From contig NZ_JAIOTY010000006.1 of assembly GCF_019931275.1 (NCBI RefSeq), positions 1-64,000 on the forward strand: a stretch of 64,000 nucleotides of DNA. Reading direction: 5' to 3'. The notes under the pieces were generated by a model. It was not told where the DNA came from. It worked only from the letters and a program-made list of their open reading frames with translations, and made no database searches. Shown here piece by piece: positions 1-64,000 of the stretch (its first letter is position 1; the number at the start of each line of letters is the position of its first letter). The DNA comes from Nitratidesulfovibrio sp. SRB-5. GTDB taxonomy: Bacteria; Desulfobacterota; Desulfovibrionia; Desulfovibrionales; Desulfovibrionaceae. Position numbers and translations under genes: made by a program.

Positions 1-62
1 TTGAGGCACCCGTACGATTGATTACTATCGTAAAGGCTGATTCCTTCCCGACTCGCTATTTA

Positions 63-76
63 CTTGTCAAAGAACC
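63..76 (-). promoter_or_regulatory. rRNA leader boxA antitermination element
   Basis: Read on the minus strand this is GGTTCTTTGACAAG, a close match to the boxA core (TGCTCTTTAACAA in E. coli) found in bacterial rRNA leaders, where the NusB/NusE antitermination complex binds the transcript. It lies downstream of two promoters pointing left and is followed by an AT-richer leader that runs off the window edge. The 16S rRNA gene is therefore expected immediately outside the window, on the minus strand. That last point is inference, because no 16S sequence is visible here. Confidence 0.75.
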
Positions 77-152
77 GCAGCCTTGCGACCGTCGGCCGGG
101 CCAGTGCCCGAACCATTCTGCCGTACACGCTGTGCGTGCGGGCGGACTTTCA

Positions 153-181
153 GCTATGCTCCTTTCGGAGACATCCGTCAA
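153..181 (-). promoter_or_regulatory. rRNA operon promoter P2
   Basis: On the minus strand a -35 TTGACG (181-176) is followed after exactly 17 bases by CATAGC (158-153). The spacer contains the inverted repeat CTCC-GAAA-GGAG. Position upstream of boxA and the close -35 support a stable-RNA promoter. Just upstream, at 189-206, lies a symmetric block of CGCG flanking a T8/A8 run. Confidence 0.6.
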
Positions 182-288
182 CACCCTTTCGCGTTTTTTT
201 TCGCGATGGCCGTGTCGACCTTTTGCCCGCCCGGTCCTGCGCAGCCCCTTTGCAGAAGGCGTTGCCGGTTCCGTTCGGCGCGGAGGTG

Positions 289-350
289 GTTTCTACGCGA
301 AACCCGGATGAAGTCAACACCGTTTTTTCATTTTCTTGAAATTAACATAC
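289..350 (-). promoter_or_regulatory. rRNA operon promoter P1 with UP-like tract
   Basis: On the minus strand -35 TTGACT (317-312) and -10 TAGAAA (295-290) are separated by 16 bases. Directly upstream (318-350) is a run of A and T tracts, which is striking in this GC-rich genome and resembles an UP element bound by the RNA polymerase alpha subunit. Together with P2 and boxA it forms the standard tandem-promoter arrangement of an rRNA operon. Confidence 0.6.
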
Positions 351-970
351 AACACACCGATAATTCAGACATAAAATCAGGCATGCATTACATCGGAATG
401 TCCCCTTCCGGGGGCGCTCATGCCCATGCGGCGTTCGTGGTCGCCTTCGGGACCACCTGCAAGGGATGCTTTTCACCTTCGCACCGGGACATTCGAGCGG
501 TCCCTGCCGTGCCATCTTCTTCTCGGCTCGCCACCCGCTTGCCGGTCCGCTGGCGCATTCACGCTACCCAATCCGTTTTGCCGACCGCGTCCTGCTTGGC
601 GCTGCCCCTGCCCCCTATATATGTATGCACCAACGAAACGCCCCTTTCATCTCCCCCCCCCGGCTTTGGCGTGCATGCCCGTGCCGGACGTGCCGCCCCT
701 GCCCTCCGGCCTTTCCGTCCTGCCCTGCCGTCCTGAATGGCCTGACTGGCCCGACTACTCCGGCTGGTCCGACTACTCCGGCTGCCTTGGCCGGCCCGCT
801 CATCCTGACAGCCTTGCCCATCCTGGTTGTCCCGCCATCCCTGTTGGTCCGCCATCCTGACTGCCCCGGTTGCCCCGTCCGTCCCGTCCTGCGCACCATG
901 GGGCACGGGGTGGCGCGCCACGGCAAGATAGGCTAGGTATGTGCCCAATCCGCAACCAAGGGAGACACCA
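351..970. other. Intergenic low-complexity region, no gene seen
   Basis: No reading frame here has believable protein content; several overlapping frames are simply open because of the base composition. It contains two small hairpins: a GGGGAA-type one near 400-415, and one near 437-456 with a GTGGTC/GACCAC stem. There is an isolated TATATAT at 616-622 and degenerate C/G-rich repeats between about 735 and 895, including an 18-bp unit repeated twice at 748-783 with one mismatch. Confidence 0.6.
748..783. repeat. 18-bp tandem duplication in GC-rich repeat tract
   Basis: The unit GGYCCGACTACTCCGGCT occurs twice in tandem (748-765 and 766-783) with one mismatch. It is flanked by degenerate copies of the same CTGACTGGCCCGA-like motif. 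The core GACTGGCCCGACT also forms the 9-bp repeat inside dmsA. Confidence 0.8.
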
Positions 971-1588
971 ATGGGTTTTCTTAACGCCAGCAGCAGCTTC
1001 ACCCGGTTCCGCATCGCGGACCCGGTGCCCGCCACCCTCTGGCCCACCCTGCCCGACAAGCTGAAGCAGTTCTGCTTCCGCGACATCGACAACACTTCCG
1101 ACGAACGTTCCTGGGGCTGGGTGTGCTTCGACGACATGCTCGACACGGCCTGGCGCACCGCACCGCCCGAAAAGGGCGGATACATTGCCTTTTCGCTGCG
1201 CCAGGACACCAGGCGCATTCCCGCCGCCGTGCTGAAGAAGCACCTGTCCCTTGCCCTGCGCGAGGAAGAGGCCCGCAACAAGGAACAGGGCAAGAAGTTC
1301 ATCTCGCGCGAGCGCAAGAAGGAACTGAAGGAACAGACCCGGTTGCGCCTGATGTCGCGGTTTCTGCCCATCCCCGCGGAATTCAACGTGCTGTGGGCCA
1401 TCGACACGGGCATCATCTATTTTGCGTCCACGCAGTCGAAAATGATCGACCTGTTCTCCGACTATTTCACGCTGACCTTCGACCTGCACCTGGAACCGCT
1501 GACGCCTTACGCGCTGGCCGCCTCCATGCTGGACGAGGCCGCCATGACCCGCCTGGACACGCTGGAACCCACCCGGTTCGCCGGGTAG
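971..1588 (+). CDS. RdgC-like recombination-associated protein (short form)
   Basis: This 205-residue protein resembles the N-terminal part of RdgC, the ring-shaped DNA-binding protein that moderates RecA in E. coli. Supporting features are the GGYIAFSLR segment, the charged KKELKEQTRLRLMSRFLP helix and the WAIDTGIIYFAS strand; the last two align with the E. coli segments around residues 100-140. E. coli RdgC is about 300 residues, so the C-terminal third is missing or diverged. ATG at 971 follows GGGAG and is preferred to an upstream GTG at 941. A partner gene follows 22 bases downstream. The family call is by remembered similarity; function is inferred. Confidence 0.65.
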   Translation: MGFLNASSSFTRFRIADPVPATLWPTLPDKLKQFCFRDIDNTSDERSWGWVCFDDMLDTAWRTAPPEKGGYIAFSLRQDTRRIPAAVLKKHLSLALREEEARNKEQGKKFISRERKKELKEQTRLRLMSRFLPIPAEFNVLWAIDTGIIYFASTQSKMIDLFSDYFTLTFDLHLEPLTPYALAASMLDEAAMTRLDTLEPTRFAG

Positions 1589-1610
1589 GCGCGCCGGACA
1601 AGGACATACG

Positions 1611-2147
1611 ATGAGCGACACCCCCTATCTCGGCCAGACCACCGACGTGATCCTGGGCCAGGAATTCCTGACCTGGCTGTGGTACCGCAGCGAAACCGCG
1701 CCCGGTTCGTTCCGCATGCCGGACGGCAGCCCCTTTGGCGTGCACATGGAACAGCGCATTTCGGTGCAGGGCGGCGAAGGCGAAAGCCTGGAAACCGCCA
1801 CCGTCTCCGGCTCCATGTCGCCCCTGCGCGAAGCGCGCATGGGCCTGACCACCGGCAAGAAGGTGACTCGCGCCCTGCTGCGTTTCGAGCGCGAGGCCGA
1901 TTCGTGGCAGGTCAGCCTGCGGGCCGAGGACTTTTCCCTCAACAGCCTGAAGACCCCCACCGTGGAAAAGGATGGCGAGGGCGGCGACGACGATCCCGAC
2001 GCCCGTCTGCTGGAAAAGATCTACCTGATCGAAACCTGCCTTGGCTTCCTGGACGAGGTATACCGCCAGTTCATGGAGGTGCGCCTTTCGAAGCGCTGGG
2101 CAGAGGAAGTGCGCGACCTGCGCGGGTGGATGGAGCACGAGGCGTAG
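1611..2147 (+). CDS. Conserved hypothetical protein paired with the RdgC-like gene
   Basis: A 178-residue soluble acidic protein with no signal peptide or membrane segment. The N-terminal motif [11 protein letters not shown] (near residues 18-28) is distinctive, and the C-terminal helix around [20 protein letters not shown] is amphipathic. It starts 22 bases after the RdgC-like gene, in the same direction, so the two are probably co-transcribed and may act together on DNA. I do not recognise a characterised family; the codon bias looks real. Confidence 0.6.
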
Positions 2148-2196
2148 GGACGGCCCCCGCCCCCCGCCACCACAAGGCTTCAAGGACAATGACGAC

Positions 2197-3320
<1,124 letters not shown>

Positions 3321-3324
<4 letters not shown>

Positions 3325-4175
3325 GCGCCGCCGACCTGATCTCACCCCGCCGCTGGCTGCTTTTCTGGACGCGCCACCCCATGCTGGCCACCGGCCTGTC
3401 GCTGGTGCTGGCCATGTCCGCGGCGGCCCTGCTGGCCCCGTGGATAGCCCCGCACGACCCCACCGCGCTGAACCTGACGGCCATCCTGCAACCGCCGTCT
3501 TCCGCGCACCCGCTGGGCACCGACGCCCTGGGCCGCGACGTGCTTTCGCGCATGCTGCACGGGGCGCGGGTATCGTTGTGGGTGGGCTTCGTCTCGGTGG
3601 GCATCTCCGTTGCCATCGGCCTCGCGCTGGGGCTGGCGGCGGGCTATTTCGGCGGGTTGGCGGACGAACTTATCATGCGCTGCGTGGACATCATGCTGTG
3701 CTTTCCCTCGTTCTTCCTGATCCTTGCGGTCATCGCCTTCCTGGAGCCCAGCCTGCTGAACATCATGGCGGTGATCGGGCTCACCTCGTGGATGGGCGTG
3801 GCCCGGCTGGTGCGCGCGGAAACCCTGTCCCTGCGCGAGCGCGACTTCATCGCCGCCGCCCGGCTGGCCGGGGCGGGGCCCGTGCGCATCCTTTGCCTGC
3901 ACGTGCTGCCCAACGCCGTGGCCCCGGTGCTGGTTTCCGCCACGCTGGGCGTGGCCGGGGCCATCCTGACCGAATCGGCCCTGAGCTTTCTGGGGCTTGG
4001 CGTGCAGCCGCCCATGCCCAGCTGGGGCAACATGCTGCTGGAGGGCAAGGACGTGCTGGAAATAGCCCCGTGGCTGTCGGTGTTTCCCGGTTGCGCCATC
4101 CTGCTCACCGTGCTCGGCTACAATCTGCTGGGTGAAAGCCTGCGCGACCTGCTGGACCCGCGCCTGAAGCGCTAG
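3321..4175 (+). CDS. Dipeptide/oligopeptide/nickel ABC transporter permease, DppC type
   Basis: Partner permease of the preceding DppB-like protein, translationally coupled through ATGA. At 284 residues it has the usual length. The N-terminal [21 protein letters not shown] motif is diagnostic of DppC/OppC proteins. Several membrane helices follow, with the cytoplasmic coupling loop [20 protein letters not shown], and the protein ends in a short [12 protein letters not shown] tail. The two form the membrane core of an importer whose ATPase and binding protein must be encoded elsewhere. Confidence 0.87.
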
Positions 4176-4178
4176 GCC

Positions 4179-5942
4179 ATGCGCATCGCCTGCGTCGGCA
4201 CGCACCTGGCCGCCAGCTTCCGGCGCATGGGGCACGAGGTGCTGGACCTGCACCCGCCCGGCGGCATCGTGGACATCGCCGCCCTGCTGGATGCGCACGG
4301 CTTCGCGCCCGATCTGCTGGTGCAGCAGGAAACGCTGGGCGCTCGGGTGATCCTGGCCGAGCTGGAAACCCTGCGCTGCCGCAAGGCGTACTGGGCCATC
4401 GACAGCCATCTGAACATGCACTGGCATCGCCACTACGCGCGGCTGTTCGACGTGCTGTTCACCCCCCACCTTTCGCTGTTCCGGGCGCTGCCGCCGCAGT
4501 GGCGCCATCCGCAGGCCGTGCACCTGGCCATGAGCGGGCACGCCCGCCCGTGGCAGCCCCACGCCGGGCGCGGCCACGACGTCTCCATGGTGGGCGTGCT
4601 GGACAAGCACCGCCCCCTGCGCGGCTGGCTGGCCGAACTTCTGCGGGGCCGGTTCGGCGTGCAGGCCCGACAGGGCGTGCCCTTTGCCGAAATGCTGGCC
4701 CTCTACGGCGATACGCGCATCATTCCCAATGAATCCATCGGGTTCGAGGTCAATTTTCGCCTCACTGAAGGGGCCTCGTGCGGGGCCTGCGTGCTCACGC
4801 CAGACGTGGGGCCGGACCAGGATGCGCTGTTCGACGACGGGCACGAAATGGTGGTCTACGCCGACGGTCTGGACCTGTTGGAAAAACTGCGCTTCCTGCT
4901 GCGCAGGCCGGATGTGGCCGAGCGCATTGGCCGGGCCGCCTGGGAACGGGTGCAGGCGCAACATTTGCCGGACCACCGGGCCGCCACCATGCTGGAGGCC
5001 GTAGGTTCGACGCCGGGCAATGCCGCCACCGGCATGGCGGGTGCCGAAGCCCTGTGGCTGACGCTGTTCCACCGCATGCGCACCGACGTGCTGGACCTGC
5101 CCCCGGACGCGGTGCCCAACGCCCTGGACGACTTGCCCGAAACGCCGGAAAGCATGGCCGCGCGGCTGCGTGCCGTGGCGGAACCGCCCAGAGGACAGAC
5201 GCCGCTGCCGGTGCGCGAAACACCGGCCCTGGCCGACGTGCTCGACCGGCTGCTGGCCACCGGTGCCCACGCGGAGGATCTGGACGTCAACGTTGCCGCC
5301 GCCGGGGCAGCCCTGGTACGCGGCGACCTGAAGGCCGCCAAACCCTTCTGGTACCGCCTGCACCAGGCCCGGCAACTGCGCCAGCCGGACAAACCGCAGT
5401 CCGTCTACCACGCCTGCCTGCTGTGGGCGGAACTGCTGCGCCGCGAAGGCCGCGACGCCCAGCCGGGCTTCACCTATGATCCGGAGCGCCACTGCCCGGA
5501 AGCCGCCTTCGAGATGCTGGTGCTGGCGCAACGCCACAACGGCGGCGACCTTGAATGGATGCGGGGGGTTGAGCGCTTGACTTCGCGCCGCAAGGCGCTC
5601 ACTTTTTACAGGCTCGGCATTCTGGCGCGCCTTGCGCTGGAACCCGGCGCGCCGTGGCGCACCCAGGCGGAGTACGGTCTGACCTGCCTGCGCGCCTACC
5701 GCGTCGAGCAGGGACTGCACGAACTGGCCGAGGCCGGACGCCGCGCCACGGCGGAAGGGCAGCAACGGGCCTTCCTGCGCCTGCTGGACGGGTACGCCCC
5801 CGGCGGGCACCTGCGCCGGGGACTGGATGTGGCCCCCGCCGCATCGCCGGCCATGCCATCCGCCACGCCACCGGACGCCGAAGCCGACATTTCACCGGAC
5901 GCCATCGCCGCCCCCCCGGCGGACGGCGGCGACCGGACCTGA
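4179..5942 (+). CDS. CgeB-like glycosyltransferase with helical C-terminal region
   Basis: A 587-residue cytoplasmic protein. The first ~270 residues look like the CgeB/DUF3880-type glycosyltransferase fold: an N-terminal MRIACVGTHLAASFRRMG strand-loop, a central YWAIDSHLN segment and a late NESIGFEVNFRLTEGASCGACVLT segment. The last resembles the nucleotide-sugar-binding end of GT-B enzymes. The remaining ~300 residues are alpha-helical, possibly TPR-like, with a Pro/Ala-rich tail. It begins 3 bases after the permease stop. Acceptor and sugar are unknown. Confidence 0.6.
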   Translation: MRIACVGTHLAASFRRMGHEVLDLHPPGGIVDIAALLDAHGFAPDLLVQQETLGARVILAELETLRCRKAYWAIDSHLNMHWHRHYARLFDVLFTPHLSLFRALPPQWRHPQAVHLAMSGHARPWQPHAGRGHDVSMVGVLDKHRPLRGWLAELLRGRFGVQARQGVPFAEMLALYGDTRIIPNESIGFEVNFRLTEGASCGACVLTPDVGPDQDALFDDGHEMVVYADGLDLLEKLRFLLRRPDVAERIGRAAWERVQAQHLPDHRAATMLEAVGSTPGNAATGMAGAEALWLTLFHRMRTDVLDLPPDAVPNALDDLPETPESMAARLRAVAEPPRGQTPLPVRETPALADVLDRLLATGAHAEDLDVNVAAAGAALVRGDLKAAKPFWYRLHQARQLRQPDKPQSVYHACLLWAELLRREGRDAQPGFTYDPERHCPEAAFEMLVLAQRHNGGDLEWMRGVERLTSRRKALTFYRLGILARLALEPGAPWRTQAEYGLTCLRAYRVEQGLHELAEAGRRATAEGQQRAFLRLLDGYAPGGHLRRGLDVAPAASPAMPSATPPDAEADISPDAIAAPPADGGDRT

Positions 5943-5955
5943 GCAAGGACACCTC

Positions 5956-7608
5956 ATGCTGGAATACCTGCGCATTCGGGACCTCGCGCTCATCGAGGAC
6001 ATGGAACTGGATTTCGCCCCCGGCCTCAACGCCCTTACCGGCGAAACGGGCGCGGGCAAAAGCTTCATCCTCAAGGCGCTCAATTTTCTCATCGGCGACC
6101 GGCTTGCCTCGGACATGGTCCGCCCCGGCAAGGAAAAGGCCCACGTGGAGGCCCTGTTCGCCCTGCCCGACGGCGACATGGTGCTGCGCCGCGAACTGAC
6201 GGCGGACACGGGCCGCAGCCGCCTGTTCATCAACGACCGGCTCAGCTCGCAGGACGCGGTGCGCGACATGCGCGCCTCGCTGGTGGTGCACACCAGCCAG
6301 CACGGTCAGCAGAAGCTGCTGCAACCCGCCTTCCAGGCCCGGTTGCTGGACGAATTCCTGAACCGGCCCGATCTGCTGGCCGCTCGCGACGATGCGGTGA
6401 AGGGGCTGCGCGAGGTGGCCGCCAGACGCGAGGAACTGGCCGCCCGCGCCCGCTCGCTGGAAGACCGGCGCGACGTGCTGGAATTCCAGCAGCGCGAGAT
6501 CGACAAGGTGGCCCCCGAGGCGGGCGAGGAAGACCGGCTGGAAGAACGCCGCCGCGCCCTGCGCGACGTGGCATCTGCCCAGCAGGCGCAGGAACGCGCC
6601 CTGGCCGTGCTGCGCGGCGAGGACGGCCCCGGCGTGGCCGAGGCCCTGGGCCTGCTGGAACGGGCGCTGGACGGTCTGGCCCGCCTGCACGGCTCGGGCA
6701 GCGGCGACGCCACCACCGGGTCCGGCGACGCCTCCGGCTGGGCTGGCGACGTGGCCACCATCTCCGCCTTCCGGCAGGGGCTGTCCGACCTGGAACGCCG
6801 CCTGCGCCGCCGCCCCGCCCCCGCCGCGTCCGATGGCGACGACGACATGGACGTGGAAGCCATCGAAAAACGGCTCTACGAACTTGCCCAGCTGAAACGC
6901 AAACTTCGCCGCACCCTGGACGAAATCGTGGACCTGCGGCGCGAGATCGAGGAAAATCTTTCGTTTCTCGATGCATGCCGTCTGGACCTGCGCACCCTGG
7001 AGCGCGAGGAAGAGGCCCGGAAGGAAGAGCTGTGCGCCGTGCTGGCTGAACTGAATCCCGCCCGGCAAGAAGCCGCGATCCGGCTGGCCCAGGCGCTGGA
7101 GGGCGAACTGGCGGGCCTGGGCTTTTCCGAACATGTGCGCGTGACCTTCGACTTCACCCCGCACGAGCCGTGGCCCGGCTGCGTGGAGGACCGGGCGCGC
7201 CTGATGTGGGTGCCCAACCCCGGCCAGCCGCCGCAGCCGCTGGACCGCATAGCCTCCGGCGGCGAACTTTCGCGCTTTCTGCTGGCGGTGGTGGGGCTGA
7301 TGGCCCGCGACGAAACCGCCACCCTGATTTTCGACGAAGTGGATTCCGGCGTGGGCGGGCTGACCCTGAACCGCGTCTCCGAGCGGCTGGCCGCGCTGGC
7401 CGGACGCAGGCAGGTGATCCTGATCACCCACTGGCCGCAACTGGCCGCCCGCGCTGGCCGTCACTTCCAGGTCAGCAAGGAGGTGGCGGACAATGCCACC
7501 TTCACCCTGTGCCGCAGGCTGGATGGCGAGGACATCCGCAAGGAGCTGGCACGCATGGCCGGGGGCGGCGGACAGGGCGAAGCCATGGCCCGGGAGCTGA
7601 TTTCATGA
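5956..7608 (+). CDS. recN: DNA repair protein RecN
   Basis: SMC-like ATPase for double-strand break repair, 550 residues, the usual RecN length. The Walker A GETGAGKS lies at residues 29-36. A glutamine-rich VVHTSQHGQQ segment follows, then a coiled-coil middle (about 150-370) interrupted by a Gly/Ser-rich loop near residues 240-265. The C-terminal half carries SGGELSRFLLAV (ABC signature), IFDEVDSGVGG (Walker B) and the ITHWPQLAA switch region. The start at 5956 follows AAGGA. Confidence 0.95.
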   Translation: MLEYLRIRDLALIEDMELDFAPGLNALTGETGAGKSFILKALNFLIGDRLASDMVRPGKEKAHVEALFALPDGDMVLRRELTADTGRSRLFINDRLSSQDAVRDMRASLVVHTSQHGQQKLLQPAFQARLLDEFLNRPDLLAARDDAVKGLREVAARREELAARARSLEDRRDVLEFQQREIDKVAPEAGEEDRLEERRRALRDVASAQQAQERALAVLRGEDGPGVAEALGLLERALDGLARLHGSGSGDATTGSGDASGWAGDVATISAFRQGLSDLERRLRRRPAPAASDGDDDMDVEAIEKRLYELAQLKRKLRRTLDEIVDLRREIEENLSFLDACRLDLRTLEREEEARKEELCAVLAELNPARQEAAIRLAQALEGELAGLGFSEHVRVTFDFTPHEPWPGCVEDRARLMWVPNPGQPPQPLDRIASGGELSRFLLAVVGLMARDETATLIFDEVDSGVGGLTLNRVSERLAALAGRRQVILITHWPQLAARAGRHFQVSKEVADNATFTLCRRLDGEDIRKELARMAGGGGQGEAMARELIS

Positions 7609-7637
7609 TATCGCTCGGCCATTAAGGCCATGATATC
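7604..7637. repeat. Direct repeat CATGATATC overlapping the recN stop
   Basis: CATGATATC occurs at 7604-7612 and again at 7629-7637, flanking a small GGCC-ATTAA-GGCC hairpin. The first copy includes the recN stop codon. The hairpin lacks a T run, so it is at best a weak terminator or a duplication scar. Confidence 0.4.
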
Positions 7638-7747
7638 CGGTTGACAAGCCGCCCGCCAACGGACAGAGACGTGAACACCCCCACGTGCGAATGGGGGATT
7701 ACACCCAGTTTCGTCCCCCCGCAGAATGCCGCCCGCAGGAACCTGCC

Positions 7748-9313
7748 ATGACCGACGCGCGAAACCATGAACCGACGCAAGGCCTGCCGCCCGACGAGCG
7801 CCTGGCCGCCTACGTGGCCTGCCTTGCCGCCACCAAGGACCGCCGCGCCGTGCGCGAGGTGGTGGAGCGTGAGGTGCTGCTCTGCCTCATCCGCACCAAC
7901 AGCGACCGCATCAACGAATACCCGCTGCTGGAAACGCAGCAGCGGTCCATCATCGAAATAATGGCCGCCCGCGGCGCCGTGGACCCGCTGCACGGGCACA
8001 TCCGCAAGCTGGTGGGCGAATTCGTGGCCCAGTTGGGGCAGTATGCCAAGCCGGGCGGTGGCGATTCCAGCCAGGTGCGCACGCGGCTGGTGAACACCGA
8101 AACCCAGTTGCTGAAATGCGTGCAGGGCGTGGTGTACACCACGGCCCTGTGCACCGACAATTTCATCGAAACCCTGGTTCGCGCCTACGGCGAAGATGCC
8201 CTTGGCCCCTCGGACGCGGTGACAGAATCCACCGAACTGGACGAGCAGTTCTGGCGCAAGCACTTCGAGCATTTCGTGGTGCGCATGGTGGACGAGGCCT
8301 ATGACGCCATCATGACGCAGGAAGCGTTCACCCTGTCCAAGGAACGTTCGCTGCTGGTCATCCGCTACCCCTTCGACGCCCTGCTGGAACGGCTGTGCCG
8401 CACGCCGAAACCGCTGGACAAGACGCGCGTGCAGACCCTGTTCGAGTTCGAGACGCGCGACTTCGCCAGCCGCAAGGCGCGCAAGCTGGTGCACGACATC
8501 CTGCAAGGCATGGCCGCCAGGCCCGACTATTCCTTTGCCTCGGGCGACATCGATTTCATCAGCCAGATCGTGTGCATAGACCCCGCAGCCCGGGAAATGG
8601 AAAAGCTGCAAACGCTCCTGCTGTCTGGCGGCCTGCCGGGTGACGCCACGAGCGGCGCGCCGGGCGAGGCCCCCGGCACGGAAGGCGAGGCCCCCGCGAC
8701 ACCCGCGCCAGAGGTCAACGCCGAGCAGGTGCAGTTCCTGCGTGAACAGGTGGTGGGCATGGCTTGCAGCGTGGCCATCACCCTGAACCTGCTGCGCGAG
8801 GACTTCTTGCGCGCGCTGGACGGTTTTTCGCCCAAGGAAACGGCCATAGTGCGCCGCACCCTGGGTGATTTTTCGCTGCCGTGCCTGGGCAGGGCCCTGC
8901 AATCGCTGCTGGAATTCCAGTTCGTCACCCTGTTGCGCCGCCGCGCGGGCGAGGACATGGGCAAGATCCACATCCGCACCCGCAAGGAACGGCGCACCTC
9001 GGTGGCAGCCGTGGAGACCCTGTTCGATTCCGGGCTGACGCGCATCCGGCGCAACAAATTGTGGCAGCCGGACCCCGGCAGGCCCACCATGCAGTTGTTC
9101 CGCCCGCAGACGGCCACGGAACTGGAATCGCTGCTGCACCTGTTGCAGATAGAGCCGCAACTGGCCCGTGAAATTGGTTCGCTGTGGACCGACGCCTCGT
9201 TCCGGGTGGAATTTGCCCTGTACATCAGCCTGGACCTGCTGTCGCGCTCCACCACAAACCTGAACCAGCGCCTGGCCGAACTGCTGTCCCGCTTCGGCAT
9301 CACCCGGTTGTAG
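7748..9313 (+). CDS. Hypothetical protein, 521 residues
   Basis: A large soluble, mostly helical protein with no recognisable catalytic motif, signal peptide or membrane span. A Gly/Ala/Pro-rich linker near residues 295-325 separates two helical halves. The second half contains the basic run RTRKERRTSVAAVETLFDSG, which could touch nucleic acid. The start at 7748 is supported by an AGGAA upstream. It follows recN by about 140 bases. I do not recognise the family; the position alone does not make it a repair protein. Confidence 0.6.
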   Translation: MTDARNHEPTQGLPPDERLAAYVACLAATKDRRAVREVVEREVLLCLIRTNSDRINEYPLLETQQRSIIEIMAARGAVDPLHGHIRKLVGEFVAQLGQYAKPGGGDSSQVRTRLVNTETQLLKCVQGVVYTTALCTDNFIETLVRAYGEDALGPSDAVTESTELDEQFWRKHFEHFVVRMVDEAYDAIMTQEAFTLSKERSLLVIRYPFDALLERLCRTPKPLDKTRVQTLFEFETRDFASRKARKLVHDILQGMAARPDYSFASGDIDFISQIVCIDPAAREMEKLQTLLLSGGLPGDATSGAPGEAPGTEGEAPATPAPEVNAEQVQFLREQVVGMACSVAITLNLLREDFLRALDGFSPKETAIVRRTLGDFSLPCLGRALQSLLEFQFVTLLRRRAGEDMGKIHIRTRKERRTSVAAVETLFDSGLTRIRRNKLWQPDPGRPTMQLFRPQTATELESLLHLLQIEPQLAREIGSLWTDASFRVEFALYISLDLLSRSTTNLNQRLAELLSRFGITRL

Positions 9314-9378
9314 CCGGGCCATGGCGGCAGCCCGCCGCGCCCGGCATCCGCCCCCTTCCGCCCATTCCGCAATGCAAT

Positions 9379-9408
9379 GCCGCCCCGGAGGTTTCCCTCC
9401 GGGGCGGC
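9379..9408. terminator. 13-bp hairpin between convergent genes
   Basis: A perfect 13-bp GC-rich stem (9379-9391 with 9396-9408) and TTTC loop lies between the convergent ends of the 521-residue gene and rnr. Neither side has a good T run, so termination may need Rho or the stem may mainly protect 3' ends. Confidence 0.6.
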
Positions 9409-9436
9409 TGCTGTTCATGTCCGGGGACAAACGCGA

Positions 9437-12364
9437 TCACGCGTTGCCGCTGCTCTCGGTGCCCTTTCCGGCCTTCCCGGATTTGGCGGGCTTGGCGGGC
9501 TTGGCGTCGCCCGTCTTCTTCGGAGCGGCCTTGGCCGCGCCGCGCTTTTCGGCTGCGGCGGCCTTGCCGGGCTTGGCGGTCGTATCGGATTTGGTGACCG
9601 TATCGGATTTGGCCGTCTGGCCGGAAGGCTTTTCCTTCGTGGGGGCATTGCCCTTGCCAGGCGTGGCGTTGCCGGTCTTGCCTTCCTTCGCCTTGGGGGA
9701 TTTGCCCGGCGTGGCGGCCTTTTCCTCTCCCGCCTTCTTCGGGGCGGAGGTCTTTTTGGCGGAGGGCTTCGAGGCAGCGGGCTTCGGGGCCGCCCCCTTG
9801 CGGGTGGCGGGCTTTGCGCCTGCCTTGCCGCCCCGCCCCTTGCGCGGCGCGTTCTCGAACGGTTCCGGCAATTCCGTGGGCATGGGATCGTCCCAACCCG
9901 CGTCGGTGGTGGAACGCGCCCTGGCCTTGCGCGACGTGCGGTCGGCATGGGCGGCGGCAGACGGCACCGTGGCCGCCGCGCGGTCACCGCGACCGATGGC
10001 GTCACGCGTACCGCGTCCGGCATCACCACGCGTACCGCGTCCGGCATCATCACCAGATTCGCGACCCGCCCTTGGCTCTTCGCCACGGCCAGGGCCGCGC
10101 CCGCCGCGTGCCCCCCGGTCGCCACGGCCTGCACCGCCGGCACGACCGGCATTCCAGTCCCGCCCGCCCCGGTCACGCCCGGCGGGCCGGGGCTTCTTGG
10201 CCCCCGTGGACGCCACGGCGTCCGGACCGGCCAGCGCCAGATTCACTTCCAGCCGGGCCACGTTGACCTCGGCCAGACGCACGGTCACGGTCTGTCCCAG
10301 ACGGAAGCTGCGGCCCGTGCGCTCGCCCACCAGTTCCTGCCGCTCCGGCAGGTAGCCGTAGTAGTCGTCGTCCAGCGACGACAACCGCACCATGCCCTCG
10401 GCCATCACCTCGTTGAATTCCACGAAGAAGCCGAAGTCGATGATGCCGGAAATGACCCCGGTGAACTCCTCGCCCACCCGTTCGGACAGGAACAGCACGG
10501 TGATGCGCTTGAGTATCTCGCGCTCGGCCTCCATGGCCACGCGCTCGTTGGTGTTCAGGGTGTCGGCGATGGTCAGCAGGGCCCGCTCGCCCGGCAGCGG
10601 CCCGTTCACCGGCAGTCCCAGGGTGCGCCGCAGGGCGCGGTGCACCACCAGGTCCGCGTAGCGGCGGATGGGCGAGGTGAAGTGGCAGTAGCACTCGGAG
10701 GCAAGGCCGAAATGTCCTTCGTGGTCGGGCGCATAGCGGGCCTGCATCATGGTGCGCAGGGCCATGCGGTTGACCAGGAACTCCTGGTCCGACCCCCTGG
10801 CCGCCTGCAACACGCCCTGCAACGCCTTGGCCGATGCCTTGCCGGGCAGGTGCTGGGCAAGCGAGGTGCGGCCCAGCACCTTGAACAGCCCTTCCAGCTT
10901 TTCGGTGTCCGGCTCCGGGTGCACCCGGTACAGGAAGCGGGCGTTCTTTTCGGTCAGGAAGCGGGCCACCGCCTCGTTGGCGGCGATCATGAACTCCTCG
11001 ATGATCTGGTGGCCGAAGTGGCGCACCTTGCGGCCAATGTCCACCGTCTCGCCGTAGATGTTGAAGATCACCTCCGGCTCGGGCAGGTCGAAGTCCAGGC
11101 TGCCGCGTTCGCTGCGTTTGGCGTTCAGCAGGCGGGCCAGCGCTTCGGCGCGTTCCAGAAGGGGCAGCACCGGGGTGAGCAGGCGGCGCTCCTTCTCGTC
11201 CTTTTCGATGATCGCCCGGTTGACCTGCCCGTAGGTCAGGCGGGCCTTGGACTCGATGATGGCCGCATAGAACTTGCTGCGCCCGGGGGTGCCGTCGGCG
11301 TAGAAGAAGGTTTCCGCCACCATGGCCAGGCGGGGCACGCGCGGGTTCAGGCTGCACAGGCCGTTGGAAAGGGCCTCGGGCAGCATGGGCTCCACCGACT
11401 GCGGGAAATAGTACGAGTTGGACCGGGCCTGCGCCTCGCGGTCCATGGCAGAGCCGGGCCGCACGTAATGGGCCACGTCGGCGATGGCCACCCACAGGCG
11501 GTAGCCGGTGCCCTGCTCTTCCACGTACACGGCGTCGTCGAAGTCGCGGGCCTTGGCCCCGTCGATGGTGACGAACTCCAGATGGCGCAGGTCGATGCGG
11601 CCTTCCATGTCGTCGCGGCCGGGCACGGCGGGCAGGTCGCGGGCTTCTTCCAGCACCTCGGGCGGAAAGTCGGTGGGCACGTCGTGGTTGATCTTCACCA
11701 GCCGTTCCTGCACCAGCACGTTGTCGTCGGCGCCCAGCACGGCAAGCCCGGTGGCGGCCCACAGGCCGTCCTCCACCTTTTCTCCGGGTGCGGCCACCAC
11801 AAGGTCGCCCTTTTCGGCCTTCTCTTCCACGGCGCTCATGTCCACCACGAAGCTGACGGCCATGCGCGGGTCAGCCGGGCGGCACAGCAGGCTGTGCCTG
11901 CCCATGCGGCGCACCACGCGGGCGGGTATTTCCTTGCGGCCCCGCTCCAGCACGCGCACGATGCGCCCTTCCGGGTTCTTGCCATGGCGGCCCGGCAGCA
12001 GGGCCACCACCACCTTGTCGCCGTGCCAGGCATCGCCCATCTGGTAGGGATGCACGTAGATGTCGTCGCGCCCCTTTTCCTCGGGCAGCACGAAGCCCAT
12101 GCCAGAACGCTGGATGGACAGGGTGCCCGTGACCAGCCGCAGCTGTTCCACAAGGCCCCAGGCCCCGCCGCGCAGGCGGATGATGCGCCCCTGCCGGACA
12201 AGGTCGTCCAGGCGGTCTTCCAGTTCCTTCTTCATGCGGCGGTGCAGGCCCAGCATGCGCATCAGCGCGTCGATCTTCAGCGGGCGGTGCGCCTCGCGGA
12301 ACAGGGTTGCCAGATCGTTGGCGTCGGGCAGCACGTAGCTTTCCTCGCGTTTCTTCTTTGTCAT
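9437..12364 (-). CDS. rnr: Ribonuclease R with long basic C-terminal tail
   Basis: 3'-5' exoribonuclease of the RNB family that degrades structured RNA. The order is an N-terminal winged-helix region, cold-shock domains, the RNB catalytic domain with DGAKARDFDDAVYVE (the conserved acidic metal-binding cluster) and HFTSPIRRYADLVVHR, then an S1 domain around FTGVISGIIDFGFFVEF. At 975 residues it exceeds E. coli RNase R (813). From about residue 712 it is a disordered tail: first RGG-type Arg/Gly-rich, then Lys/Ala/Pro-rich. A 24-bp in-frame duplication lies in the tail. The start at 12364 follows AAAGGA on the minus strand. Confidence 0.93.
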   Translation of the reverse strand: MTKKKREESYVLPDANDLATLFREAHRPLKIDALMRMLGLHRRMKKELEDRLDDLVRQGRIIRLRGGAWGLVEQLRLVTGTLSIQRSGMGFVLPEEKGRDDIYVHPYQMGDAWHGDKVVVALLPGRHGKNPEGRIVRVLERGRKEIPARVVRRMGRHSLLCRPADPRMAVSFVVDMSAVEEKAEKGDLVVAAPGEKVEDGLWAATGLAVLGADDNVLVQERLVKINHDVPTDFPPEVLEEARDLPAVPGRDDMEGRIDLRHLEFVTIDGAKARDFDDAVYVEEQGTGYRLWVAIADVAHYVRPGSAMDREAQARSNSYYFPQSVEPMLPEALSNGLCSLNPRVPRLAMVAETFFYADGTPGRSKFYAAIIESKARLTYGQVNRAIIEKDEKERRLLTPVLPLLERAEALARLLNAKRSERGSLDFDLPEPEVIFNIYGETVDIGRKVRHFGHQIIEEFMIAANEAVARFLTEKNARFLYRVHPEPDTEKLEGLFKVLGRTSLAQHLPGKASAKALQGVLQAARGSDQEFLVNRMALRTMMQARYAPDHEGHFGLASECYCHFTSPIRRYADLVVHRALRRTLGLPVNGPLPGERALLTIADTLNTNERVAMEAEREILKRITVLFLSERVGEEFTGVISGIIDFGFFVEFNEVMAEGMVRLSSLDDDYYGYLPERQELVGERTGRSFRLGQTVTVRLAEVNVARLEVNLALAGPDAVASTGAKKPRPAGRDRGGRDWNAGRAGGAGRGDRGARGGRGPGRGEEPRAGRESGDDAGRGTRGDAGRGTRDAIGRGDRAAATVPSAAAHADRTSRKARARSTTDAGWDDPMPTELPEPFENAPRKGRGGKAGAKPATRKGAAPKPAASKPSAKKTSAPKKAGEEKAATPGKSPKAKEGKTGNATPGKGNAPTKEKPSGQTAKSDTVTKSDTTAKPGKAAAAEKRGAAKAAPKKTGDAKPAKPAKSGKAGKGTESSGNA
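10006..10053. repeat. 24-bp in-frame tandem duplication inside rnr
   Basis: Two adjacent 24-base units (10006-10029 and 10030-10053) differ at one base near the end. Because 24 is a multiple of three, the duplication adds eight residues (a GDAGRGTR-type unit) to the RGG-like tail of RNase R without a frame change. Confidence 0.85.
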
Positions 12365-12610
12365 ATGGATGTCCTTTCCGGGCATGCCGGAGTGAAAGAT
12401 GTCGAATGCGGGCGGGCTGCCGGGGCGGCCAGGCGGTCTGCGAAGACCCGTGCCCATTGCCGCCGGTTGCCGTCAGCCTCGTCTTGCTGGTTCGCCCTGC
12501 CGGTTCGTTCTGCCGGACCGTCCTGACGGATCGTTCCGGATCGGCGCCCCCGGCAAGGGGCGACCAACCGTGACGGACGCGACAGGTCAGGCCGGACGGG
12601 CGGTATGGCG

Positions 12611-13729
12611 TCAGGCCCGGCGGGCGGCGGAAAGCCCGGCCCAGCGGGCGGCCCACCATTCGGAAAAACTGGTCGCGGACCACAATGCCGGTCCGAATTC
12701 GGTCACCAGGTCGAAGGCCCACAGGTCCGGCTGGTTGGCCCCCTCGTGCCCGGCACCTTCGCCGCACAACGGCGCCAGCTTGACGGCGTCCTTGGGGGTG
12801 CACACCACCGCGCACCCCTCTCCCGCCAACTGGCGCACATCGCCGGGGCCGTAGGGGTGATGGTCGGGAAAGATGCGGTGGCGCAGCGGCGGATAACCGA
12901 AAAAATGCGTGGCCGTGGCGTGCACCTGCGCCGGTTCGCCCACGCCGGTAACCAGCACGTAGGGCGCGCCGTCCAGATGCGCACGGGTGGCCGCCCCCTG
13001 TTCCGCCGGGCGCGGGTCCAGCCCCCGGCCCACCCGCATGAGGCCGCGCGGCGCAAGGCGAAAGCTGAACACCGGCATGCCGTAGCGGACCAGACGGCGT
13101 TCCAGCTGAGGCCCCAGTGCATTGAACAGGTCCGGCTCCGCCTTCACGCAGAAGGCGTGCGCCCTGCCCAGCGCGGATGTACCCTCGCGCCACGACCCCG
13201 CCGGAATGGTCCGGCCCCATTCACCGGTCAGGTCCACCGGACGCAGCACCACGATGTCCAGGTCGCGGCGTACCGCCAGATGCTGAAAGCCGTCGTCCAG
13301 CAGGTACAGGTGCGGGGCAAGGTGCGCCTCTGCCCAGTGCCCGGCGCGCCGTCGCACCGGGTCCACCAGCACGGCGGCATCGGGGTTCTGACGGGCCAGC
13401 ATCAGCGGTTCGTCGCCCGCCTCTGCCGCCGTGTTGCCGGGGCGCACCAGCAGGGGAAGTTGCGGGGGCTTCGCCCCGTACCCGCGCGTGAGCACGGCGG
13501 CGGACAGCCCGTGCGCCCCGCACCAGCGCAACAGCCAGTGCACCAGCGGGGTCTTGCCCGTGCCGCCCCAGCAGATGTTGCCCACCGATACCACCGGACG
13601 CGGCGGGGCAAAGCGCGGCAGCACGCCCGCCTCGTACGCGGCGCGGCGCGCGGCCATGCAGGCGGCATAGGCCGCGCCCAGCGGGCGCAACAGGGGGGCG
13701 CAGGTTTTCTGCACGGCGGCGATGTTCAT
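12611..13729 (-). CDS. lpxK: Tetraacyldisaccharide 4'-kinase LpxK
   Basis: Inner-membrane-associated kinase that phosphorylates the lipid A precursor at the 4' position. The P-loop [11 protein letters not shown] is at residues 50-60 and is followed by [32 protein letters not shown] and [20 protein letters not shown], all matching LpxK in order. The later [13 protein letters not shown] and CTPKDAVKL segments also fit. Length 372 residues. The start at 13729 is preferred to a further upstream ATG at 13777 that would add 16 non-conserved residues. It lies 246 bases upstream of rnr. Confidence 0.92.
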
Positions 13730-14015
13730 GACGCCGCCCCGATTGATCCGGGAAAGGGCAACGATGTGCGCATGCAAGCAAGTCTATCATGCGCGGGCGC
13801 GCTTGTCGCCGGGGGAATGCGGACGGAGGGCCGGGCGGGCTGCATCACGGCGAGGGCAGGGCAAGGGCGGGGCAAGGACTAGGCTAGGACCAGGCAAAGA
13901 CCGGGCAAGTACGGGGCACGGCAGCCTGAACAGGCAGAGCCAGTTGGCGCGCTGTATCACGGGCATGGCACGCCGTGCCGTCATCATGCGAAGGGAGGCT
14001 TTGCGCCGCCCATGC
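13730..14015. other. Intergenic region with degenerate GGGCAAGG repeats
   Basis: No gene is evident. Between about 13847 and 13925 the sequence consists of degenerate ~10-bp units of the type GGGCAAGG/GACTAGGC. This is another member of the GC-rich repeat tracts found between genes in this window. Confidence 0.5.
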
Positions 14016-14040
14016 AAAAGGGGGGCTTGCGGCCCCCCCT
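14016..14040 (-). terminator. Rho-independent terminator of the Bax1-like gene
   Basis: On the minus strand a stem of seven G/C pairs (AGGGGGG with CCCCCCT) around a short GC-rich loop is followed by TTTT. It sits about 40 bases after the stop of the BAX-inhibitor-like gene. Confidence 0.8.
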
Positions 14041-14076
14041 GGCAGTCACTGTCGATCAGGCAGGCGATGCCCGCCG

Positions 14077-14784
14077 CTAGTCGCGCGAAGAGCCGAACAA
14101 GCGCAGCAGCATCAGGAACAGGTTGATGAAGTCCAGGTACAGCGTCAACGCGCCCAGGATGGTGCCGCGCCGGATGGCGGTGGCATCGTCCATGGGGGCG
14201 GTTTCGCCCATCATGCGCAGCTTCTGGCTGTCATAGGCGGTCAGGCCCGTGAACACGATGACGCCGATGGCGCTGATGACCAGCGACATGGCCGAACTGC
14301 CCACAAAGATGTTCACCACGCTGGCGATGAGAATGCCGATGAGGCCCATGAACAGGAAGCTGCCCCACGAGGTGAGGTCCTTCTTGGTGGTCAGGCCGTA
14401 AAGGGACATGGCGCCGAACATACCCGCCGCCGTGGCGAAGGCCTGAAACACCGTTCCTGCGGTGTAGGCCAGCAGCACCGCGGAAAGGGTGATGCCGTTC
14501 AACGCGCTGTACAGCACGAAAAGCCCGGTGGCAGCGCCGCCGGAAAGGCGTGCGATGCCCGCGCTGATGCCCATGACCAGACCGAGTTCGGCAAGGATCA
14601 GGCCGATCAGCACGAAGCTGTTGCCGAACACCAGTTGCAGCATGGCCGGGCTCGACGCCGTGAACCACGCGGCACCAGCCGTCACGGCAAGCCCCACGAA
14701 CATCCAGTTGTATACACCGCGCATGAAGGCGTTGACGGTTTCAGCCCGCGCCCTCGTGGGTGCGGAGACCGTGCGTCCGAGCAT
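14077..14784 (-). CDS. Bax inhibitor-1 / YccA-YbhL family membrane protein
   Basis: 235-residue integral membrane protein with about seven hydrophobic spans. The C-terminal TAYDSQKLR segment followed by the last helix (TLYLDFINLFLMLLRLFG) is the signature of the BI-1/TMBIM family, several members of which act as pH-sensitive calcium leak channels. In bacteria YccA inhibits and is degraded by the FtsH protease. The start is well supported by ACAGGAGG upstream. It has its own promoter and terminator, so it is monocistronic. The physiological role here is unknown. Confidence 0.9.
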   Translation of the reverse strand: MLGRTVSAPTRARAETVNAFMRGVYNWMFVGLAVTAGAAWFTASSPAMLQLVFGNSFVLIGLILAELGLVMGISAGIARLSGGAATGLFVLYSALNGITLSAVLLAYTAGTVFQAFATAAGMFGAMSLYGLTTKKDLTSWGSFLFMGLIGILIASVVNIFVGSSAMSLVISAIGVIVFTGLTAYDSQKLRMMGETAPMDDATAIRRGTILGALTLYLDFINLFLMLLRLFGSSRD

Positions 14785-14847
14785 GTCGAAACCTCCTGTA
14801 ACGTTTGTGCGGAACAGCCATTCCGGCGGGGCCGGGAAAACATCGAG

Positions 14848-14876
14848 ATTCTACTACGCCGTTCCAGTTTTGCTAA
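14848..14876 (-). promoter_or_regulatory. Putative promoter of the Bax1-like gene
   Basis: On the minus strand TTAGCA (14876-14871) and TAGAAT (14853-14848) are separated by 17 bases, about 65 bases before the start codon. The area is locally AT-rich. Confidence 0.5.
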
Positions 14877-15263
14877 ATAACAATCCTTTCCCCCCCTGAC
14901 AAGGGCACGGGCCGCATCTTCCTGCGGAAGCTTCCGGCACGCCGCATACCGTGGGCCCGCCACCATCCCTGCCCTTGCCCCGCATCCTTCCGGCACACCA
15001 CGTGTTCTTCCGGCGTGGGCCAGCTGCTGTACGGCTCCCGCCCGTCCGGCAGGTGCACAGGCCGCCCCGCCCCGCCCCGCCCGGCCACGGCCACGGCGAA
15101 AAAGCGGACGCAGCGCCGGAGCGCCCACGCCAGACGCCGCGAAACCTTGGAGAGTGAAGGGAACGGACACGCCCGGACGGGGAGAGAAAAAGAGGGAAAA
15201 CGCGAAAAAATGGTCGGACATACGCGGGCAACAGCGGCCCGGCATCAGCCCGACGGGGGACGG
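14877..15263. other. Intergenic region, no gene seen
   Basis: GC-rich sequence between the Bax1-like gene and the exported protein gene. Open frames on both strands lack ribosome-binding sites and look like composition artefacts (Arg/Ala/Gly-rich). Confidence 0.5.
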
Positions 15264-15815
15264 CTACGGCGCAACCTCCACCGGCACGCGGCGCTCCATC
15301 ACGGTGCGGGCCTTGGCCCCGCCGCAACTGGAGCGGGCCACCAGGGTCACGGTCAGGTCCAGTTCGTAGCGGCCCGGCGCGCTGAAGCGCACTTCCGACT
15401 CCGGGTACCCGGTGGTGGAAGATACCCGCCCGCCCTCCGGCCCGGCGGCCTTGTCGATGTTCACCACCGGAAACACGCCGGAAGGCAGGGGCGGCCCACC
15501 CAGCGCCACCACCACCGCAAGGGGCGCGCCCACACGGGCAGTGGCGGAAGCAGCCCCCGGTTTGCCCAGTGCCCCCTGCCCTTCCGAATATCCCTGATCG
15601 GGCAGTACGGGGGCCACCAGCCGCGCGACATGTTCCGGAGAGGTGAGCGGGCACGGCTCGCCCACCGGGACGGCATCCCGCGCGGGCATCACGGCAGGGG
15701 CAGCCGCATCGGCCGCCACGACCGGAGCCGCCCCCGGCAATCCTGCCAACGTTCCGGCAAGCGATCCGGCCAACGTCCCGGCAAGCACAGCCGCCACCAG
15801 CCAGATGCGCGGCAT
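15264..15815 (-). CDS. Hypothetical exported protein
   Basis: About 183 residues starting with a hydrophobic signal-like segment (MPRIWLVAAVLAGTLAGSLAG), after which a periplasmic Ala/Pro/Val-rich protein follows. No known domain is recognised. The C-terminal half has beta-strand character (YELDLTVTLVARSSCGG) and a single Cys there. The start is uncertain: ATG at 15815 and an in-frame GTG at 15821 are both possible, with a GGAGG about 13 bases before the GTG. In-frame 9-12 base repeats encode the LAGTLAG repeats of the signal segment. Confidence 0.5.
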   Translation of the reverse strand: MPRIWLVAAVLAGTLAGSLAGTLAGLPGAAPVVAADAAAPAVMPARDAVPVGEPCPLTSPEHVARLVAPVLPDQGYSEGQGALGKPGAASATARVGAPLAVVVALGGPPLPSGVFPVVNIDKAAGPEGGRVSSTTGYPESEVRFSAPGRYELDLTVTLVARSSCGGAKARTVMERRVPVEVAP

Positions 15816-16214
15816 CGTCACGGCGCACCGTTGCCCTCCGCCACGGCGCGCGACCGGCCAGGCGATGCGGAACCGCCAGAACGGCCCGACAGACGGGCAT
15901 CCCCCCGGTTTCCCGGCTTTACGCCCGCCCCCGGCATATTGCCTGCGTTCGTCCACCACGACCTCCGCTCGCTTTCCGCCAGACACGCCCTTGTGCCCAC
16001 GCGTGACTTGGGTAAAGAATACCACAGCCGCGCGGGGGCGCAACGCACCGGGTACCCATCGGGTATGCCGCAGCGGGTTGGCTTTCACCCCGCCCGCGCC
16101 CCCCTGCCCTGCCGATCATGCTTCGGGCATTCGCCGATCGTGCCCGCCAGTTTGCGCCCGCTCCCGATGGCCCCCTGTGGCTGCAAAACCGGGCGCACAC
16201 CTTCCGGAGTTTCC
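15816..16214. other. Divergent intergenic region, nothing recognised
   Basis: About 400 bases between the divergent exported-protein gene and the PAS/LuxR regulator. No convincing promoter, hairpin or short gene was found by eye. Confidence 0.4.
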
Positions 16215-17714
16215 ATGACCAACCACCGCCACCGCACTCCCGCCGCATCCCCGGCCACCTCCAAGGCCGACGCGCATGCCGCCGACACGGCGCCTTTCAC
16301 GGCGGCACGGCCCGTGCTGCTGGACATCGAAGGCCAGATGGAACTCTTCCTGGCCCGCTGGTCCGAGCGCATGCGCGAGGCGGGCTACCTGCGCCACACC
16401 ACGGCCAAGCGGCAGGACTGCATCGATTCGCTGCTGGGGTTCCTGCACCCCCTGCGCGCCGCGCTGCACGCCGGGCTTGCCCCCACCTTCGGCGACCTGG
16501 TGCGCGAGATCGAAGACGGCATGCCCACCGCCGCCCCGCACGGCTGGGGCCATGAGTTGCTGGCCTCGGCCCGGCGCCACCGCATGCGCGGCGTGACCGA
16601 GGCCATGTTCCTGGGCTGCTTCCACACCCTCGTGCACGCGGTGCTGGACGTGGTGGAGGCCATGCCCGCACCCCGCCGCGCCCGCGATGCCGCCGCGCAG
16701 GTGGTGCGCCTGTACGGCGACGCCTTTGCGGTGCTGTTCACCCGCCACTGGGAATCACGCCGGGCAGAGGTGGACACCACCCAGCTTGACGAGGCCAACC
16801 GCCTGCTCACGCTTGAAAAATGCAAGGTGGAAAACTTTCTCGATTCCACCTCGGACATGGTGCTGGCCATCGACGCCGCGGGCATCATCACCAGCGTCAA
16901 CCGCATCGCGCAGCAGCACCTGGCCGGGCGCGCGGTGCCGGGGCTGCCCATCTGGGCGGCGCTGGGGCTGGAGGGCGAAAGCATGCAGGACCTGCTGCGC
17001 TTCTACCCCCTGGGGGTCTCGTGCGAGATCACCCCCGCCGCCGCGCCGGACGTGGAGCTTGCCGCTGCCGCCGCCAACCGCCCCGAAGCGGGGCCGCCCC
17101 GTGCCGCGCAGGTGTTCCGCATGCGCATATCGCCGCTCAACGCCGTCAGTCTGGCCAGCGACGGGTATCTGGTCATGCTTACCGACGTGACCAGCCACGT
17201 GCACCAGCGCGAGGCGCTGGAACGGGTTGTGGCCGAACGCACCGAGGCCCTGCGCAATGAAAAGGCCCACCTGGAGGAAATGAACATCACCCTGCGTACC
17301 GTGCTGCGCAACATCGACGGCGAGCGCGCCGAAATCAACCGCGAGGTGGCCCGCAAGGTGCACGCCATGCTGCTGCCCGCGCTGGACCATCTGGAAGCGG
17401 ACATGGAGCCGGAGGTGCGGCGCGGTTACCTGACCGTGATCCGCGACCAGCTGCTGCGCCTGGCTCCCGACGATGCCGGGCCGGATCCGCTGCTGCTGCG
17501 CCTGAGCCCGGCGGAAATGCGCATCTGCCAGTTCATTCAGGCGGGCAGCCCCACCAAGGACATTGCCAGCGCCCTCAACCTGTCCGTGGAAACGGTGCAG
17601 ACCCACCGCAAGAACATCCGCCGCAAGCTGGGCCTGCACGGCAAGGACGCCAGCCTGTGCGTCTTCCTGCGCAACGCCCCCGGCCCGCGCCAGCCCTCCG
17701 GCGCTGAGGGATGA
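16215..17714 (+). CDS. PAS-domain LuxR-family transcriptional regulator
   Basis: 499-residue cytoplasmic regulator. The N-terminal ~200 residues are a helical region without recognised domain. A PAS-like sensor follows (about residues 210-330, beginning DSTSDMVLAIDAAGIITSVN), then a coiled-coil linker (REALERVVAERTEALRNEKAHLEEMN). The C-terminus is a LuxR/NarL helix-turn-helix: LSPAEMRICQFIQAGSPTKDIASALNLSVETVQTHRKNIRRKLGL. No receiver domain is present, so it is probably controlled through its PAS domain. It precedes the torD-dmsABC operon in the same direction and is its likely regulator (inference). ATG at 16215 follows GGAG. Confidence 0.85.
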   Translation: MTNHRHRTPAASPATSKADAHAADTAPFTAARPVLLDIEGQMELFLARWSERMREAGYLRHTTAKRQDCIDSLLGFLHPLRAALHAGLAPTFGDLVREIEDGMPTAAPHGWGHELLASARRHRMRGVTEAMFLGCFHTLVHAVLDVVEAMPAPRRARDAAAQVVRLYGDAFAVLFTRHWESRRAEVDTTQLDEANRLLTLEKCKVENFLDSTSDMVLAIDAAGIITSVNRIAQQHLAGRAVPGLPIWAALGLEGESMQDLLRFYPLGVSCEITPAAAPDVELAAAAANRPEAGPPRAAQVFRMRISPLNAVSLASDGYLVMLTDVTSHVHQREALERVVAERTEALRNEKAHLEEMNITLRTVLRNIDGERAEINREVARKVHAMLLPALDHLEADMEPEVRRGYLTVIRDQLLRLAPDDAGPDPLLLRLSPAEMRICQFIQAGSPTKDIASALNLSVETVQTHRKNIRRKLGLHGKDASLCVFLRNAPGPRQPSGAEG

Positions 17715-17934
17715 ACGGATGATTTTCTCGCGTCGGGCATGATTTTCTTCGTCACTGCCTGACGCGCCCAAGGCCAGGCAATCCGCCCGTGCGGCCAGCA
17801 TGGCCTGCCGTCCCTTTTGCCGTCTCCTGCTGGCGCAACCGACCGAACACCTGCCCGCGCAGGGGGTTGCCCCCTCCATTCCGGCCACGCCCTTGGCCAC
17901 CCCCTTCCTCATCCGGACGCTTCCGCTCCGCATC

Positions 17935-17952
17935 GGGTAGTACCCCCTACCC
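17935..17952 (+). promoter_or_regulatory. Inverted repeat operator candidate upstream of torD-dmsABC
   Basis: GGGTAG-N6-CTACCC is a perfect 6-bp inverted repeat. It overlaps a NarL-type heptamer-like TACCCAT and lies about 20 bases upstream of the best promoter-like sequence for the operon. It is a reasonable binding site for the adjacent LuxR/NarL-type regulator, by inference only. Confidence 0.4.
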
Positions 17953-17974
17953 ATTATCACCCCATTTCATAGCC

Positions 17975-18003
17975 TTGTGACGTTACCGCTCCCGGACTAG
18001 CCT
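17975..18003 (+). promoter_or_regulatory. Putative promoter of torD-dmsABC
   Basis: TTGTGA and TAGCCT are separated by 17 bases, about 68 bases before the first start codon. The -10 is poor (3 of 6), as expected for an activated promoter. Confidence 0.35.
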
Positions 18004-18070
18004 GCATATGTCCAAAAACAGGCCACTGTCCGCATCCGCCGCGTGCGGCCCGGACAACCGAGGAGACGCA

Positions 18071-18793
18071 ATGGATCACATTTCCCTCACGCCCGGCACG
18101 CCCCGCGATGCGTGCCTGTTGCGCGCCCTGCGCGACCTGTTCTCCGCGCGGGGTGCGGACGACATACGCGCAGCCTCGCTGGCGCTGGATGCGTGCCGCA
18201 CCAGATTCGGGTGTCCTCGCGCCGTGCGCGGCGCTCCCCCTTGCGCCCCCCCCGGCGTGGACACCATCGATGCCCCCGGCCACTGGCGCGATACCGAATA
18301 CGCCTTCAACCGGCTGTTCGTGGGCCCCATGGCCGTGCCCGCCCCGCCGTACGCCTCTGCATGGCTGGAAACGGAACCCCGCCTGATGGGCGAGTCCACC
18401 ATGGACGTCCGCAACCTGTACCACGCCCTCGGGTATGCCGTACCCGACGAAGGCGCCACGCCCGACGACCACCTGAGCTTCGAACTGGACGCCGCCCTGG
18501 CCCTGCTGACCCTGCGCGAAGCGGCAGGCACCGCGCCGTCTTCTTCCGCCCCGCAGCCTTCCCCCCCTGCGCTCGCCACCGAGGCGCAGGAAGCATGGCG
18601 CTGGCTTGTGGCGGAGCACATGGGGGCATGGGTGCCACGCTTCGTGCAGCACGCCCTGTCCGAACCCGACGTACCGCCCGCCATTGCCCGTGCGTTGGCC
18701 ATGCTGCTGTGCTGGCAGGAAGATGCGGCCACGGCCTGCGCCCATCGTCACACCCCGGAAGCAACCGCCGAGGCGTCGGCACCTTCCCTGTAA
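18071..18793 (+). CDS. TorD/DmsD-family redox enzyme maturation chaperone
   Basis: 240-residue helical cytoplasmic chaperone of the TorD family, which binds the Tat signal of molybdoenzymes and assists cofactor insertion before export. Features of the family are FNRLFVGPMAVPAPPYASAWL and the DHLSFELDAALALLTL segment (family motif E-P-x-D-H-x-x-x-E). It starts with a strong GAGGAGA ribosome-binding site and lies directly upstream of its predicted client, the DmsA-like subunit, with 51 bases between. A Ser/Pro-rich loop near residues 155-170 interrupts the domain. Confidence 0.85.
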   Translation: MDHISLTPGTPRDACLLRALRDLFSARGADDIRAASLALDACRTRFGCPRAVRGAPPCAPPGVDTIDAPGHWRDTEYAFNRLFVGPMAVPAPPYASAWLETEPRLMGESTMDVRNLYHALGYAVPDEGATPDDHLSFELDAALALLTLREAAGTAPSSSAPQPSPPALATEAQEAWRWLVAEHMGAWVPRFVQHALSEPDVPPAIARALAMLLCWQEDAATACAHRHTPEATAEASAPSL

Positions 18794-18844
18794 CCGACGC
18801 ATCGGCACCTATTCCCGCAGATCATGCAACCCACGGAGGTCATC

Positions 18845-21196
18845 ATGTCCAAAACGACTGGCCCGACCGGCCCGGCTGGCCCGACTGGCCCGACTGGCCC
18901 GACTGGCCTCAACGGCCCCGGCTGCCCCGATGGCACCCCCTCGCGCGGGGCGTCGTCCTGTTCCATGAGCAGGCGCAGCTTCCTCAAGGGGCTCATCGCA
19001 TCCGGCGCGCTGGCCACGCTGCCCTGCGGGCTGCTGCTGCCCCGCAACGCGTCCGCCGCGCCCTTCAACAAGGCCGATTTCCAGATCTTTCGCAACGCCT
19101 GCCCGCGCAACTGTTACGACACGTGCAGCATCGTCACCTACGTCAGGGACGGGGTGGTCAGGTTCGTGGAAGGCGCGCCGGAATCCACCTACACGGCGGG
19201 CGGCCTGTGCGTGAAAGGCTACAGCTACCCCCGCCGCGTCTACAGTCCCGACCGCATCAAGTACCCCATGGTCCAGGACGGGCGCGGCAGCGGCAACTGG
19301 CGGCGCGTCTCCTGGGACGAAGCCATGGAACGCATCGCCCGCAAGCTGCTGGAGATAAAGGAAAGGGACGGCAACCTGCTGGGCCTTGCCCTTACCAAGT
19401 ATTCCGGCAACTTCGGCATCACCAACTACGGGGTGGAGGGCATGATGTCCTCGCTGGGCTACACCACCCGCCTCGTGGGCACGCCCTGCTGGCCCGCCGG
19501 CATCGACGCCCAGAACTACGACCTGGGCGACATGTGGTGCAACGACCCGGAAGACATGGAAAAGTCGCGCTACGTCATCATCTGGGGCGCCAACCCGGCG
19601 TGGTGTTCCGTGCATTCCATGAAGTACGTCTACGCCGCCCGCGACCGGGGGGCCAAGATCGTGGTCATCGACCCGGTGCTGACCCAGACCTCCGCCAAGG
19701 GCGACGTGGCCTGGCAGCCGGAAACCGGCAGCGACGGCGCGCTGGCGCTGGGCATGGCCCGGCACGTGCTTGACCTGGGCCTGGTGGACCGCGACTTCGT
19801 GGCCAACAACGCCGTGGGCTTCGAGGAATTCGCCGCCTACCTGCGCCAAAACGTCACCGTGGAATGGGCGGCGGAAAAGTCCGGCATTCCCGCCGATGAA
19901 ATCCGCCGCGTGGCCGAGGAATTCGCCACCGCCAGGCCCGCCACCATCTGGATAGGCTACGGCATGCAGCGCCACGTCAACGGCGGGGCCGCCGTTCGCG
20001 CCATCGACGCGCTGGTGGCCATGACCGGCAACGTGGGCAAGGTGGGCGGCGGCGCGCGTTACGGCCACCTGCAAACCTGGGGCTTCAACTACCACGCCAT
20101 GATCCAGAAGGCCCCGGCGGGTTCCATCGGCTTCACGGGCAAGGCGGGCCCCAAGGGCGAATTCGACGTCACCGCGGGCGCAGCGGCAGCCGCCGCCTAC
20201 ACCGACCGCGCCCTGAACATCAACAAGACCGCCCAGGAACTGCTGGACGCCCAGAACCCGCCGGTGCGCGTGCTGTGGTCGTCGTGCAAGAACCCCTTCG
20301 CGCAGGACTTCGACCGCAACAAGCTGGAAAAGGCCTTCAACAAGCTGGAAATGGTGGTCAGCGTCGAACAGTTCTTCACCGAAACGGTGCGCCATTCCGA
20401 CATCGTGCTGCCGGTAACCACCCTGTTCGAGGAATGGACCGTCAACGCATCCTACTGGCACTACTGGGTATCGCTGAACGAGCAAGCCATCGCCCCGATG
20501 CACGAGGCCAAGTCGAACATCGAAATCGCGGCGCTGCTTTCAAAGCACATGAACCGCCTGTCGCCCGGCTCCTGCACCTACCCGCAGGACATCGACACCA
20601 AGGAGTGGATGGAGAAGGAGTTCAACAAGGGCGTGTACGACCTTCTGGGCATCACCCACTGGCAAGACCTGCGCAAGGGCCCGGCCAAGGCGAAGATGCC
20701 GTCGTCCGCCTCGTGGAGCGACCGCAAGTTCAAGACGCCCTCGGGCAAGTACGAGTTCCGGTCCGACCTGTGCGCCAGCCACGGCCACAAGGCCCTGCCG
20801 GAGTACAAGGAAGGCCGCAAGCCCTACGCCCCCTACCGTCTGCTGACCCCGCACAGCAAGTTCGCCATCCATTCGCAGTTCGCCAATCTGGACTGGATGG
20901 AGGAATTCCAGACGGAACCCTTCGTCTACCTGAACCCCGCGCTGGCCAGGGCCAAGGGCATCGCCGACCTGGACACGGTGCGGGTGTTCAACCCCATCGG
21001 CGAGGTGAAGCTGCGCGCCAAGATCACCAACACGGTGCCCGGCGACTGCCTGCTGATGTACGAGGCGTGGTTCCGCAAGCTGAACTTCAACGTGCAGAAC
21101 CTTGTGGACGACGAATCGGCGGACATGGGGGCCTACAAGACCGGCGCGCCCGGCGTGGCCATTCACGACCAGTTCGCCGACGTGGCGAGAGCATAG
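18845..21196 (+). CDS. DMSO-reductase-family molybdopterin oxidoreductase, catalytic subunit (DmsA type)
   Basis: 783-residue Tat-exported molybdenum bis-MGD enzyme subunit. A Tat motif SRRSFLK lies at residues 42-48 with an Ala-Ser-Ala cleavage region near 70. The [4Fe-4S] motif is C86-x3-C90-x3-C94-x27-C122. The following GTPCWPAG segment may supply the molybdenum ligand (Cys or another residue; uncertain). Uniquely, residues 5-28 before the Tat signal are a Gly-Pro-Thr collagen-like run coded by a 9-bp repeat. The start at 18845 has a strong GGAGG; an internal ATG at 18965 would give a standard Tat start but has a weak site. The substrate may be DMSO, another S/N-oxide, or a sulfur compound. 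Confidence 0.9.
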   Translation: MSKTTGPTGPAGPTGPTGPTGLNGPGCPDGTPSRGASSCSMSRRSFLKGLIASGALATLPCGLLLPRNASAAPFNKADFQIFRNACPRNCYDTCSIVTYVRDGVVRFVEGAPESTYTAGGLCVKGYSYPRRVYSPDRIKYPMVQDGRGSGNWRRVSWDEAMERIARKLLEIKERDGNLLGLALTKYSGNFGITNYGVEGMMSSLGYTTRLVGTPCWPAGIDAQNYDLGDMWCNDPEDMEKSRYVIIWGANPAWCSVHSMKYVYAARDRGAKIVVIDPVLTQTSAKGDVAWQPETGSDGALALGMARHVLDLGLVDRDFVANNAVGFEEFAAYLRQNVTVEWAAEKSGIPADEIRRVAEEFATARPATIWIGYGMQRHVNGGAAVRAIDALVAMTGNVGKVGGGARYGHLQTWGFNYHAMIQKAPAGSIGFTGKAGPKGEFDVTAGAAAAAAYTDRALNINKTAQELLDAQNPPVRVLWSSCKNPFAQDFDRNKLEKAFNKLEMVVSVEQFFTETVRHSDIVLPVTTLFEEWTVNASYWHYWVSLNEQAIAPMHEAKSNIEIAALLSKHMNRLSPGSCTYPQDIDTKEWMEKEFNKGVYDLLGITHWQDLRKGPAKAKMPSSASWSDRKFKTPSGKYEFRSDLCASHGHKALPEYKEGRKPYAPYRLLTPHSKFAIHSQFANLDWMEEFQTEPFVYLNPALARAKGIADLDTVRVFNPIGEVKLRAKITNTVPGDCLLMYEAWFRKLNFNVQNLVDDESADMGAYKTGAPGVAIHDQFADVARA
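18857..18910. repeat. Six 9-bp in-frame repeats coding a collagen-like segment
   Basis: Six consecutive 9-base units of the type ACTGGCCCG run from 18857 to 18910. Units 1, 4 and 5 are identical and the others differ by one or two bases. Each unit adds one Thr/Ala-Gly-Pro triplet. Copy-number change would alter the length of the DmsA N-terminus without a frameshift. Confidence 0.9.
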
Positions 21197-21206
21197 GAGG
21201 CCGCCC

Positions 21207-21794
21207 ATGACCACACAAAAGACTTCCCTTCCCCGGCAGCGCGCGTTTCTGGTGGACGTGGAGCGCTGCATCGGCTGCTTCACCTGCGCCATGGCCTGCA
21301 AGAACTACTACCACCAGGAAACCGGCGTGGTCTGGCGGCAGCTGTACCCGCTGGACGAGGCCATCTACCCCCACCGGGAGCGGGCCTTCTTCTCGCTGGC
21401 CTGCAACCACTGCGAAAACCCCGCCTGCCTCAACGCCTGCCCGGTGAAGGCGTACGAAAAGCGCGAGGACGGCGTGGTGGTGCACCATCAGGACCGCTGC
21501 ATCGGCTGCGGCAACTGCATCCGTTCCTGTCCCTACGGCGCGCCGCGCTACAATCCCGTGCTGAAGAAGGCGGAGAAGTGCAGCCTGTGCCACGAGAGGC
21601 TGGACGCCGGTAAACAGCCCGCCTGCGTGCAGAGTTGCCCGGTGCGGGCGCTGCGTCTGGTGGACATCGCCGCCCTGTCCACGACCGACGCCGCCAACGC
21701 CGTGCAGTACCCCGCAGGGTACCCGGAAATGCCGCAGGTCAATCCGTCCACCCGCTTCATCATGCCCAGAACGCCCCGCGTGGTGAGGAGGTAG
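21207..21794 (+). CDS. Four-cluster ferredoxin electron-transfer subunit (DmsB type)
   Basis: 195-residue iron-sulfur subunit with four cysteine groups: CIGCFTCAMACK, CNHCENPACLNACP, CIGCGNCIRSCPYG and CSLCHERLDAGKQPACVQSCP. This is the classical DmsB/PsrB arrangement that wires the catalytic subunit to the membrane anchor. It lacks its own signal and is presumably exported with DmsA by Tat. It begins 10 bases after dmsA with GGAGG overlapping the gap. Confidence 0.93.
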   Translation: MTTQKTSLPRQRAFLVDVERCIGCFTCAMACKNYYHQETGVVWRQLYPLDEAIYPHRERAFFSLACNHCENPACLNACPVKAYEKREDGVVVHHQDRCIGCGNCIRSCPYGAPRYNPVLKKAEKCSLCHERLDAGKQPACVQSCPVRALRLVDIAALSTTDAANAVQYPAGYPEMPQVNPSTRFIMPRTPRVVRR

Positions 21795-21796
21795 CC

Positions 21797-22630
21797 ATGC
21801 AGAACATCGAACTTCCCCTGGTGCTGTTCACCGTGCTGTCTCAGGCCGCCGTGGGCATGGCCCTGCTGCTGGCCGTTCGTTCGTGCGGCTGCGCTGGCGG
21901 AGCCTGCGCGACCACGCCGACCATAGCGGGCACGGGCGAAAACGCCCCCGGAAGCCGCACGGAATGGCTGACCGCCACCATCGTCATGGGCGTGGCCCTG
22001 CTGGCCTCGCTGTTCCACCTCGGCCATCCGGAAGGGGCGGTGCGCACCATGGCCCATCTGGAAAAGGCCTGGCTGAGCCGCGAGATACTGGCCTTTGGCG
22101 CGTTCGCCGCGCTGCTGGCCGTGGCCGCCCTTACCGGCAAGGCGGGCGCGGGCCTGCGCGCCGCCGCCGCGCTGGTGGGCCTTGTCGCCCTGTACACCTC
22201 GGGCATGACCTATGCCCCGCCCGCCATGCCCGCCGTGCACAACGCCGCGCCGCTGGGGTTCTTCCTGCTGTCGGCGCTGCTGCTGGGGGCCTCGTTCGGC
22301 AGCTGGTTCGCGGGCGAGGGCAGCCAGCCCATGCTGCGCGCCGTGCTGCTGGGCAGCCTTGCGGCGGCGCTGGCCGTGTACGTCATCGTGCCCTGCGTGT
22401 GGGCGTCGGGCGGCACGGTGATGCAGATGACCGCCCGCGCGTGGCTGGCGTCGCCCCTGTACTGGGCGCGGCTGGTGCTGGGCATCATCGTGCCGTTGGT
22501 GGTGATGATCCGCAGCCCGCGCATCCCCCGCTGGATGGGGCCGCTGGTGCTGCTGGGCGAACTGGCGGGCCGGGCGGTGTTCTTCGGGGCCACCGTGCAT
22601 GCGGCCATGAATCTGGGCGCGCCCTACTAG
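21797..22630 (+). CDS. Membrane anchor subunit DmsC type
   Basis: 277-residue integral membrane protein with about eight hydrophobic helices, the DmsC family pattern, which anchors DmsAB and oxidises menaquinol. It starts two bases after dmsB with AGGAGG inside the end of that gene. The loop after the first helix is unusually Cys/Ala/Gly-rich (SCGCAGGACA), which could bind metal or be incidental. The first loop GHPEGAVRTMAHLEKAWLSREI matches family members. A strong hairpin follows the stop. Confidence 0.88.
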   Translation: MQNIELPLVLFTVLSQAAVGMALLLAVRSCGCAGGACATTPTIAGTGENAPGSRTEWLTATIVMGVALLASLFHLGHPEGAVRTMAHLEKAWLSREILAFGAFAALLAVAALTGKAGAGLRAAAALVGLVALYTSGMTYAPPAMPAVHNAAPLGFFLLSALLLGASFGSWFAGEGSQPMLRAVLLGSLAAALAVYVIVPCVWASGGTVMQMTARAWLASPLYWARLVLGIIVPLVVMIRSPRIPRWMGPLVLLGELAGRAVFFGATVHAAMNLGAPY

Positions 22631-22670
22631 GCCTGCTTCGGATTCTCCACTGCCTTCGCCCGAATGAAAA

Positions 22671-22700
22671 CGGGGCGGCGTTCTTCCGAACGCCGCCCCG
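22671..22700. terminator. Bidirectional terminator hairpin after dmsC
   Basis: A perfect 13-bp stem (22671-22683 with 22688-22700) and TTCC loop lies between the converging dmsC and TPR-protein genes. On the minus strand an AAAA before the stem in plus sense gives a TTTT tail, favouring termination of the minus-strand gene. Confidence 0.8.
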
Positions 22701-22732
22701 TGGTATTCTCGCAGGCCGCAACGCCCTTGCAG

Positions 22733-23638
22733 CTAATAGCTTTCGACGGAATCCGCCAACGCCTCCGGCACATCGCACGGATCGTTCAGCAGCAGTTCCT
22801 GCGGCATGTCCATGGGGTGCCCCACCTCGCGCCCCTTGCGCAAGGCGATGATCGCGCGCAACTGCTGTCCTTCTTCCAGCCGGGGGTTCAGGGCCAGGGC
22901 GCGGCACAGAAAGCCGTTGGCCTTCTCGTAGTCGCCGGATTCGAACAGGGTGCGGGCGATGTTGTACAGCAGGTGGTCATCCTTGGGCGCCAGTTGCGCG
23001 GCGCGGGCGTAGAAGCGCAGCGCCTCGCCGAACATCTGGTTCTTGCGCAGCTTGATGCCGAAATTGTTGAACATGTGCTTGTGGCGCGGGTCAAAGGCGC
23101 CGGGCAGGGCAATGAGCCGCTGGAACACCTCGCGCGCCTTGTCCAGGTCTTCGCGGGCAAGGTAGGTGAGGCCCAGCCCGAAGGTGGCGCGCACGTTCTG
23201 CTCGTCGATGGCCAGGGCGTTCTGGAACTCGAATTCGGCGCTCCAGGTCTCGCCGCGCTCGCGGTGGCGTTCGCCGCGCGCGATGTGCCCGGCCAGCTCG
23301 CGCATGGCCGGATAGACCTTCTCGTGGTAGACGCCGGGTTCGGGAATGTAGTCGAGGAGCAGATCCTCGTAGGTGAGGATGGTAGTCTCGCCGGTGGGCA
23401 CGTGATTGTCGTTCAGCGCCTGGGCGTCGTAGCGGCCGTCCTCGCGCTGGTTCACGTAGATCATCACGTTCTGCTGCACGGTACGCCGCGTTCCGCCGAA
23501 ACCGATTTTCATATCGGCCGTCGTGGAAAAGACCCCGCGTCTGGGTTTTTCACCCAGCACGGGGAAATCTTTCACCATTTCCGTATCGACGTTCACGGCG
23601 AACCCCCGGTTGGCTGCGGCGTGATGATAGCCTTGCAT
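22733..23638 (-). CDS. Tetratricopeptide-repeat protein
   Basis: 301-residue protein. An N-terminal beta-rich part (about 1-110, containing MKIGFGGTRRTVQQNVMIYVNQREDGRY) is followed by three to four TPR units, for example FQNALAIDEQNVRATFGLGLTYL and NNFGIKLRKNQMFGEALRFYARAAQLAPKD. TPRs mediate protein contacts, so this may be a scaffold. The start is taken at 23638 behind a GGGGGCG; a downstream Met near 23578 is possible. It converges on dmsC and diverges from the GH57 gene; its partner is unknown. Confidence 0.75.
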   Translation of the reverse strand: MQGYHHAAANRGFAVNVDTEMVKDFPVLGEKPRRGVFSTTADMKIGFGGTRRTVQQNVMIYVNQREDGRYDAQALNDNHVPTGETTILTYEDLLLDYIPEPGVYHEKVYPAMRELAGHIARGERHRERGETWSAEFEFQNALAIDEQNVRATFGLGLTYLAREDLDKAREVFQRLIALPGAFDPRHKHMFNNFGIKLRKNQMFGEALRFYARAAQLAPKDDHLLYNIARTLFESGDYEKANGFLCRALALNPRLEEGQQLRAIIALRKGREVGHPMDMPQELLLNDPCDVPEALADSVESY

Positions 23639-23736
23639 TGCGCCCCCGTAAACCCTGCTTGTGCCCCCATGGTCGGGTGGAGCACCTTTCCCCGTTGCGC
23701 AGGGCGGTGTATCCTGCCGGAAACCAGGAGGTTCCC

Positions 23737-26193
23737 ATGCCCCGCAACCTGTGCATCCACGGCCATTTCTATCAGCCCCCCCGCGAAGATCCGTGGCTGG
23801 ATGATATTTTGCCCGAAGGCAGCGCAGCCCCCGCCACCGACTGGAACACCCGCATCCTGCGCGAAAGTTACGCCCCGCTGGGATGGGCGCGCCGCCTGGA
23901 CCGCGAGGGACGCATCGGCGACATCCTGAACTGTTACGAATGGACCAGCTTCAACGCCGGCCCCACCCTGCTGCGCTGGATGGACCGCCACGCGCCGGAC
24001 ACCCTGCGCCGCATGGTGGAGGGCGACCGCACAAGCGCGGCCCGCTGGGGGCACGGCAACGCCATGGCCCAGGTCTACCACCACGTCATCATGCCCCTGG
24101 CCACCCCGCTTGACCGCGAGGTGGAAACCGCGTGGGCCGTGGCCGACTTTGCCGCGCGCTTCGGCCGTGCGCCCGAAGGCATGTGGCTGCCCGAGGCCGC
24201 CGTGGATACCCCCACGCTGGAAACGCTGGCCGCGGCGGGCATCGCCTTCACCGTGCTGGCCCCGCGCCAGGCCCGTGCCGTGGCCGCGCTGGACGGCATC
24301 GACCAGGCCCATGCCGCATGGCAACCGGTGCACGAAGGCTCGCTGGACATCGGCCAGCCCTACCGGGCGGAACTGCCCTCCGGCCGGAGCATCGACATCT
24401 TCTTCTACAACGGCCCCATCTCGCGGGCCGTGGCGTTCGAGCAACTTTTGCGCGACGGCGAAATCTTCTGGCGCAGGCTGGCCGACGCGGCCCGTGCCCT
24501 GCCCGTGCCCCCAGGCGAGGAATGCGGCACCGATGGCGCGGGCGGCACCAACGGCGCGAACCGGAACTGCCTGCTGGCCGTGTGCACCGACGGTGAAACC
24601 TACGGCCACCACTTCACCTTCGGCGAAATGGCCCTGGCCCACGTGCTGGCCCAGGGCTACGCCGGGCGCGACGGTGTGGCGCTGACCAATTTCGCGGCCT
24701 TCCTGCATCGCAACCCGCCACGCATGCGGGTGCTGCTGCACGAACCCTCGTCGTGGAGCTGCGCGCACGGCGTGGAACGCTGGCGGTCCGACTGCGGCTG
24801 CACCGACGGCGGACATCCCGGCTGGAACCAGCGCTGGCGCGGCCCCCTGCGTCAGGGGCTGGATGCGCTCAAGCAGGGGCTGGACGCCCACTTCGCCGCC
24901 GCCGGGGCCGGGCTGTTCCGCAATCCCAAGGCCGCCCTGCTGGCCTACGGCCAGGTGCTGGCCCGCAGCGGCGATGCATCCGCGCGCGAGGCCTTTGCCG
25001 CCGCGCATCTGGCCCCCGGCATCGCCGGGCGGCAGGCCGACGCGGCGTGGAAGCTGCTGGCCATGCAGGAGGCGGGACTGGCGTCGTTCGCCAGTTGCGC
25101 CTGGTTCTTCGACGAAATTTCGCGCATCGAGCCGGTGAACGCCATGACCTGCGCCCTGCGCGCGCTGGACCTGTGCACCGCCACCGGCGGGCCGGACCTG
25201 TTGCCCCGCTTTGCGGAGCACCTGGCCCATGCCGTTTCCAACAAGCCGGAGGAAGGCTCCGGGGCGGACATCCTGTCCCGCACCGTGCTGCCCCGGCGCG
25301 GCACGGACGCCAGCCTGGTGCTTCAGGCCCTGTGGCGGCTGCGCGCGGAACACGGTCTGCCCGAGCCGGGAGCCACGGCAACCCACGCCTGGCCGGGCGC
25401 GGAGGTGGACGTGACCCTTGATGCCCTTGATGCCCTTGATGCCCATGATGCACATGATGCGCCCGAAAAGTCTGGCGGGATTGGCGGGATTGGCCCCGAC
25501 AGCATTACCGGCACCGCCGCCCTGCGCCTGCCGCTGGAAACGGAAGGCCGCGCCGTGCGCTTCACCTGGCAACCGCCGGGACCGTCCACGTCCGCCCGCG
25601 CCTCGCGCATCACCGTGCGCCCTGCGGCGGAACCCCATGCGCCCGAAACATCCCTGTCCGTGGCCGATCTGCCCCTGAACGCCCGACAGGCCCTGCTGCT
25701 GGCCCTGCTGCACGGCGAGGAACGCAACCAGTCCCCCCGGCGCGCCGCGCTGGCGCGTCAGGCGCTGGCCCTCGTGGACCCGTGGGAAGAGGCCCAGCAC
25801 GACATGCCCGCCAGCCACCTGTGGGCCGACATGGCCCCGCATCTGGGACTGGCGCTGGTGACGGAGCCACCGGCGGCCAGCCTGTCCGGCGACGAATCCG
25901 GCAGTGATGCCGCATGGCGGCAGGGGCTGGAGCTGCTGCGCTCGCTGCAACCGTCACCCCGGCAACGGCACGGGCTGCACCAACTGATACGGGACCACCT
26001 GCTGGAACTGCTGGCCGCGCCCGCGCCGGACTGGGACGGACTGTGCGGGGCCGTGCAGCGCACCCGCGAGGTGGCGCCCGACTTCGATTGGTGGGCCGTA
26101 CAGAACCTGATGTGGGAACGGCTGCAAACCAACGGGGCTGCTGCCGGAACGCAGGCCCGGAACTGCGCTGCCCTGCTGGGCTTCAGGGTGTAG
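23737..26193 (+). CDS. Glycoside hydrolase family 57 protein with DUF3536 region
   Basis: 818-residue cytoplasmic protein of the GH57-DUF3536 type, related to amylopullulanase-like and branching enzymes acting on alpha-glucans. The N-terminal LCIHGHFYQPPREDPW motif, GMWLPEAAVDTPTL (with the candidate nucleophile Glu) and the TDGETYGHHFTFGEMAL segment (candidate acid/base Asp) match GH57 hallmarks. The C-terminal half is the DUF3536-like region. A five-unit in-frame 9-bp repeat adds LDA/HDA triplets near residue 560-575. A strong CCAGGAGG site decides the start at 23737. Confidence 0.82.
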   Translation: MPRNLCIHGHFYQPPREDPWLDDILPEGSAAPATDWNTRILRESYAPLGWARRLDREGRIGDILNCYEWTSFNAGPTLLRWMDRHAPDTLRRMVEGDRTSAARWGHGNAMAQVYHHVIMPLATPLDREVETAWAVADFAARFGRAPEGMWLPEAAVDTPTLETLAAAGIAFTVLAPRQARAVAALDGIDQAHAAWQPVHEGSLDIGQPYRAELPSGRSIDIFFYNGPISRAVAFEQLLRDGEIFWRRLADAARALPVPPGEECGTDGAGGTNGANRNCLLAVCTDGETYGHHFTFGEMALAHVLAQGYAGRDGVALTNFAAFLHRNPPRMRVLLHEPSSWSCAHGVERWRSDCGCTDGGHPGWNQRWRGPLRQGLDALKQGLDAHFAAAGAGLFRNPKAALLAYGQVLARSGDASAREAFAAAHLAPGIAGRQADAAWKLLAMQEAGLASFASCAWFFDEISRIEPVNAMTCALRALDLCTATGGPDLLPRFAEHLAHAVSNKPEEGSGADILSRTVLPRRGTDASLVLQALWRLRAEHGLPEPGATATHAWPGAEVDVTLDALDALDAHDAHDAPEKSGGIGGIGPDSITGTAALRLPLETEGRAVRFTWQPPGPSTSARASRITVRPAAEPHAPETSLSVADLPLNARQALLLALLHGEERNQSPRRAALARQALALVDPWEEAQHDMPASHLWADMAPHLGLALVTEPPAASLSGDESGSDAAWRQGLELLRSLQPSPRQRHGLHQLIRDHLLELLAAPAPDWDGLCGAVQRTREVAPDFDWWAVQNLMWERLQTNGAAAGTQARNCAALLGFRV
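25417..25461. repeat. 9-bp in-frame tandem repeat in the GH57 gene
   Basis: Five consecutive 9-base units (three CTTGATGCC, then two CATGATGCR) encode LDA-LDA-LDA-HDA-HDA. This is the second gene in the window with a codon-preserving 9-bp array. Confidence 0.85.
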
Positions 26194-26381
26194 GACCGCA
26201 GCAACCGGATGCGAAAACGGCCTCGGGCGCGGGAAAACGCCACAAGGCCGTTCTGGTCTAAAATGATAACGAATGTCAATCGCGAACAACTTCGACCACG
26301 CCCGGAAAACGCCGCCAGAACGCCTGCAAGCCAAGGCGGCAAGAGGGCCGGGCACCAAAAGACGAACAGTGGAGAGCGGGC

Positions 26382-26849
26382 CTATACGGCGGTCTGGATC
26401 ATGGGCGTGCCGTGCACGAGGGAAGCGGAGCGAGCATAGGCGCGAGCGCCTGCGGCGGGGGTGCGGGTGGGGGGCGTCTCTCCGGTCAGCGCCCCCGAGG
26501 CGGAGGAGGCGGCAGCTGCATCCGGGTTGGTTCCGAGCGGCGTCGTGGCCCCGGAGTCCCCGTCCGGCGCACCTTGCGCGGGGGCCAGTTCCGCCAGCAG
26601 TTGCTGCGTTTGCAGGCTGTCAGCGAAGTTGAACGCCCGCATGCGTTGCAGCGATTCGGCGGCCTGTACGGCTGCGTCCTGCGCCGTGGGCGCGGTTTCG
26701 GTCTCGTAGCTGACCGTCAGCGGGCCGAGGGAAAAGGCTGTCTTCGTACGCTTGGCGGAAAGCAGCCCCAGCGCATCGCCCGCATCGCGGGTGAGTGCGC
26801 GGCTGTACGCGGCAAGGCCGCGTGACGAGGTTGCGTCACCGATGTCCAT
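26382..26849 (-). CDS. Hypothetical protein, 155 residues
   Basis: A small, Ala/Thr-rich protein without signal or membrane segments. The first ~60 residues (LSAKRTKTAFSLGPLTVSYETE) look structured; the C-terminal third is disordered (Ala/Ser/Pro/Thr). The start is preceded by GGGAA. No family is recognised and no neighbour suggests a role. It lies between converging and diverging genes, so it is transcribed alone. Confidence 0.5.
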   Translation of the reverse strand: MDIGDATSSRGLAAYSRALTRDAGDALGLLSAKRTKTAFSLGPLTVSYETETAPTAQDAAVQAAESLQRMRAFNFADSLQTQQLLAELAPAQGAPDGDSGATTPLGTNPDAAAASSASGALTGETPPTRTPAAGARAYARSASLVHGTPMIQTAV

Positions 26850-27190
26850 GGTAGATTCCCGACTGCCTTATTCCTGACGCCTGCCCCCGGCACGTCGCAA
26901 GGCCCCGGTGCGAACCGGTGCATGCCGATACGTTTGCGGGTGGTCCGCCAACCCTATGTGGCCCCAAGAGCGATACACTAATTTACATGCGTCCCGGCGC
27001 CCGCGCAACCCGCATTTTTCTTGCATTGAGCGGGCGCAGAACTTACGAAGGTCCTTGACCGTTCAACCGGTTGCGGCCGTTTTTTCCGGACGCCCCGGCA
27101 ACCGTCTCCGCCACGGCGCACCCCGTGCCTGCACGGCACCTGCGACAACGCCTGGCAGCCAGCCAATCCCGCAAGGAAGGAAGCACGCGC
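26850..27190. other. Promoter region between the 155-residue gene and nfnA
   Basis: No gene. It includes a locally AT-rich stretch near 26960-27080. A TTGACC at 27055-27060 precedes a CG-rich palindrome containing AACCGGTT and a T run (27079-27084), but no good -10 is placed 17 bases after it. The nfn promoter is therefore not resolved. Confidence 0.4.
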
Positions 27191-28039
27191 ATGCCCTGCA
27201 AGATACTGGAAAAAGAGCGCCTGATCCCCGGCCAGACCAGCAAGCTGGTCATCGACGCGCCGCACATCGCCAAAAAGGCGCTGCCGGGCAACTTCGTCAT
27301 CCTGCGCGTCTGCGAAAAGGGCGAACGCATCCCGCTCACCATCGCCGACGCCGATCCCGAACGCGGCACCATCACCATCGTCTATCTGGTCATGGGCAAA
27401 TCCACCGCCCTGCTGGAAACCCTGGACGCGGGCGATTCCATCCTTGATCTGTGCGGCCCGCTGGGCAAGGCCACCCACATAGAAAAGGCGGGCACGGTCA
27501 TCTGCGTGGGCGGCGGCACGGGCATCGCGGCCATGCACCACATCGCCAAGGGGCATCACAAGGCGGGCAACCATGTCGTGGCCGTCATCGGCGCCCGCAG
27601 CAAGGATCTGCTGCTGTTCTACGACGAACTTTCGTCCTTCTGCCCCGAAGTGCTGGTGTCCACCGACGACGGCAGCTTCGGCCACAAGGGCCTGGTCACC
27701 GACCTGCTGCGCCAGCGGCTGGAAACGGACAAGACCGTGTCCGAGGTGGTGGCCGTGGGCCCCGTGCCCATGATGGCGGCGGTGGCCAAAACCACCGAAC
27801 CCTTCGGCGTGAAGACCACGGTCAGCCTGAACTCCATCATGGTGGACGGCATCGGCATGTGCGGTGCGTGCCGCGTGAGCGTGGGCGGCGAAACCCGCTT
27901 CGCCTGCGTGGACGGCCCCGAATTCGACGGCCACAAGGTGGACTTCAACGAACTGCGCCAGCGCCTTGCCGCCTTCAAGCCGCAGGAAAAGGCATCGTAC
28001 GACCATCACTGCAAGTGTACCTGCGCGGGGGAGAAGTAA
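27191..28039 (+). CDS. nfnA: NfnA, NADH-dependent reduced ferredoxin:NADP+ oxidoreductase small subunit
   Basis: 282-residue FAD and [2Fe-2S] protein, the small subunit of the flavin-based electron-bifurcating transhydrogenase that couples NADPH with NAD+ and ferredoxin. The N-terminal flavin-binding part is followed by the NAD-binding GGGTGIAAMHHIAKGHH region. The cluster cysteines lie in GIGMCGACRVSVGGETRFACVDG. It starts at 27191 after AAGGAAGGA and is followed 4 bases later by nfnB. It resembles dihydroorotate dehydrogenase PyrK and sulfide dehydrogenase beta subunits, but the partner gene decides for Nfn. Confidence 0.9.
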   Translation: MPCKILEKERLIPGQTSKLVIDAPHIAKKALPGNFVILRVCEKGERIPLTIADADPERGTITIVYLVMGKSTALLETLDAGDSILDLCGPLGKATHIEKAGTVICVGGGTGIAAMHHIAKGHHKAGNHVVAVIGARSKDLLLFYDELSSFCPEVLVSTDDGSFGHKGLVTDLLRQRLETDKTVSEVVAVGPVPMMAAVAKTTEPFGVKTTVSLNSIMVDGIGMCGACRVSVGGETRFACVDGPEFDGHKVDFNELRQRLAAFKPQEKASYDHHCKCTCAGEK

Positions 28040-28043
28040 GACA

Positions 28044-29489
28044 ATGACCGCCACCGCCGAACGCAAGCCCGCCGGGGGCCGGAAGATCGCCCCGCGCGTG
28101 GACATGCCCTGCCAGCCCGCCGGGGAACGCATCCGCAACTTCGAAGAAGTGGCCCTGGGCTACACGCAGCAGATGGCCACGGAAGAGGCCCTGCGCTGCC
28201 TGCAATGCAAGAACCCCAAGTGCGTCAAGGGCTGCCCCGTGGAAGTGCCCATCAGGGACTTCATCGGCCAGCTTGCCAAGGGCGACCTGGAAGGCGCCTA
28301 CCGCACCATCAAGTCCACCAACAGCCTGCCCGGCGTGTGTGGCCGGGTGTGCCCGCAGGAAAACCAGTGCGAGGGCGCCTGCGTGCTGAACGCCAAGGGC
28401 CAGCCCGTGGCCATAGGCCGCCTGGAACGCTACGTGGCCGATACCTACATGGCCCTCGACGCCTGCGACCATCTTGCCGCCCGGCTGACCTGCCCGGCGG
28501 TGGACCCGGAACTGCGCGTGGCCTGCATCGGCAGCGGCCCGGCCAGCCTGACCGTGGCGGGGTACCTTTCCGCGCGCGGGATCAAGGTGACCGTGTTCGA
28601 GGCCCTGCACGAGGTGGGCGGGGTGCTTGTGTACGGCATTCCCGAATTCCGCCTGCCGAAATCGGCCATCGTGGAAAAGGAAGTGCAGGCCCTGCGCACC
28701 CAGGAAGTGGACTTCGTCACCAACTGGGTAGGCGGGCGCACCTTTTCGATCGACGACCTGTTCGCCGAAGGCTACCGCGCCGTGTTCATCGGCGTGGGCG
28801 CCGGGCTGCCGCGCTTTCTCGGCGTGCCCGGCGAGAACCTGACCGGCGTTTTTTCCGCCAACGAATACCTTACCCGCGTCAACCTGGGCCGGGCCTACGC
28901 CTTTCCCGACTACGACACCCCGGTCTACCAGGGCCGCAACGTGACGGTGTACGGCGGCGGCAACGTGGCCATGGACGCGGCGCGCACGGCGCTGCGCCTG
29001 GGCGCGGAATCGGTGCGCATCGTCTACCGCCGCACCCGCGACGAACTGCCCGCCCGGCACGAGGAACTGGAACACGCCGAGGAAGAAGGCGTGATCCTGG
29101 AACTGCTGGCCAACCCGGTGGCCTTCCACGGCGACGAAATGGGCCGCCTGACCGGCGTTACCCTGCAACGCATGCAGCTTGGCGAGCCGGACGCATCGGG
29201 CCGCCGCAGCCCCGTGCCGGTGGAAGGCGACACCTACGAACTGCCCACCGACCTTGCCGTCATTGCCGTGGGCACCCGCCCCAACCCCATCCTGCTGGAA
29301 GCCACGCCGCAACTGAAGCTGAGCAGGCGCGGCTACATCGAGGTGGCCGAGGAAACCGGCGAAACCTCCATCCCCAACGTGTTCGCCGGGGGCGACATCG
29401 TCACCGGCGCGGCCACGGTCATCCTGGCCATGGGCGCGGGACGCAGGGCGGCCAAGGAAATCCGCCGCCGCCTGAAGGGCGGGGAGTAG
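28044..29489 (+). CDS. nfnB: NfnB, bifurcating transhydrogenase large subunit (GltD-like)
   Basis: 481-residue flavoprotein of the glutamate synthase small-subunit family. N-terminal cysteines in CLQCKNPKCVKGCP and CGRVCPQENQCEGAC bind two [4Fe-4S] clusters. An FAD-binding motif (CIGSGPASLTVAGYLSARG) and an NADPH-binding motif (YGGGNVAMDAARTALRLGAE) follow, and TRPNPILLEATPQL lies near the end. Together with NfnA it forms the soluble heterodimer that balances NADPH, NADH and ferredoxin in anaerobes such as sulfate reducers. Confidence 0.92.
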   Translation: MTATAERKPAGGRKIAPRVDMPCQPAGERIRNFEEVALGYTQQMATEEALRCLQCKNPKCVKGCPVEVPIRDFIGQLAKGDLEGAYRTIKSTNSLPGVCGRVCPQENQCEGACVLNAKGQPVAIGRLERYVADTYMALDACDHLAARLTCPAVDPELRVACIGSGPASLTVAGYLSARGIKVTVFEALHEVGGVLVYGIPEFRLPKSAIVEKEVQALRTQEVDFVTNWVGGRTFSIDDLFAEGYRAVFIGVGAGLPRFLGVPGENLTGVFSANEYLTRVNLGRAYAFPDYDTPVYQGRNVTVYGGGNVAMDAARTALRLGAESVRIVYRRTRDELPARHEELEHAEEEGVILELLANPVAFHGDEMGRLTGVTLQRMQLGEPDASGRRSPVPVEGDTYELPTDLAVIAVGTRPNPILLEATPQLKLSRRGYIEVAEETGETSIPNVFAGGDIVTGAATVILAMGAGRRAAKEIRRRLKGGE

Positions 29490-29618
29490 CGGAAAACGGC
29501 GGCTACGCGCGGCAGAACCCGAAAGGCGGGGTGCCCGCGCCGGGCCGCTTCCATGCTCGCAACGGCACGCGCATCCCCGCCGCACGCCGCATCGAACGCA
29601 CATCATGGTGAACGCATG

Positions 29619-29659
29619 CCGCCGCCCTTTCGCCCGCACGGGCCGAAGGGCGGCGGTTT
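29619..29659 (+). terminator. Probable terminator of nfnAB
   Basis: A GC-rich stem of about 11-13 bp with a one-base bulge, loop containing CCCGCACGGG, is followed by TTT. It lies about 130 bases after the nfnB stop and just before the promoter of the ComFB-like gene. Confidence 0.55.
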
Positions 29660-29685
29660 CACATTGCGCGCAAGGCCACGCGCGC

Positions 29686-29714
29686 TTGCGACCAGCCCGT
29701 GCCGTTGCTATGTT
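29686..29714 (+). promoter_or_regulatory. Putative promoter of the ComFB-like gene
   Basis: TTGCGA and TATGTT are separated by exactly 17 bases, about 83 bases before the start codon and immediately after the nfn terminator. Confidence 0.5.
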
Positions 29715-29796
29715 CTTCGGGGCGCGCATGCCGCACGCATGGCGAACCCGCGCCTTACGCCCGGACATCCATCCCCCACACCCAGGAGGCCCGCCC

Positions 29797-30087
29797 ATGG
29801 CGCCCAGAAGCGAGAAGTACCGCATCGGCGACATCGACCTGACCGACATCCGCAACCGCAACGAACTGCGGGTCATCAAGGCCATTGAGCAGGTACTGCG
29901 CGAGCCCCCGGTGTACACCCCCGACCCCAAGGACATTCAGGACATCTACGCGCTGGCGCTGAACAACCTGACCCCGCGCTACGCCCAGACCGGCACCATC
30001 GTGCTGCGCGACCCGGTGCGCGACGACCAGATCGTCGAATCCGTGCGCAACGCCTTCGTGCGGGTGATGGAACGCCCCAAGGAATAG
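29797..30087 (+). CDS. ComFB-like small protein
   Basis: 96-residue protein containing IQDIYALALNNLTPRYAQT, the ComFB hallmark (x-D-V/I-x-A-L-A-L-N-N-L-P-P-x-Y). Members of this family are small helical proteins; some cyanobacterial members have been reported as cyclic di-GMP receptors, and the B. subtilis founder is a competence operon gene of unknown role. Many members carry zinc-binding cysteines; this one has no cysteine. The start is decided by CCAGGAGG upstream. An HD-GYP protein is encoded elsewhere in the window but not linked. Confidence 0.75.
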   Translation: MAPRSEKYRIGDIDLTDIRNRNELRVIKAIEQVLREPPVYTPDPKDIQDIYALALNNLTPRYAQTGTIVLRDPVRDDQIVESVRNAFVRVMERPKE

Positions 30088-30124
30088 TCACCGCCCGCGC
30101 GGCCCGTTCCGCCGCACCGGTCAG

Positions 30125-30148
30125 GCGTACCGGGAAGCGTACCGGGAA
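30125..30148. repeat. 12-bp tandem repeat in intergenic spacer
   Basis: GCGTACCGGGAA occurs twice in tandem within a spacer of similar degenerate CACCGG-rich units (about 30115-30190). Confidence 0.7.
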
Positions 30149-30287
30149 GGCGCACCGGTGAGCAACACTGGTCAGGCACACCGGACAGGCGCCTGCCCCG
30201 TCCTCCCCTACTCCCGTACGCACGGAACATCCTTCCCCCTCACCGCAACCCGCCCCGCCACCACCGGGCGGCCATGGACACACCGCC

Positions 30288-31112
30288 GTGATCACCGTCG
30301 ACCTGCACACTCACACCAGCCATTCCCACGGGCAGGCCACCGTGGAAGAAATGTTCGCCACCGCCATGGATCGCGGCATGGAAGTCTTCGGCTTTTCCGA
30401 GCACTCGCCACGTCCCCTCGCCTATTCCTATCCCAAGGACTACCGCGAAAAGCTGACGGCGGGCTTTCCCCGCTACGTGGACGAGGTGCGCGCCCTTGCC
30501 GCTGGCCGACAGGACGGCAGGACCGTGCTGCTGGGCCTGGAGATGGACTGGCTGCCGGGGCAGGAACCCTTCACGGCGGAAACCATTCACCGCTACCCGT
30601 TCGACTACATCATCGGGGGCATCCACTTTCTGGGCACCTGGGGCTTCGACTGCACCGTGGACGACTGGAAGGATCTTGCGCCGGAACAGGCCAGCGACGC
30701 CTTCGAGCGCTACTTCGACAGCCTGCGCCGCATGGGGGCATCGGGCATGTTCAACATCGCCGCCCACCCGGACATCATCAAGATATTCGCGGTGGATGCC
30801 TTTCATGAATGGCTGGACCGCCCGGAATCGCGCCAGCGGGTGCGCGACGCGCTGGCCACCCTGCGCGCGGCGGGAATGGCCATGGAAATTTCCTCCGCCG
30901 GGCTGCGCAAGCTGTGCAAGGAAATCTACCCCTGCCCCACCATCATGGAAATGGCCCGCGAACTGGAACTGCCCATCACCTTCGGCTCGGACGCGCACTG
31001 CACCTCCACCGTGGCCTGGGGCTTCGACCAGCTGGAAGAATACGCCCGCCGCTTCGGCTACACGCACAGCGTGTGGTTCCAGAAGGGTGTGATGCACCAA
31101 CGTTCCTTCTAG
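30288..31112 (+). CDS. PHP-family histidinol-phosphatase (HisJ type)
   Basis: 274-residue metal-dependent phosphatase of the PHP family, which in HisJ members dephosphorylates histidinol phosphate in histidine synthesis. The metal-binding residues are visible in order: DLHTHTSHSH near the start, FSEHSP, LGLEMDW, IGGIHFL, AAHPDIIKIF and GSDAHC. The start is GTG at 30288; an ATG at 30274 is out of frame. It lies downstream of the ComFB-like gene by 200 bases and has its own terminator. Other PHP phosphoesterase activities are possible. Confidence 0.8.
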   Translation: MITVDLHTHTSHSHGQATVEEMFATAMDRGMEVFGFSEHSPRPLAYSYPKDYREKLTAGFPRYVDEVRALAAGRQDGRTVLLGLEMDWLPGQEPFTAETIHRYPFDYIIGGIHFLGTWGFDCTVDDWKDLAPEQASDAFERYFDSLRRMGASGMFNIAAHPDIIKIFAVDAFHEWLDRPESRQRVRDALATLRAAGMAMEISSAGLRKLCKEIYPCPTIMEMARELELPITFGSDAHCTSTVAWGFDQLEEYARRFGYTHSVWFQKGVMHQRSF

Positions 31113-31137
31113 CCGCCGCCACACGTTCCGCCCACAG

Positions 31138-31172
31138 CGCCGGGGCGCCCCATGGCCCCGGCGTGTGTTTTT
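31138..31172 (+). terminator. Rho-independent terminator after the PHP phosphatase
   Basis: A 9-bp perfect stem (31138-31146 with 31155-31163) with an 8-base loop is followed by a T run (TGTGTTTTTT). Confidence 0.85.
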
Positions 31173-31215
31173 TCATCCTCCAGCCCCCGGCCGGTTCCGC
31201 CGCCATTCCTCCATC

Positions 31216-32904
31216 ATGACCACCACACCTTCGCACCATGCCGACCGTGCCGCCCCGCTGGCGGTGCTGGACAACGTCCGCGTCAGCTTCGGCGGGCGCC
31301 GCGCCCTGGACGGCGCAAGCTGGACCCTGCGCGCCGGGGAATGCTGGGCCGTGTTCGGCCGCAACGGCGCGGGCAAGTCCACCCTGCTGCGCGTGGTGCG
31401 CGGCACCACCCGGCCCGACCAGATCGACGGAGGCCAGGTGACCTGGTATCCGCCCGCGAACGACGACGCGCCCGCGTCACCCGGCGCAACGTCGCCCGGA
31501 GAAGCGCCCGCCAGCGAAGCATCCCCCGGAGAAACGTCCCCGCTGACCGGGCGCGCCCTGTGCGCCAGCGTGTCCTCGGCCCAGCAGGAACGCTACGTGC
31601 GCCAGGGCTGGCTGCTCACCGGCGAGGAATTGCTGCTCACCGGCTATTTCGACACCCCCCTGCTCTACGAAGACCCCGGCGCGGAACGCATTGCCGCCGC
31701 GCGCGACCTTGCCCGCCGCCTGGGGGCCGCCCACCTGCTGGACGTCAAGGTGCCCGCCATGTCGCAGGGCCAGCTGCGCCTGATGCTGGTGGCCCGCGCG
31801 CTGGTGCGCCAGCCCGCCGTGCTGCTGCTGGACGAGGTGTGCGAAGGGCTGGACGCCACGGCCCGCGCCGCAGTGCTGGGGGCCGTGGACCAGGCCGCCG
31901 CGCTGGGGGTGACCGTGCTGTTCGCCACCCACCGCACCGACCAGTTGCCCGCCTGCCTCAGCCGCGCCCTGCTGGTGCAGGGCGGGCGCATCATGGCGGA
32001 AGGCCCGCTGGGCGAGGTCATGGCCAACCTGCCCGCCGACTCCGGCGTGTGCGGGGGGGACGGGCTGGATATTCCGGACATGACCGTGCCCGCTGCATCC
32101 GGCGTGAATGACGTATCCGGCGTGCAGGCCGACCCGGCCTCGCCCCTGCCCCCGGTACTGGCCCGCATCGAACGGGCCGACGTGTACGTGGAGCGGGTGC
32201 ACGTGCTGCACGCCATCGACTGGACCATCCGGCGCGGCGAGAACTGGTGCATCATCGGCCCCAACGGCTCCGGCAAGTCCACCCTGCTGCGCCTGCTGCA
32301 CGGCGAGGAAAACGTGGCCGTGGGCGGCGACATCGTGTGGTTCGCGGACGAGGCGTCCTGCGGGGTGGCCCGGCGCGAGCCGCCGCAACAGGCATCCCTG
32401 CGCGACCTGCCCCTGCTGCACCGCCGGGTGGCCCTGGTGTCCGACCAGTTGCAGGCCACCTACGGGTATGACCTGACCGCCGAAGAACTGGTGCTGACCG
32501 GTTTTTCCGGCACCATCGGCCTGTACGACGAGCCGGACGACGACCAGCGGGCCGAGGCCGCCCACTGGCTGCGCATGCTGGGTGCCGCCGGGCTTGCCGG
32601 ACAGCGCATCCGCACCCTGTCCACCGGGCAGTTGCGCCGGGTGCTGCTGGCCCGCGCCCTGGCGGGCGCGCCGGATCTGCTGCTGCTGGACGAACCCTGC
32701 TCCGGGCTGGATCCGGCCAGCCGCGCCGGTTTTCTGGCCCTGCTGGGGCAACTGGCCCGCGCGGGCGTGCAGATGGTGCTGGTCACCCACCACGAGGGCG
32801 ACCTGATCCCGGAAATCAGCCACGTGCTGCGTCTGGCCGATGGCCGCGTCACCCGGTGCGTCCCGCGCGACGACGACGGCGTGGTGCGGGACGAATCCGA
32901 ATGA
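31216..32904 (+). CDS. ModF-like ABC ATPase with two nucleotide-binding domains
   Basis: 562-residue protein made of two ABC ATPase domains in tandem and no membrane part, the ModF/PhrA organisation. Walker A motifs are GRNGAGKST and GPNGSGKST. Walker B motifs are VLLLDEVCEGLD and LLLLDEPCSGLD. The signature motifs are MSQGQLRL and LSTGQLRR, both deviating from LSGGQ. A Pro/Ala/Ser-rich insertion of about 25 residues lies in the first domain, near residues 82-108. It may regulate or energise transport or act in translation; molybdate import is not proven. It is coupled by ATGA to a TrpF-like gene. Confidence 0.82.
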   Translation: MTTTPSHHADRAAPLAVLDNVRVSFGGRRALDGASWTLRAGECWAVFGRNGAGKSTLLRVVRGTTRPDQIDGGQVTWYPPANDDAPASPGATSPGEAPASEASPGETSPLTGRALCASVSSAQQERYVRQGWLLTGEELLLTGYFDTPLLYEDPGAERIAAARDLARRLGAAHLLDVKVPAMSQGQLRLMLVARALVRQPAVLLLDEVCEGLDATARAAVLGAVDQAAALGVTVLFATHRTDQLPACLSRALLVQGGRIMAEGPLGEVMANLPADSGVCGGDGLDIPDMTVPAASGVNDVSGVQADPASPLPPVLARIERADVYVERVHVLHAIDWTIRRGENWCIIGPNGSGKSTLLRLLHGEENVAVGGDIVWFADEASCGVARREPPQQASLRDLPLLHRRVALVSDQLQATYGYDLTAEELVLTGFSGTIGLYDEPDDDQRAEAAHWLRMLGAAGLAGQRIRTLSTGQLRRVLLARALAGAPDLLLLDEPCSGLDPASRAGFLALLGQLARAGVQMVLVTHHEGDLIPEISHVLRLADGRVTRCVPRDDDGVVRDESE

Positions 32905-33674
32905 CCGGCGGCCCGCGTTTCGCTGCGCCCCGGCTGGAACACGGCGCACCTTTCGCCGGGCTGATCCAGGTGGCGGGCGTGCACGACATGACCGAGGCCC
33001 TGGCCCTGCGCCATGCCGGGGTGCACGCCATGGGCCTGCCCCTGCGCCTGCCGGTGAACGCGGAAGACCTGACGGAGGCCGATGCCGCGCGGCTGGTGGC
33101 CGAGGTGGAGCGCCTGCCCGCGCCACCCCTGCTGCCCGTGGGCATCACCTACATCGCCGACGGGGCCGAGGCGGCGGCGTTCTGCCGCGCGCTGGGGCTG
33201 CGCCGCCTGCAACTGCACGGCCCGGTGGCAGCCACCGAACTGGCCCGGCTGCGGCGCGAAATTCCGGACCTGTTCCTTATCAAGAGCCTGGTAGTGCGGG
33301 CAGACGGCAACCTGCCGGAACTGCTGGACACAGTGCGCGAACTGGCCCCGCTGGCCGATGCCTTCATCACCGACACCCACGATCCCGCCACGGGCGCGGA
33401 CGGCGCCACCGGCCTCACCCATGACTGGGCCGTGAGCGCGGAACTGGCGCGCCGCTCGCCCCGCCCGGTAATCCTGGCTGGCGGGCTGAACCCGGACAAC
33501 GTGCGCGCGGCCATCCTGCGGGTGCGCCCGGCAGGGGTGGACGCCCATACCGGCGTGGAAGGCCCGGACGGGCGCAAGTGCCCGGACCGGCTGCGCCGCT
33601 TCGTGGACGAGGCCCAGCGGGGCTTTGCGGAGGCGGGCTTGAATCACGCCCGGGCTGGGCTGCGCCAGGCCTGA
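32901..33674 (+). CDS. TrpF-like TIM-barrel protein lacking the catalytic Lys/Cys
   Basis: 257-residue protein with the fold signature of phosphoribosylanthranilate isomerase: central LQLHG, FLIKSLVVRADGN, DAFITDTHDPATGADGATG and ILAGGLNPDNVRAAILRVRPAGVD. The segment that should read KxCG (general-base Cys) is Q23-V24-A25-G26, so both Lys and catalytic Cys are gone, while the Asp equivalent of the general acid (D158) and the phosphate-binding Gly loops remain. It is therefore probably not a working TrpF, or it uses another residue. The 4-base overlap with the ModF-like ATPase gene implies joint expression. Confidence 0.7.
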   Translation: MTGGPRFAAPRLEHGAPFAGLIQVAGVHDMTEALALRHAGVHAMGLPLRLPVNAEDLTEADAARLVAEVERLPAPPLLPVGITYIADGAEAAAFCRALGLRRLQLHGPVAATELARLRREIPDLFLIKSLVVRADGNLPELLDTVRELAPLADAFITDTHDPATGADGATGLTHDWAVSAELARRSPRPVILAGGLNPDNVRAAILRVRPAGVDAHTGVEGPDGRKCPDRLRRFVDEAQRGFAEAGLNHARAGLRQA

Positions 33675-33850
33675 TCCTGGCGTCCCCTCCCCCCACGGGT
33701 TCGGCAACTTCCCTGGCCCCGCTGCCTCCGGACAGCCCCCGTCCCCGATGCCCCACGCCCGCCACACATCGCCTTCGATACATGTCGTGGAGCATGCCGT
33801 CCGGCGTGTGCTGCCCGACATATGCTGCCCGGAGCACACCCCCCGGATCC

Positions 33851-33900
33851 CACTGTCCGGCGCTCTCCGGCACTGTCCGGCACTCTCCGGCGCTCTCCGG
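33851..33900. repeat. Five 10-bp tandem repeats
   Basis: Exactly five consecutive 10-base units of consensus CRCTSTCCGG fill this stretch. A degenerate tail continues to about 33910. They are noncoding. Confidence 0.9.
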
Positions 33901-33952
33901 CAGTCGCACGCTGCCGGTCGCGTGCGCCCTCTCTCCTGCTGCGGCAAGCCCC

Positions 33953-33981
33953 TTGAACTTCCTGATTCTTTCCGCTACACC
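33953..33981 (+). promoter_or_regulatory. Possible promoter of the 31-residue ORF
   Basis: TTGAAC and TACACC are separated by 17 bases, about 70 bases before the start codon. The -10 is weak (TA..A.). Confidence 0.3.
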
Positions 33982-34052
33982 TCGGACTGAGGATTGGGAA
34001 ATTGCGCACAACCCGCGCGCGTTCCGCGCCGGGGCACCAGAAGGAGGCTGTC

Positions 34053-34148
34053 ATGGATTTCGCATGGTTCATCGCGGGTATGCTGGGCGTGGCCATCGCT
34101 CTGCGCTACATCAAGTGCACCACCCCCAACGACCCGCACCACCACTAG
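34053..34148 (+). CDS. 31-residue small membrane peptide
   Basis: A tiny ORF with a very strong ribosome-binding site (AAGGAGG, 6 bases before ATG). The product starts MDFAWFIAGMLGVAIALRYI: one hydrophobic span of about 18 residues, followed by a polar KCTTPNDPHHH tail with one Cys and three terminal His. This suggests an inner-membrane miniprotein with a possible metal-binding tail, but no function is known. It has its own terminator-like hairpin (34213-34247), so it is likely a monocistronic gene. Confidence 0.6.
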   Translation: MDFAWFIAGMLGVAIALRYIKCTTPNDPHHH

Positions 34149-34212
34149 TCACGCTTTTCGCCCTCACGGGCATGCGGCCTGCGGCGGGTTTTCCCGGCCA
34201 CGGCGCCCGCAG

Positions 34213-34247
34213 GAAACGGACGGCCCTGGTCGTCCGTTTCGCATTTT
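34213..34247 (+). terminator. Terminator after the 31-residue ORF
   Basis: A perfect 10-bp stem (34213-34222 with 34231-34240), 8-base loop, then GCATTTT. Confidence 0.7.
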
Positions 34248-34413
34248 CCGCCGCGCTGCTTCTTCTCGTCTTCCTGTCTGCCCCCGCACGGCGCACCAGC
34301 CGCCGTATTCCCCACGCTTGACGGCGTCCGCATTTGGCTGTTGGAAGAAGAGGGGTGAGTGCACACTGCCGTGGCACACGTCCGCCACGCATGGTCCGCG
34401 CATGTCCGGTGTC

Positions 34414-34509
34414 GATATCCGGTGCCCGGGTCCGATGCCGATGTCCGGTGCCTGGGTCCGATGCCGATGTCCGGGCCATATCGGGCGCATGTCGGGCGCA
34501 GGTCGGGCG
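34414..34509. repeat. Two adjacent tandem repeat arrays (26 bp x2, 11 bp x3)
   Basis: A 26-base unit ending GGGTCCGATGCC is repeated twice (34414-34439, 34440-34465) with two mismatches and a partial third. An 11-base unit CAKRTCGGGCG follows three times (34477-34509). The array lies in the leader of the EamA transporter gene, about 60 bases before its start. Confidence 0.85.
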
Positions 34510-34566
34510 CAGGCAAGGACAACATCCGGCGCAGTCCGCGCCAATCCACGTAGCAGGGGAACCTTC

Positions 34567-35412
34567 ATGGAACCGCTGGTGTTCGCAGCCGTACTTTCGG
34601 CGGCCATGCTGCATGCCGGGTGGAACGCAGTGGTCAAGGTGGGTGCGGACCGCCTGCTGGGCATAACCCTGGTGGCCGTGTCCGGTTCGGCCACCGCGCT
34701 GCTGGCCGTGCCCTTCGTAACGCCCCCTCCGCCCGCGGCCTGGGGGTGGCTGGGCACCTCGCTGCTGTTCCACACCGGGTACAAGCTGTTTCTGGCCCAG
34801 GCCTACCGCACGGGCGACCTGGGGCAAGTCTATCCCATCGCCCGTGGCAGCGCGCCGCTGTTGGTGGCCGTGGTCATGGCCTCGGCCTTCGGCGAGGCTC
34901 TCTCGCCGGGGGCGGCCACGGGCGTGGGCCTGCTGGCTTCCGGCATCTGGCTCATGTCGCTGCGCGGCGGACGCGCCCAGGCCCGGCCCGACCTGCGCTC
35001 CGTGGCCTTTGCCCTGGGCACTTCGCTGTTCATCGCCAGCTACACCATCACCGACGGCATCGGCGCGCGCACCAGCGGGTCGCCGCACGGCTACACCGTG
35101 TGGCTGTTCCTGTTCGACGGCCTGATCATGCTGACCATCCTGCTGGCCATGCGCGGACGGGAGGGCCTGACGGCCATGCGTGCCCACTGGCGCGGCGGCT
35201 CGGCGGCGGGCGTCATGTCCGTGGGGGCGTACTGGATCGTCATCTGGGCCATGACCCTGGCCCCCATCGCCCTGGTGGCCACCCTGCGCGAAACAAGCGT
35301 GCTGTTCGCCGCCGCCATCTCTGTGGTGGTGCTGAAGGAACCCCTGACCCGCTGGCGCACCGTGTCGGCCTGCATCATCGTGGCCGGGGTGATCCTGACC
35401 CGCGCGGGGTAG
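34567..35412 (+). CDS. EamA-family (DMT superfamily) transporter
   Basis: 281-residue integral membrane protein with ten predicted helices in two five-helix repeats, the EamA/DMT plan. Characteristic features are the opening AAMLHAGWNAVVKVGADRL, the ARGSAPLLVAVV segment at the end of repeat one and the LRETSVLFAAAISVVVLKEPL segment in repeat two. These exporters move small metabolites. Start at 34567 behind GGGGAA. The substrate is not deducible; the upstream spacer is repetitive. Confidence 0.88.
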   Translation: MEPLVFAAVLSAAMLHAGWNAVVKVGADRLLGITLVAVSGSATALLAVPFVTPPPPAAWGWLGTSLLFHTGYKLFLAQAYRTGDLGQVYPIARGSAPLLVAVVMASAFGEALSPGAATGVGLLASGIWLMSLRGGRAQARPDLRSVAFALGTSLFIASYTITDGIGARTSGSPHGYTVWLFLFDGLIMLTILLAMRGREGLTAMRAHWRGGSAAGVMSVGAYWIVIWAMTLAPIALVATLRETSVLFAAAISVVVLKEPLTRWRTVSACIIVAGVILTRAG

Positions 35413-36051
35413 ACGGCCCTTTCCGGTAATCCTGACGCAAAAACCGGTGGATGCGACGGGCGGGATGGCATGTTCCGCCCGTTTGCCATGGCTCGCCTTG
35501 CAGGAACTCGACGGCAGGGGCCGCCCCGTCCGGCCCGCGCCTGCCCTGCGGTGCCTTTTCCCGTGGCTCTCCGGCCCTGCCGGGCCATGCGTCCCTCCTG
35601 ATGCGGCATGGCGGTTTTCGCTGCCGCCACGGCATGGACGCAACTCCCCCGCGTGGTGCACCGTCCCCCCCGTGCCCCCGTGCCTCCGTGCTCGCTGTGA
35701 CGCAGGTCACGGACGTATCCGCCGCCACGAACCAAGATGGCGGCGGGCATGCCGTGGCCTTGCCGCGCGCCGCCAGCGCCACTGCGGCGAATTCCGGCAG
35801 CGCGCGCCGCAACTGTCGCCTGCCCGACGGACAACGCCGCCCGCAGGGCGCAGATTCGGCACGTGGGCGGATGCGTCCCCGTCGCCACCCCGATGGCCCA
35901 GACAGGTCCCAACTGCGACGCGAACACGGCGCGAACACGGCGCAGACACCACCGATTCCGCCAGTGGCGTCGCAGCCATCCGTCAGTCCCAAGGCCCCCG
36001 GCCCCGTTTTGCCAGCCTGACAGCATGCTCAAACGTCACAAGGAGCATTCC
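35413..36051. other. Long intergenic region upstream of the polyferredoxin gene
   Basis: About 640 bases with no believable coding frame or hairpin-T-run. The notable element is a CRP/FNR-type palindrome at 35696-35711. Confidence 0.5.
35696..35711. promoter_or_regulatory. CRP/FNR-type palindrome
   Basis: TGTGA-N6-TCACG matches the half-site spacing and sequence of CRP/FNR-superfamily operators (TGTGA-N6-TCACA). It lies about 340 bases upstream of a redox gene and could be read by a CRP/FNR-type regulator, for example of HcpR type, in this lineage. The distance is large and the call is tentative. Confidence 0.35.
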
Positions 36052-37059
36052 GTGCCGCATTCCCCGTTCCGCCTGCCATCTCCCTCCCGCGTCCGCCTTG
36101 GCGTGCAGGCCGCCTACGCCCTGTTCCTGCTGTATGCCGGTTGGCGTTTTTTCCTCTACGTGCGCTGGGCCATGGGCGAATCCGAAGACTTCGTGCCCAA
36201 GCCCCCGTCCGTGGAAGGCTTTCTGCCCATCAGCGCGCTGATCGCCTTCAAACGGCTGCTGTTTACCGGCCAGTGGGATCCGGTGCACCCGGCGGGTCTG
36301 TTCATCTTCATCGCCGTGCTGGCCATGGCCCTGCTGCTGCGCAAGGGCTTTTGCGGGTACATCTGCCCCATGGGCTTCATTTCGTCGTTGCTGGCCCGGC
36401 TGGGCACGCGGCTTGGCATTGCCCGGCGCACCGGTCCGCGCGCAGCGCGCCTGCTCTCGCTGCCCAAGTACCTGCTGCTGGCGCAATTCGCCTGGATTTC
36501 CGTGGTGTCCATGGACGTGGAATCCATAGAAGGCTTTCTGCTTTCGCCCTACAACTTCGTGGCGGATACCCGGATGCTCCAGTTCTTTCTGGCGCCCAGC
36601 AACACCGCGCTGACCGTGTTCGCCGTGCTGGGCGTGGGGTCGCTGGTGCTGCCCTACTTCTGGTGCCGGGTGCTGTGTCCGTACGGCGCGCTGCTTTCGC
36701 TGCTGGCGCGCCTTTCTCCGGTGGCGGTGCGGCGCGACCCGGCAACCTGCGTGGACTGCGGGCGCTGCTCGCGCGCCTGCCCCGCCGCCCTGCCCGTACA
36801 GCGGCTGGAACGGGTGTCGTCCGGCGAATGCGTGGGCTGCACCGAATGCATCGCGGCCTGCCCCGTGCAGGGCTGCCTGTCGGTAACCCTGCCCGGCAAG
36901 CGCCGCCTGCCCGCGTGGTCCATCGTCGCCGGGTGCGTGCTGGTGCTGCTGGCGGCCTGGGGCGTGGCGCAGGCGCTGGGCATGTGGGATTCGCCCCTGC
37001 CGCAGTCCATGGCGCGCCGCTTCCACATGATGCTGCGGGCGGGCATGATTACCCACTAG
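36052..37059 (+). CDS. Membrane-bound polyferredoxin, NapH/CcoG-like
   Basis: 335-residue protein. About four to five membrane helices carry two CP-type motifs (CGYICPMGFISSLLARLG and WCRVLCPYGALLSLLARL), typical of NapH/CcoG/YccM membrane ferredoxins. A two-cluster ferredoxin domain (CVDCGRCSRACP and CVGCTECIAACP) and a final helix follow. Such proteins move electrons between quinone and cytoplasmic or periplasmic partners. The start is GTG at 36052, supported by AAGGAG at 36040-36045, rather than the ATG at 36025. No partner redox enzyme is adjacent. Confidence 0.8.
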   Translation: MPHSPFRLPSPSRVRLGVQAAYALFLLYAGWRFFLYVRWAMGESEDFVPKPPSVEGFLPISALIAFKRLLFTGQWDPVHPAGLFIFIAVLAMALLLRKGFCGYICPMGFISSLLARLGTRLGIARRTGPRAARLLSLPKYLLLAQFAWISVVSMDVESIEGFLLSPYNFVADTRMLQFFLAPSNTALTVFAVLGVGSLVLPYFWCRVLCPYGALLSLLARLSPVAVRRDPATCVDCGRCSRACPAALPVQRLERVSSGECVGCTECIAACPVQGCLSVTLPGKRRLPAWSIVAGCVLVLLAAWGVAQALGMWDSPLPQSMARRFHMMLRAGMITH

Positions 37060-37516
37060 AGGAGCCACTGCATCCCTGAGCCTTCTCCACTTTTGCATTG
37101 CCCACGCACGCGACGCACCATCCGTGACGCATCCCGGCGCCCCGTCCGAAAAGGATTTTGGGGGCCGGGATGCACGCGTTTCGCATCCGTTGCCGAAACT
37201 TTGCGCCGCCTCTCCCACACCGCAGCACAACGATGCAGGGTCGCCGCAACCCGGCAAGCCCCACCACGCTCGTTCCGCACGGCAAAAGCGCCGCCATCTT
37301 CCTTCACAGTCCCCTGACGCAGTATTGCGGCGTCACCCCCCTTGCCATCTCCCGCTGCGATATTACATAGTTGCGCAGGCGGACAGACGGAAAGACGTGC
37401 CGCGCGACCGCGCGGCCCCGTTTACCCGCGAACACGCACGCCCGGGCGTGCGCACCATCCGCCCGACACCAACCGCGCGGCCACTCCGCGCATACCCCAC
37501 GCAAGGAGCACAGACC
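37060..37516. other. Intergenic region upstream of htpX
   Basis: About 460 bases without a convincing gene. A CTTGCCA element at 37339-37345 and an AT-rich GATATTACATAG at 37359-37370 could be the -35 and -10 of an htpX promoter, but the match to the heat-shock consensus is poor. Confidence 0.4.
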
Positions 37517-38374
37517 GTGACCAGTCAGATCAAGACCGCCATGCTGCTTGCCCTTCTTTCGGGCATCATCATCGTCCTTGGCGGGGCCATGGGCGGCAAG
37601 ACGGGCATCATGATCGCACTGATCCTGGCCCTGGTGATGAACGTCGGCAGCTACTGGTATTCCGACAAGATCGTCCTTTCCATGTACGGCGCGCAGGAAG
37701 TGTCCCCGCAAGACGCCCCCATGCTGCACGCCATGGTCGAGGAACTGGCGGCCCACGCGGGCATTCCCAAGCCGCGCGTGTGCGTCATTCCCGAAGACGC
37801 CCCCAATGCCTTCGCCACCGGGCGCGACCCGGCCCACGGCGTGGTTGCGGTAACCCACGGCATCATGCGCATTCTCTCGCCGGAAGAACTGAAGGGCGTG
37901 CTGGCCCACGAAATCGGGCACATCGCCAACCGCGACATTCTGGTGCAGACCGTGGCCGGTGTGCTGGCCTCGGTCATCGTGTCCGTCGCCAACATGATGC
38001 AGTGGGCGGCCATTTTCGGCTTTGGCCGCAGCGACGACGAAGAGGGCGGCACCAGCCCGCTGGTGGCAATTCTGATGGCCATCGTGGCGCCCATCGCCGC
38101 CTCGCTGATCCAGTTCGCCATTTCGCGCTCGCGCGAGTACCTGGCCGACGAGACGGGCGCCAGACTTGCGGGCAACCCGCTGTACCTGGCCGGCGCCCTG
38201 GCCAAGTTGCAGGCGTGGTCGCAGAAGGTGCCCATGCAGCACGGCAGCCAGGCCACCGCGCACATGTTCATCGTGAACCCGTTCAGCGGGGCCAGCATGG
38301 CCAGCCTGTTCAGCACCCACCCGCCCATGGAAGAACGCATCGCCCGCCTGCAGGCCATGGCCGCACGGCGCTGA
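37517..38374 (+). CDS. htpX: Membrane zinc metalloprotease HtpX
   Basis: 285-residue inner-membrane M48-family protease for membrane protein quality control. The zinc-binding HEIGH is at residues 131-135, with the third ligand Glu in SREYLADETGARL. Two N-terminal hydrophobic helices and a pair after the active site are visible. The start is GTG at 37517 behind AAGGAG. Length matches the family (about 280-290). It is followed by repeat arrays and a strong terminator. Confidence 0.93.
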   Translation: MTSQIKTAMLLALLSGIIIVLGGAMGGKTGIMIALILALVMNVGSYWYSDKIVLSMYGAQEVSPQDAPMLHAMVEELAAHAGIPKPRVCVIPEDAPNAFATGRDPAHGVVAVTHGIMRILSPEELKGVLAHEIGHIANRDILVQTVAGVLASVIVSVANMMQWAAIFGFGRSDDEEGGTSPLVAILMAIVAPIAASLIQFAISRSREYLADETGARLAGNPLYLAGALAKLQAWSQKVPMQHGSQATAHMFIVNPFSGASMASLFSTHPPMEERIARLQAMAARR

Positions 38375-38387
38375 CTCCCAACCCCGG

Positions 38388-38426
38388 CCAGCCGGACCAG
38401 CCAGCCAGACCAGCCAGCCAGACCAG
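38388..38426. repeat. Three 13-bp tandem repeats after htpX
   Basis: CCAGCCRGACCAG occurs three times in a row from 38388, immediately after the htpX stop codon. Confidence 0.9.
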
Positions 38427-38497
38427 CCGGACCGGTTGGGCAGAACAGGGCGGACACCATGGGCCGGAATGCCCGCGCAAGGCCGAATCCACGGCCC

Positions 38498-38551
38498 GAC
38501 CTGCCCGATCTGCCTGACCTGCCCGACCTGCCTGACCTGCCTGACCTCCCA
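38498..38551. repeat. Six 9-bp tandem repeats after htpX
   Basis: Six consecutive 9-base units of consensus GACCTGCCY fill this interval. The unit is related to the GACTGGCCC repeat in dmsA but is noncoding here. Confidence 0.9.
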
Positions 38552-38641
38552 GACAGGCACCACCTCAGCACCGGCAGCGCAGGGACTACAGGCACTACAG
38601 GGTCCGCCAGTGGCGCCCGCGACATACATCGGCTATACAGA

Positions 38642-38670
38642 GGGGCGGGGCAATGTTCCCCGCCCCTTTT
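38642..38670 (+). terminator. Rho-independent terminator after htpX
   Basis: A perfect 9-bp stem GGGGCGGGG / CCCCGCCCC with a 7-base loop is followed by TTTT. It sits only 25 bases before the next start codon, so the thioesterase gene must either be transcribed by readthrough or have a promoter overlapping this region. Confidence 0.85.
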
Positions 38671-38694
38671 GCACGCAATACTCCGGGAGGCTCC

Positions 38695-39120
38695 GTGAGC
38701 ACCGTCCATGAAGACCTTGTGCCCTTCGTCGAACAGCACGTGGACTGGCACCGCCACCTGGGCATCCGGGTGGAGGAGGTGCGCACCGGCTACGCCCGGC
38801 TGCGCCTGCCCTTCCGCGAGGAATTCGCGGGCAACAAGTCGCGCGGAGCCCTGCACGGCGGGGTCATCTCCACCCTGACGGACATTTGCGGCAACGTGGC
38901 CCTGTGGACCCACTTCGGCCCCAACGACATGGTCTCCACCGTGGACATGCGCGTGGACTTCCTGCGGCCCGCGCCCTTCGCCGACCTGATAGCAGAAGCC
39001 GAGGTGCGGTTGCAGGGCTACCGCATCGGCAACATCTTCGTGCGCATCGCCTCCGAATCCGCGCCCGGCGTGGCCGTGGCCGAAGGCCGCATCGTCTGCT
39101 ACGTGAAGCGCGCCGAATAG
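38695..39120 (+). CDS. PaaI-family hotdog-fold thioesterase
   Basis: 141-residue hotdog-fold protein, like PaaI/YbdB acyl-CoA thioesterases. The family hallmark GALHGGVISTLTDICGNVA, with the HGG loop and a catalytic Asp in the following helix, is present, followed by VSTVDMRVDFLRPAP. The substrate is unknown, but aromatic or short acyl-CoA thioesters are typical. The start is GTG at 38695 behind CGGGAGG. Confidence 0.85.
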   Translation: MSTVHEDLVPFVEQHVDWHRHLGIRVEEVRTGYARLRLPFREEFAGNKSRGALHGGVISTLTDICGNVALWTHFGPNDMVSTVDMRVDFLRPAPFADLIAEAEVRLQGYRIGNIFVRIASESAPGVAVAEGRIVCYVKRAE

Positions 39121-39569
39121 CGCTTGCGCCCCCAGCCCCCCTTCCTTCCGGTCAACACACATCTCGCTCCGCACCCCTTCGGCACCCCTGCCCCCCGCAG
39201 GCAGCCTGTCACCCCAGACAGCCTGCCTCGCAGCCCCCTGCCCTGATCCGGCGTCCATAATCACCGACGCCAGTTCTCCTCCCTCGAACTCGTGCCCCGT
39301 CCTGCATCCGCCCCGGCGGCGCGGCACCACCGTACCCGGCCCAACCGGCCCCACAACATCCCGCAATCCCGTTCTTTTGCAGCGCCCGCAACTGGTAGCA
39401 ATATTTGCACGCGTTGTGATTATCGTTGCTTTTTTCCAAAAATATAAATTAAACATGAAATTCTGCATGACCTCACGCACCACAGCATTCAAAACCATGT
39501 TTCCATCCAGAAACACAAAAGATAATAACCACTGAAACATACGCAAACATTTTCACAAGGAGCATGAAG
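39121..39569. other. Intergenic region ending in an AT-rich promoter zone
   Basis: The first half is GC-rich without a gene; from about 39395 onward the base composition turns abruptly AT-rich, up to the start of the chemoreceptor. Confidence 0.6.
39420..39448 (+). promoter_or_regulatory. Putative promoter of the chemoreceptor
   Basis: TTATCG and TATAAA separated by exactly 17 bases lie about 120 bases before the start, in the AT-rich leader. The -10 is good, the -35 weak. Confidence 0.45.
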
Positions 39570-41333
39570 ATGTCCATGTTCAGAGCGATGCGTATCTTCT
39601 CCAAACTTGCCATATCGTTCGCTGCAATTATCTGCATCATGATTTTCATCAGCCTGTTTGGTGCAAACAGGATGTCTTCCGTCAATAATATTTCCACGGA
39701 AATGAACGACATTTTCATTCCATCCATCAGATATTCCAACCGCATGATCCAGTATGTGGCCATGTTCAGGCAGCTTCAATTCCAGCATAACATCTCTACC
39801 GATGCAGCAACCATGCGCGCGGCAGAAGACGAGATGAAGGAAATCACTGATGCCTTCGAAAAGACCATGCGCGAGTATGAAAAGTTGCCCCGCTCCCACG
39901 TGGAGCAGGACAGCTACGCGCTGCTGAAGGCCGACTGGAACCGCTATCTTTCGTTGCACGAAGGCTTTCTGCAACTTTCGCGCGCCAACAAGAACGAAGA
40001 GGCCCTGACCATGATGGGCGGGGAAATGCTGGTGCTGTACCGGAAGATAATCGCCACTGCCCGCAAGACCATAGAGGCCAACAACGCCAAGTCTGCCGCC
40101 GCCAGCGACGAAGGCGACCGCACCTACGCCACCGCGCGCAACGTCATGTACGGCCTGACCATTGGCGCCACGCTGGTGGCCGCCGCCATAGCCCTGTACA
40201 TGGGACGCCTGATCGCCCGCCCCGTGACCGAACTGGCGTCCTCGGCGGAACGCATTGCCGGGGGCGCCTATGACACTCCGCTGCCGCCCGACGCGCTCTT
40301 TCACGGTGAACTGGTGACGTTGCACCGCTCCTTTGGCGAGATGGTCACCAAGATCGTTGCTGCGCTGAAGGGAGCGGAGCAGAAGTCGCGCGAGGCCGAA
40401 CAGGAGGCGGAGCGCGCCCGCAAGGCCATGGCCGAGGCAGAGGTGGCCCGCAAGGACGCGGAGGCCAAGGGTGAAGCCATCCTGTCCGCCGTATCCCGCC
40501 TGGAAGTGGTCATGGAACAGCTTTCCAGTTCGTCCACCGAGCTTGCGGCCCAGGTCGAGCAGGCCAGCCGGGGAGCAGAGGAGCAGACCCGCCGCGTGAG
40601 CGAAACGGCCACCGCCATGGAAGAAATGAACGCCACGGTGCTGGAGGTGGCCCGCAACGCCACCGAAGCCTCGGACAACGCCCGCAACGCCCGCACCCGT
40701 GCCGAATCGGGCGCGCAGGTGGTCAACAAGGCCGTACTCGCCATCAACGCCGTGCGCCGTCAGGCGGAAGCCCTGAAGGACGACATGGGGCGTCTGGGCA
40801 GCCAGGCCGAATCCATCGGCCAGATCATGAACGTGATCACCGACATCGCCGACCAGACCAACCTGCTGGCGCTGAACGCCGCCATCGAGGCGGCCCGCGC
40901 CGGTGACGCCGGACGCGGATTCGCCGTCGTTGCCGACGAGGTGCGCAAACTGGCCGAAAAGACCATGAACGCCACCAAGGAAGTGGGCGACTCCATCCGG
41001 GCCATTCAGGACAGCGCGCGCACCAGCATGCAGAGCGTGGACGGGGCGGTGGACACCATCGGCGAGGCCACGACCCTGTCCGGCGAATCGGGCACGGTCC
41101 TTGGCGAAATCGTCAACCTGGTGCAGGTGGCGGCGGACCAGGTCAACGCCATCGCCACGGCATCGTCGCAGCAGTCCACGGCCAGCGACGAGATCAACCG
41201 CTCCATAGAGGACATCAACCGCATTTCCAGCGAGACGTCGCAGGCCATGCAGCACTCGGCGCAGGCCATCGGCGAGCTGGCCCAGCAGACCCAGGAACTG
41301 GAAAACCTGGTCCGCGCGTTGCGCAACGGCTGA
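39570..41333 (+). CDS. Methyl-accepting chemotaxis protein
   Basis: 587-residue chemoreceptor. Transmembrane helix 1 (about residues 10-30) is followed by a periplasmic four-helix-bundle-type sensor (31-190), transmembrane helix 2 (about 191-212), a HAMP linker and a cytoplasmic signalling domain with the hairpin tip [46 protein letters not shown] split by the usual turn. No C-terminal CheR-tethering pentapeptide is seen. ATG at 39564 is too close to AAGGAG (1 base), so ATG at 39570 (7 bases) is preferred. The first ~90 codons are AT-rich, unlike the rest. The ligand is unknown. Confidence 0.92.
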
Positions 41334-41390
41334 TTTGCAGGGGTGCAAAGCGGTTCGGGATTGCCCCGCCCGCACGCGGCAACCACCACA

Positions 41391-41438
41391 CATGACAAGG
41401 GCGCCCATGCCGGAAGCGGCACGGGCGCCCTTGTCATG
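41391..41438. terminator. 21-bp hairpin between convergent genes
   Basis: An inverted repeat of 21 bases per arm (41391-41411 with 41418-41438) has one mismatch and a GGAAGC loop. It lies between the converging chemoreceptor and the next minus-strand gene and can terminate both. No T run follows. Confidence 0.75.
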
Positions 41439-41495
41439 TGCGTCGAACAAGGCGCGAACAAGGCGGAGACGTGGCGGGGGGCCTGCCCCCAGCCC

Positions 41496-42305
41496 TCAGC
41501 GGTCGTCGCCCCGGTCGCGCTCCAGAATGCCGAGCATACGGGTTATCTCGCGGCGCTTCACCTGTTCCGGCGCGGCTTCCGGTTTGACGATGTCCTTGCC
41601 CTTGGCCCAGTCGCCGTCGGGCCGTTCCAGGCGGAAGGCCTGTTCAGCCCGCGCCTCGAAGGCTGCCAGCGCAGCCGGGTCGTCCAGCACCGCCGGGCGA
41701 CCGAAACGGGGCGCGCCCTCTGCGGTCGTTCCCCCCGCCGTTACCAGCGGCTCCCGATACTCCACCACCAGCTTCACGTGGCGCATCTCCGCAAGTGCGG
41801 TAAACCTGCGCACCAGCGCGCCGGAACGCCACGGCGCCGGGTCGTCGCCAAAGGCCGGGGCCAGCGCGTCCCTGTCCGGGGGCAGCGCGAACGTGGCGGC
41901 GTGCACGTTCATGCCCGCCAACTGGCCGGTGGCGGTGCGCGCCTCGACCACTGCCACGCCAGGCTCCGGCGTCACATCGAGCGGCCAGCGGTATTCGCTG
42001 GAGGCTTCAGCCAGCAGGGCCGCCAGACGGACCGGAGCGCCGCCGCCCCCGCCACGGCCGGGGCTGGCGTGCAGGGCGTGGTACACCCTGGCCGAGCCGG
42101 TGGCGCTGGCCGTATCCGGCGCAATGTCCACCACGCCCGCCCCTGCGGGAACCAGTCCGGATGCCGGACGCACCAGCAGTGCGGGCCGTGCCGAAGAGGC
42201 CAGCATGTCACCTGCAAGGCCCCGCCGGACCGGGTTGCGGTGCATGAACGCGTAGACGAAACCGGCAAGCAGCAGGACAAGGGCAAGGGCGATCAGCTTG
42301 GGCAT
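41496..42305 (-). CDS. Membrane-anchored envelope protein, paralogue 1
   Basis: 269-residue protein with an N-terminal hydrophobic segment (LIALALVLLLAGFVYAF) that is an uncleaved anchor or a signal peptide without a lipobox. The soluble part shares two blocks with the next gene: an SARPALLVRPASGL-type block near residue 40 and a RRFTALAEMRHVKLVVEYREPL block near residue 180. This shows that the two are paralogues of one family; a DUF4851-type assignment is remembered only weakly. The start at 42305 follows CAGGTGA. Function unknown. Confidence 0.65.
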   Translation of the reverse strand: MPKLIALALVLLLAGFVYAFMHRNPVRRGLAGDMLASSARPALLVRPASGLVPAGAGVVDIAPDTASATGSARVYHALHASPGRGGGGGAPVRLAALLAEASSEYRWPLDVTPEPGVAVVEARTATGQLAGMNVHAATFALPPDRDALAPAFGDDPAPWRSGALVRRFTALAEMRHVKLVVEYREPLVTAGGTTAEGAPRFGRPAVLDDPAALAAFEARAEQAFRLERPDGDWAKGKDIVKPEAAPEQVKRREITRMLGILERDRGDDR

Positions 42306-42528
42306 GGGTCACCTGGTGGTTGTGCGGGATGCGTACCGCACGGACTGTTGCGTGCGGTGTGCCAAACGAAAAGGCGTACGATCACGGAAACGCAGTCACC
42401 GTCAGTCCACCGGAGTGGGCGGACAGGGCTGATTGGGCGGATCGGGCACCAAGCCAGCCCTGTCCGGGCATCAAACACGCTGACCGGGCAACTACGTCGG
42501 ACGCCCGCGCACCGGCGGACGGCCTGCG

Positions 42529-43353
42529 CTACTTGTCGTCGCTGGGCAGATTGCGAATGGGCTCCATGCGCCCGGCCATGCCAGCCAGGTTGCGCACGTG
42601 CACCCGGCTGGAGTCATGCGCGAATCCTTCCGCCGCCAGCCCGCCCTCCGGGTAGGCCAGCACGGAGAACGCCGCGCGCGACCGCGCCTCGAACTCGCCC
42701 AGCAGGGCCGCCGCGCGTCCGCCAGGCTGCTGCCCGGCGTCCAGGGCGTCGGCCAGTTGTTCTCCGACCCCGGCGGGTATGGGCTCGCGGTATTCCACCA
42801 CCAGCTTCACCGCCCGGAAGTCGAACAACTGCGTGTAGCGCCGCACCAGCCAGCGCCACTGGCCCTCGTCGGCATGCTGCGCGGGCGGCGCGGGCAACAT
42901 GAGGGCGAACGGATCGGCGGATGCGGGCATCAGGAAGGTCGCCCCGGCGAAAAGGGCGGGCCCGGTGGCGTACACGTCGCGCCGCACCTCTCGCCAAGGG
43001 CTGGAAACATCCAGTTCCCACTGCCAGCCGTCAGGCGTTTCAGCCAGTACGACGGCCAGTTGCCGTTCGCGCGCAGCATCGGCGTAAAAAGCCCAGCCCA
43101 CGTCGGCATGGCGCAGTCCCAGCTCCGTATCCAGCATGGGGGAAGCGGCGCCGCTGCCCAGCAGGTCGAGCCCGGCTGCCGGGCGCACCACCACGGGCGG
43201 GCGCGATGACGACACAACATCCTTGCCGCTCACACCCCGGGTAAGGGGCGCGCAGGCACTCGCCAGCAGCGCCAGCAGAAGCAGCGGCAGGAACAGCAGA
43301 TACCGTGGACCAGAGGGGATGACCCCCACCCCGTAACGACGCAACGTCAACAT
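42529..43353 (-). CDS. Lipoprotein, paralogue 2 of the tandem envelope pair
   Basis: 274-residue predicted lipoprotein. The signal peptide ends LLALLASAC (lipobox-like LASAC, Cys at about residue 32), so it should be lipid-anchored. The blocks SSSRPPVVVRPAAGL and RRYTQLFDFRAVKLVVEYREPI match the neighbour, proving duplication followed by a change in anchoring. Strong AAGGAG before the start at 43353. The two genes are 224 bases apart in the same direction; the spacer has degenerate GC repeats. Confidence 0.7.
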   Translation of the reverse strand: MLTLRRYGVGVIPSGPRYLLFLPLLLLALLASACAPLTRGVSGKDVVSSSRPPVVVRPAAGLDLLGSGAASPMLDTELGLRHADVGWAFYADAARERQLAVVLAETPDGWQWELDVSSPWREVRRDVYATGPALFAGATFLMPASADPFALMLPAPPAQHADEGQWRWLVRRYTQLFDFRAVKLVVEYREPIPAGVGEQLADALDAGQQPGGRAAALLGEFEARSRAAFSVLAYPEGGLAAEGFAHDSSRVHVRNLAGMAGRMEPIRNLPSDDK

Positions 43354-43832
43354 GGTTGTCTCCTTTGCGGACCACGCCCTCCGTCGATCGCCCGTGCATC
43401 TGCACGCGCAGGCCGGATCAGGAAAGTCGGCCTGATCGGGCTGATCGAAAATACGTCTTGCCGGGCCGTCCCTACGGCCGGAAGGCCGCCCCATCGTGCA
43501 CGCGCACGCTTCGGGCTTCCCCCGCCATCTTTACGGCAAGCACGCTGGCAGCGTGCAGTCACGCACGGCATACAGCGTAACCACTGCCGCAGAAAAATCC
43601 AGCCCTGCAAACGAGAAAAGGCCGCCCCGTTGGGGGCGGCCCTCCCGTAAACCGTGCCGGGATGGAGAGGCGTCTTCTTCGTCCCTGGCGCGGGGTCTAT
43701 CGTGCGCACATGGCGCGCAGCAAGCCAGCGCCTGCGGTGTACCCCCCCGGTTGTACGCCGGTTCCGCAGGGCCGGTGCCGCATCCGTCCCTGCCGCATGG
43801 GCAGGAAGGAAGTGCGGCCTGTCTTCCGTCCG
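43354..43832. other. Intergenic region downstream of ftsZ
   Basis: Nothing coding is supported. It contains the ftsZ-side terminator at 43616-43641 and a repeat-like GGCCTGATCGGGCTGATCG near 43425-43445. Confidence 0.6.
43616..43641 (-). terminator. Terminator at the end of the dcw cluster
   Basis: On the minus strand a perfect 9-bp stem (43641-43633 with 43628-43620), loop CAAC, is followed by TTTT. It lies about 190 bases after the ftsZ stop and marks the end of the division cluster transcript. Confidence 0.8.
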
Positions 43833-45122
43833 CTAGTCCGCCTGCTTGCGAATGAAGGACGGAATCTCGAACTCGTCCTCGTCGAAGATGAAGTCTTCTT
43901 CGCCGGGGGCGTGGGTGTTGATGCGGTTCACCGTGGCCTGCACCTGGCCCTGCTTGCGCAGGTAGGCGGGAATGTTGCGGTCGTCGTCGGAAAAACCGCC
44001 AAGGCCGCGCGGCTGCACGGACTGGGGAGCGGGCTTGGCCTGCTGCACCTGTTCGGCGCGCGGCTGCACGGCGGAACGGGGAGCGGGCTGGGCCTGGCCC
44101 ATGGAGCCGCCCTTGCGGAACGGGGTGACGGTGCCGGACTTGCCCGGGCCTTCAACGCCCACCATGTCGGCGTCGATGCCGGTGGCGATGACGGTGATGC
44201 GCATTTCCTCGCCCGCCGTGTCGTCGAACACGGTGCCGAAGAAGATGCGCGCGTCTTCATGCGCGGCTTCCTGGATGATCCCGGCGGCTTCGCTGACTTC
44301 GTCGATGGTCAGGTCGGGCCCGCAGGTAATGTTCATGAGCACGCCGCGCGCGCCGTCGATGGACACGTCTTCCAGCAGCGGGCTGGTGATGGCCTTCATG
44401 GCGGCCTCGCGGGCGCGCGATTCGCCCCGGGCGATGCCCGCGCCCATCATGGCCAGACCCGATTCGCCCATCACCGCCTTCACGTCCGCGAAGTCGAGGT
44501 TGATGAGGCCGGGCACCATGATCAGGTCGGAAATGCCCTTCACCGCAAAGTACAGCACTTCGTCGGCCTTCTTCAGCATTTCCACGAAGGTGGCCTTCTT
44601 GGGGGCCAGGGACAGCAGGCGGTCGTTGGGAATGGTGATCAGGCTGTCCACATGCTCGCGGAATTCGGAGATGCCCACTTCCGCCGCTTCAAGGCGCTTC
44701 TTGCCTTCGAAGAAGAACGGCTTGGTGACCACGCCCACGGTCAGCGCGCCAAGTTCCTTGGCCGCCTGCGCGATGACGGGGGCCGCGCCTGTGCCGGTGC
44801 CGCCGCCCATGCCCGCAGTGACGAAAACCATGTCGGCCTCGCCGATGGCGTCCTTGATGGCGCTCATGCTTTCAAGGGCGGCATCGCGACCGATGCCGGG
44901 GTTGGCGCCCGCGCCAAGGCCCTTGGTCAGCTTGTCGCCGAGCTGGATCTTGAGTTCGGCGGAAGACCGGCTGAGGGCCTGGATATCGGTGTTTGCCGCG
45001 ATGAAGGTAACGCCCTTCAGCGCGGAGGATATCATGTTCTGGACCGCGTTGCCGCCACCGCCGCCGACGCCGATGACTTTGATCTTCGCAGTACTTTCGG
45101 CATCGATCTCGTGAAATTCCAT
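43833..45122 (-). CDS. ftsZ: Cell division protein FtsZ
   Basis: 429-residue tubulin-like GTPase that forms the Z ring. The GTP-binding signature [14 protein letters not shown], the [13 protein letters not shown] opening loop, the T7 loop region ([13 protein letters not shown]) and a long Gln/Pro-rich C-terminal linker are present. The end, [12 protein letters not shown], is the conserved C-terminal peptide that binds FtsA and other partners. The start at 45122 follows AAGGAG. It is the last gene of the cluster, directly after ftsA with a 43-base gap. Confidence 0.98.
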
Positions 45123-45165
45123 ACGCCTCTCCTTGTCCGAATGACTATTCCGTTGGACCCACGGT

Positions 45166-46392
45166 TTACGAGATGTCGGAGAACCATTTGCGCATGCGCG
45201 ACAGCACGCGGTTGAACACGTTTCCGTCGCGAATGCGGAACTTGAGTTCAAGGCCCTCCTTTTCGGCGCCGTAGCGCAAAAGCCCCACGGCGGTGGCGAA
45301 CTTCGGGCTGTTCACCACGTCACGCAGCCCGCCCACATTCCGGGGGTAGCCGATGCGGGTAGGCATGTTGAAAATCTGCTCGCCAAGTTCCTGGCACCCG
45401 TCGATGAGGGCCGTGCCGCCAGTCAGCACCACGCCCGCTCCGATCGTGTTCTTGAAGCCGGAGCGGACGAGTTCCTGATCCACCAGCGACAGGATCTCCT
45501 CCATGCGGGGTTCGCAGATTTCGGCAAGCACCTGGCGCGACAGGCGGCGCGGATCGCGCCCGCCCACGCTCGGCACCTCGATGAGGTCGTCGTTGCGCAC
45601 AAGGTCGGCCATGGCGCAGCCGTACTTGACCTTGATCTTTTCTGCCGAAACCATGGGGGTGCGCAACCCGAACGCGATGTCGTTGGTCAGGTTCTGTCCG
45701 CCCAGCGCAAGCACGCCCGTGTGCTTGATGGAATCGTTGGAGAACACGGCGATGTCGGTGGTACCGCCGCCAAGGTCGACGAGGGCGACGCCAATCTCCC
45801 TCTCTTCCTCGGTCAGCACGGCCTTGCTGGAGGCCAGCGCCTCGAGCACGATGTCCGACACGTCGAGCCCGCTCCTGTGGCAGGAACGCACGATGTTCTG
45901 GGCGGACGTCACGGCGCCCGTGACGATGTGCACCTTGACCTCCAGCCGCACGCCCGCCATGCCGAGCGGGTCGGCAATGCCGCGCTGGTCATCCACGATG
46001 TATTCCTGAGGAAGGATGTGGATGACTTCGCGGTCCAGCGGAATGGCCACGGCTTTCGCCGCGTCAAGCGCGCGTTCCACGTCTTTGGGGCCCACCTCGC
46101 CGCCCTTGACGGCGATGACGCCATGACTGTTGAAGCCCTTGATGTGGCTGCCCGCGATACCCGCATAGACCGAACGGATTTCGCAGCCGGCCATCAGCTC
46201 GGCTTCTTCGAGAGCTTTCTTGATGGACTGGACGGTCTGCTCGATGTTGACCACCACGCCCTTGCGCAGGCCGGTGGAGGGACTGGTGCCGATGCCGACG
46301 ATATCGACCCCGTCGGGCGTGGCTTCACCCACGACCGCGCAGATTTTCGTGGTACCGATATCAAGGCCGACAATCAGATCCGACTTGGGCAT
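45166..46392 (-). CDS. ftsA: Cell division protein FtsA
   Basis: 408-residue actin-like ATPase that tethers FtsZ to the membrane. It opens with [18 protein letters not shown] (phosphate-1 motif) and contains [13 protein letters not shown] (phosphate-2) and [11 protein letters not shown] (adenosine motif). The C-terminal end [16 protein letters not shown] is an amphipathic membrane-targeting helix. The start follows AGGAGT on the minus strand. Confidence 0.97.
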
Positions 46393-46461
46393 CTGCTACT
46401 CCTGTTTACGCGATGCCGAACGGGTGCCAGGGGGCTGCCCGTGCGGTTTCGCACTGCCGGG

Positions 46462-47301
46462 TCAGCCGCCGAGGGCGGCGTCCTTCTGTACCCAGACGTT
46501 GACGCCCCCCGCCTTTACCTCACGCACCTGCTTCAGTTCTCCCCGACGGGCAAGGTCGTCGAGCACCTTACCCAGCCTGTCGAGGTTGCCGCGCCAGTCT
46601 TCCAGCGCGATGCTGAGCCGCAGGTCACTGTTTTCCAGATACAGTTCCACGCCCTTGCCGGGGCTGAGGCGCACCCACGAAACCAGGGCGATGTCCACGG
46701 GCAGCCTGGCCCGCTTCAGATCGCCGGTTATCTCGGGCAGCCGCTCCAGCGCGTCCTCCGCCCCTGCTTCTACTTCCAGCGTGGGCAGCGAGGTGAACCG
46801 GCCCGCCCCCACAGGGGCGATGATGTTGCCGTGTTCGTCAGCGTAGAGCAGCTCCGCGCCGCGCTGTACCCAGAACTTCGGTTCCCGTTCAGCGACTTTT
46901 ATCGCAAATCCGTCAGGAAGCAACCTTTTTACGGATACTTCCGTAATCCACGGATTGCGCAGCAGCCCGGACTCCATGTCCGCGATGTTCACCGCAAGAC
47001 TGTTCGTGCCGGGGGCAATGCCCGCCAACCCCAGGATTTCCTCCTGTCTTAACCTCAAATTGCCGGAGACTTCAATAGTTTTGACTGCAAAATATTCAGA
47101 TCTCGTCGTGTACCTGTAGATGTACAACAAGCCTACGCTTATACCGACAAGCAGCACGACAGAAAGAACCATGGTGAATATCCACTTGACGAAATGCAGC
47201 AGCCCGCGACCGGAACTAGTCGTGACCTTCTGAGGCTTCACGCTTTTCCTGCTGTACGCGTTCTTCACGCCTTTCTTTCCGCGTGACAACGCTATCGCCA
47301 T
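46462..47301 (-). CDS. ftsQ: Cell division protein FtsQ/DivIB
   Basis: 279-residue bitopic membrane protein of the divisome. A basic N-terminal tail is followed by a transmembrane helix (about residues 40-63), then the POTRA domain (AVKTIEVSGNLRLRQEEILGLAGI) and the FtsQ beta domain. The first half of the gene has visibly lower GC than its neighbours. The end of murB overlaps its start by 10 bases, showing translational coupling. Confidence 0.92.
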   Translation of the reverse strand: MAIALSRGKKGVKNAYSRKSVKPQKVTTSSGRGLLHFVKWIFTMVLSVVLLVGISVGLLYIYRYTTRSEYFAVKTIEVSGNLRLRQEEILGLAGIAPGTNSLAVNIADMESGLLRNPWITEVSVKRLLPDGFAIKVAEREPKFWVQRGAELLYADEHGNIIAPVGAGRFTSLPTLEVEAGAEDALERLPEITGDLKRARLPVDIALVSWVRLSPGKGVELYLENSDLRLSIALEDWRGNLDRLGKVLDDLARRGELKQVREVKAGGVNVWVQKDAALGG

Positions 47302-48212
47302 GACCAGACCTTCACTTCAAGCTCAAGGTCAACTCCAAAACGTTCACTCACGGCAACTTTTGCATACTGTAATAAACTGAAAGCATCTTTTGCAACGCCA
47401 TGGCCTTCATTGACCATGAAGTTCGCATGCATCGTGGAAAATGCCATATCCCCTATGCGGTACCCCTTAAGCCCTGCCGCGTCCAGCAACTTGCCAGCAG
47501 GGTTCAGTGGCGACGGATTGCGGAACACGCAACCCGCACTGTGGGACAGTACCGGTTGCGTCGCCTTCTTCTTCAGGTAGTTGCCGCGCATGGCGGCATG
47601 CACCACGGCGCTGTCGCACCGCGACAGCGCGAAGATGGCGGCGGTGACCAGATACCAGCCGCCCAGCGGCGCGCCAGCCTCGTCCAGCACCTCGAAATGC
47701 CGGTAACCGTACCGGAACCTGTCGCGGCCAAGCGTCACATGACCCAGCGCGGGCGAGAACACGGAAACGGCATGCAGCGCAGCGCCGCACTCGCATCCGT
47801 AGGATCCGGCGTTCATGGCCACCGCGCCGCCCACGGCGCCGGGTATGCCCGCCAGCCCCTCCATGCCGCACAGCCCCCACGCGGACAGGCGCGACACAAG
47901 GCGCGGCAGCCGTTGCGCCGCACCCACGCGCACCAGCACGCGACCGTCTTCCGTTTCACCGGTCACTTCCGGAGCGGTATCGAAGGGGCCGCCGCTGTCC
48001 AGCGCCACCACCACCACGGGCAGTTCGCCGTCATCGGCAAGGATGTTGCTGCCGCAGCCCAGCATGCGCGGCTCTCCGCCAAGGCGGGCCAGCGCACCGG
48101 GCAGCTCGTCCAGATCCCGCGGCCCTGCCGCGCGCACCTCCGCCAACGCCCTGCCGCCAAGGCGGAGCGTGGTGCGGTGCGCAAGCACGGGGCCGTCGAG
48201 AACCTTGAGCAT
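47292..48212 (-). CDS. murB: UDP-N-acetylenolpyruvoylglucosamine reductase MurB
   Basis: 306-residue FAD enzyme making UDP-MurNAc in peptidoglycan synthesis. Visible landmarks are TTLRLGGRALA and GCGSNILADD (FAD binding), GLAGIPGAVGGAVAMNAGSYG, and the C-terminal SAGCVFRNPS with the catalytic Ser. It lacks the extra loop of type I enzymes (type II-like length). It starts one base after murC ends and its stop overlaps ftsQ. The 3' end is less GC-rich than the rest. Confidence 0.95.
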   Translation of the reverse strand: MLKVLDGPVLAHRTTLRLGGRALAEVRAAGPRDLDELPGALARLGGEPRMLGCGSNILADDGELPVVVVALDSGGPFDTAPEVTGETEDGRVLVRVGAAQRLPRLVSRLSAWGLCGMEGLAGIPGAVGGAVAMNAGSYGCECGAALHAVSVFSPALGHVTLGRDRFRYGYRHFEVLDEAGAPLGGWYLVTAAIFALSRCDSAVVHAAMRGNYLKKKATQPVLSHSAGCVFRNPSPLNPAGKLLDAAGLKGYRIGDMAFSTMHANFMVNEGHGVAKDAFSLLQYAKVAVSERFGVDLELEVKVWSWR

Positions 48213-48213
48213 G

Positions 48214-49581
48214 CTATTCCCTTTCCAGGTAGCGGGGGCCGATGGTGGTCACGTTGCCGGCGCCCAGCGTCAGCAGCAGATCGCCGGGTTGCAGCACTTC
48301 CGGCAGCGCCGCCAGCACGGAATCGAAATCCTGGTGGTAGGTCACGTCGGTTTTGGAAACTTGGCGGATGCCCTGGGCAAGGCTTTGCCCGCTCACGCCG
48401 GGGATGGGCTTTTCCGACGCGGGGTAGATTTCCGTCAGCAGCAGCTTGTCCACCCCGTCGAACACCTTGCAGAATTCCCCGAACAGGGCCTGGGTGCGGC
48501 TGAACCGGTGCGGCTGGAACACCACCACCAGCCGCCGGTGCGGAAAGCACTGGCGCGCCGTGGCAAGCGTTGCCGCGATTTCCGCCGGGTGGTGGCCGTA
48601 GTCGTCCACCACCAGCACGCCGTCGCGTTCGCCCTTGCGTTCGAAGCGCCGCCCCACCCCGCCGAACTTGGCAAGGCCCGCCACGATCTTCTCGGGCGCG
48701 ATGTCGCATTCCAGAGCCACGCCGATGGCGGCCAGGGCGTTCAGGATGTTGTGGCGGCCCGGCTGGACCAGGCGCACCTGGCCTATGTCGTCGCCGTTGA
48801 CGATGACGTTGAACAGGCTGGTATCCGCGCAGGCCAGCACTTCTGCCCGGATGGCGTTGCCCTCGCCGAAGCCGTAGGTGACCACCGGGCGCTTCACGCG
48901 GGGCAGCAGACGGCGCACGCCGGGGTCGTCGCCGCAGACCACGTTCATGCCGTAGAACGGCACCTTGTTCATGAAATCCACGAAGGCGTCGTCGATGGCC
49001 TGCTGCGAGGGGTAGTGGTCCATGTGGTCCATGTCCACGTTGGTGACCACGGTGACGATGGGGAACAGGCACAGGAACGAGCCGTCCGATTCGTCCGCCT
49101 CGGCGATCAGGTAGGCGCCGTCACCCAGGCGCGCGTTGGCGCCGTAAGCGTTCAGCCGCCCGCCGATGATTACCGTGGGGTCGGTGCCCGCCTCGTCGAA
49201 GATGGCCGCAGCCAGCGAGGTGGTGGTGGTCTTGCCGTGCGTGCCCGCGATGGCGATGCCCGTGCGCAGGCGCATCAGCTCCGCCAGCATCTCGGCGCGC
49301 GGAATGATGGGGATGCCCCGCTTGCGCGCCGCCGCCACCTCGGGGTTCTCGTCGCCGATGGCCGTGGACTTCACCAGCACCTGCGCGTCGGTCAGATTGC
49401 CCTCGCCGTGGCCGATGTAGATCTCGGCGCCCAGCTTGCGCAGGCGGCGCACCACCGTGCCGTCGGACATGTCCGAACCGCACACCTCGTAGCCCAGGTT
49501 CAGCAGCACCTCGGCAATGCCGCTCATGCCCGAGCCGCCGATGCCGACCATGTGTATTTTTTTTATCTTATTGTTATTCAT
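48214..49581 (-). CDS. murC: UDP-N-acetylmuramate-L-alanine ligase MurC
   Basis: 455-residue ATP-dependent ligase adding L-Ala to UDP-MurNAc. It begins with [29 protein letters not shown], and has the ATP-binding [18 protein letters not shown]. The central region and the C-terminal [18 protein letters not shown] match the Mur ligase family. The AT-rich start region KKIHMVG follows an AT-rich intergenic stretch carrying the 21-bp inverted repeat. Confidence 0.97.
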
Positions 49582-49898
49582 AGCTTTTACTTCGCATTTC
49601 TCTGTATTGCTGTCGCTGGTGGAGGCAGGTTCTGTTTTTTTACGCCTCCGTCGGGCAAGGACGGCAGCCGTTAGACGAGCCTTCGAGTCTTACGGATGGC
49701 GATCGCAACGCGGCTTCGCCCCCTGCACCCCCATTTCAGTGGGGCTGTCTTACGTTGTTCTCTGCTGCATCACTGATGCGTGGTGCGCACCAAACAAAAT
49801 ACTTTTTCATAACGGGGGTGCAGGGGGCGAAGCCCCTTGCCCGCCGGAGGCAAACAAAAAATCTCAGCTCCCGCCGGAATCACACAAATAAATCCAAC
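49582..49898. other. Spacer between murG and murC with lower GC
   Basis: The only long spacer inside the otherwise compact 3' half of the cluster. It is less GC-rich than the surroundings and consists largely of an inverted-repeat element (49712-49834). No ORF with a ribosome-binding site. Confidence 0.7.
49712..49834. repeat. Inverted-repeat element between murC and murG
   Basis: Two perfectly complementary 21-base arms (49712-49732 and 49814-49834), opening GGCTTCGCC and ending GGCGAAGCC, flank 81 bases of AT-richer sequence. The form resembles dispersed REP/MITE-type elements. Only one copy occurs in this window, so dispersal cannot be shown here. Confidence 0.75.
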
Positions 49899-51044
49899 TT
49901 ACTTCCCGCGCCCCGCGAGAATCGCTTCCATGCCGTCCACCACGGCGGCGGCGGCCTGCGGCCTGCCCATGGCGCGGGCGGCGCGGCCCATGTCGGCCAG
50001 GCGCTCGCGGTCGGCCAGCAGTTCCACCAGCACGCGGTCCAATGACACGGGCGCCACGGCGGGCCTGCCGTCAGCACCGGGGGCAACGTCCTTCTGCTCC
50101 ACCACCAGCGCGGCCCCGGCGTCGGCAACGTGCCGGGCGTTGTGCAACTGGTGGTTGTGGGTGGCGAAGGGAAACGGCACCAGCACCGAAGGCTTGCCCG
50201 CCACGGCCAGCTCGGCCACGGAGGTGGCCCCGGCACGGCACAGCACAAGGTCTGCCCAGGTGTAGGCGCTGGCCACGTCGTCGATGAACGCCTCGACGCG
50301 GGCCTCGGAAATTCCGGCCTGCTTGTAGCCCGCGCGCACCCGCTCCCAGTCGGCCACGCCGGTCTGGTGCCACAGTTCCACCCCGGCATCGCGCAGGGCG
50401 GGCAGCGCGGCCACCACGGCCTCGTTGATGGCCCGTGCGCCAAGGCTGCCGCCCATAACCAACAGGCGACGCGAATGGGCGGAACGCGAAACGCCGCCCT
50501 TCTCCGCCGCGTCGGCGGCGCCAGCGGCGCCCGCCGCGACGATGGCCGCGCGCACCGGGTTGCCGGTGGGCACACAACGCCGCGCGGGGAACACCCCTGT
50601 GGTATCCGGCAGGGACAGGAACACCCGCTGCACCACGTGGCCCAGCAGGCGGTTGGTCAGCCCGGGAATGGCATTCTGCTCGTGGATGGCGGCGGGCCTG
50701 CCGCACAGCCGGGCGGCCAGCACGCCAGCAAAGGCGGCATAACCGCCGAAGCCCACGGCGATGTCCGGGTCGAACCGGCGCACCACGGAAACAGCGCGCC
50801 ACACGCCAAGGCCCATGGCCCCGGCGGCGGCCAGCGCGCGCAGGCCGCGTCCCATCACCCCGCGCACCGGCAGGCCCACGTACTCAAGCCCGGCGCGGGC
50901 CGCAAGGTCGGCTTCCGGCCCGTACTGTCCGCCCAGGAACAGGATGCGGGCCTTGGGATAGCGGCGGGTGATCTCCTCTGCCACGGCCAACGCCGGGAAG
51001 ATGTGCCCCCCGGTTCCGCCAGTGGTGAGGATGACGCGGCGCAT
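49899..51044 (-). CDS. murG: MurG, lipid II-forming GlcNAc transferase
   Basis: 381-residue GT-B enzyme at the inner face of the membrane. ILTTGGTGGHIFPALAVAEEI (first glycine loop), VGFGGYAAFAGVLAARLCG, EQNAIPGLTN and the C-terminal CRAGATSVAELAVAGKPSVLVPFP (UDP-GlcNAc pocket) are all diagnostic. The start at 51044 follows GGAGGAAA. An Ala-rich insertion lies near residue 185. Confidence 0.97.
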   Translation of the reverse strand: MRRVILTTGGTGGHIFPALAVAEEITRRYPKARILFLGGQYGPEADLAARAGLEYVGLPVRGVMGRGLRALAAAGAMGLGVWRAVSVVRRFDPDIAVGFGGYAAFAGVLAARLCGRPAAIHEQNAIPGLTNRLLGHVVQRVFLSLPDTTGVFPARRCVPTGNPVRAAIVAAGAAGAADAAEKGGVSRSAHSRRLLVMGGSLGARAINEAVVAALPALRDAGVELWHQTGVADWERVRAGYKQAGISEARVEAFIDDVASAYTWADLVLCRAGATSVAELAVAGKPSVLVPFPFATHNHQLHNARHVADAGAALVVEQKDVAPGADGRPAVAPVSLDRVLVELLADRERLADMGRAARAMGRPQAAAAVVDGMEAILAGRGK

Positions 51045-51096
51045 GGTGTTTCCTCCGGTATCTTGAACGGTGGCGAAAACGTGCGAAGGCACGCCG

Positions 51097-52281
51097 TCAG
51101 CGTGCCGTCCGCGAATAGTTCAGCAACAGCCCCACGCAGGTCAGGGTGGTCAGCAGGCTGCTGCCCCCGTAGCTCAGGAAGGGCATGGGCACGCCCTTGG
51201 GAGGCGCCACGCCCATGACCACCGCCATGTTCAGCACGGCGCCCAGCAGCAGCACCAGGGTCACCCCGAAGGCGGTGAACCGGTCGCGCAGGTCTTCCTG
51301 CCGGGCGGCGATGCGAAAGCTGCGCCAGAACAGCATGCCCATCAGCACGAAGACCAGCGACATGCCGATGAAGCCCAGTTCCTCGCCCAGCACGGCGATG
51401 ATGAAGTCGTTGTGCGCTTCCGGCAGGTAGAACAGCTTCTGGCGGCTGGCGCCTATGCCCACGCCGGTGATGCCGCCCGACCCCAGCGCGAACAGCGACT
51501 GCACCAGCTGGTAGCCGGAATCCTGCGCATCGGCGAAGGGATCGAGAAAGGCGGTGAACCGGCGGAAACGGTACGGCGAATGCACCACCAGCATGACGGC
51601 CCCGGCCACCGCCGCAGCGCCGGACACGGCCAGGTAGAAGAACCGCGTGCCGCCCACCAGGCACATGAAGAACAGGATCATGGCCAGCACCGCCGCCCCG
51701 CCGAAGTCGGGCTGGCGCAGCAGCAGCGCGCAGAACACGCCCGTCACCGCGAAGGGCGGTATGACCCCCCGGCTGAAGGTCTTGATGATGTCCTGCTTGG
51801 TGCTCATGAAGTAGGCCAGGTACAGGGCCAGGGCGATCTTGGTGAACTCCATGGGCTGCACGGCCACCGGCCCCACCTGGATCCACCGGCGCGCGCCGTT
51901 GACCTTGTTGCCCAGCGGGGTCAGCACCAGGATGAGCATGATCAGCACCCCGAACAGAATGGGGTATTGCAGGCGGTACAGCAGGTTGCGCGGCATCAGC
52001 GCCGCGGTGAACATGGCCACGCCGCCCACGCAGGCAAAGATCAGCTGGCGCTTGAAAAAGTAGTACTTGTCCGCGTTGAAGCGCTCGGCCACGATGCCGC
52101 TGGCGGACAGCACCATCAGCAGGCCGATGCCCAGCAGGGTCAGCGCGATGGCGAACAGCCACCAGTCCACGCCGTTCTGCGGGCCGTGGTCGCCGTGGGC
52201 AATGCCGCCGAAGCTGCCGCCGTGCCGCAGGTCCGCCAGTGCGGCGGAAGGATGGGCATCCGCTTGCGCGCCGAACCTCAT
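51097..52281 (-). CDS. ftsW: Peptidoglycan glycosyltransferase FtsW
   Basis: 394-residue SEDS-family integral membrane protein polymerising lipid II at the septum. The 40-residue N-terminal extension is polar and His/Gly-rich. Ten predicted helices follow. The conserved QPMEFTKIALALYLA, RQPDFGGAAVL, PEAHNDFIIAVLGEELGF and FLSYGGSSL motifs are visible. Coupled to murD by ATGA. Confidence 0.95.
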   Translation of the reverse strand: MRFGAQADAHPSAALADLRHGGSFGGIAHGDHGPQNGVDWWLFAIALTLLGIGLLMVLSASGIVAERFNADKYYFFKRQLIFACVGGVAMFTAALMPRNLLYRLQYPILFGVLIMLILVLTPLGNKVNGARRWIQVGPVAVQPMEFTKIALALYLAYFMSTKQDIIKTFSRGVIPPFAVTGVFCALLLRQPDFGGAAVLAMILFFMCLVGGTRFFYLAVSGAAAVAGAVMLVVHSPYRFRRFTAFLDPFADAQDSGYQLVQSLFALGSGGITGVGIGASRQKLFYLPEAHNDFIIAVLGEELGFIGMSLVFVLMGMLFWRSFRIAARQEDLRDRFTAFGVTLVLLLGAVLNMAVVMGVAPPKGVPMPFLSYGGSSLLTTLTCVGLLLNYSRTAR

Positions 52282-53615
52282 GGCAGGGCCTCCACCGCGC
52301 GGCGGAAGGCGTGGCCGCGCTCCTTGTAGTTGGCGAAAAGGTCGAAACTGGAGGTGGCCGGGGCCATCACCACGGCGTCACCCGGCCTTGCCAGCGCGGC
52401 GGCCTCGGCTACGGCGGGTTCCAGCGCGGGATGCCAGGACATGGGAAAATCGCCCTGCCCCATCCAGGCCCCCTCGAAATGTTCGCGGCTGGCGCCAAAC
52501 CCCACCACGGCCCGCACCCGCCCGCACAGCAGCGGCAGCAGGGACGCAAGGTCGCCCCCCTTGAACTTGCCGCCCACCATCAGCACCACGGGCCGGTCAA
52601 AGGCTTGCAGGGCCACGCGCAGGGCTTCCACCGTGGTGCACTTGGAATCATTCACCCACAGCACGCCGTTGCGTTCGGCCACTGCCTCCAGCCGGTGCTC
52701 CATGGGGGCGAAGTCCGCCACGGCCTTTTCCGCCGCCTCCGGCGTCACGCCGAACTCGCGGCAGGCCTGCCACGCGGCCTCGATGTTGGCCTGGTTGTGC
52801 CCGCCCAGCAGGCTGGTGCGCGGAAAGCGCCGGGCCGCCGCGTCGAAGAACAGCGTGCGGGGCTTCAGGTCACGCGCGGCAACAAGGTCGCGCACTCCCT
52901 GGCCGAAGATGGCCAGGTCACCTTCCTCCATGCAGCGGAACAGCCGGAACTTGGCGTCGATGTATTCCGCCATGTCGGCGTGGTAATCGAGGTGGTTCTC
53001 GCTGATGTTCAGCAGCATGGCCACGCGCGGGCGAAAGGTGGTGCAGGCCTGCAACTGGAAGCTGGAAATCTCGATGACCAGCACGTCGGCCCTGCCCTGC
53101 CCGTCCGCCCCACCATGCGCTACGGACAACACGTACTCGCTGAGGGGGGTGCCGATGTTGCCGCCGAGGAACACGGAAAGCCCCTGCGCGCGCAGCATGG
53201 CGGCGCACAGCGAAACCGTGGTGGTCTTGCCGCTGGTTCCGGTGACGGCCAGTACCGGCTCGCCGTCCAGTTGCCGCCAGGCAAGCTCCATTTCGGCCAT
53301 GATTTCCGGAGCGTCCGGCCCCTGCGGCAACAGCGGGCGCAGCTTCGCCACGGCCATGCCGGGGCTGGGCACCACGGCCCGGGCGCCTTCGAACTGTGTC
53401 GGCACATGGTCGCCGGTGGCGATTTCCACCCCGGCTTCGGCGGCCCAGCGCACGAAGTCGGCGGGCACCCCGTCGGCGTTGCGTTCCAGCAGGCGCACGC
53501 GCGCCCCCATGCGGTGCAGCAGCCGCGCGGCAGCCATGCCGGAGCGGCCCGCGCCCACGACCACCACAAGGTCGCCCTTGCCGATGGTTTGCGCCGTGTG
53601 CTTGTCGCAGGTCAT
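52278..53615 (-). CDS. murD: UDP-N-acetylmuramoylalanine-D-glutamate ligase MurD
   Basis: 445-residue Mur ligase adding D-Glu. The NAD-fold-like opening VVVVGAGRSGMAAARLLHRMG, the P-loop VTGTSGKTTTVSLCAAML, and NISENHLDYH mark the family; NDSKCTT precedes the C-terminal domain. The start has AAGGA nine bases upstream. The gap to mraY (167 bases) holds a hairpin and no gene. Confidence 0.96.
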   Translation of the reverse strand: MTCDKHTAQTIGKGDLVVVVGAGRSGMAAARLLHRMGARVRLLERNADGVPADFVRWAAEAGVEIATGDHVPTQFEGARAVVPSPGMAVAKLRPLLPQGPDAPEIMAEMELAWRQLDGEPVLAVTGTSGKTTTVSLCAAMLRAQGLSVFLGGNIGTPLSEYVLSVAHGGADGQGRADVLVIEISSFQLQACTTFRPRVAMLLNISENHLDYHADMAEYIDAKFRLFRCMEEGDLAIFGQGVRDLVAARDLKPRTLFFDAAARRFPRTSLLGGHNQANIEAAWQACREFGVTPEAAEKAVADFAPMEHRLEAVAERNGVLWVNDSKCTTVEALRVALQAFDRPVVLMVGGKFKGGDLASLLPLLCGRVRAVVGFGASREHFEGAWMGQGDFPMSWHPALEPAVAEAAALARPGDAVVMAPATSSFDLFANYKERGHAFRRAVEALP

Positions 53616-53782
53616 TGCCGTATCCTTCCGTCCTCAGGGCGCTGCTTCCGAAGCAGGATTTTCGTTCGCTGGCAAGGAAAACAAGCCCGCCATGAGGGAG
53701 TATACTCTTATGGTATTCGACCGTAATGGCTGGCGCAGTTTGACGCCGCCAGCGGACGAAAAGACAATTCGGAGCCAGCGTC

Positions 53783-54859
53783 CTAGCGCAACTTCAGGAC
53801 AGACAGCGCCATCAGGCCAAGCAGCGCCGACATGATCCAGAACCTGATGATGATCTTCGACTCGGGAATGCCCTGCAATTCGAAGTGGTGATGCAGCGGG
53901 GCCATGCGAAAGATGCGCTTGCCCCCCGTGAACTTGAAGTAGCCCACCTGCAGGATCACCGACAGGGTTTCCACCACGAACAGCCCGCCCACGACGAGCA
54001 GCAACAGTTCCTGCTTGCACAGCACGGCCAGGAAGCCCAGCGCGCCACCAAGGGCCAGCGAGCCCACGTCGCCCATGAACACCTGGGCCGGGTAGGCGTT
54101 GAACCACAGAAAGCCCAGGCTTGCGCCCACCAGCGCCCCGCAGAACACGGTGACCTCGCCCACGCCGGGCACGTTGGGCACTTGCAGGTAGTTGGCCATC
54201 TGCACGTTGCCCGCCACGTAGATGAACACGGCAAAGACCATGCCCGCGATGATGGTGGGGCCGATGGCCAGGCCGTCCAGCCCGTCGGTAAGGTTCACCC
54301 CGTTGGAAGAACCCACCATCACCGTCACGGCGAAGGGGATGTACAGCCAGCCGAGATCGGGCGCGAGGCCCTTGAAGAACGGAAAGGCCAGCCGGGTGGA
54401 GTACACCGGCTCGCTGACCACCATGTACATGGCCACGGCCGCCACAATCACCTGCCCAAGAAACTTGGCGCGGGCGGACAGCCCCTTGTTGTTGCGGCGG
54501 CGGATCTTGATGTAGTCGTCCAGAAAGCCCACCAGGCCGAAGCCCAGAAAGATGAGCATGGTCAGCCAGACGTACTTGTTGGTCAGGTCTGCCCACAGCA
54601 GCACGCTGCACGTCAGGCAGAAGGCGATGAGCAGGCCGCCCATGGTGGGGGTGCCCGCCTTCTGCATGTGGCAGGTGACGTCCTCGTGGATGTGCTGGCC
54701 GCACTTGATGCGTTGCAGCCACGCGATGAAGCGCGGCCCCATGAGGATGGACAGCAGCAGCGCCGTCAGCAACGCCCACACCGACCGGAAGGTGATGTAG
54801 CGGAAGACGTTGAGGACCGTGAATTCGGAACTGAGGGGATACAGCAGGTTATACAGCAT
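53783..54859 (-). CDS. mraY: Phospho-MurNAc-pentapeptide translocase MraY
   Basis: 358-residue ten-helix membrane enzyme that makes lipid I from UDP-MurNAc-pentapeptide. Markers: [12 protein letters not shown], the catalytic [22 protein letters not shown] (Asp pair), [29 protein letters not shown] and [10 protein letters not shown]. The initiation codon is overlapped by the stop of the 66-codon ORF upstream, which now occupies the place of murF. Confidence 0.97.
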
Positions 54860-55049
54860 GGCGCCCCCCGGTGGCGGACCCGTTCAGGTGCCCTTCCGGC
54901 TGTACGGCCTTGCGCGCGCCCGACGAAACGTGGCAGCGCGCGCCCAGGCAGGCGCGACGGCAGAGCCCGGTGCGGGCGGAAAGGCCGGATACGCCTGCCA
55001 CATGGGACACGGCGCGGCCCCGCGCTGCTTGGCGCGTGGCTGTGAACAT
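54849..55049 (-). CDS. 66-residue ORF in the place of murF; possible deletion scar
   Basis: A 66-codon ORF whose ATG overlaps the murE stop (TGATG) and whose TAA overlaps the mraY start by 11 bases. The product is Arg/Ala/Gly-rich (opening [14 protein letters not shown], ending GGRHAV) with no MurF motif: no ATP P-loop GTxGKTTT. Double overlap suggests it is translated and that it once was, or replaces, a longer gene in the murE-murF-mraY order; an in-frame internal deletion of murF is the simplest story. Codon use is less typical than that of the neighbours. Confidence 0.4.
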
Positions 55050-56533
55050 CAGTTGCACCCCAGTATCTCCCGAATGACCTGTTGGTCGCTGTACGGCACC
55101 TTGCGGTCGCCGATCTGCTGGTAACTTTCGTGCCCCTTGCCCGCCACCAGCAACACGTCGCCGGGTTGCAGCAGCGCAAGGGCCTTGCCGATGGCCCTGG
55201 CCCTGTCGGCGTCGCTGACCACCTCGCGCGCCCCGGCAAGGCCGGGCAGCACGTCGGCCATGATGGCCTCCGGGTCCTCGTGGCGGGGGTTGTCGGACGT
55301 GAGCACGGCCACGTCGGCATGGCGCGCCACCGCCTGCCCCATCAGCGGGCGCTTGGTGCGGTCGCGGTTGCCGCCGCAGCCGAACACTGTGACGATGCGC
55401 GAAAAGCCCACCGCGCGCAGCGCGCGCAGCACGTTTTCCAGCGCGTCGGGGGTATGGGCGTAATCGACGAAAATGTCCAGCCCCCGCGGGTTCACGATGC
55501 GCTCCAGCCGCCCCGGCACGCCGGTGAAGTCGGCCAGGCTGGCGAAATCCTGCGGCGCAAGGCCCATACCCAAGCATACCGCCTGCACGGCCAGCAGGTT
55601 GGAGGCGTTGTGCGCGCCCACGAGGTGCGAGGAAAGCTCCCACTGCCGCCCTTCACAAGTCATGCGCAGCGTGAGGCCCGAGGTGGCGTTGCGCACCATC
55701 TCGCCGTGCAGGAACCGACGGCCCGAAACGGCATTGCCCGCATCCAGCCCGAAGCCGATGGCGTGCTCCACCTCGCCCAGCAGGCGGCGGCCCCAGGCGT
55801 CGTCGGCATTGACGGCGCAGGCCTTGTCCGCGTCGGGCAGTTCGGTGAACAGGCGGGCCTTGGCGGCATAGTAGTGTTCCATGTCGCCGTGGTAGTCCAG
55901 GTGGTCCTGCGTCAGGTTGGTCAGGATGGCCCCGGCAAAGCGGATGCCCGCCACCCGGCGCTGGTCCAGCGCGTGCGACGAGACCTCCATCAGCGCCACG
56001 TCCACCCCGGCGTCGCGCATGCGGCCCAGCATGGCGTGGGTTTCGATGCAGTCGGGCGTGGTCAGCGGCGCGTCCATGGCAAAGCCCGGCCAGCGGTAGC
56101 TGACGGTGCCCAGCACCCCGGCCCGGCGGCCAAGGGCGGAAAACACGTGCTCCAGCAGGTAAGTGATGGTGGTCTTTCCGTTGGTGCCGGTAACGGCCAC
56201 CACCGGAAAGGGCAGCGCATCCGTGCCGTAGCGGGCCTGGCCCAGCAGGCCGATGGCCGCGCGCGGGTCGTCGTGGGCGGCCACCACCGCGCCCTCGGGC
56301 GCGCCGACAAGGGCTGCTTCCGCCCTGTCGGGCAGGCAGACCACCGCCCCGGCCCCGGCGGCCCATGCCTTCGCAATGAAGTCCGCACCGTCCACGCCCG
56401 CGCCGCCGTTGGCGGCAACGCCGGGCACGGCCACGAACACGTCGTCCCGGCCCACCTTGCGCGAGTCGGTGCGGATTTCCGGCGTGTTTTCACGAACACG
56501 GGCCAGAAGGCCATCAAAAGATATACGGGTCAT
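55049..56533 (-). CDS. murE: UDP-N-acetylmuramyl-tripeptide synthetase MurE
   Basis: 494-residue Mur ligase adding the third residue of the stem peptide (normally meso-diaminopimelate in Gram-negatives). VTGTNGKTTITYLLEHVF is the ATP loop; EVSSHALDQRRV and NLTQDHLDYHGDMEHYYAAKARLF are conserved; the C-terminal region contains SDNPRHEDPEAIM, the DNPR motif of the diaminopimelate-adding enzyme. Length is normal. The stop overlaps the next ORF by TGATG. Confidence 0.96.
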   Translation of the reverse strand: MTRISFDGLLARVRENTPEIRTDSRKVGRDDVFVAVPGVAANGGAGVDGADFIAKAWAAGAGAVVCLPDRAEAALVGAPEGAVVAAHDDPRAAIGLLGQARYGTDALPFPVVAVTGTNGKTTITYLLEHVFSALGRRAGVLGTVSYRWPGFAMDAPLTTPDCIETHAMLGRMRDAGVDVALMEVSSHALDQRRVAGIRFAGAILTNLTQDHLDYHGDMEHYYAAKARLFTELPDADKACAVNADDAWGRRLLGEVEHAIGFGLDAGNAVSGRRFLHGEMVRNATSGLTLRMTCEGRQWELSSHLVGAHNASNLLAVQAVCLGMGLAPQDFASLADFTGVPGRLERIVNPRGLDIFVDYAHTPDALENVLRALRAVGFSRIVTVFGCGGNRDRTKRPLMGQAVARHADVAVLTSDNPRHEDPEAIMADVLPGLAGAREVVSDADRARAIGKALALLQPGDVLLVAGKGHESYQQIGDRKVPYSDQQVIREILGCN

Positions 56534-56545
56534 CTGCCGATGCTC

Positions 56546-58660
56546 CTAGGAATTCTCGGAAAGCCACAGGACGCACTGCCCCGTGGGCTGGCCCTTGGGC
56601 CATTCGGTGCCCGGTTCCGGGGTCTGGCGGATCACGGTCTGCCCCGCGCCCTTGAGCACGGGCACCATGCCTTGCCGGGCAAACACCTCCACGGCGCGGC
56701 GCACCGACTTGCCCACCACGTTGGGCACCCCGTCGGGGGCCTCGCGCACGGCCTCGGCCACCTCGCGGCGCACTTCCACCGGCCCGGTCTTGCCTAGGGG
56801 CGTGGCGTAGGCCGGGGCCTCCGGGTCGGGCGCATCGGGCAGCAGGCCGTGGTAGGCCATGGTGCGCATGGCCACGTGCTTGAACACGGGCGCAGCGACC
56901 ACGCCGCCGTACGAATTTTTCTGGGGTTCGTCCACCATGACCAAAATCAGGTACTTGGGCTTGTCGATGGGCGCAAAACCCACGAAGGAAGCCAGCCGTT
57001 CGTGACCGTAACGTCCCGTTTCGTCAGCCTTTTGCGCGGTGCCGGTCTTGCCGCCCACCATGATGCCGGGGATACGCGCGCGGGTGCCGGTGCCGTCTTC
57101 CTCCACCACTTCGCGCAGCATGGAGATGACCTGCTTCACCGTCTTGTCGTTGTACACCTTCTGGCTGGCCGAGTTGGCCGGGGCTTCGTCGTCCACCACC
57201 AGACGCAGCGGCTTGCGTTCGCCGCCGTTGGCCAGCGTCAGGTAGGCCTGGGCCATCTGTACGCCGGTGGCGGCAATGGCCTGGCCGAACGAGGTGGTGA
57301 TCAGGTCCGGCTCGGACCAGTGGCGCGGATCGCGCAGGATGCCCTTGCTCTCGGTGATGGGCAGGCCGGTGCGGTCGCCAAAGCCCAGCTGGTTCAGGTA
57401 TTCCCAATACCGCTTGGACCCGAGTTCCAGGCCTATCTTGGCCATGCCGATGTTGCTGGAGTAACGCAACACCTTGTTCACCGGCAGCACGTCATAGCTG
57501 TGGGTGTCGCGGATGGTGATGTAGCGGGTCTTCCAGCGGCCCTTTTCGCAGTTGAACGTGGTGTCGCCCTTGACCACGCCCTCTTGCAGGGCGGCGGCCA
57601 CCAGAAACGGCTTGAGCGTGGAGCCGGGTTCCAGCGCGTCGGCGGCCAGACGGTTGCGCCAACGGTCGGCCTTGTAGTCGCGGTAGGCGTTGGGGTTGAA
57701 GAACGGGTACTGCGCCCAGGCCAGGATGTCGCCCGAATCCACGTCCACCACAAGGCAACCGCCCCACGAGGCGTCGAACTGGTCCACCGAGCGGGCCAGG
57801 GCTTCTTCGGCAAAGAACTGCACCTGGGTGTCGAGGGTCAGGTGCACGTCGCGGCCACGCAGGGCCGCGCGGCCCGCGCCGCCGTCCATGTCCAGGCGGC
57901 GCCCGGCGGCGTCGCGCTGCACCACGTTGCGGGCGGAATCGCCGCTCAGCACCTCGTCGAAGGTCAGTTCCAGCCCCTCAAGGCCCTTGCTCTCCATGCC
58001 CACGAAGCCGAGCAGCTGTCCGGCCATCTGCTTGAAAGGATAGATGCGCTCGTACTCGCTGCTCAGGTACACGCCGGGCAGCCCGGCCTTGCGCACGTTT
58101 TCGGCGGCCAGGTCGTCCACCTTGCGGGCCACCCACGCAAAGCCGCGCTTGGAGGCAACGGCCTCGCGCACCTGCTTGACCGGGGCTTCCAGCGCCGCGG
58201 ACAGGGCGTTGACGGTGGCGTCAAGGTCGCGCACCTCGCCGGGACGGACGTAGACGGAGCGCACCTCCACGCTGCGAGCCAGTATCTGCCCGTTGCGGTC
58301 GAGAATGGCGCCGCGCCTGCCGGACACGGTCTCCGCCGCCATGTGCTGGCGACGGGCAAGGGCTGCCAGCCGATCACCGTCGTAGACCTGCACGTACCAG
58401 GCGCGCGACCACAGCAGCAGCCACAGCAGCGCGAACACGCAGCCCACGCCGTACAGGCGCACCTTGCTCCAGTCCGCCCCGCCGAAGCGGGCAAAGGGAT
58501 TGAAGCGCATGCCGCCGCCGAACGATGCTCCGGGGGCCTTCTTGTTGCGCAGGGCGCGCGCGGCACGAGGGGCGCGCGCGTCGAAAGAGGGACGCGCATC
58601 GCGCGCAGTGCGCGGCGCGGGCCTGCCGAGTATGCGTGACTTCCTGTCGGCTCGCAGCAT
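56546..58660 (-). CDS. ftsI: Septal peptidoglycan transpeptidase FtsI (PBP3) with a PASTA domain
   Basis: 704-residue bitopic penicillin-binding protein. A basic, probably disordered ~65-residue cytoplasmic N-terminus precedes the membrane helix. The pedestal domain follows, then the transpeptidase domain with SxxK at S347-T-L-K350, SSN (in RYSSNIGMAKIG) and KTGT (in GGKTGTAQKADETG). The C-terminus has one PASTA domain (GVPNVVGKSVRRAVEVFARQG), not found in E. coli FtsI. Starts at 58660 behind GGAAC; ends 12 bases before murE. Confidence 0.95.
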   Translation of the reverse strand: MLRADRKSRILGRPAPRTARDARPSFDARAPRAARALRNKKAPGASFGGGMRFNPFARFGGADWSKVRLYGVGCVFALLWLLLWSRAWYVQVYDGDRLAALARRQHMAAETVSGRRGAILDRNGQILARSVEVRSVYVRPGEVRDLDATVNALSAALEAPVKQVREAVASKRGFAWVARKVDDLAAENVRKAGLPGVYLSSEYERIYPFKQMAGQLLGFVGMESKGLEGLELTFDEVLSGDSARNVVQRDAAGRRLDMDGGAGRAALRGRDVHLTLDTQVQFFAEEALARSVDQFDASWGGCLVVDVDSGDILAWAQYPFFNPNAYRDYKADRWRNRLAADALEPGSTLKPFLVAAALQEGVVKGDTTFNCEKGRWKTRYITIRDTHSYDVLPVNKVLRYSSNIGMAKIGLELGSKRYWEYLNQLGFGDRTGLPITESKGILRDPRHWSEPDLITTSFGQAIAATGVQMAQAYLTLANGGERKPLRLVVDDEAPANSASQKVYNDKTVKQVISMLREVVEEDGTGTRARIPGIMVGGKTGTAQKADETGRYGHERLASFVGFAPIDKPKYLILVMVDEPQKNSYGGVVAAPVFKHVAMRTMAYHGLLPDAPDPEAPAYATPLGKTGPVEVRREVAEAVREAPDGVPNVVGKSVRRAVEVFARQGMVPVLKGAGQTVIRQTPEPGTEWPKGQPTGQCVLWLSENS

Positions 58661-58674
58661 GACGTTCCGGGGCG

Positions 58675-58962
58675 CTAGCGCCCCGCCTCCTCGATGCGGC
58701 GGATCTGCCCGGGGCGTGCCCCCCGCATGCCCATGGCCTCCGCCTTCCTTCCCAGTTCATACGGCGACATCAGCCGGTCCCGCTCCACTTCCAGCTTGGC
58801 GGTCAGGGAAGCCCTGCCGTCCAGTTCACCCTGCAACTTGCGCAGGTTGTAGGCCATGTCCATGCGTTCGATGTTCAGCCACACCAGCGACAACCCCAGC
58901 ACCAGGCTGGTCAGCACCGACAGGATCATGGCCAGCACCCAGCTTCCCACGCCCTGGCTCAT
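58675..58962 (-). CDS. ftsL: Cell division protein FtsL
   Basis: 95-residue bitopic protein: short cytoplasmic end, one transmembrane helix (about 8-30), then a coiled-coil stretch (RMDMAYNLRKLQGELDGRASLTAKLEVERDRL) for pairing with the FtsB and FtsQ partners. The fold and position between rsmH and ftsI identify it, because FtsL sequences are poorly conserved. The start ATG overlaps the rsmH stop (ATGA). Confidence 0.85.
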   Translation of the reverse strand: MSQGVGSWVLAMILSVLTSLVLGLSLVWLNIERMDMAYNLRKLQGELDGRASLTAKLEVERDRLMSPYELGRKAEAMGMRGARPGQIRRIEEAGR

Positions 58963-60044
58963 GCTGCGCCCCCTTCCGGCTCGTCGCGGCCTTCCGGGGC
59001 GTACTTGTTGCGCCGCCGGGGCCGCGGGGCCTGCCCTTCCGCCAGCCGCTGGGCCGCGCGCAGCTTGGCGCTGGACGCGCGGGAGTTGCGGGCCAGTTCC
59101 GCATCGGTGGCGGTTACGGGCTTTCTGGTCAGCACGTCCACGCGGGCCTTGTGGCCGCATTCGCAGCGGGACACGCTGCGCGGGCACACGCAGCCCTGCG
59201 ATTCGTCACGCAGGCGATGCTTGACGATGCGGTCTTCCAGCGAATGGAAGGTGATCACCGCCAGCCGCCCGCCGGGGTTCAGCCGGTCCAGGATGCGGTC
59301 GAGAAAGCGTTCCAGCTGGCCCAGTTCGTCGTTGACGGCCATGCGCAGGGCCTGAAAGGTGCGGGTGGCCGGGTGGTTGCGCGAGGTGGCGCGCCACTTG
59401 GCCGGGTAGGCCCGGTCCACGATGGCCGCAAGCTGGGCCGTGGTCTCGATGGGGCCCGCGGCGCGGGCATCCACGATGGCGCGGGCGATGCGCCCGGCCA
59501 TGGGGTCTTCGCCGTAGCGCAGGATGATGTCCTTCAGGACGTCCGCGGTGGCCCGGTTCACCAGCCTGGAGGCCGGGTCCTCGTCACCGTCCCGGTCCAT
59601 GCGCATGTCCAGCGGGCCGTCGGCGTGAAAGCTGAAGCCGCGGTCGGCCATGTCGATCTGCATGGACGACACGCCGATGTCGATGAGCGCGCCGTCCACC
59701 TTGTCCCAGCCCAGCTGGTCCAGCGCCGCCTCGAAGTCCGCGTAGCGGGTGTGAAAGAAATGCACGCGCCCGCCCCACGGGGCCAGACGCTGGCGGGCCA
59801 GCCCCAGCGCCGTGGTGTCGCGGTCGAGGCAGCACAGTTCGCCATCCGGGCCGATGCGCTCCATGATGGCGGCGGAATGGCCGCCAAGCCCCACGGTGCC
59901 GTCCAGATACCTGCCGCCGGGGCGGGGGGCCAGCGCCTCCAGCACCTCGTCCAGCAGCACGGGCACATGCAGCGTGGCGGCGCGGGCCCCTTCCGTGGAA
60001 ACGGGGGCGGCCTGCGGTGTGGTGGAGTCGGGTGCGCCGGTCAT
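58959..60044 (-). CDS. rsmH: 16S rRNA (cytosine-1402-N4)-methyltransferase RsmH
   Basis: 361-residue S-adenosylmethionine-dependent methyltransferase (formerly MraW) acting on 16S rRNA near the P site. HVPVLLDEVLEAL opens the family fold; GRYLDGTVGLGGHSAAIMER is the SAM-binding loop; DIGVSSMQID and FHSLEDRIVKHRL are conserved. Unusual is the insert CVCPRSVSRCECGHKARVD with four cysteines, possibly zinc binding. Start with AGGA upstream. Confidence 0.96.
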   Translation of the reverse strand: MTGAPDSTTPQAAPVSTEGARAATLHVPVLLDEVLEALAPRPGGRYLDGTVGLGGHSAAIMERIGPDGELCCLDRDTTALGLARQRLAPWGGRVHFFHTRYADFEAALDQLGWDKVDGALIDIGVSSMQIDMADRGFSFHADGPLDMRMDRDGDEDPASRLVNRATADVLKDIILRYGEDPMAGRIARAIVDARAAGPIETTAQLAAIVDRAYPAKWRATSRNHPATRTFQALRMAVNDELGQLERFLDRILDRLNPGGRLAVITFHSLEDRIVKHRLRDESQGCVCPRSVSRCECGHKARVDVLTRKPVTATDAELARNSRASSAKLRAAQRLAEGQAPRPRRRNKYAPEGRDEPEGGAA

Positions 60045-60087
60045 TGCGGTGTCCTGTAGAAGTTCGAAAACCCGTGCCCTGCCGGGC

Positions 60088-60537
60088 CTAGAGGGAAAGT
60101 TCTATGCCGCTGTCGGCCAGTTCCGCGGCCACGTCGTCGAAGTCCTGCGCCACGATGCCGTCGAAGCGGCCCTGATCCCAGATTTCGAAGCGGCTGCCCT
60201 GGCCCAACAGCACCACGTCCTTGGTGATGCCCGCGTAGTCCATGTGCGACCGCGAAATGCGCACCCGGCCCTGCCCGTCCAGTTCCATGAGTTCGGCGCT
60301 GCCGATGACCAGGCGGCGGAAGTCGCGCATCTTGCGCGAAGGGTTCTTGAGGGTGGAGAACTTGCGCTCGAAGTCTTCCCAGTCGGGCAGGGGGTAGCCC
60401 ATGACGCAGTCGTCGAAGCTGGTCAGCACCAGCTTGCCGCCATCGGCACGCGACACGAGAATGTCGCGGAAATCCGGCGGCAGCATCAGTCGCCCCTTGG
60501 GGTCGAGACTGCGGTGGGAACGGCCTCTGAACAACAT
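60088..60537 (-). CDS. mraZ: Transcriptional regulator MraZ
   Basis: 149-residue regulator with two AbrB-like swapped-hairpin DNA-binding halves ([16 protein letters not shown] and [20 protein letters not shown]). MraZ forms ring oligomers and represses its own dcw promoter. The operator-like array at 60669-60693 lies upstream. The ribosome-binding site is weak. It is the first gene of the cluster. Confidence 0.95.
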
Positions 60538-60668
60538 GAGAACACCACTTGCCTGTCATTTCGTGCTGTTGCGCAACACACCAACACTGCAACCCTGCTT
60601 CCGCCGTTTTCCCCGCGTGTTGCGCGAGGCATTCTGATCGGAGGGGAAGGGGCTTTTTCGGGAGACTC

Positions 60669-60693
60669 TACCACCTTTTACCACAATTTCCCA
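60669..60693 (-). promoter_or_regulatory. MraZ operator: three TGGKA boxes at 10-bp spacing
   Basis: Read on the minus strand, TGGGA, TGGTA and TGGTA occur at exactly 10-base intervals (plus coordinates 60689-60693, 60679-60683, 60669-60673), the spacing of the direct repeats bound by MraZ in E. coli. It sits between the start of mraZ and a -35-like TTGACA (60723-60718), as expected for an autorepressor site. Confidence 0.75.
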
Positions 60694-60717
60694 CTTTCTC
60701 TATGATATGTTTGGCAC

Positions 60718-60723
60718 TGTCAA
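60718..60723 (-). promoter_or_regulatory. -35 element of the dcw promoter
   Basis: A consensus TTGACA on the minus strand. No good -10 lies 17 bases downstream; the best is TAGAGA at 15 bases (60702-60697), so the promoter is only partly resolved. Confidence 0.4.
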
Positions 60724-61094
60724 GCCGTGGTCACAGGCAGAGTCTAGAAAATTTCTAACGGCTGTTTCCCCGCGCGATACTGTCGTGATATGCAAAGCAA
60801 TTTCAGCTTGATACACAACAGGACCACAACACTCCGAAGACCGTTACCCCACCCTTGCGCATGGGCCGCGCGTGCGCTGCCGCACGGCATTTCAGGTCAC
60901 CCGGTGGTCCGCGCCTTTCCACGTGCGGCGCATTGCCCGGACCTGCCCTGATATTTTTACGAAACGCATGGGGACACGAAGGGCGTCGGCACGATATACG
61001 GGGGTATCCGTCACACGCCCCCGCAAGGCGGACGGAACCCTCCGCAACGCACAAACGGCTTGACAAGATACAACTTATTGCACAGGGGTGGATC
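60724..61094. other. Divergent intergenic region between mraZ and pyk
   Basis: No gene. It holds a symmetric TAGAAAATTTCTA (60745-60757), AT-rich and possibly an operator. The rest is without visible structure apart from TTGACA at 61060-61065, which has no -10 at usual spacing. Confidence 0.5.
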
Positions 61095-62507
61095 ATGAGA
61101 ACGAAGATAATCGCCACCATTGGTCCGGCATCGCGCTCGCGCGAGGTGCTTTCGCGCCTCATCGCCGCTGGAGTGCGCATCTTTCGGCTCAACTTTTCCC
61201 ACGGCAGTGCGTCCATGTTCGTGGACCTGGTGCGCCTGCTGCGCGAGCTGGAAGCCGAATGCGGCAGCCCGGTGACCATCCTGCAGGACCTTTCCGGCCC
61301 CAAGATCCGCATCGGCGAAATTCCGGACGGCGCCATCTCGGTGGGCAAGGGCGACCGCGTGCTGCTGGGCCCCAAGGCCCCTGCCGGTGCCGTGCTGCCG
61401 TTCATCCCCTTCACCAATCAGGCCGTGCTGAACGGGCTGGAAGCCGGTGACCGGCTGGTGCTGTCCGACGGCGGGTTGCAGTTCCGCGTGCTGGGCACCG
61501 CGCCCGCGGGGTGCTTTGAACTGGAAGCCGACAACAGCGGCATCATCACTTCGCGCAAGGGCCTGGCCCTGCCCGGCAAGTCGGTGCGGCTGCCCGCCCT
61601 GACCGAAAAGGACCGCAAGGACCTGGCCGACGGCCTGGAACTGGGCGTGGACGCCGTGGCCCTGTCCTTCGTGCAGACGCCGGAAGACATCCGCGACGCC
61701 AAGGAAATCATCGCGGCCAGCGGCCGCAAGCACATTCCCGTCATCGCCAAGCTGGAGCGCCAGAACGCCGTGGACCGGCTGGACGACATCCTGGCCGAGG
61801 CCGACGTGATCATGGTGGCCCGCGGCGACCTGGGCGTGGAATGCCCCCTGCCCGCCCTGCCCGCCATGCAGAAGCGCATCATCCGCGCCTGCAACCGCGC
61901 GGCCAAGCCGGTCATCGTGGCCACCCAGATGCTGCTGTCCATGGTCAACAGCCCCTCCCCCACCCGCGCGGAAACCACCGACGTGGCCAACGCCGTGCTG
62001 GACGGGGCCGACTGCGTGATGCTTTCGGAAGAAACGGCCATGGGCAACTTCCCCGTGGAGACCGTGGAATTCATGAAGGAAATAGCCGCCAAGGCTGAAG
62101 AACTGCACTTCGAGACACAGCGCCTTGCCGAACCGGCGGACGAAAAGGGCACGGCGGAATTCCTGGCCTACGCGGCCTGCCTGCTGGCTGAAAAGACCGG
62201 CGCCAGGGGTATCGTCTCGCACAGCATGACCGGCGCATCGGCCCGGCTCATCTCGTCGCGCCGCCCGCGCCAGATGGTCTGGGCGCTGACGCCAGACCCC
62301 GCCGCCCTGCGCGCCCTGAACTTCTCGTGGGGCATCGTGCCGCAGGACATCCCGCTGGACATCCCCGGCCACGTGGCACGGGCCGAGCGCTTCGTGGATA
62401 CCGCGCCCGACTTCGAAAAGGGCGACAACGTCGTCATCACCGCCGGGCAGCCCAAGGCGGGCCGCAAACCGCGCGGCACCAACATGGTGAAGATATACAG
62501 AAAGTAA
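61095..62507 (+). CDS. pyk: Pyruvate kinase
   Basis: 470-residue glycolytic enzyme converting phosphoenolpyruvate and ADP to pyruvate and ATP. Opening MRTKIIATIGPASRSREVL, RLNFSHGS and LQDLSGPKIRIG are the substrate-binding motifs; IPVIAKLERQNAVDRLDDIL contains the catalytic Lys and Glu ligand; VARGDLGVE and the C-terminal domain follow. Start at 61095 with GGGG upstream. Followed by the HD-GYP gene after 121 bases. Confidence 0.97.
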   Translation: MRTKIIATIGPASRSREVLSRLIAAGVRIFRLNFSHGSASMFVDLVRLLRELEAECGSPVTILQDLSGPKIRIGEIPDGAISVGKGDRVLLGPKAPAGAVLPFIPFTNQAVLNGLEAGDRLVLSDGGLQFRVLGTAPAGCFELEADNSGIITSRKGLALPGKSVRLPALTEKDRKDLADGLELGVDAVALSFVQTPEDIRDAKEIIAASGRKHIPVIAKLERQNAVDRLDDILAEADVIMVARGDLGVECPLPALPAMQKRIIRACNRAAKPVIVATQMLLSMVNSPSPTRAETTDVANAVLDGADCVMLSEETAMGNFPVETVEFMKEIAAKAEELHFETQRLAEPADEKGTAEFLAYAACLLAEKTGARGIVSHSMTGASARLISSRRPRQMVWALTPDPAALRALNFSWGIVPQDIPLDIPGHVARAERFVDTAPDFEKGDNVVITAGQPKAGRKPRGTNMVKIYRK

Positions 62508-62628
62508 CGACAGGCGGCGTCCGGCCCCAGCCCGGGAACCGCCGGAACGGACCGGACGCCACGGCATCAGCCGCGCATGGCGCGCATGCCACGCGGACCA
62601 CGCAGGCACCACAAGGGAGCTACCCACG

Positions 62629-63660
62629 GTGAAGGCAACCATCCCCGACAATATCTCCGAGGAATACTACCAGATCAGCACGGAGATCCTGTCGAGCTTT
62701 CCCAAATACCGTCCCCCGGTGGACCTGTTCCGCTTCCGGGAAGACCTGGCCCAGTTGCAGCCATACACCCGCAAGGGCGCACGGCTTACCAACGAGCAGG
62801 TGGAAGAGGTGCAGCGCATGTGCGAGGCGGGCGACCTGTTCGTCTCGCGCTCTGACCACCCCATCTATTCCCAGCACATCGTGCACCAGCTTGACCTGGT
62901 GCTGGTGGACAAGAACCTGAAGGAAGGCGAGGTCGCCGACATCTTCCAGCAGGCCCTGGCCCTGCGGGTGAACGAATTCATCGACCAGCCGGTGAAGCCG
63001 GTGTTCGAGGTGCTGTACCGCGACGTGATGGTGCTGACCGAGTACCTGTGGCAGGACAAGCACCGGGTGAAACAGTTCATGCGCCGCCTGCACCGCGAAC
63101 ATTCGCTGGCCAAGCATTCGCTGAACACCCTTTCGGTGGGGCTGTGGCTGCTGGCCACCTCCATGGGCGACAACCTGAAGCGCCGCGACCTCGACCGGTC
63201 GGCCCTGGCCCTCTTGCTGCACGACCTGGGCATGGCCAAGGTGCCCGCGTTCATCCTGTCCAAGGCCACGCCGCTGAAGCCCGACGAAAAGGACAAGATT
63301 CCCCTGCACCCGCTGGTGGGGGCCAAGATCATGCACAAGATGGGGCTGGCCTTCGACGAACTGCGCCAGTGCACCCTGGAACACCACGAACGGCTGGACG
63401 GTTCCGGCTACCCGCAGAAGCTCAAGGGCGAGCAGATCAGCCGCCTGGGCCGCATCTGCGCCGTGGCCGATTCGTTCTCGGCCATGATCAGCGCGCGCCC
63501 TCACGCCCCGGCCAAGGAACTGGTGGCCGCCGCGCAGGAACTGGCGGCGGACAAGGCGCGTTACGACGCGCGCTACACCTCGCTGCTGCTCAATGCGCTG
63601 GTGACCAACGCCTTCGGCACCACCGGCAAGCCCAAGCCCGAAGCACCGGCCAAGGGGTAA
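62629..63660 (+). CDS. HD-GYP domain protein, candidate cyclic di-GMP phosphodiesterase
   Basis: 343-residue cytoplasmic protein. The N-terminal ~150 residues are an uncharacterised helical region. From about residue 160 there is an HD-GYP domain: KHSLNTLSVG, LLHDLGMAKVP (HD), HPLVGAKIMHKMG, EHHERLDGSGYPQKLKGEQISRLGRICAVADSFSAM (the GYP motif). The residues for metal binding and c-di-GMP hydrolysis are intact. The start is GTG at 62629 behind AAGGGAG. A terminator follows at 63756. Confidence 0.9.
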   Translation: MKATIPDNISEEYYQISTEILSSFPKYRPPVDLFRFREDLAQLQPYTRKGARLTNEQVEEVQRMCEAGDLFVSRSDHPIYSQHIVHQLDLVLVDKNLKEGEVADIFQQALALRVNEFIDQPVKPVFEVLYRDVMVLTEYLWQDKHRVKQFMRRLHREHSLAKHSLNTLSVGLWLLATSMGDNLKRRDLDRSALALLLHDLGMAKVPAFILSKATPLKPDEKDKIPLHPLVGAKIMHKMGLAFDELRQCTLEHHERLDGSGYPQKLKGEQISRLGRICAVADSFSAMISARPHAPAKELVAAAQELAADKARYDARYTSLLLNALVTNAFGTTGKPKPEAPAKG

Positions 63661-63942
63661 CGACCGGAACGGGGAACGACCGCGAACCCGCTGCACTCCG
63701 CACGGCACGCGCTGGCACAGGCGCCCCCTGCTCCTTCACCGCGCACAACGTAAACGGGCCGCCCCCTTTCGGGAGCGGCCCTTTTCGTCTGCATGAACAG
63801 AGCGGCACAGGCAGGGACTGTCCGGGCGGACGGCACTGACAACACAGACAGCGCAGGCTGGGTCCACAGGTGGCCTGAAACCGGAAAATCGTGCGCGGCA
63901 CGCGCCACGGAAAGCTGCCCGCCAGCGCGGTGCGGCAATCCC
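63661..63942. other. Intergenic region after the HD-GYP gene
   Basis: No gene; contains the terminator at 63756-63785 and moderately repetitive GGCACAGGCAGGG sequence. Confidence 0.6.
63756..63785 (+). terminator. Rho-independent terminator of pyk/HD-GYP
   Basis: A 7-bp outer stem GGGCCGC/GCGGCCC with a further 3-bp inner stem and TTTC loop is followed by TTTT. Confidence 0.8.
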
Positions 63943-64000
63943 CTAAACGCGGCTGATGATCTCGCCGCTGATCTCGCGGAACACGTCGTTGATCATGATG
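63943..64000 (-). CDS. Truncated gene at the right edge (C-terminal end only)
   Basis: The last 18 codons of a minus-strand gene, reading IMINDVFREISGEIISRV and stop at 63945-63943. The upstream portion lies outside the window, so no function can be named. Confidence 0.5.
   Translation of the reverse strand, partial: IMINDVFREISGEIISRV

Follow-up and report, generated by a model that had tools for sequence, protein, structure and literature searches.

Probable displacement of murF by a foreign module with a MurF analogue in Nitratidesulfovibrio

The murF gene is normally essential, yet it is missing from its usual place between murE and mraY in the 64,000-nucleotide stretch of Nitratidesulfovibrio sp. 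SRB-5 DNA analysed here (the window), where an open reading frame (ORF) of 66 codons is found instead. We consider it highly probable that murF, together with the resident ddl, was displaced by a foreign module carrying a MurF analogue, which we call MurF2, and the small ORF (mini-ORF) is probably the scar of this event. The module is composed of genes for a long Ddl, an alpha/beta hydrolase and MurF2, and is located on another contig (C2) of the same assembly (Table 1).

Table 1. Coordinates of the features discussed, in the window unless another contig or locus is named
Feature	Position	Strand	Remark
murC	48214-49581	-	named by eye; weak TIGR01143 match
murD	52278-53615	-	named by eye; distant Mur ligase with weak TIGR01143 matches
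mraY	53783-54859	-	named by eye; tblastn 68-79% identity in ten relatives' loci
mini-ORF at the murF site, 66 codons	54849-55049	-	overlaps murE and mraY; probable deletion scar, possible translational bridge
murE	55049-56533	-	TIGR01085 466.9 bits, cut-off 257.3
ftsI-like penicillin-binding protein	56546-58660	-	named by eye
module: long Ddl, alpha/beta hydrolase, MurF2	C2, about 844366-848653	-	window's assembly
GGDEF-like gene, 3' of murF2	L095:3015-4214, contig C2	same as murF2	named by eye

The dcw cluster of the window lies on the minus strand, and all its gene names except murE were assigned by eye. Between murE and mraY there is a gap of 189 nt without murF; the ATG of the mini-ORF overlaps the TGA of murE as TGATG, and its TAA falls at position +8 of mraY. 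Both the missing gene and the ORF overlapping the murE stop and the mraY start, as given in the preliminary description, are thus confirmed in the window sequence. At E 0.001, neither NCBIfam nor Pfam has a model that matches the mini-ORF.

The same junction was then compared in a genus sample of eight genomes, including that of the window, and was readable in five of them (the window's and four others) but not in G001, G002 and G004. At all five junctions, one of which is in the single-contig genome G007, murF is absent, and the gaps measure 189, 132, 213, 156 and 108 nt, each a multiple of three. The suspicion that murF is really present and was collapsed by a sequencing or assembly artefact, which has nothing in its favour beyond the usual essentiality of the gene, can therefore be dismissed as having virtually no probability, since five of five genomes agree while their gaps differ in both length and sequence and hence do not reflect one shared misassembly. 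In the rest of the family, by contrast with the genus, the junctions that we fetched with both murE and mraY present (genome G088, described below, set apart) all contain a long ORF in a gap of 1313-1591 nt, which is the size of murF (14/14). MurF above the curated TIGR01143 cut-off was found in 117 of the 149 family genomes surveyed, and in none of the eight genomes of the genus (by best E-value).

A check of the whole genome for another Mur ligase led to MurF2, a protein of 544 residues. Its middle and C-terminal Mur ligase domains (PF08245 and PF02875) score above the gathering thresholds, but with about 186 bits against a TIGR01143 cut-off of 288.6 it remains under the curated level for MurF, and no protein above that level was found in the assembly. 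Similar scores (186-225 bits) were obtained in 16 of 17 MurF2 genomes; in G165, the match is in two parts of 98.6 and 84.3 bits. The alignment begins within model positions 62-71 in all of the 17 except G160, where it begins at position 32. Indeed, the N-terminal UDP-MurNAc-binding domain of MurF was not found in MurF2, and the first ~178 residues, which are mostly helical in the structural model, replace the uridine-binding domain 1. None of five such N-terminal regions tried gave anything above the Pfam gathering scores. The helical region contains the sequence HIFQQEEY, which is invariant in 17/17 MurF2 proteins, and was modelled alone with a pLDDT of 94.7; judging from their hydrophobic make-up, the helices probably span the membrane. 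When this region alone was compared with solved structures, the best Foldseek E-value was 1.4 and the best Z was 4.8 (rmsd 6.5 over 83 residues). We claim no relative for it, and a missing structural match does not show a new fold.

In the remainder of the protein, the catalytic motifs of the MurF type are retained in all 17 MurF2 proteins. KGS, which we take to be a defining C-terminal motif of MurF, is present in 8/8 classical MurFs, whereas its place is occupied by ENDLPD in 17/17 MurF2 proteins and in 0/8 classical ones; a KGS string occurs somewhere in two of the 17. MurF structures were the best structure matches of MurF2 when searched by sequence, and the same holds for a model of a congener's MurF2 (Desulfovibrio sp. 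A2; mean pLDDT 88.6), the best structural matches of which are the MurF structures 1gg4, 4cvm and 3zl8: 4cvm was best in Foldseek (E 1.8e-20) and 3zl8 in VIA-align (Z 35.8, rmsd 4.1 over 375 residues). MurF2 hence resembles classical MurF (TIGR01143) in the central ATPase and C-terminal domains, the P-loop and a motif of the D-D-x-Y-N-x-N-P type, and differs from it in the helical replacement of domain 1, the exchange of KGS for ENDLPD, its score under the cut-off and its position in a separate clade. This last point comes from a tree of 14 of the 18 MurF2 sequences and eight classical MurFs with murE added, all rows being trimmed to begin 25 residues ahead of GKT (the L156 row was trimmed at a GKT later than its true P-loop); MurF2 and classical MurF fall into separate groups with a support of 100/98. 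Because the sole candidate in the assembly belongs to a separate clade, the idea that the same murF has merely moved elsewhere in the genome is not supported. Three tested features of MurF were not found in MurF2, so that we do not file it in the MurF family. We infer that MurF2 works like MurF, whereas its substrate may differ from that of MurF, given the score under the cut-off and the absence of domain 1 and of KGS.

The neighbours of murF2 seen by eye are the genes for Ddl and the hydrolase and a GGDEF-like gene. The hydrolase gene overlaps the start of murF2, and the Ddl-like gene adjoins. In the hydrolase, GHSFG, an aspartate and a histidine are kept in 17/17 loci and presumably form a triad. 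The long Ddl keeps a KYL stretch in the presumed omega loop and has NEVNP-PGS-AFFLWE near the presumed C-terminal substrate region, in which it is unlike classical Ddls.

This long Ddl is the sole Ddl found in the window genome at the thresholds used and the only Ddl match in 9/9 MurF2 genomes of the family, in which Ddl above the cut-off was found in 82 of 149 genomes. Among the 17 genomes reached via MurF2 loci, a Ddl match was obtained in 16 and exceeded the cut-off in none of the 17; a second Ddl is present in G155 (shorter) and in G159 (weak). We also compared 19 MurF2-positive with 19 MurF2-negative alphaproteobacteria, the latter hand-picked from the start of the list, and Ddl above the cut-off was found in 1/19 of the positive (G402) versus 18/19 of the negative genomes. 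In 17 of the 19 positive genomes (G215 and G234 being the exceptions), Ddl lies in an open frame of at least 403 residues, and in 12 of the 19 it is on the same contig as MurF2 and only a few kb away. G402 has a Ddl above the cut-off (285 bits) in addition to a long-frame Ddl, and is a possible intermediate on the Ddl side. In the Labrys genomes G150, G152 and G153, the sole Ddl match is in a frame of 425-471 residues that is not next to the genes for the hydrolase and MurF2, so that the long Ddl accompanies MurF2 even without linkage. In G157 (L157) and G160 (L159), the module is within about 2 kb of a dcw-type Mur-ligase gene, as though it had inserted into or next to the cell-wall cluster.

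In the family, MurF2 scores above 400 bits in 8/149 genomes, namely seven of the genus and G088, and the eighth genus genome (G001) has two MurF2 fragments with 96-98% identity; the best match among all other family genomes is 116 bits. MurF above the cut-off is found in none of these nine MurF2 genomes, versus the 117/149 overall. A scan of named genomes with two exact peptide patterns, by which divergent relatives would be missed, gave 21 loci: 13 alphaproteobacterial ones (including Azospirillum halopraeferens, three Labrys and MAGs), six Desulfovibrio/Nitratidesulfovibrio records, the G088 contig and one Opitutales MAG. Eleven of the 13 were assigned to alphaproteobacteria by title, and L114 and L119 via genomes that group in the class of Labrys. 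Two of the 17 genomes behind the scan loci also have MurF above the cut-off, and G161 has a match of 259 bits at a contig end. We had expected an origin of the module in Campylobacterota, but the two-pattern scan gave the above loci instead; we name no donor, because divergent relatives would escape an exact-pattern scan. Among plasmid records, none of 39 matches (15 of them listed) covers 80% of MurF2.

The exclusion of classical MurF was also seen in a larger set of 385 alphaproteobacteria, in which MurF was scored after a loose first look with at most four candidates per genome. The membrane region of MurF2 was found in 22 of them, including the centre genome G152 and the previously known G156 and G160. 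A classical-scoring MurF is absent in 19/22 of these versus 37/363 of the others (Fisher p = 7e-15, kinship ignored), and in 16/19 when the three genomes known beforehand are left out (Fisher p 1.5e-12). The best MurF E-values in the 19 genomes are only 1e-59 to 1e-71, and these weak matches would be MurF2 itself, to judge by the scores among the matches listed. The remaining three of the 22 (G280, G363 and G547) have the membrane region together with a classical-scoring MurF; 326 of the 363 others are above the cut-off, and G280, G363 and G547 were taken as above it, which is shown for G280 among the matches listed. As a side observation, no MurF match at E 1e-30 was obtained in 18 of the 385 genomes, and several others without MurF2, such as G242, G237 and G471, reach no better than 1e-52 to 1e-60; further divergent MurF types may be present in some of all these genomes, and others are small or incomplete.

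Among the explanations offered in the preliminary description, the supply of the D-Ala-D-Ala ligation by a different enzyme fits these results best and is very probably correct, given the presence of MurF2, its motifs and its exclusion with classical MurF. MurF2 might instead be a peptide ligase with some other job, peptidoglycan being made without the MurF step; the loss of domain 1 and KGS and the deviating C-terminal substrate region of the adjoining Ddl are compatible with this, but the strong exclusion between MurF2 and classical MurF, the catalytic motifs of the MurF type and the pairing with Ddl make it improbable.

The three genes are also found together in Campylobacter jejuni, where Cj0798c (ddl), Cj0796c (alpha/beta hydrolase) and Cj0795c (murF) form one locus according to the part of the account available to us (PMC5530802), and the trio is therefore not new as an arrangement. 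The likeness is one of gene descriptions (Ddl, a putative alpha/beta hydrolase and a ligase annotated as MurF), and that part of the account, unlike what we see in the window genus, makes no mention of a displacement or a scar. Deletion of Cj0796c is described there as attempted without success, and its authors suggest possible essentiality, citing an essential-gene study; in the main text of the latter, as far as available, a gene list includes Cj0795c and Cj0798c, and Cj0796c does not appear (PMC3229698). In the open-access literature, no title on displacement of MurF or on a MurF without domain 1 was among the matches listed.

Another Mur-ligase homologue, MurT (9sq9), was among the structural matches of the MurF2 model. 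In the available parts of two reports, MurT/GatD acts on lipid I and II and not on soluble UDP precursors, and the substrate of MurT is without the uridine bound by the N-terminal domain of Mur ligases (PMC3266927, PMC6085368). MurT amidates D-Glu with GatD, while MurF2 has motifs of the MurF type, a pairing with Ddl and a membrane-like region of multiple helices instead. Because of this precedent, the lost uridine-binding domain, the helical membrane-like region with HIFQQEEY and the replacement of Ddl along with MurF, we put forward as a tentative and rather unlikely idea that MurF2 is a membrane enzyme which would act after MraY and attach the dipeptide product of the long Ddl to lipid I or lipid II bearing only a tripeptide; the pathway would then be re-ordered, and the dipeptide perhaps extend beyond D-Ala-D-Ala.

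Several stages of the loss of murF appear to be preserved among the MurF2 genomes. G155 and G163 have, in addition to MurF2, a MurF above the cut-off between murE and mraY, in which one motif pattern was unmatched (EMG is unmatched in 4/8 classical MurFs). The G160 junction retains an ORF of 433 codons in frame with murF. It can still be aligned to the MurF of G163 (27% identity, E 1e-29), but its score is only 38.5 bits, and the P-loop, EMG, YN, ELG and KGS patterns are all unmatched. In Azospirillum, the three Labrys, G154 and G156, murF is absent and the gap measures 41-211 nt.

Another of these junctions is that of G088, a family member outside the window genus, where a gap of 124 nt contains an ORF of 43 codons. 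Each of the seven other surveyed genomes of its genus has a murF ORF of 466-478 codons, overlapping the murE stop at its start and ending at mraY +1. Over its first and over its last 30 nt, the G088 gap agrees with the murF of its best-matching genus mate in 22 of 30 positions (P = 0.0002 each), although the identity at the 3' end may partly reflect a shared ribosome-binding site. The gap also keeps the residue modulo three of the seven genus mates, and borders and frame are both kept in this single case (1/1). On these alignments, it is well supported that the murF of G088 was lost by an internal deletion leaving both borders, separately from the loss in the window genus. The module genes of G088 have 43-49% G+C, as compared with 67.5% for the dcw region on that contig and 56% in the next kilobase, and this low G+C points to a recent transfer. 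In the window genome, the G+C of the module (0.70) resembles that of its surroundings, and a transfer is hence not visible there. The hydrolase tree joins the genus and G088 at 94/88 only, and the trees do not resolve whether the two gained the module separately or once.

A deletion of the same kind was proposed for the window, where an in-frame internal loss of murF was thought to have left the two original borders, and the outcome is mixed. Borders and frame fit in the window genus, being kept at 5/5 junctions even though G003 has no ATG, and residual murF ends are found in G088; no murF sequence is left in the window genus, however. The suggested alignment of the mini-ORF ends to the murF of relatives accordingly succeeds at each end of the G088 gap, whereas in the window genus residual murF sequence is not detectable in the mini-ORF (single-window P 0.10 to 0.35). 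Taken together with G088, we regard the mini-ORF of the window as probably a murF deletion scar.

The main alternative to this reading is that the gap is a neutral spacer, the frame and borders of which were kept by chance. An open frame alone is unsurprising in such G+C-rich DNA, since mononucleotide shuffles of the gap keep the frame open in 45-62% of cases, and the lack of remaining murF sequence in the genus would also suit a spacer. Five gap lengths that are all multiples of three, on the other hand, imply no fewer than four changes in length without loss of the frame (1/81 by chance). In Labrys, the three gaps (211, 124 and 85 nt) similarly share one residue modulo three, adding two further changes, each with a chance of 1/3, to those of the genus and to the deletion in G088. 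Moreover, a bridging ORF, which starts near the murE stop and terminates no more than 20 nt from the mraY start, was found at 11 of 12 junctions lacking murF, the exception being G156, which counts on the side of a spacer. Counted by lineage, five of six murF-less lineages have such an ORF (simple shuffling gives P 0.001 when the most favourable row represents each lineage and 0.004 with the least favourable one). Chance conservation thus appears unlikely, while retaining a substantial share of the probability.

It is much less probable that murF gave way to a true gene for a small protein, although the idea that the ORF is conserved as such in relatives is borne out insofar as the same frame is open in 5/5 genomes of the genus, with gap lengths in multiples of three, and similar bridging ORFs recur at murF-less junctions. 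What fails is conservation at the protein level: the amino-acid sequence is not conserved, there is no family match, and G+C at codon position 2 is 0.68-0.75 in the mini-ORF versus 0.48-0.49 in murE, which is not coding-like. About half of the shuffles leave the frame open as well, and in G003 only an upstream GTG could start the ORF. The kept frame rather suggests that the mini-ORF is a translation bridge from murE to mraY.

For the displacement of murF, we propose the following course. An ancestor of the genus would have acquired the long Ddl, the alpha/beta hydrolase and the membrane-type MurF2 by transfer. With MurF2 able to add the terminal dipeptide, and so presumably to carry out the MurF reaction, the resident murF and ddl could then be lost. 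The loss of murF would have occurred by an internal deletion, after which the overlap with murE at the start and that with mraY at the stop remained; the doubly overlapping mini-ORF would owe its form to this deletion. Its survival may be due to ribosomes that run on from murE through it and so promote the translation of mraY.

The steps catalysed by MurF and Ddl count as nearly universal among bacteria with peptidoglycan, and both enzymes are studied as targets of antibiotics. In several lineages, the two appear to have given way jointly to a pair in which the ligase has no domain for binding the nucleotide substrate. Annotation by MurF cut-offs will report such genomes as being without an essential gene. 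The stages caught here, with both enzymes, a dead relic, a scar or an empty gap, open the displacement of an essential gene to direct study. If it is true that MurF2 uses lipid-linked precursors, the textbook order of peptidoglycan synthesis would not be universal.
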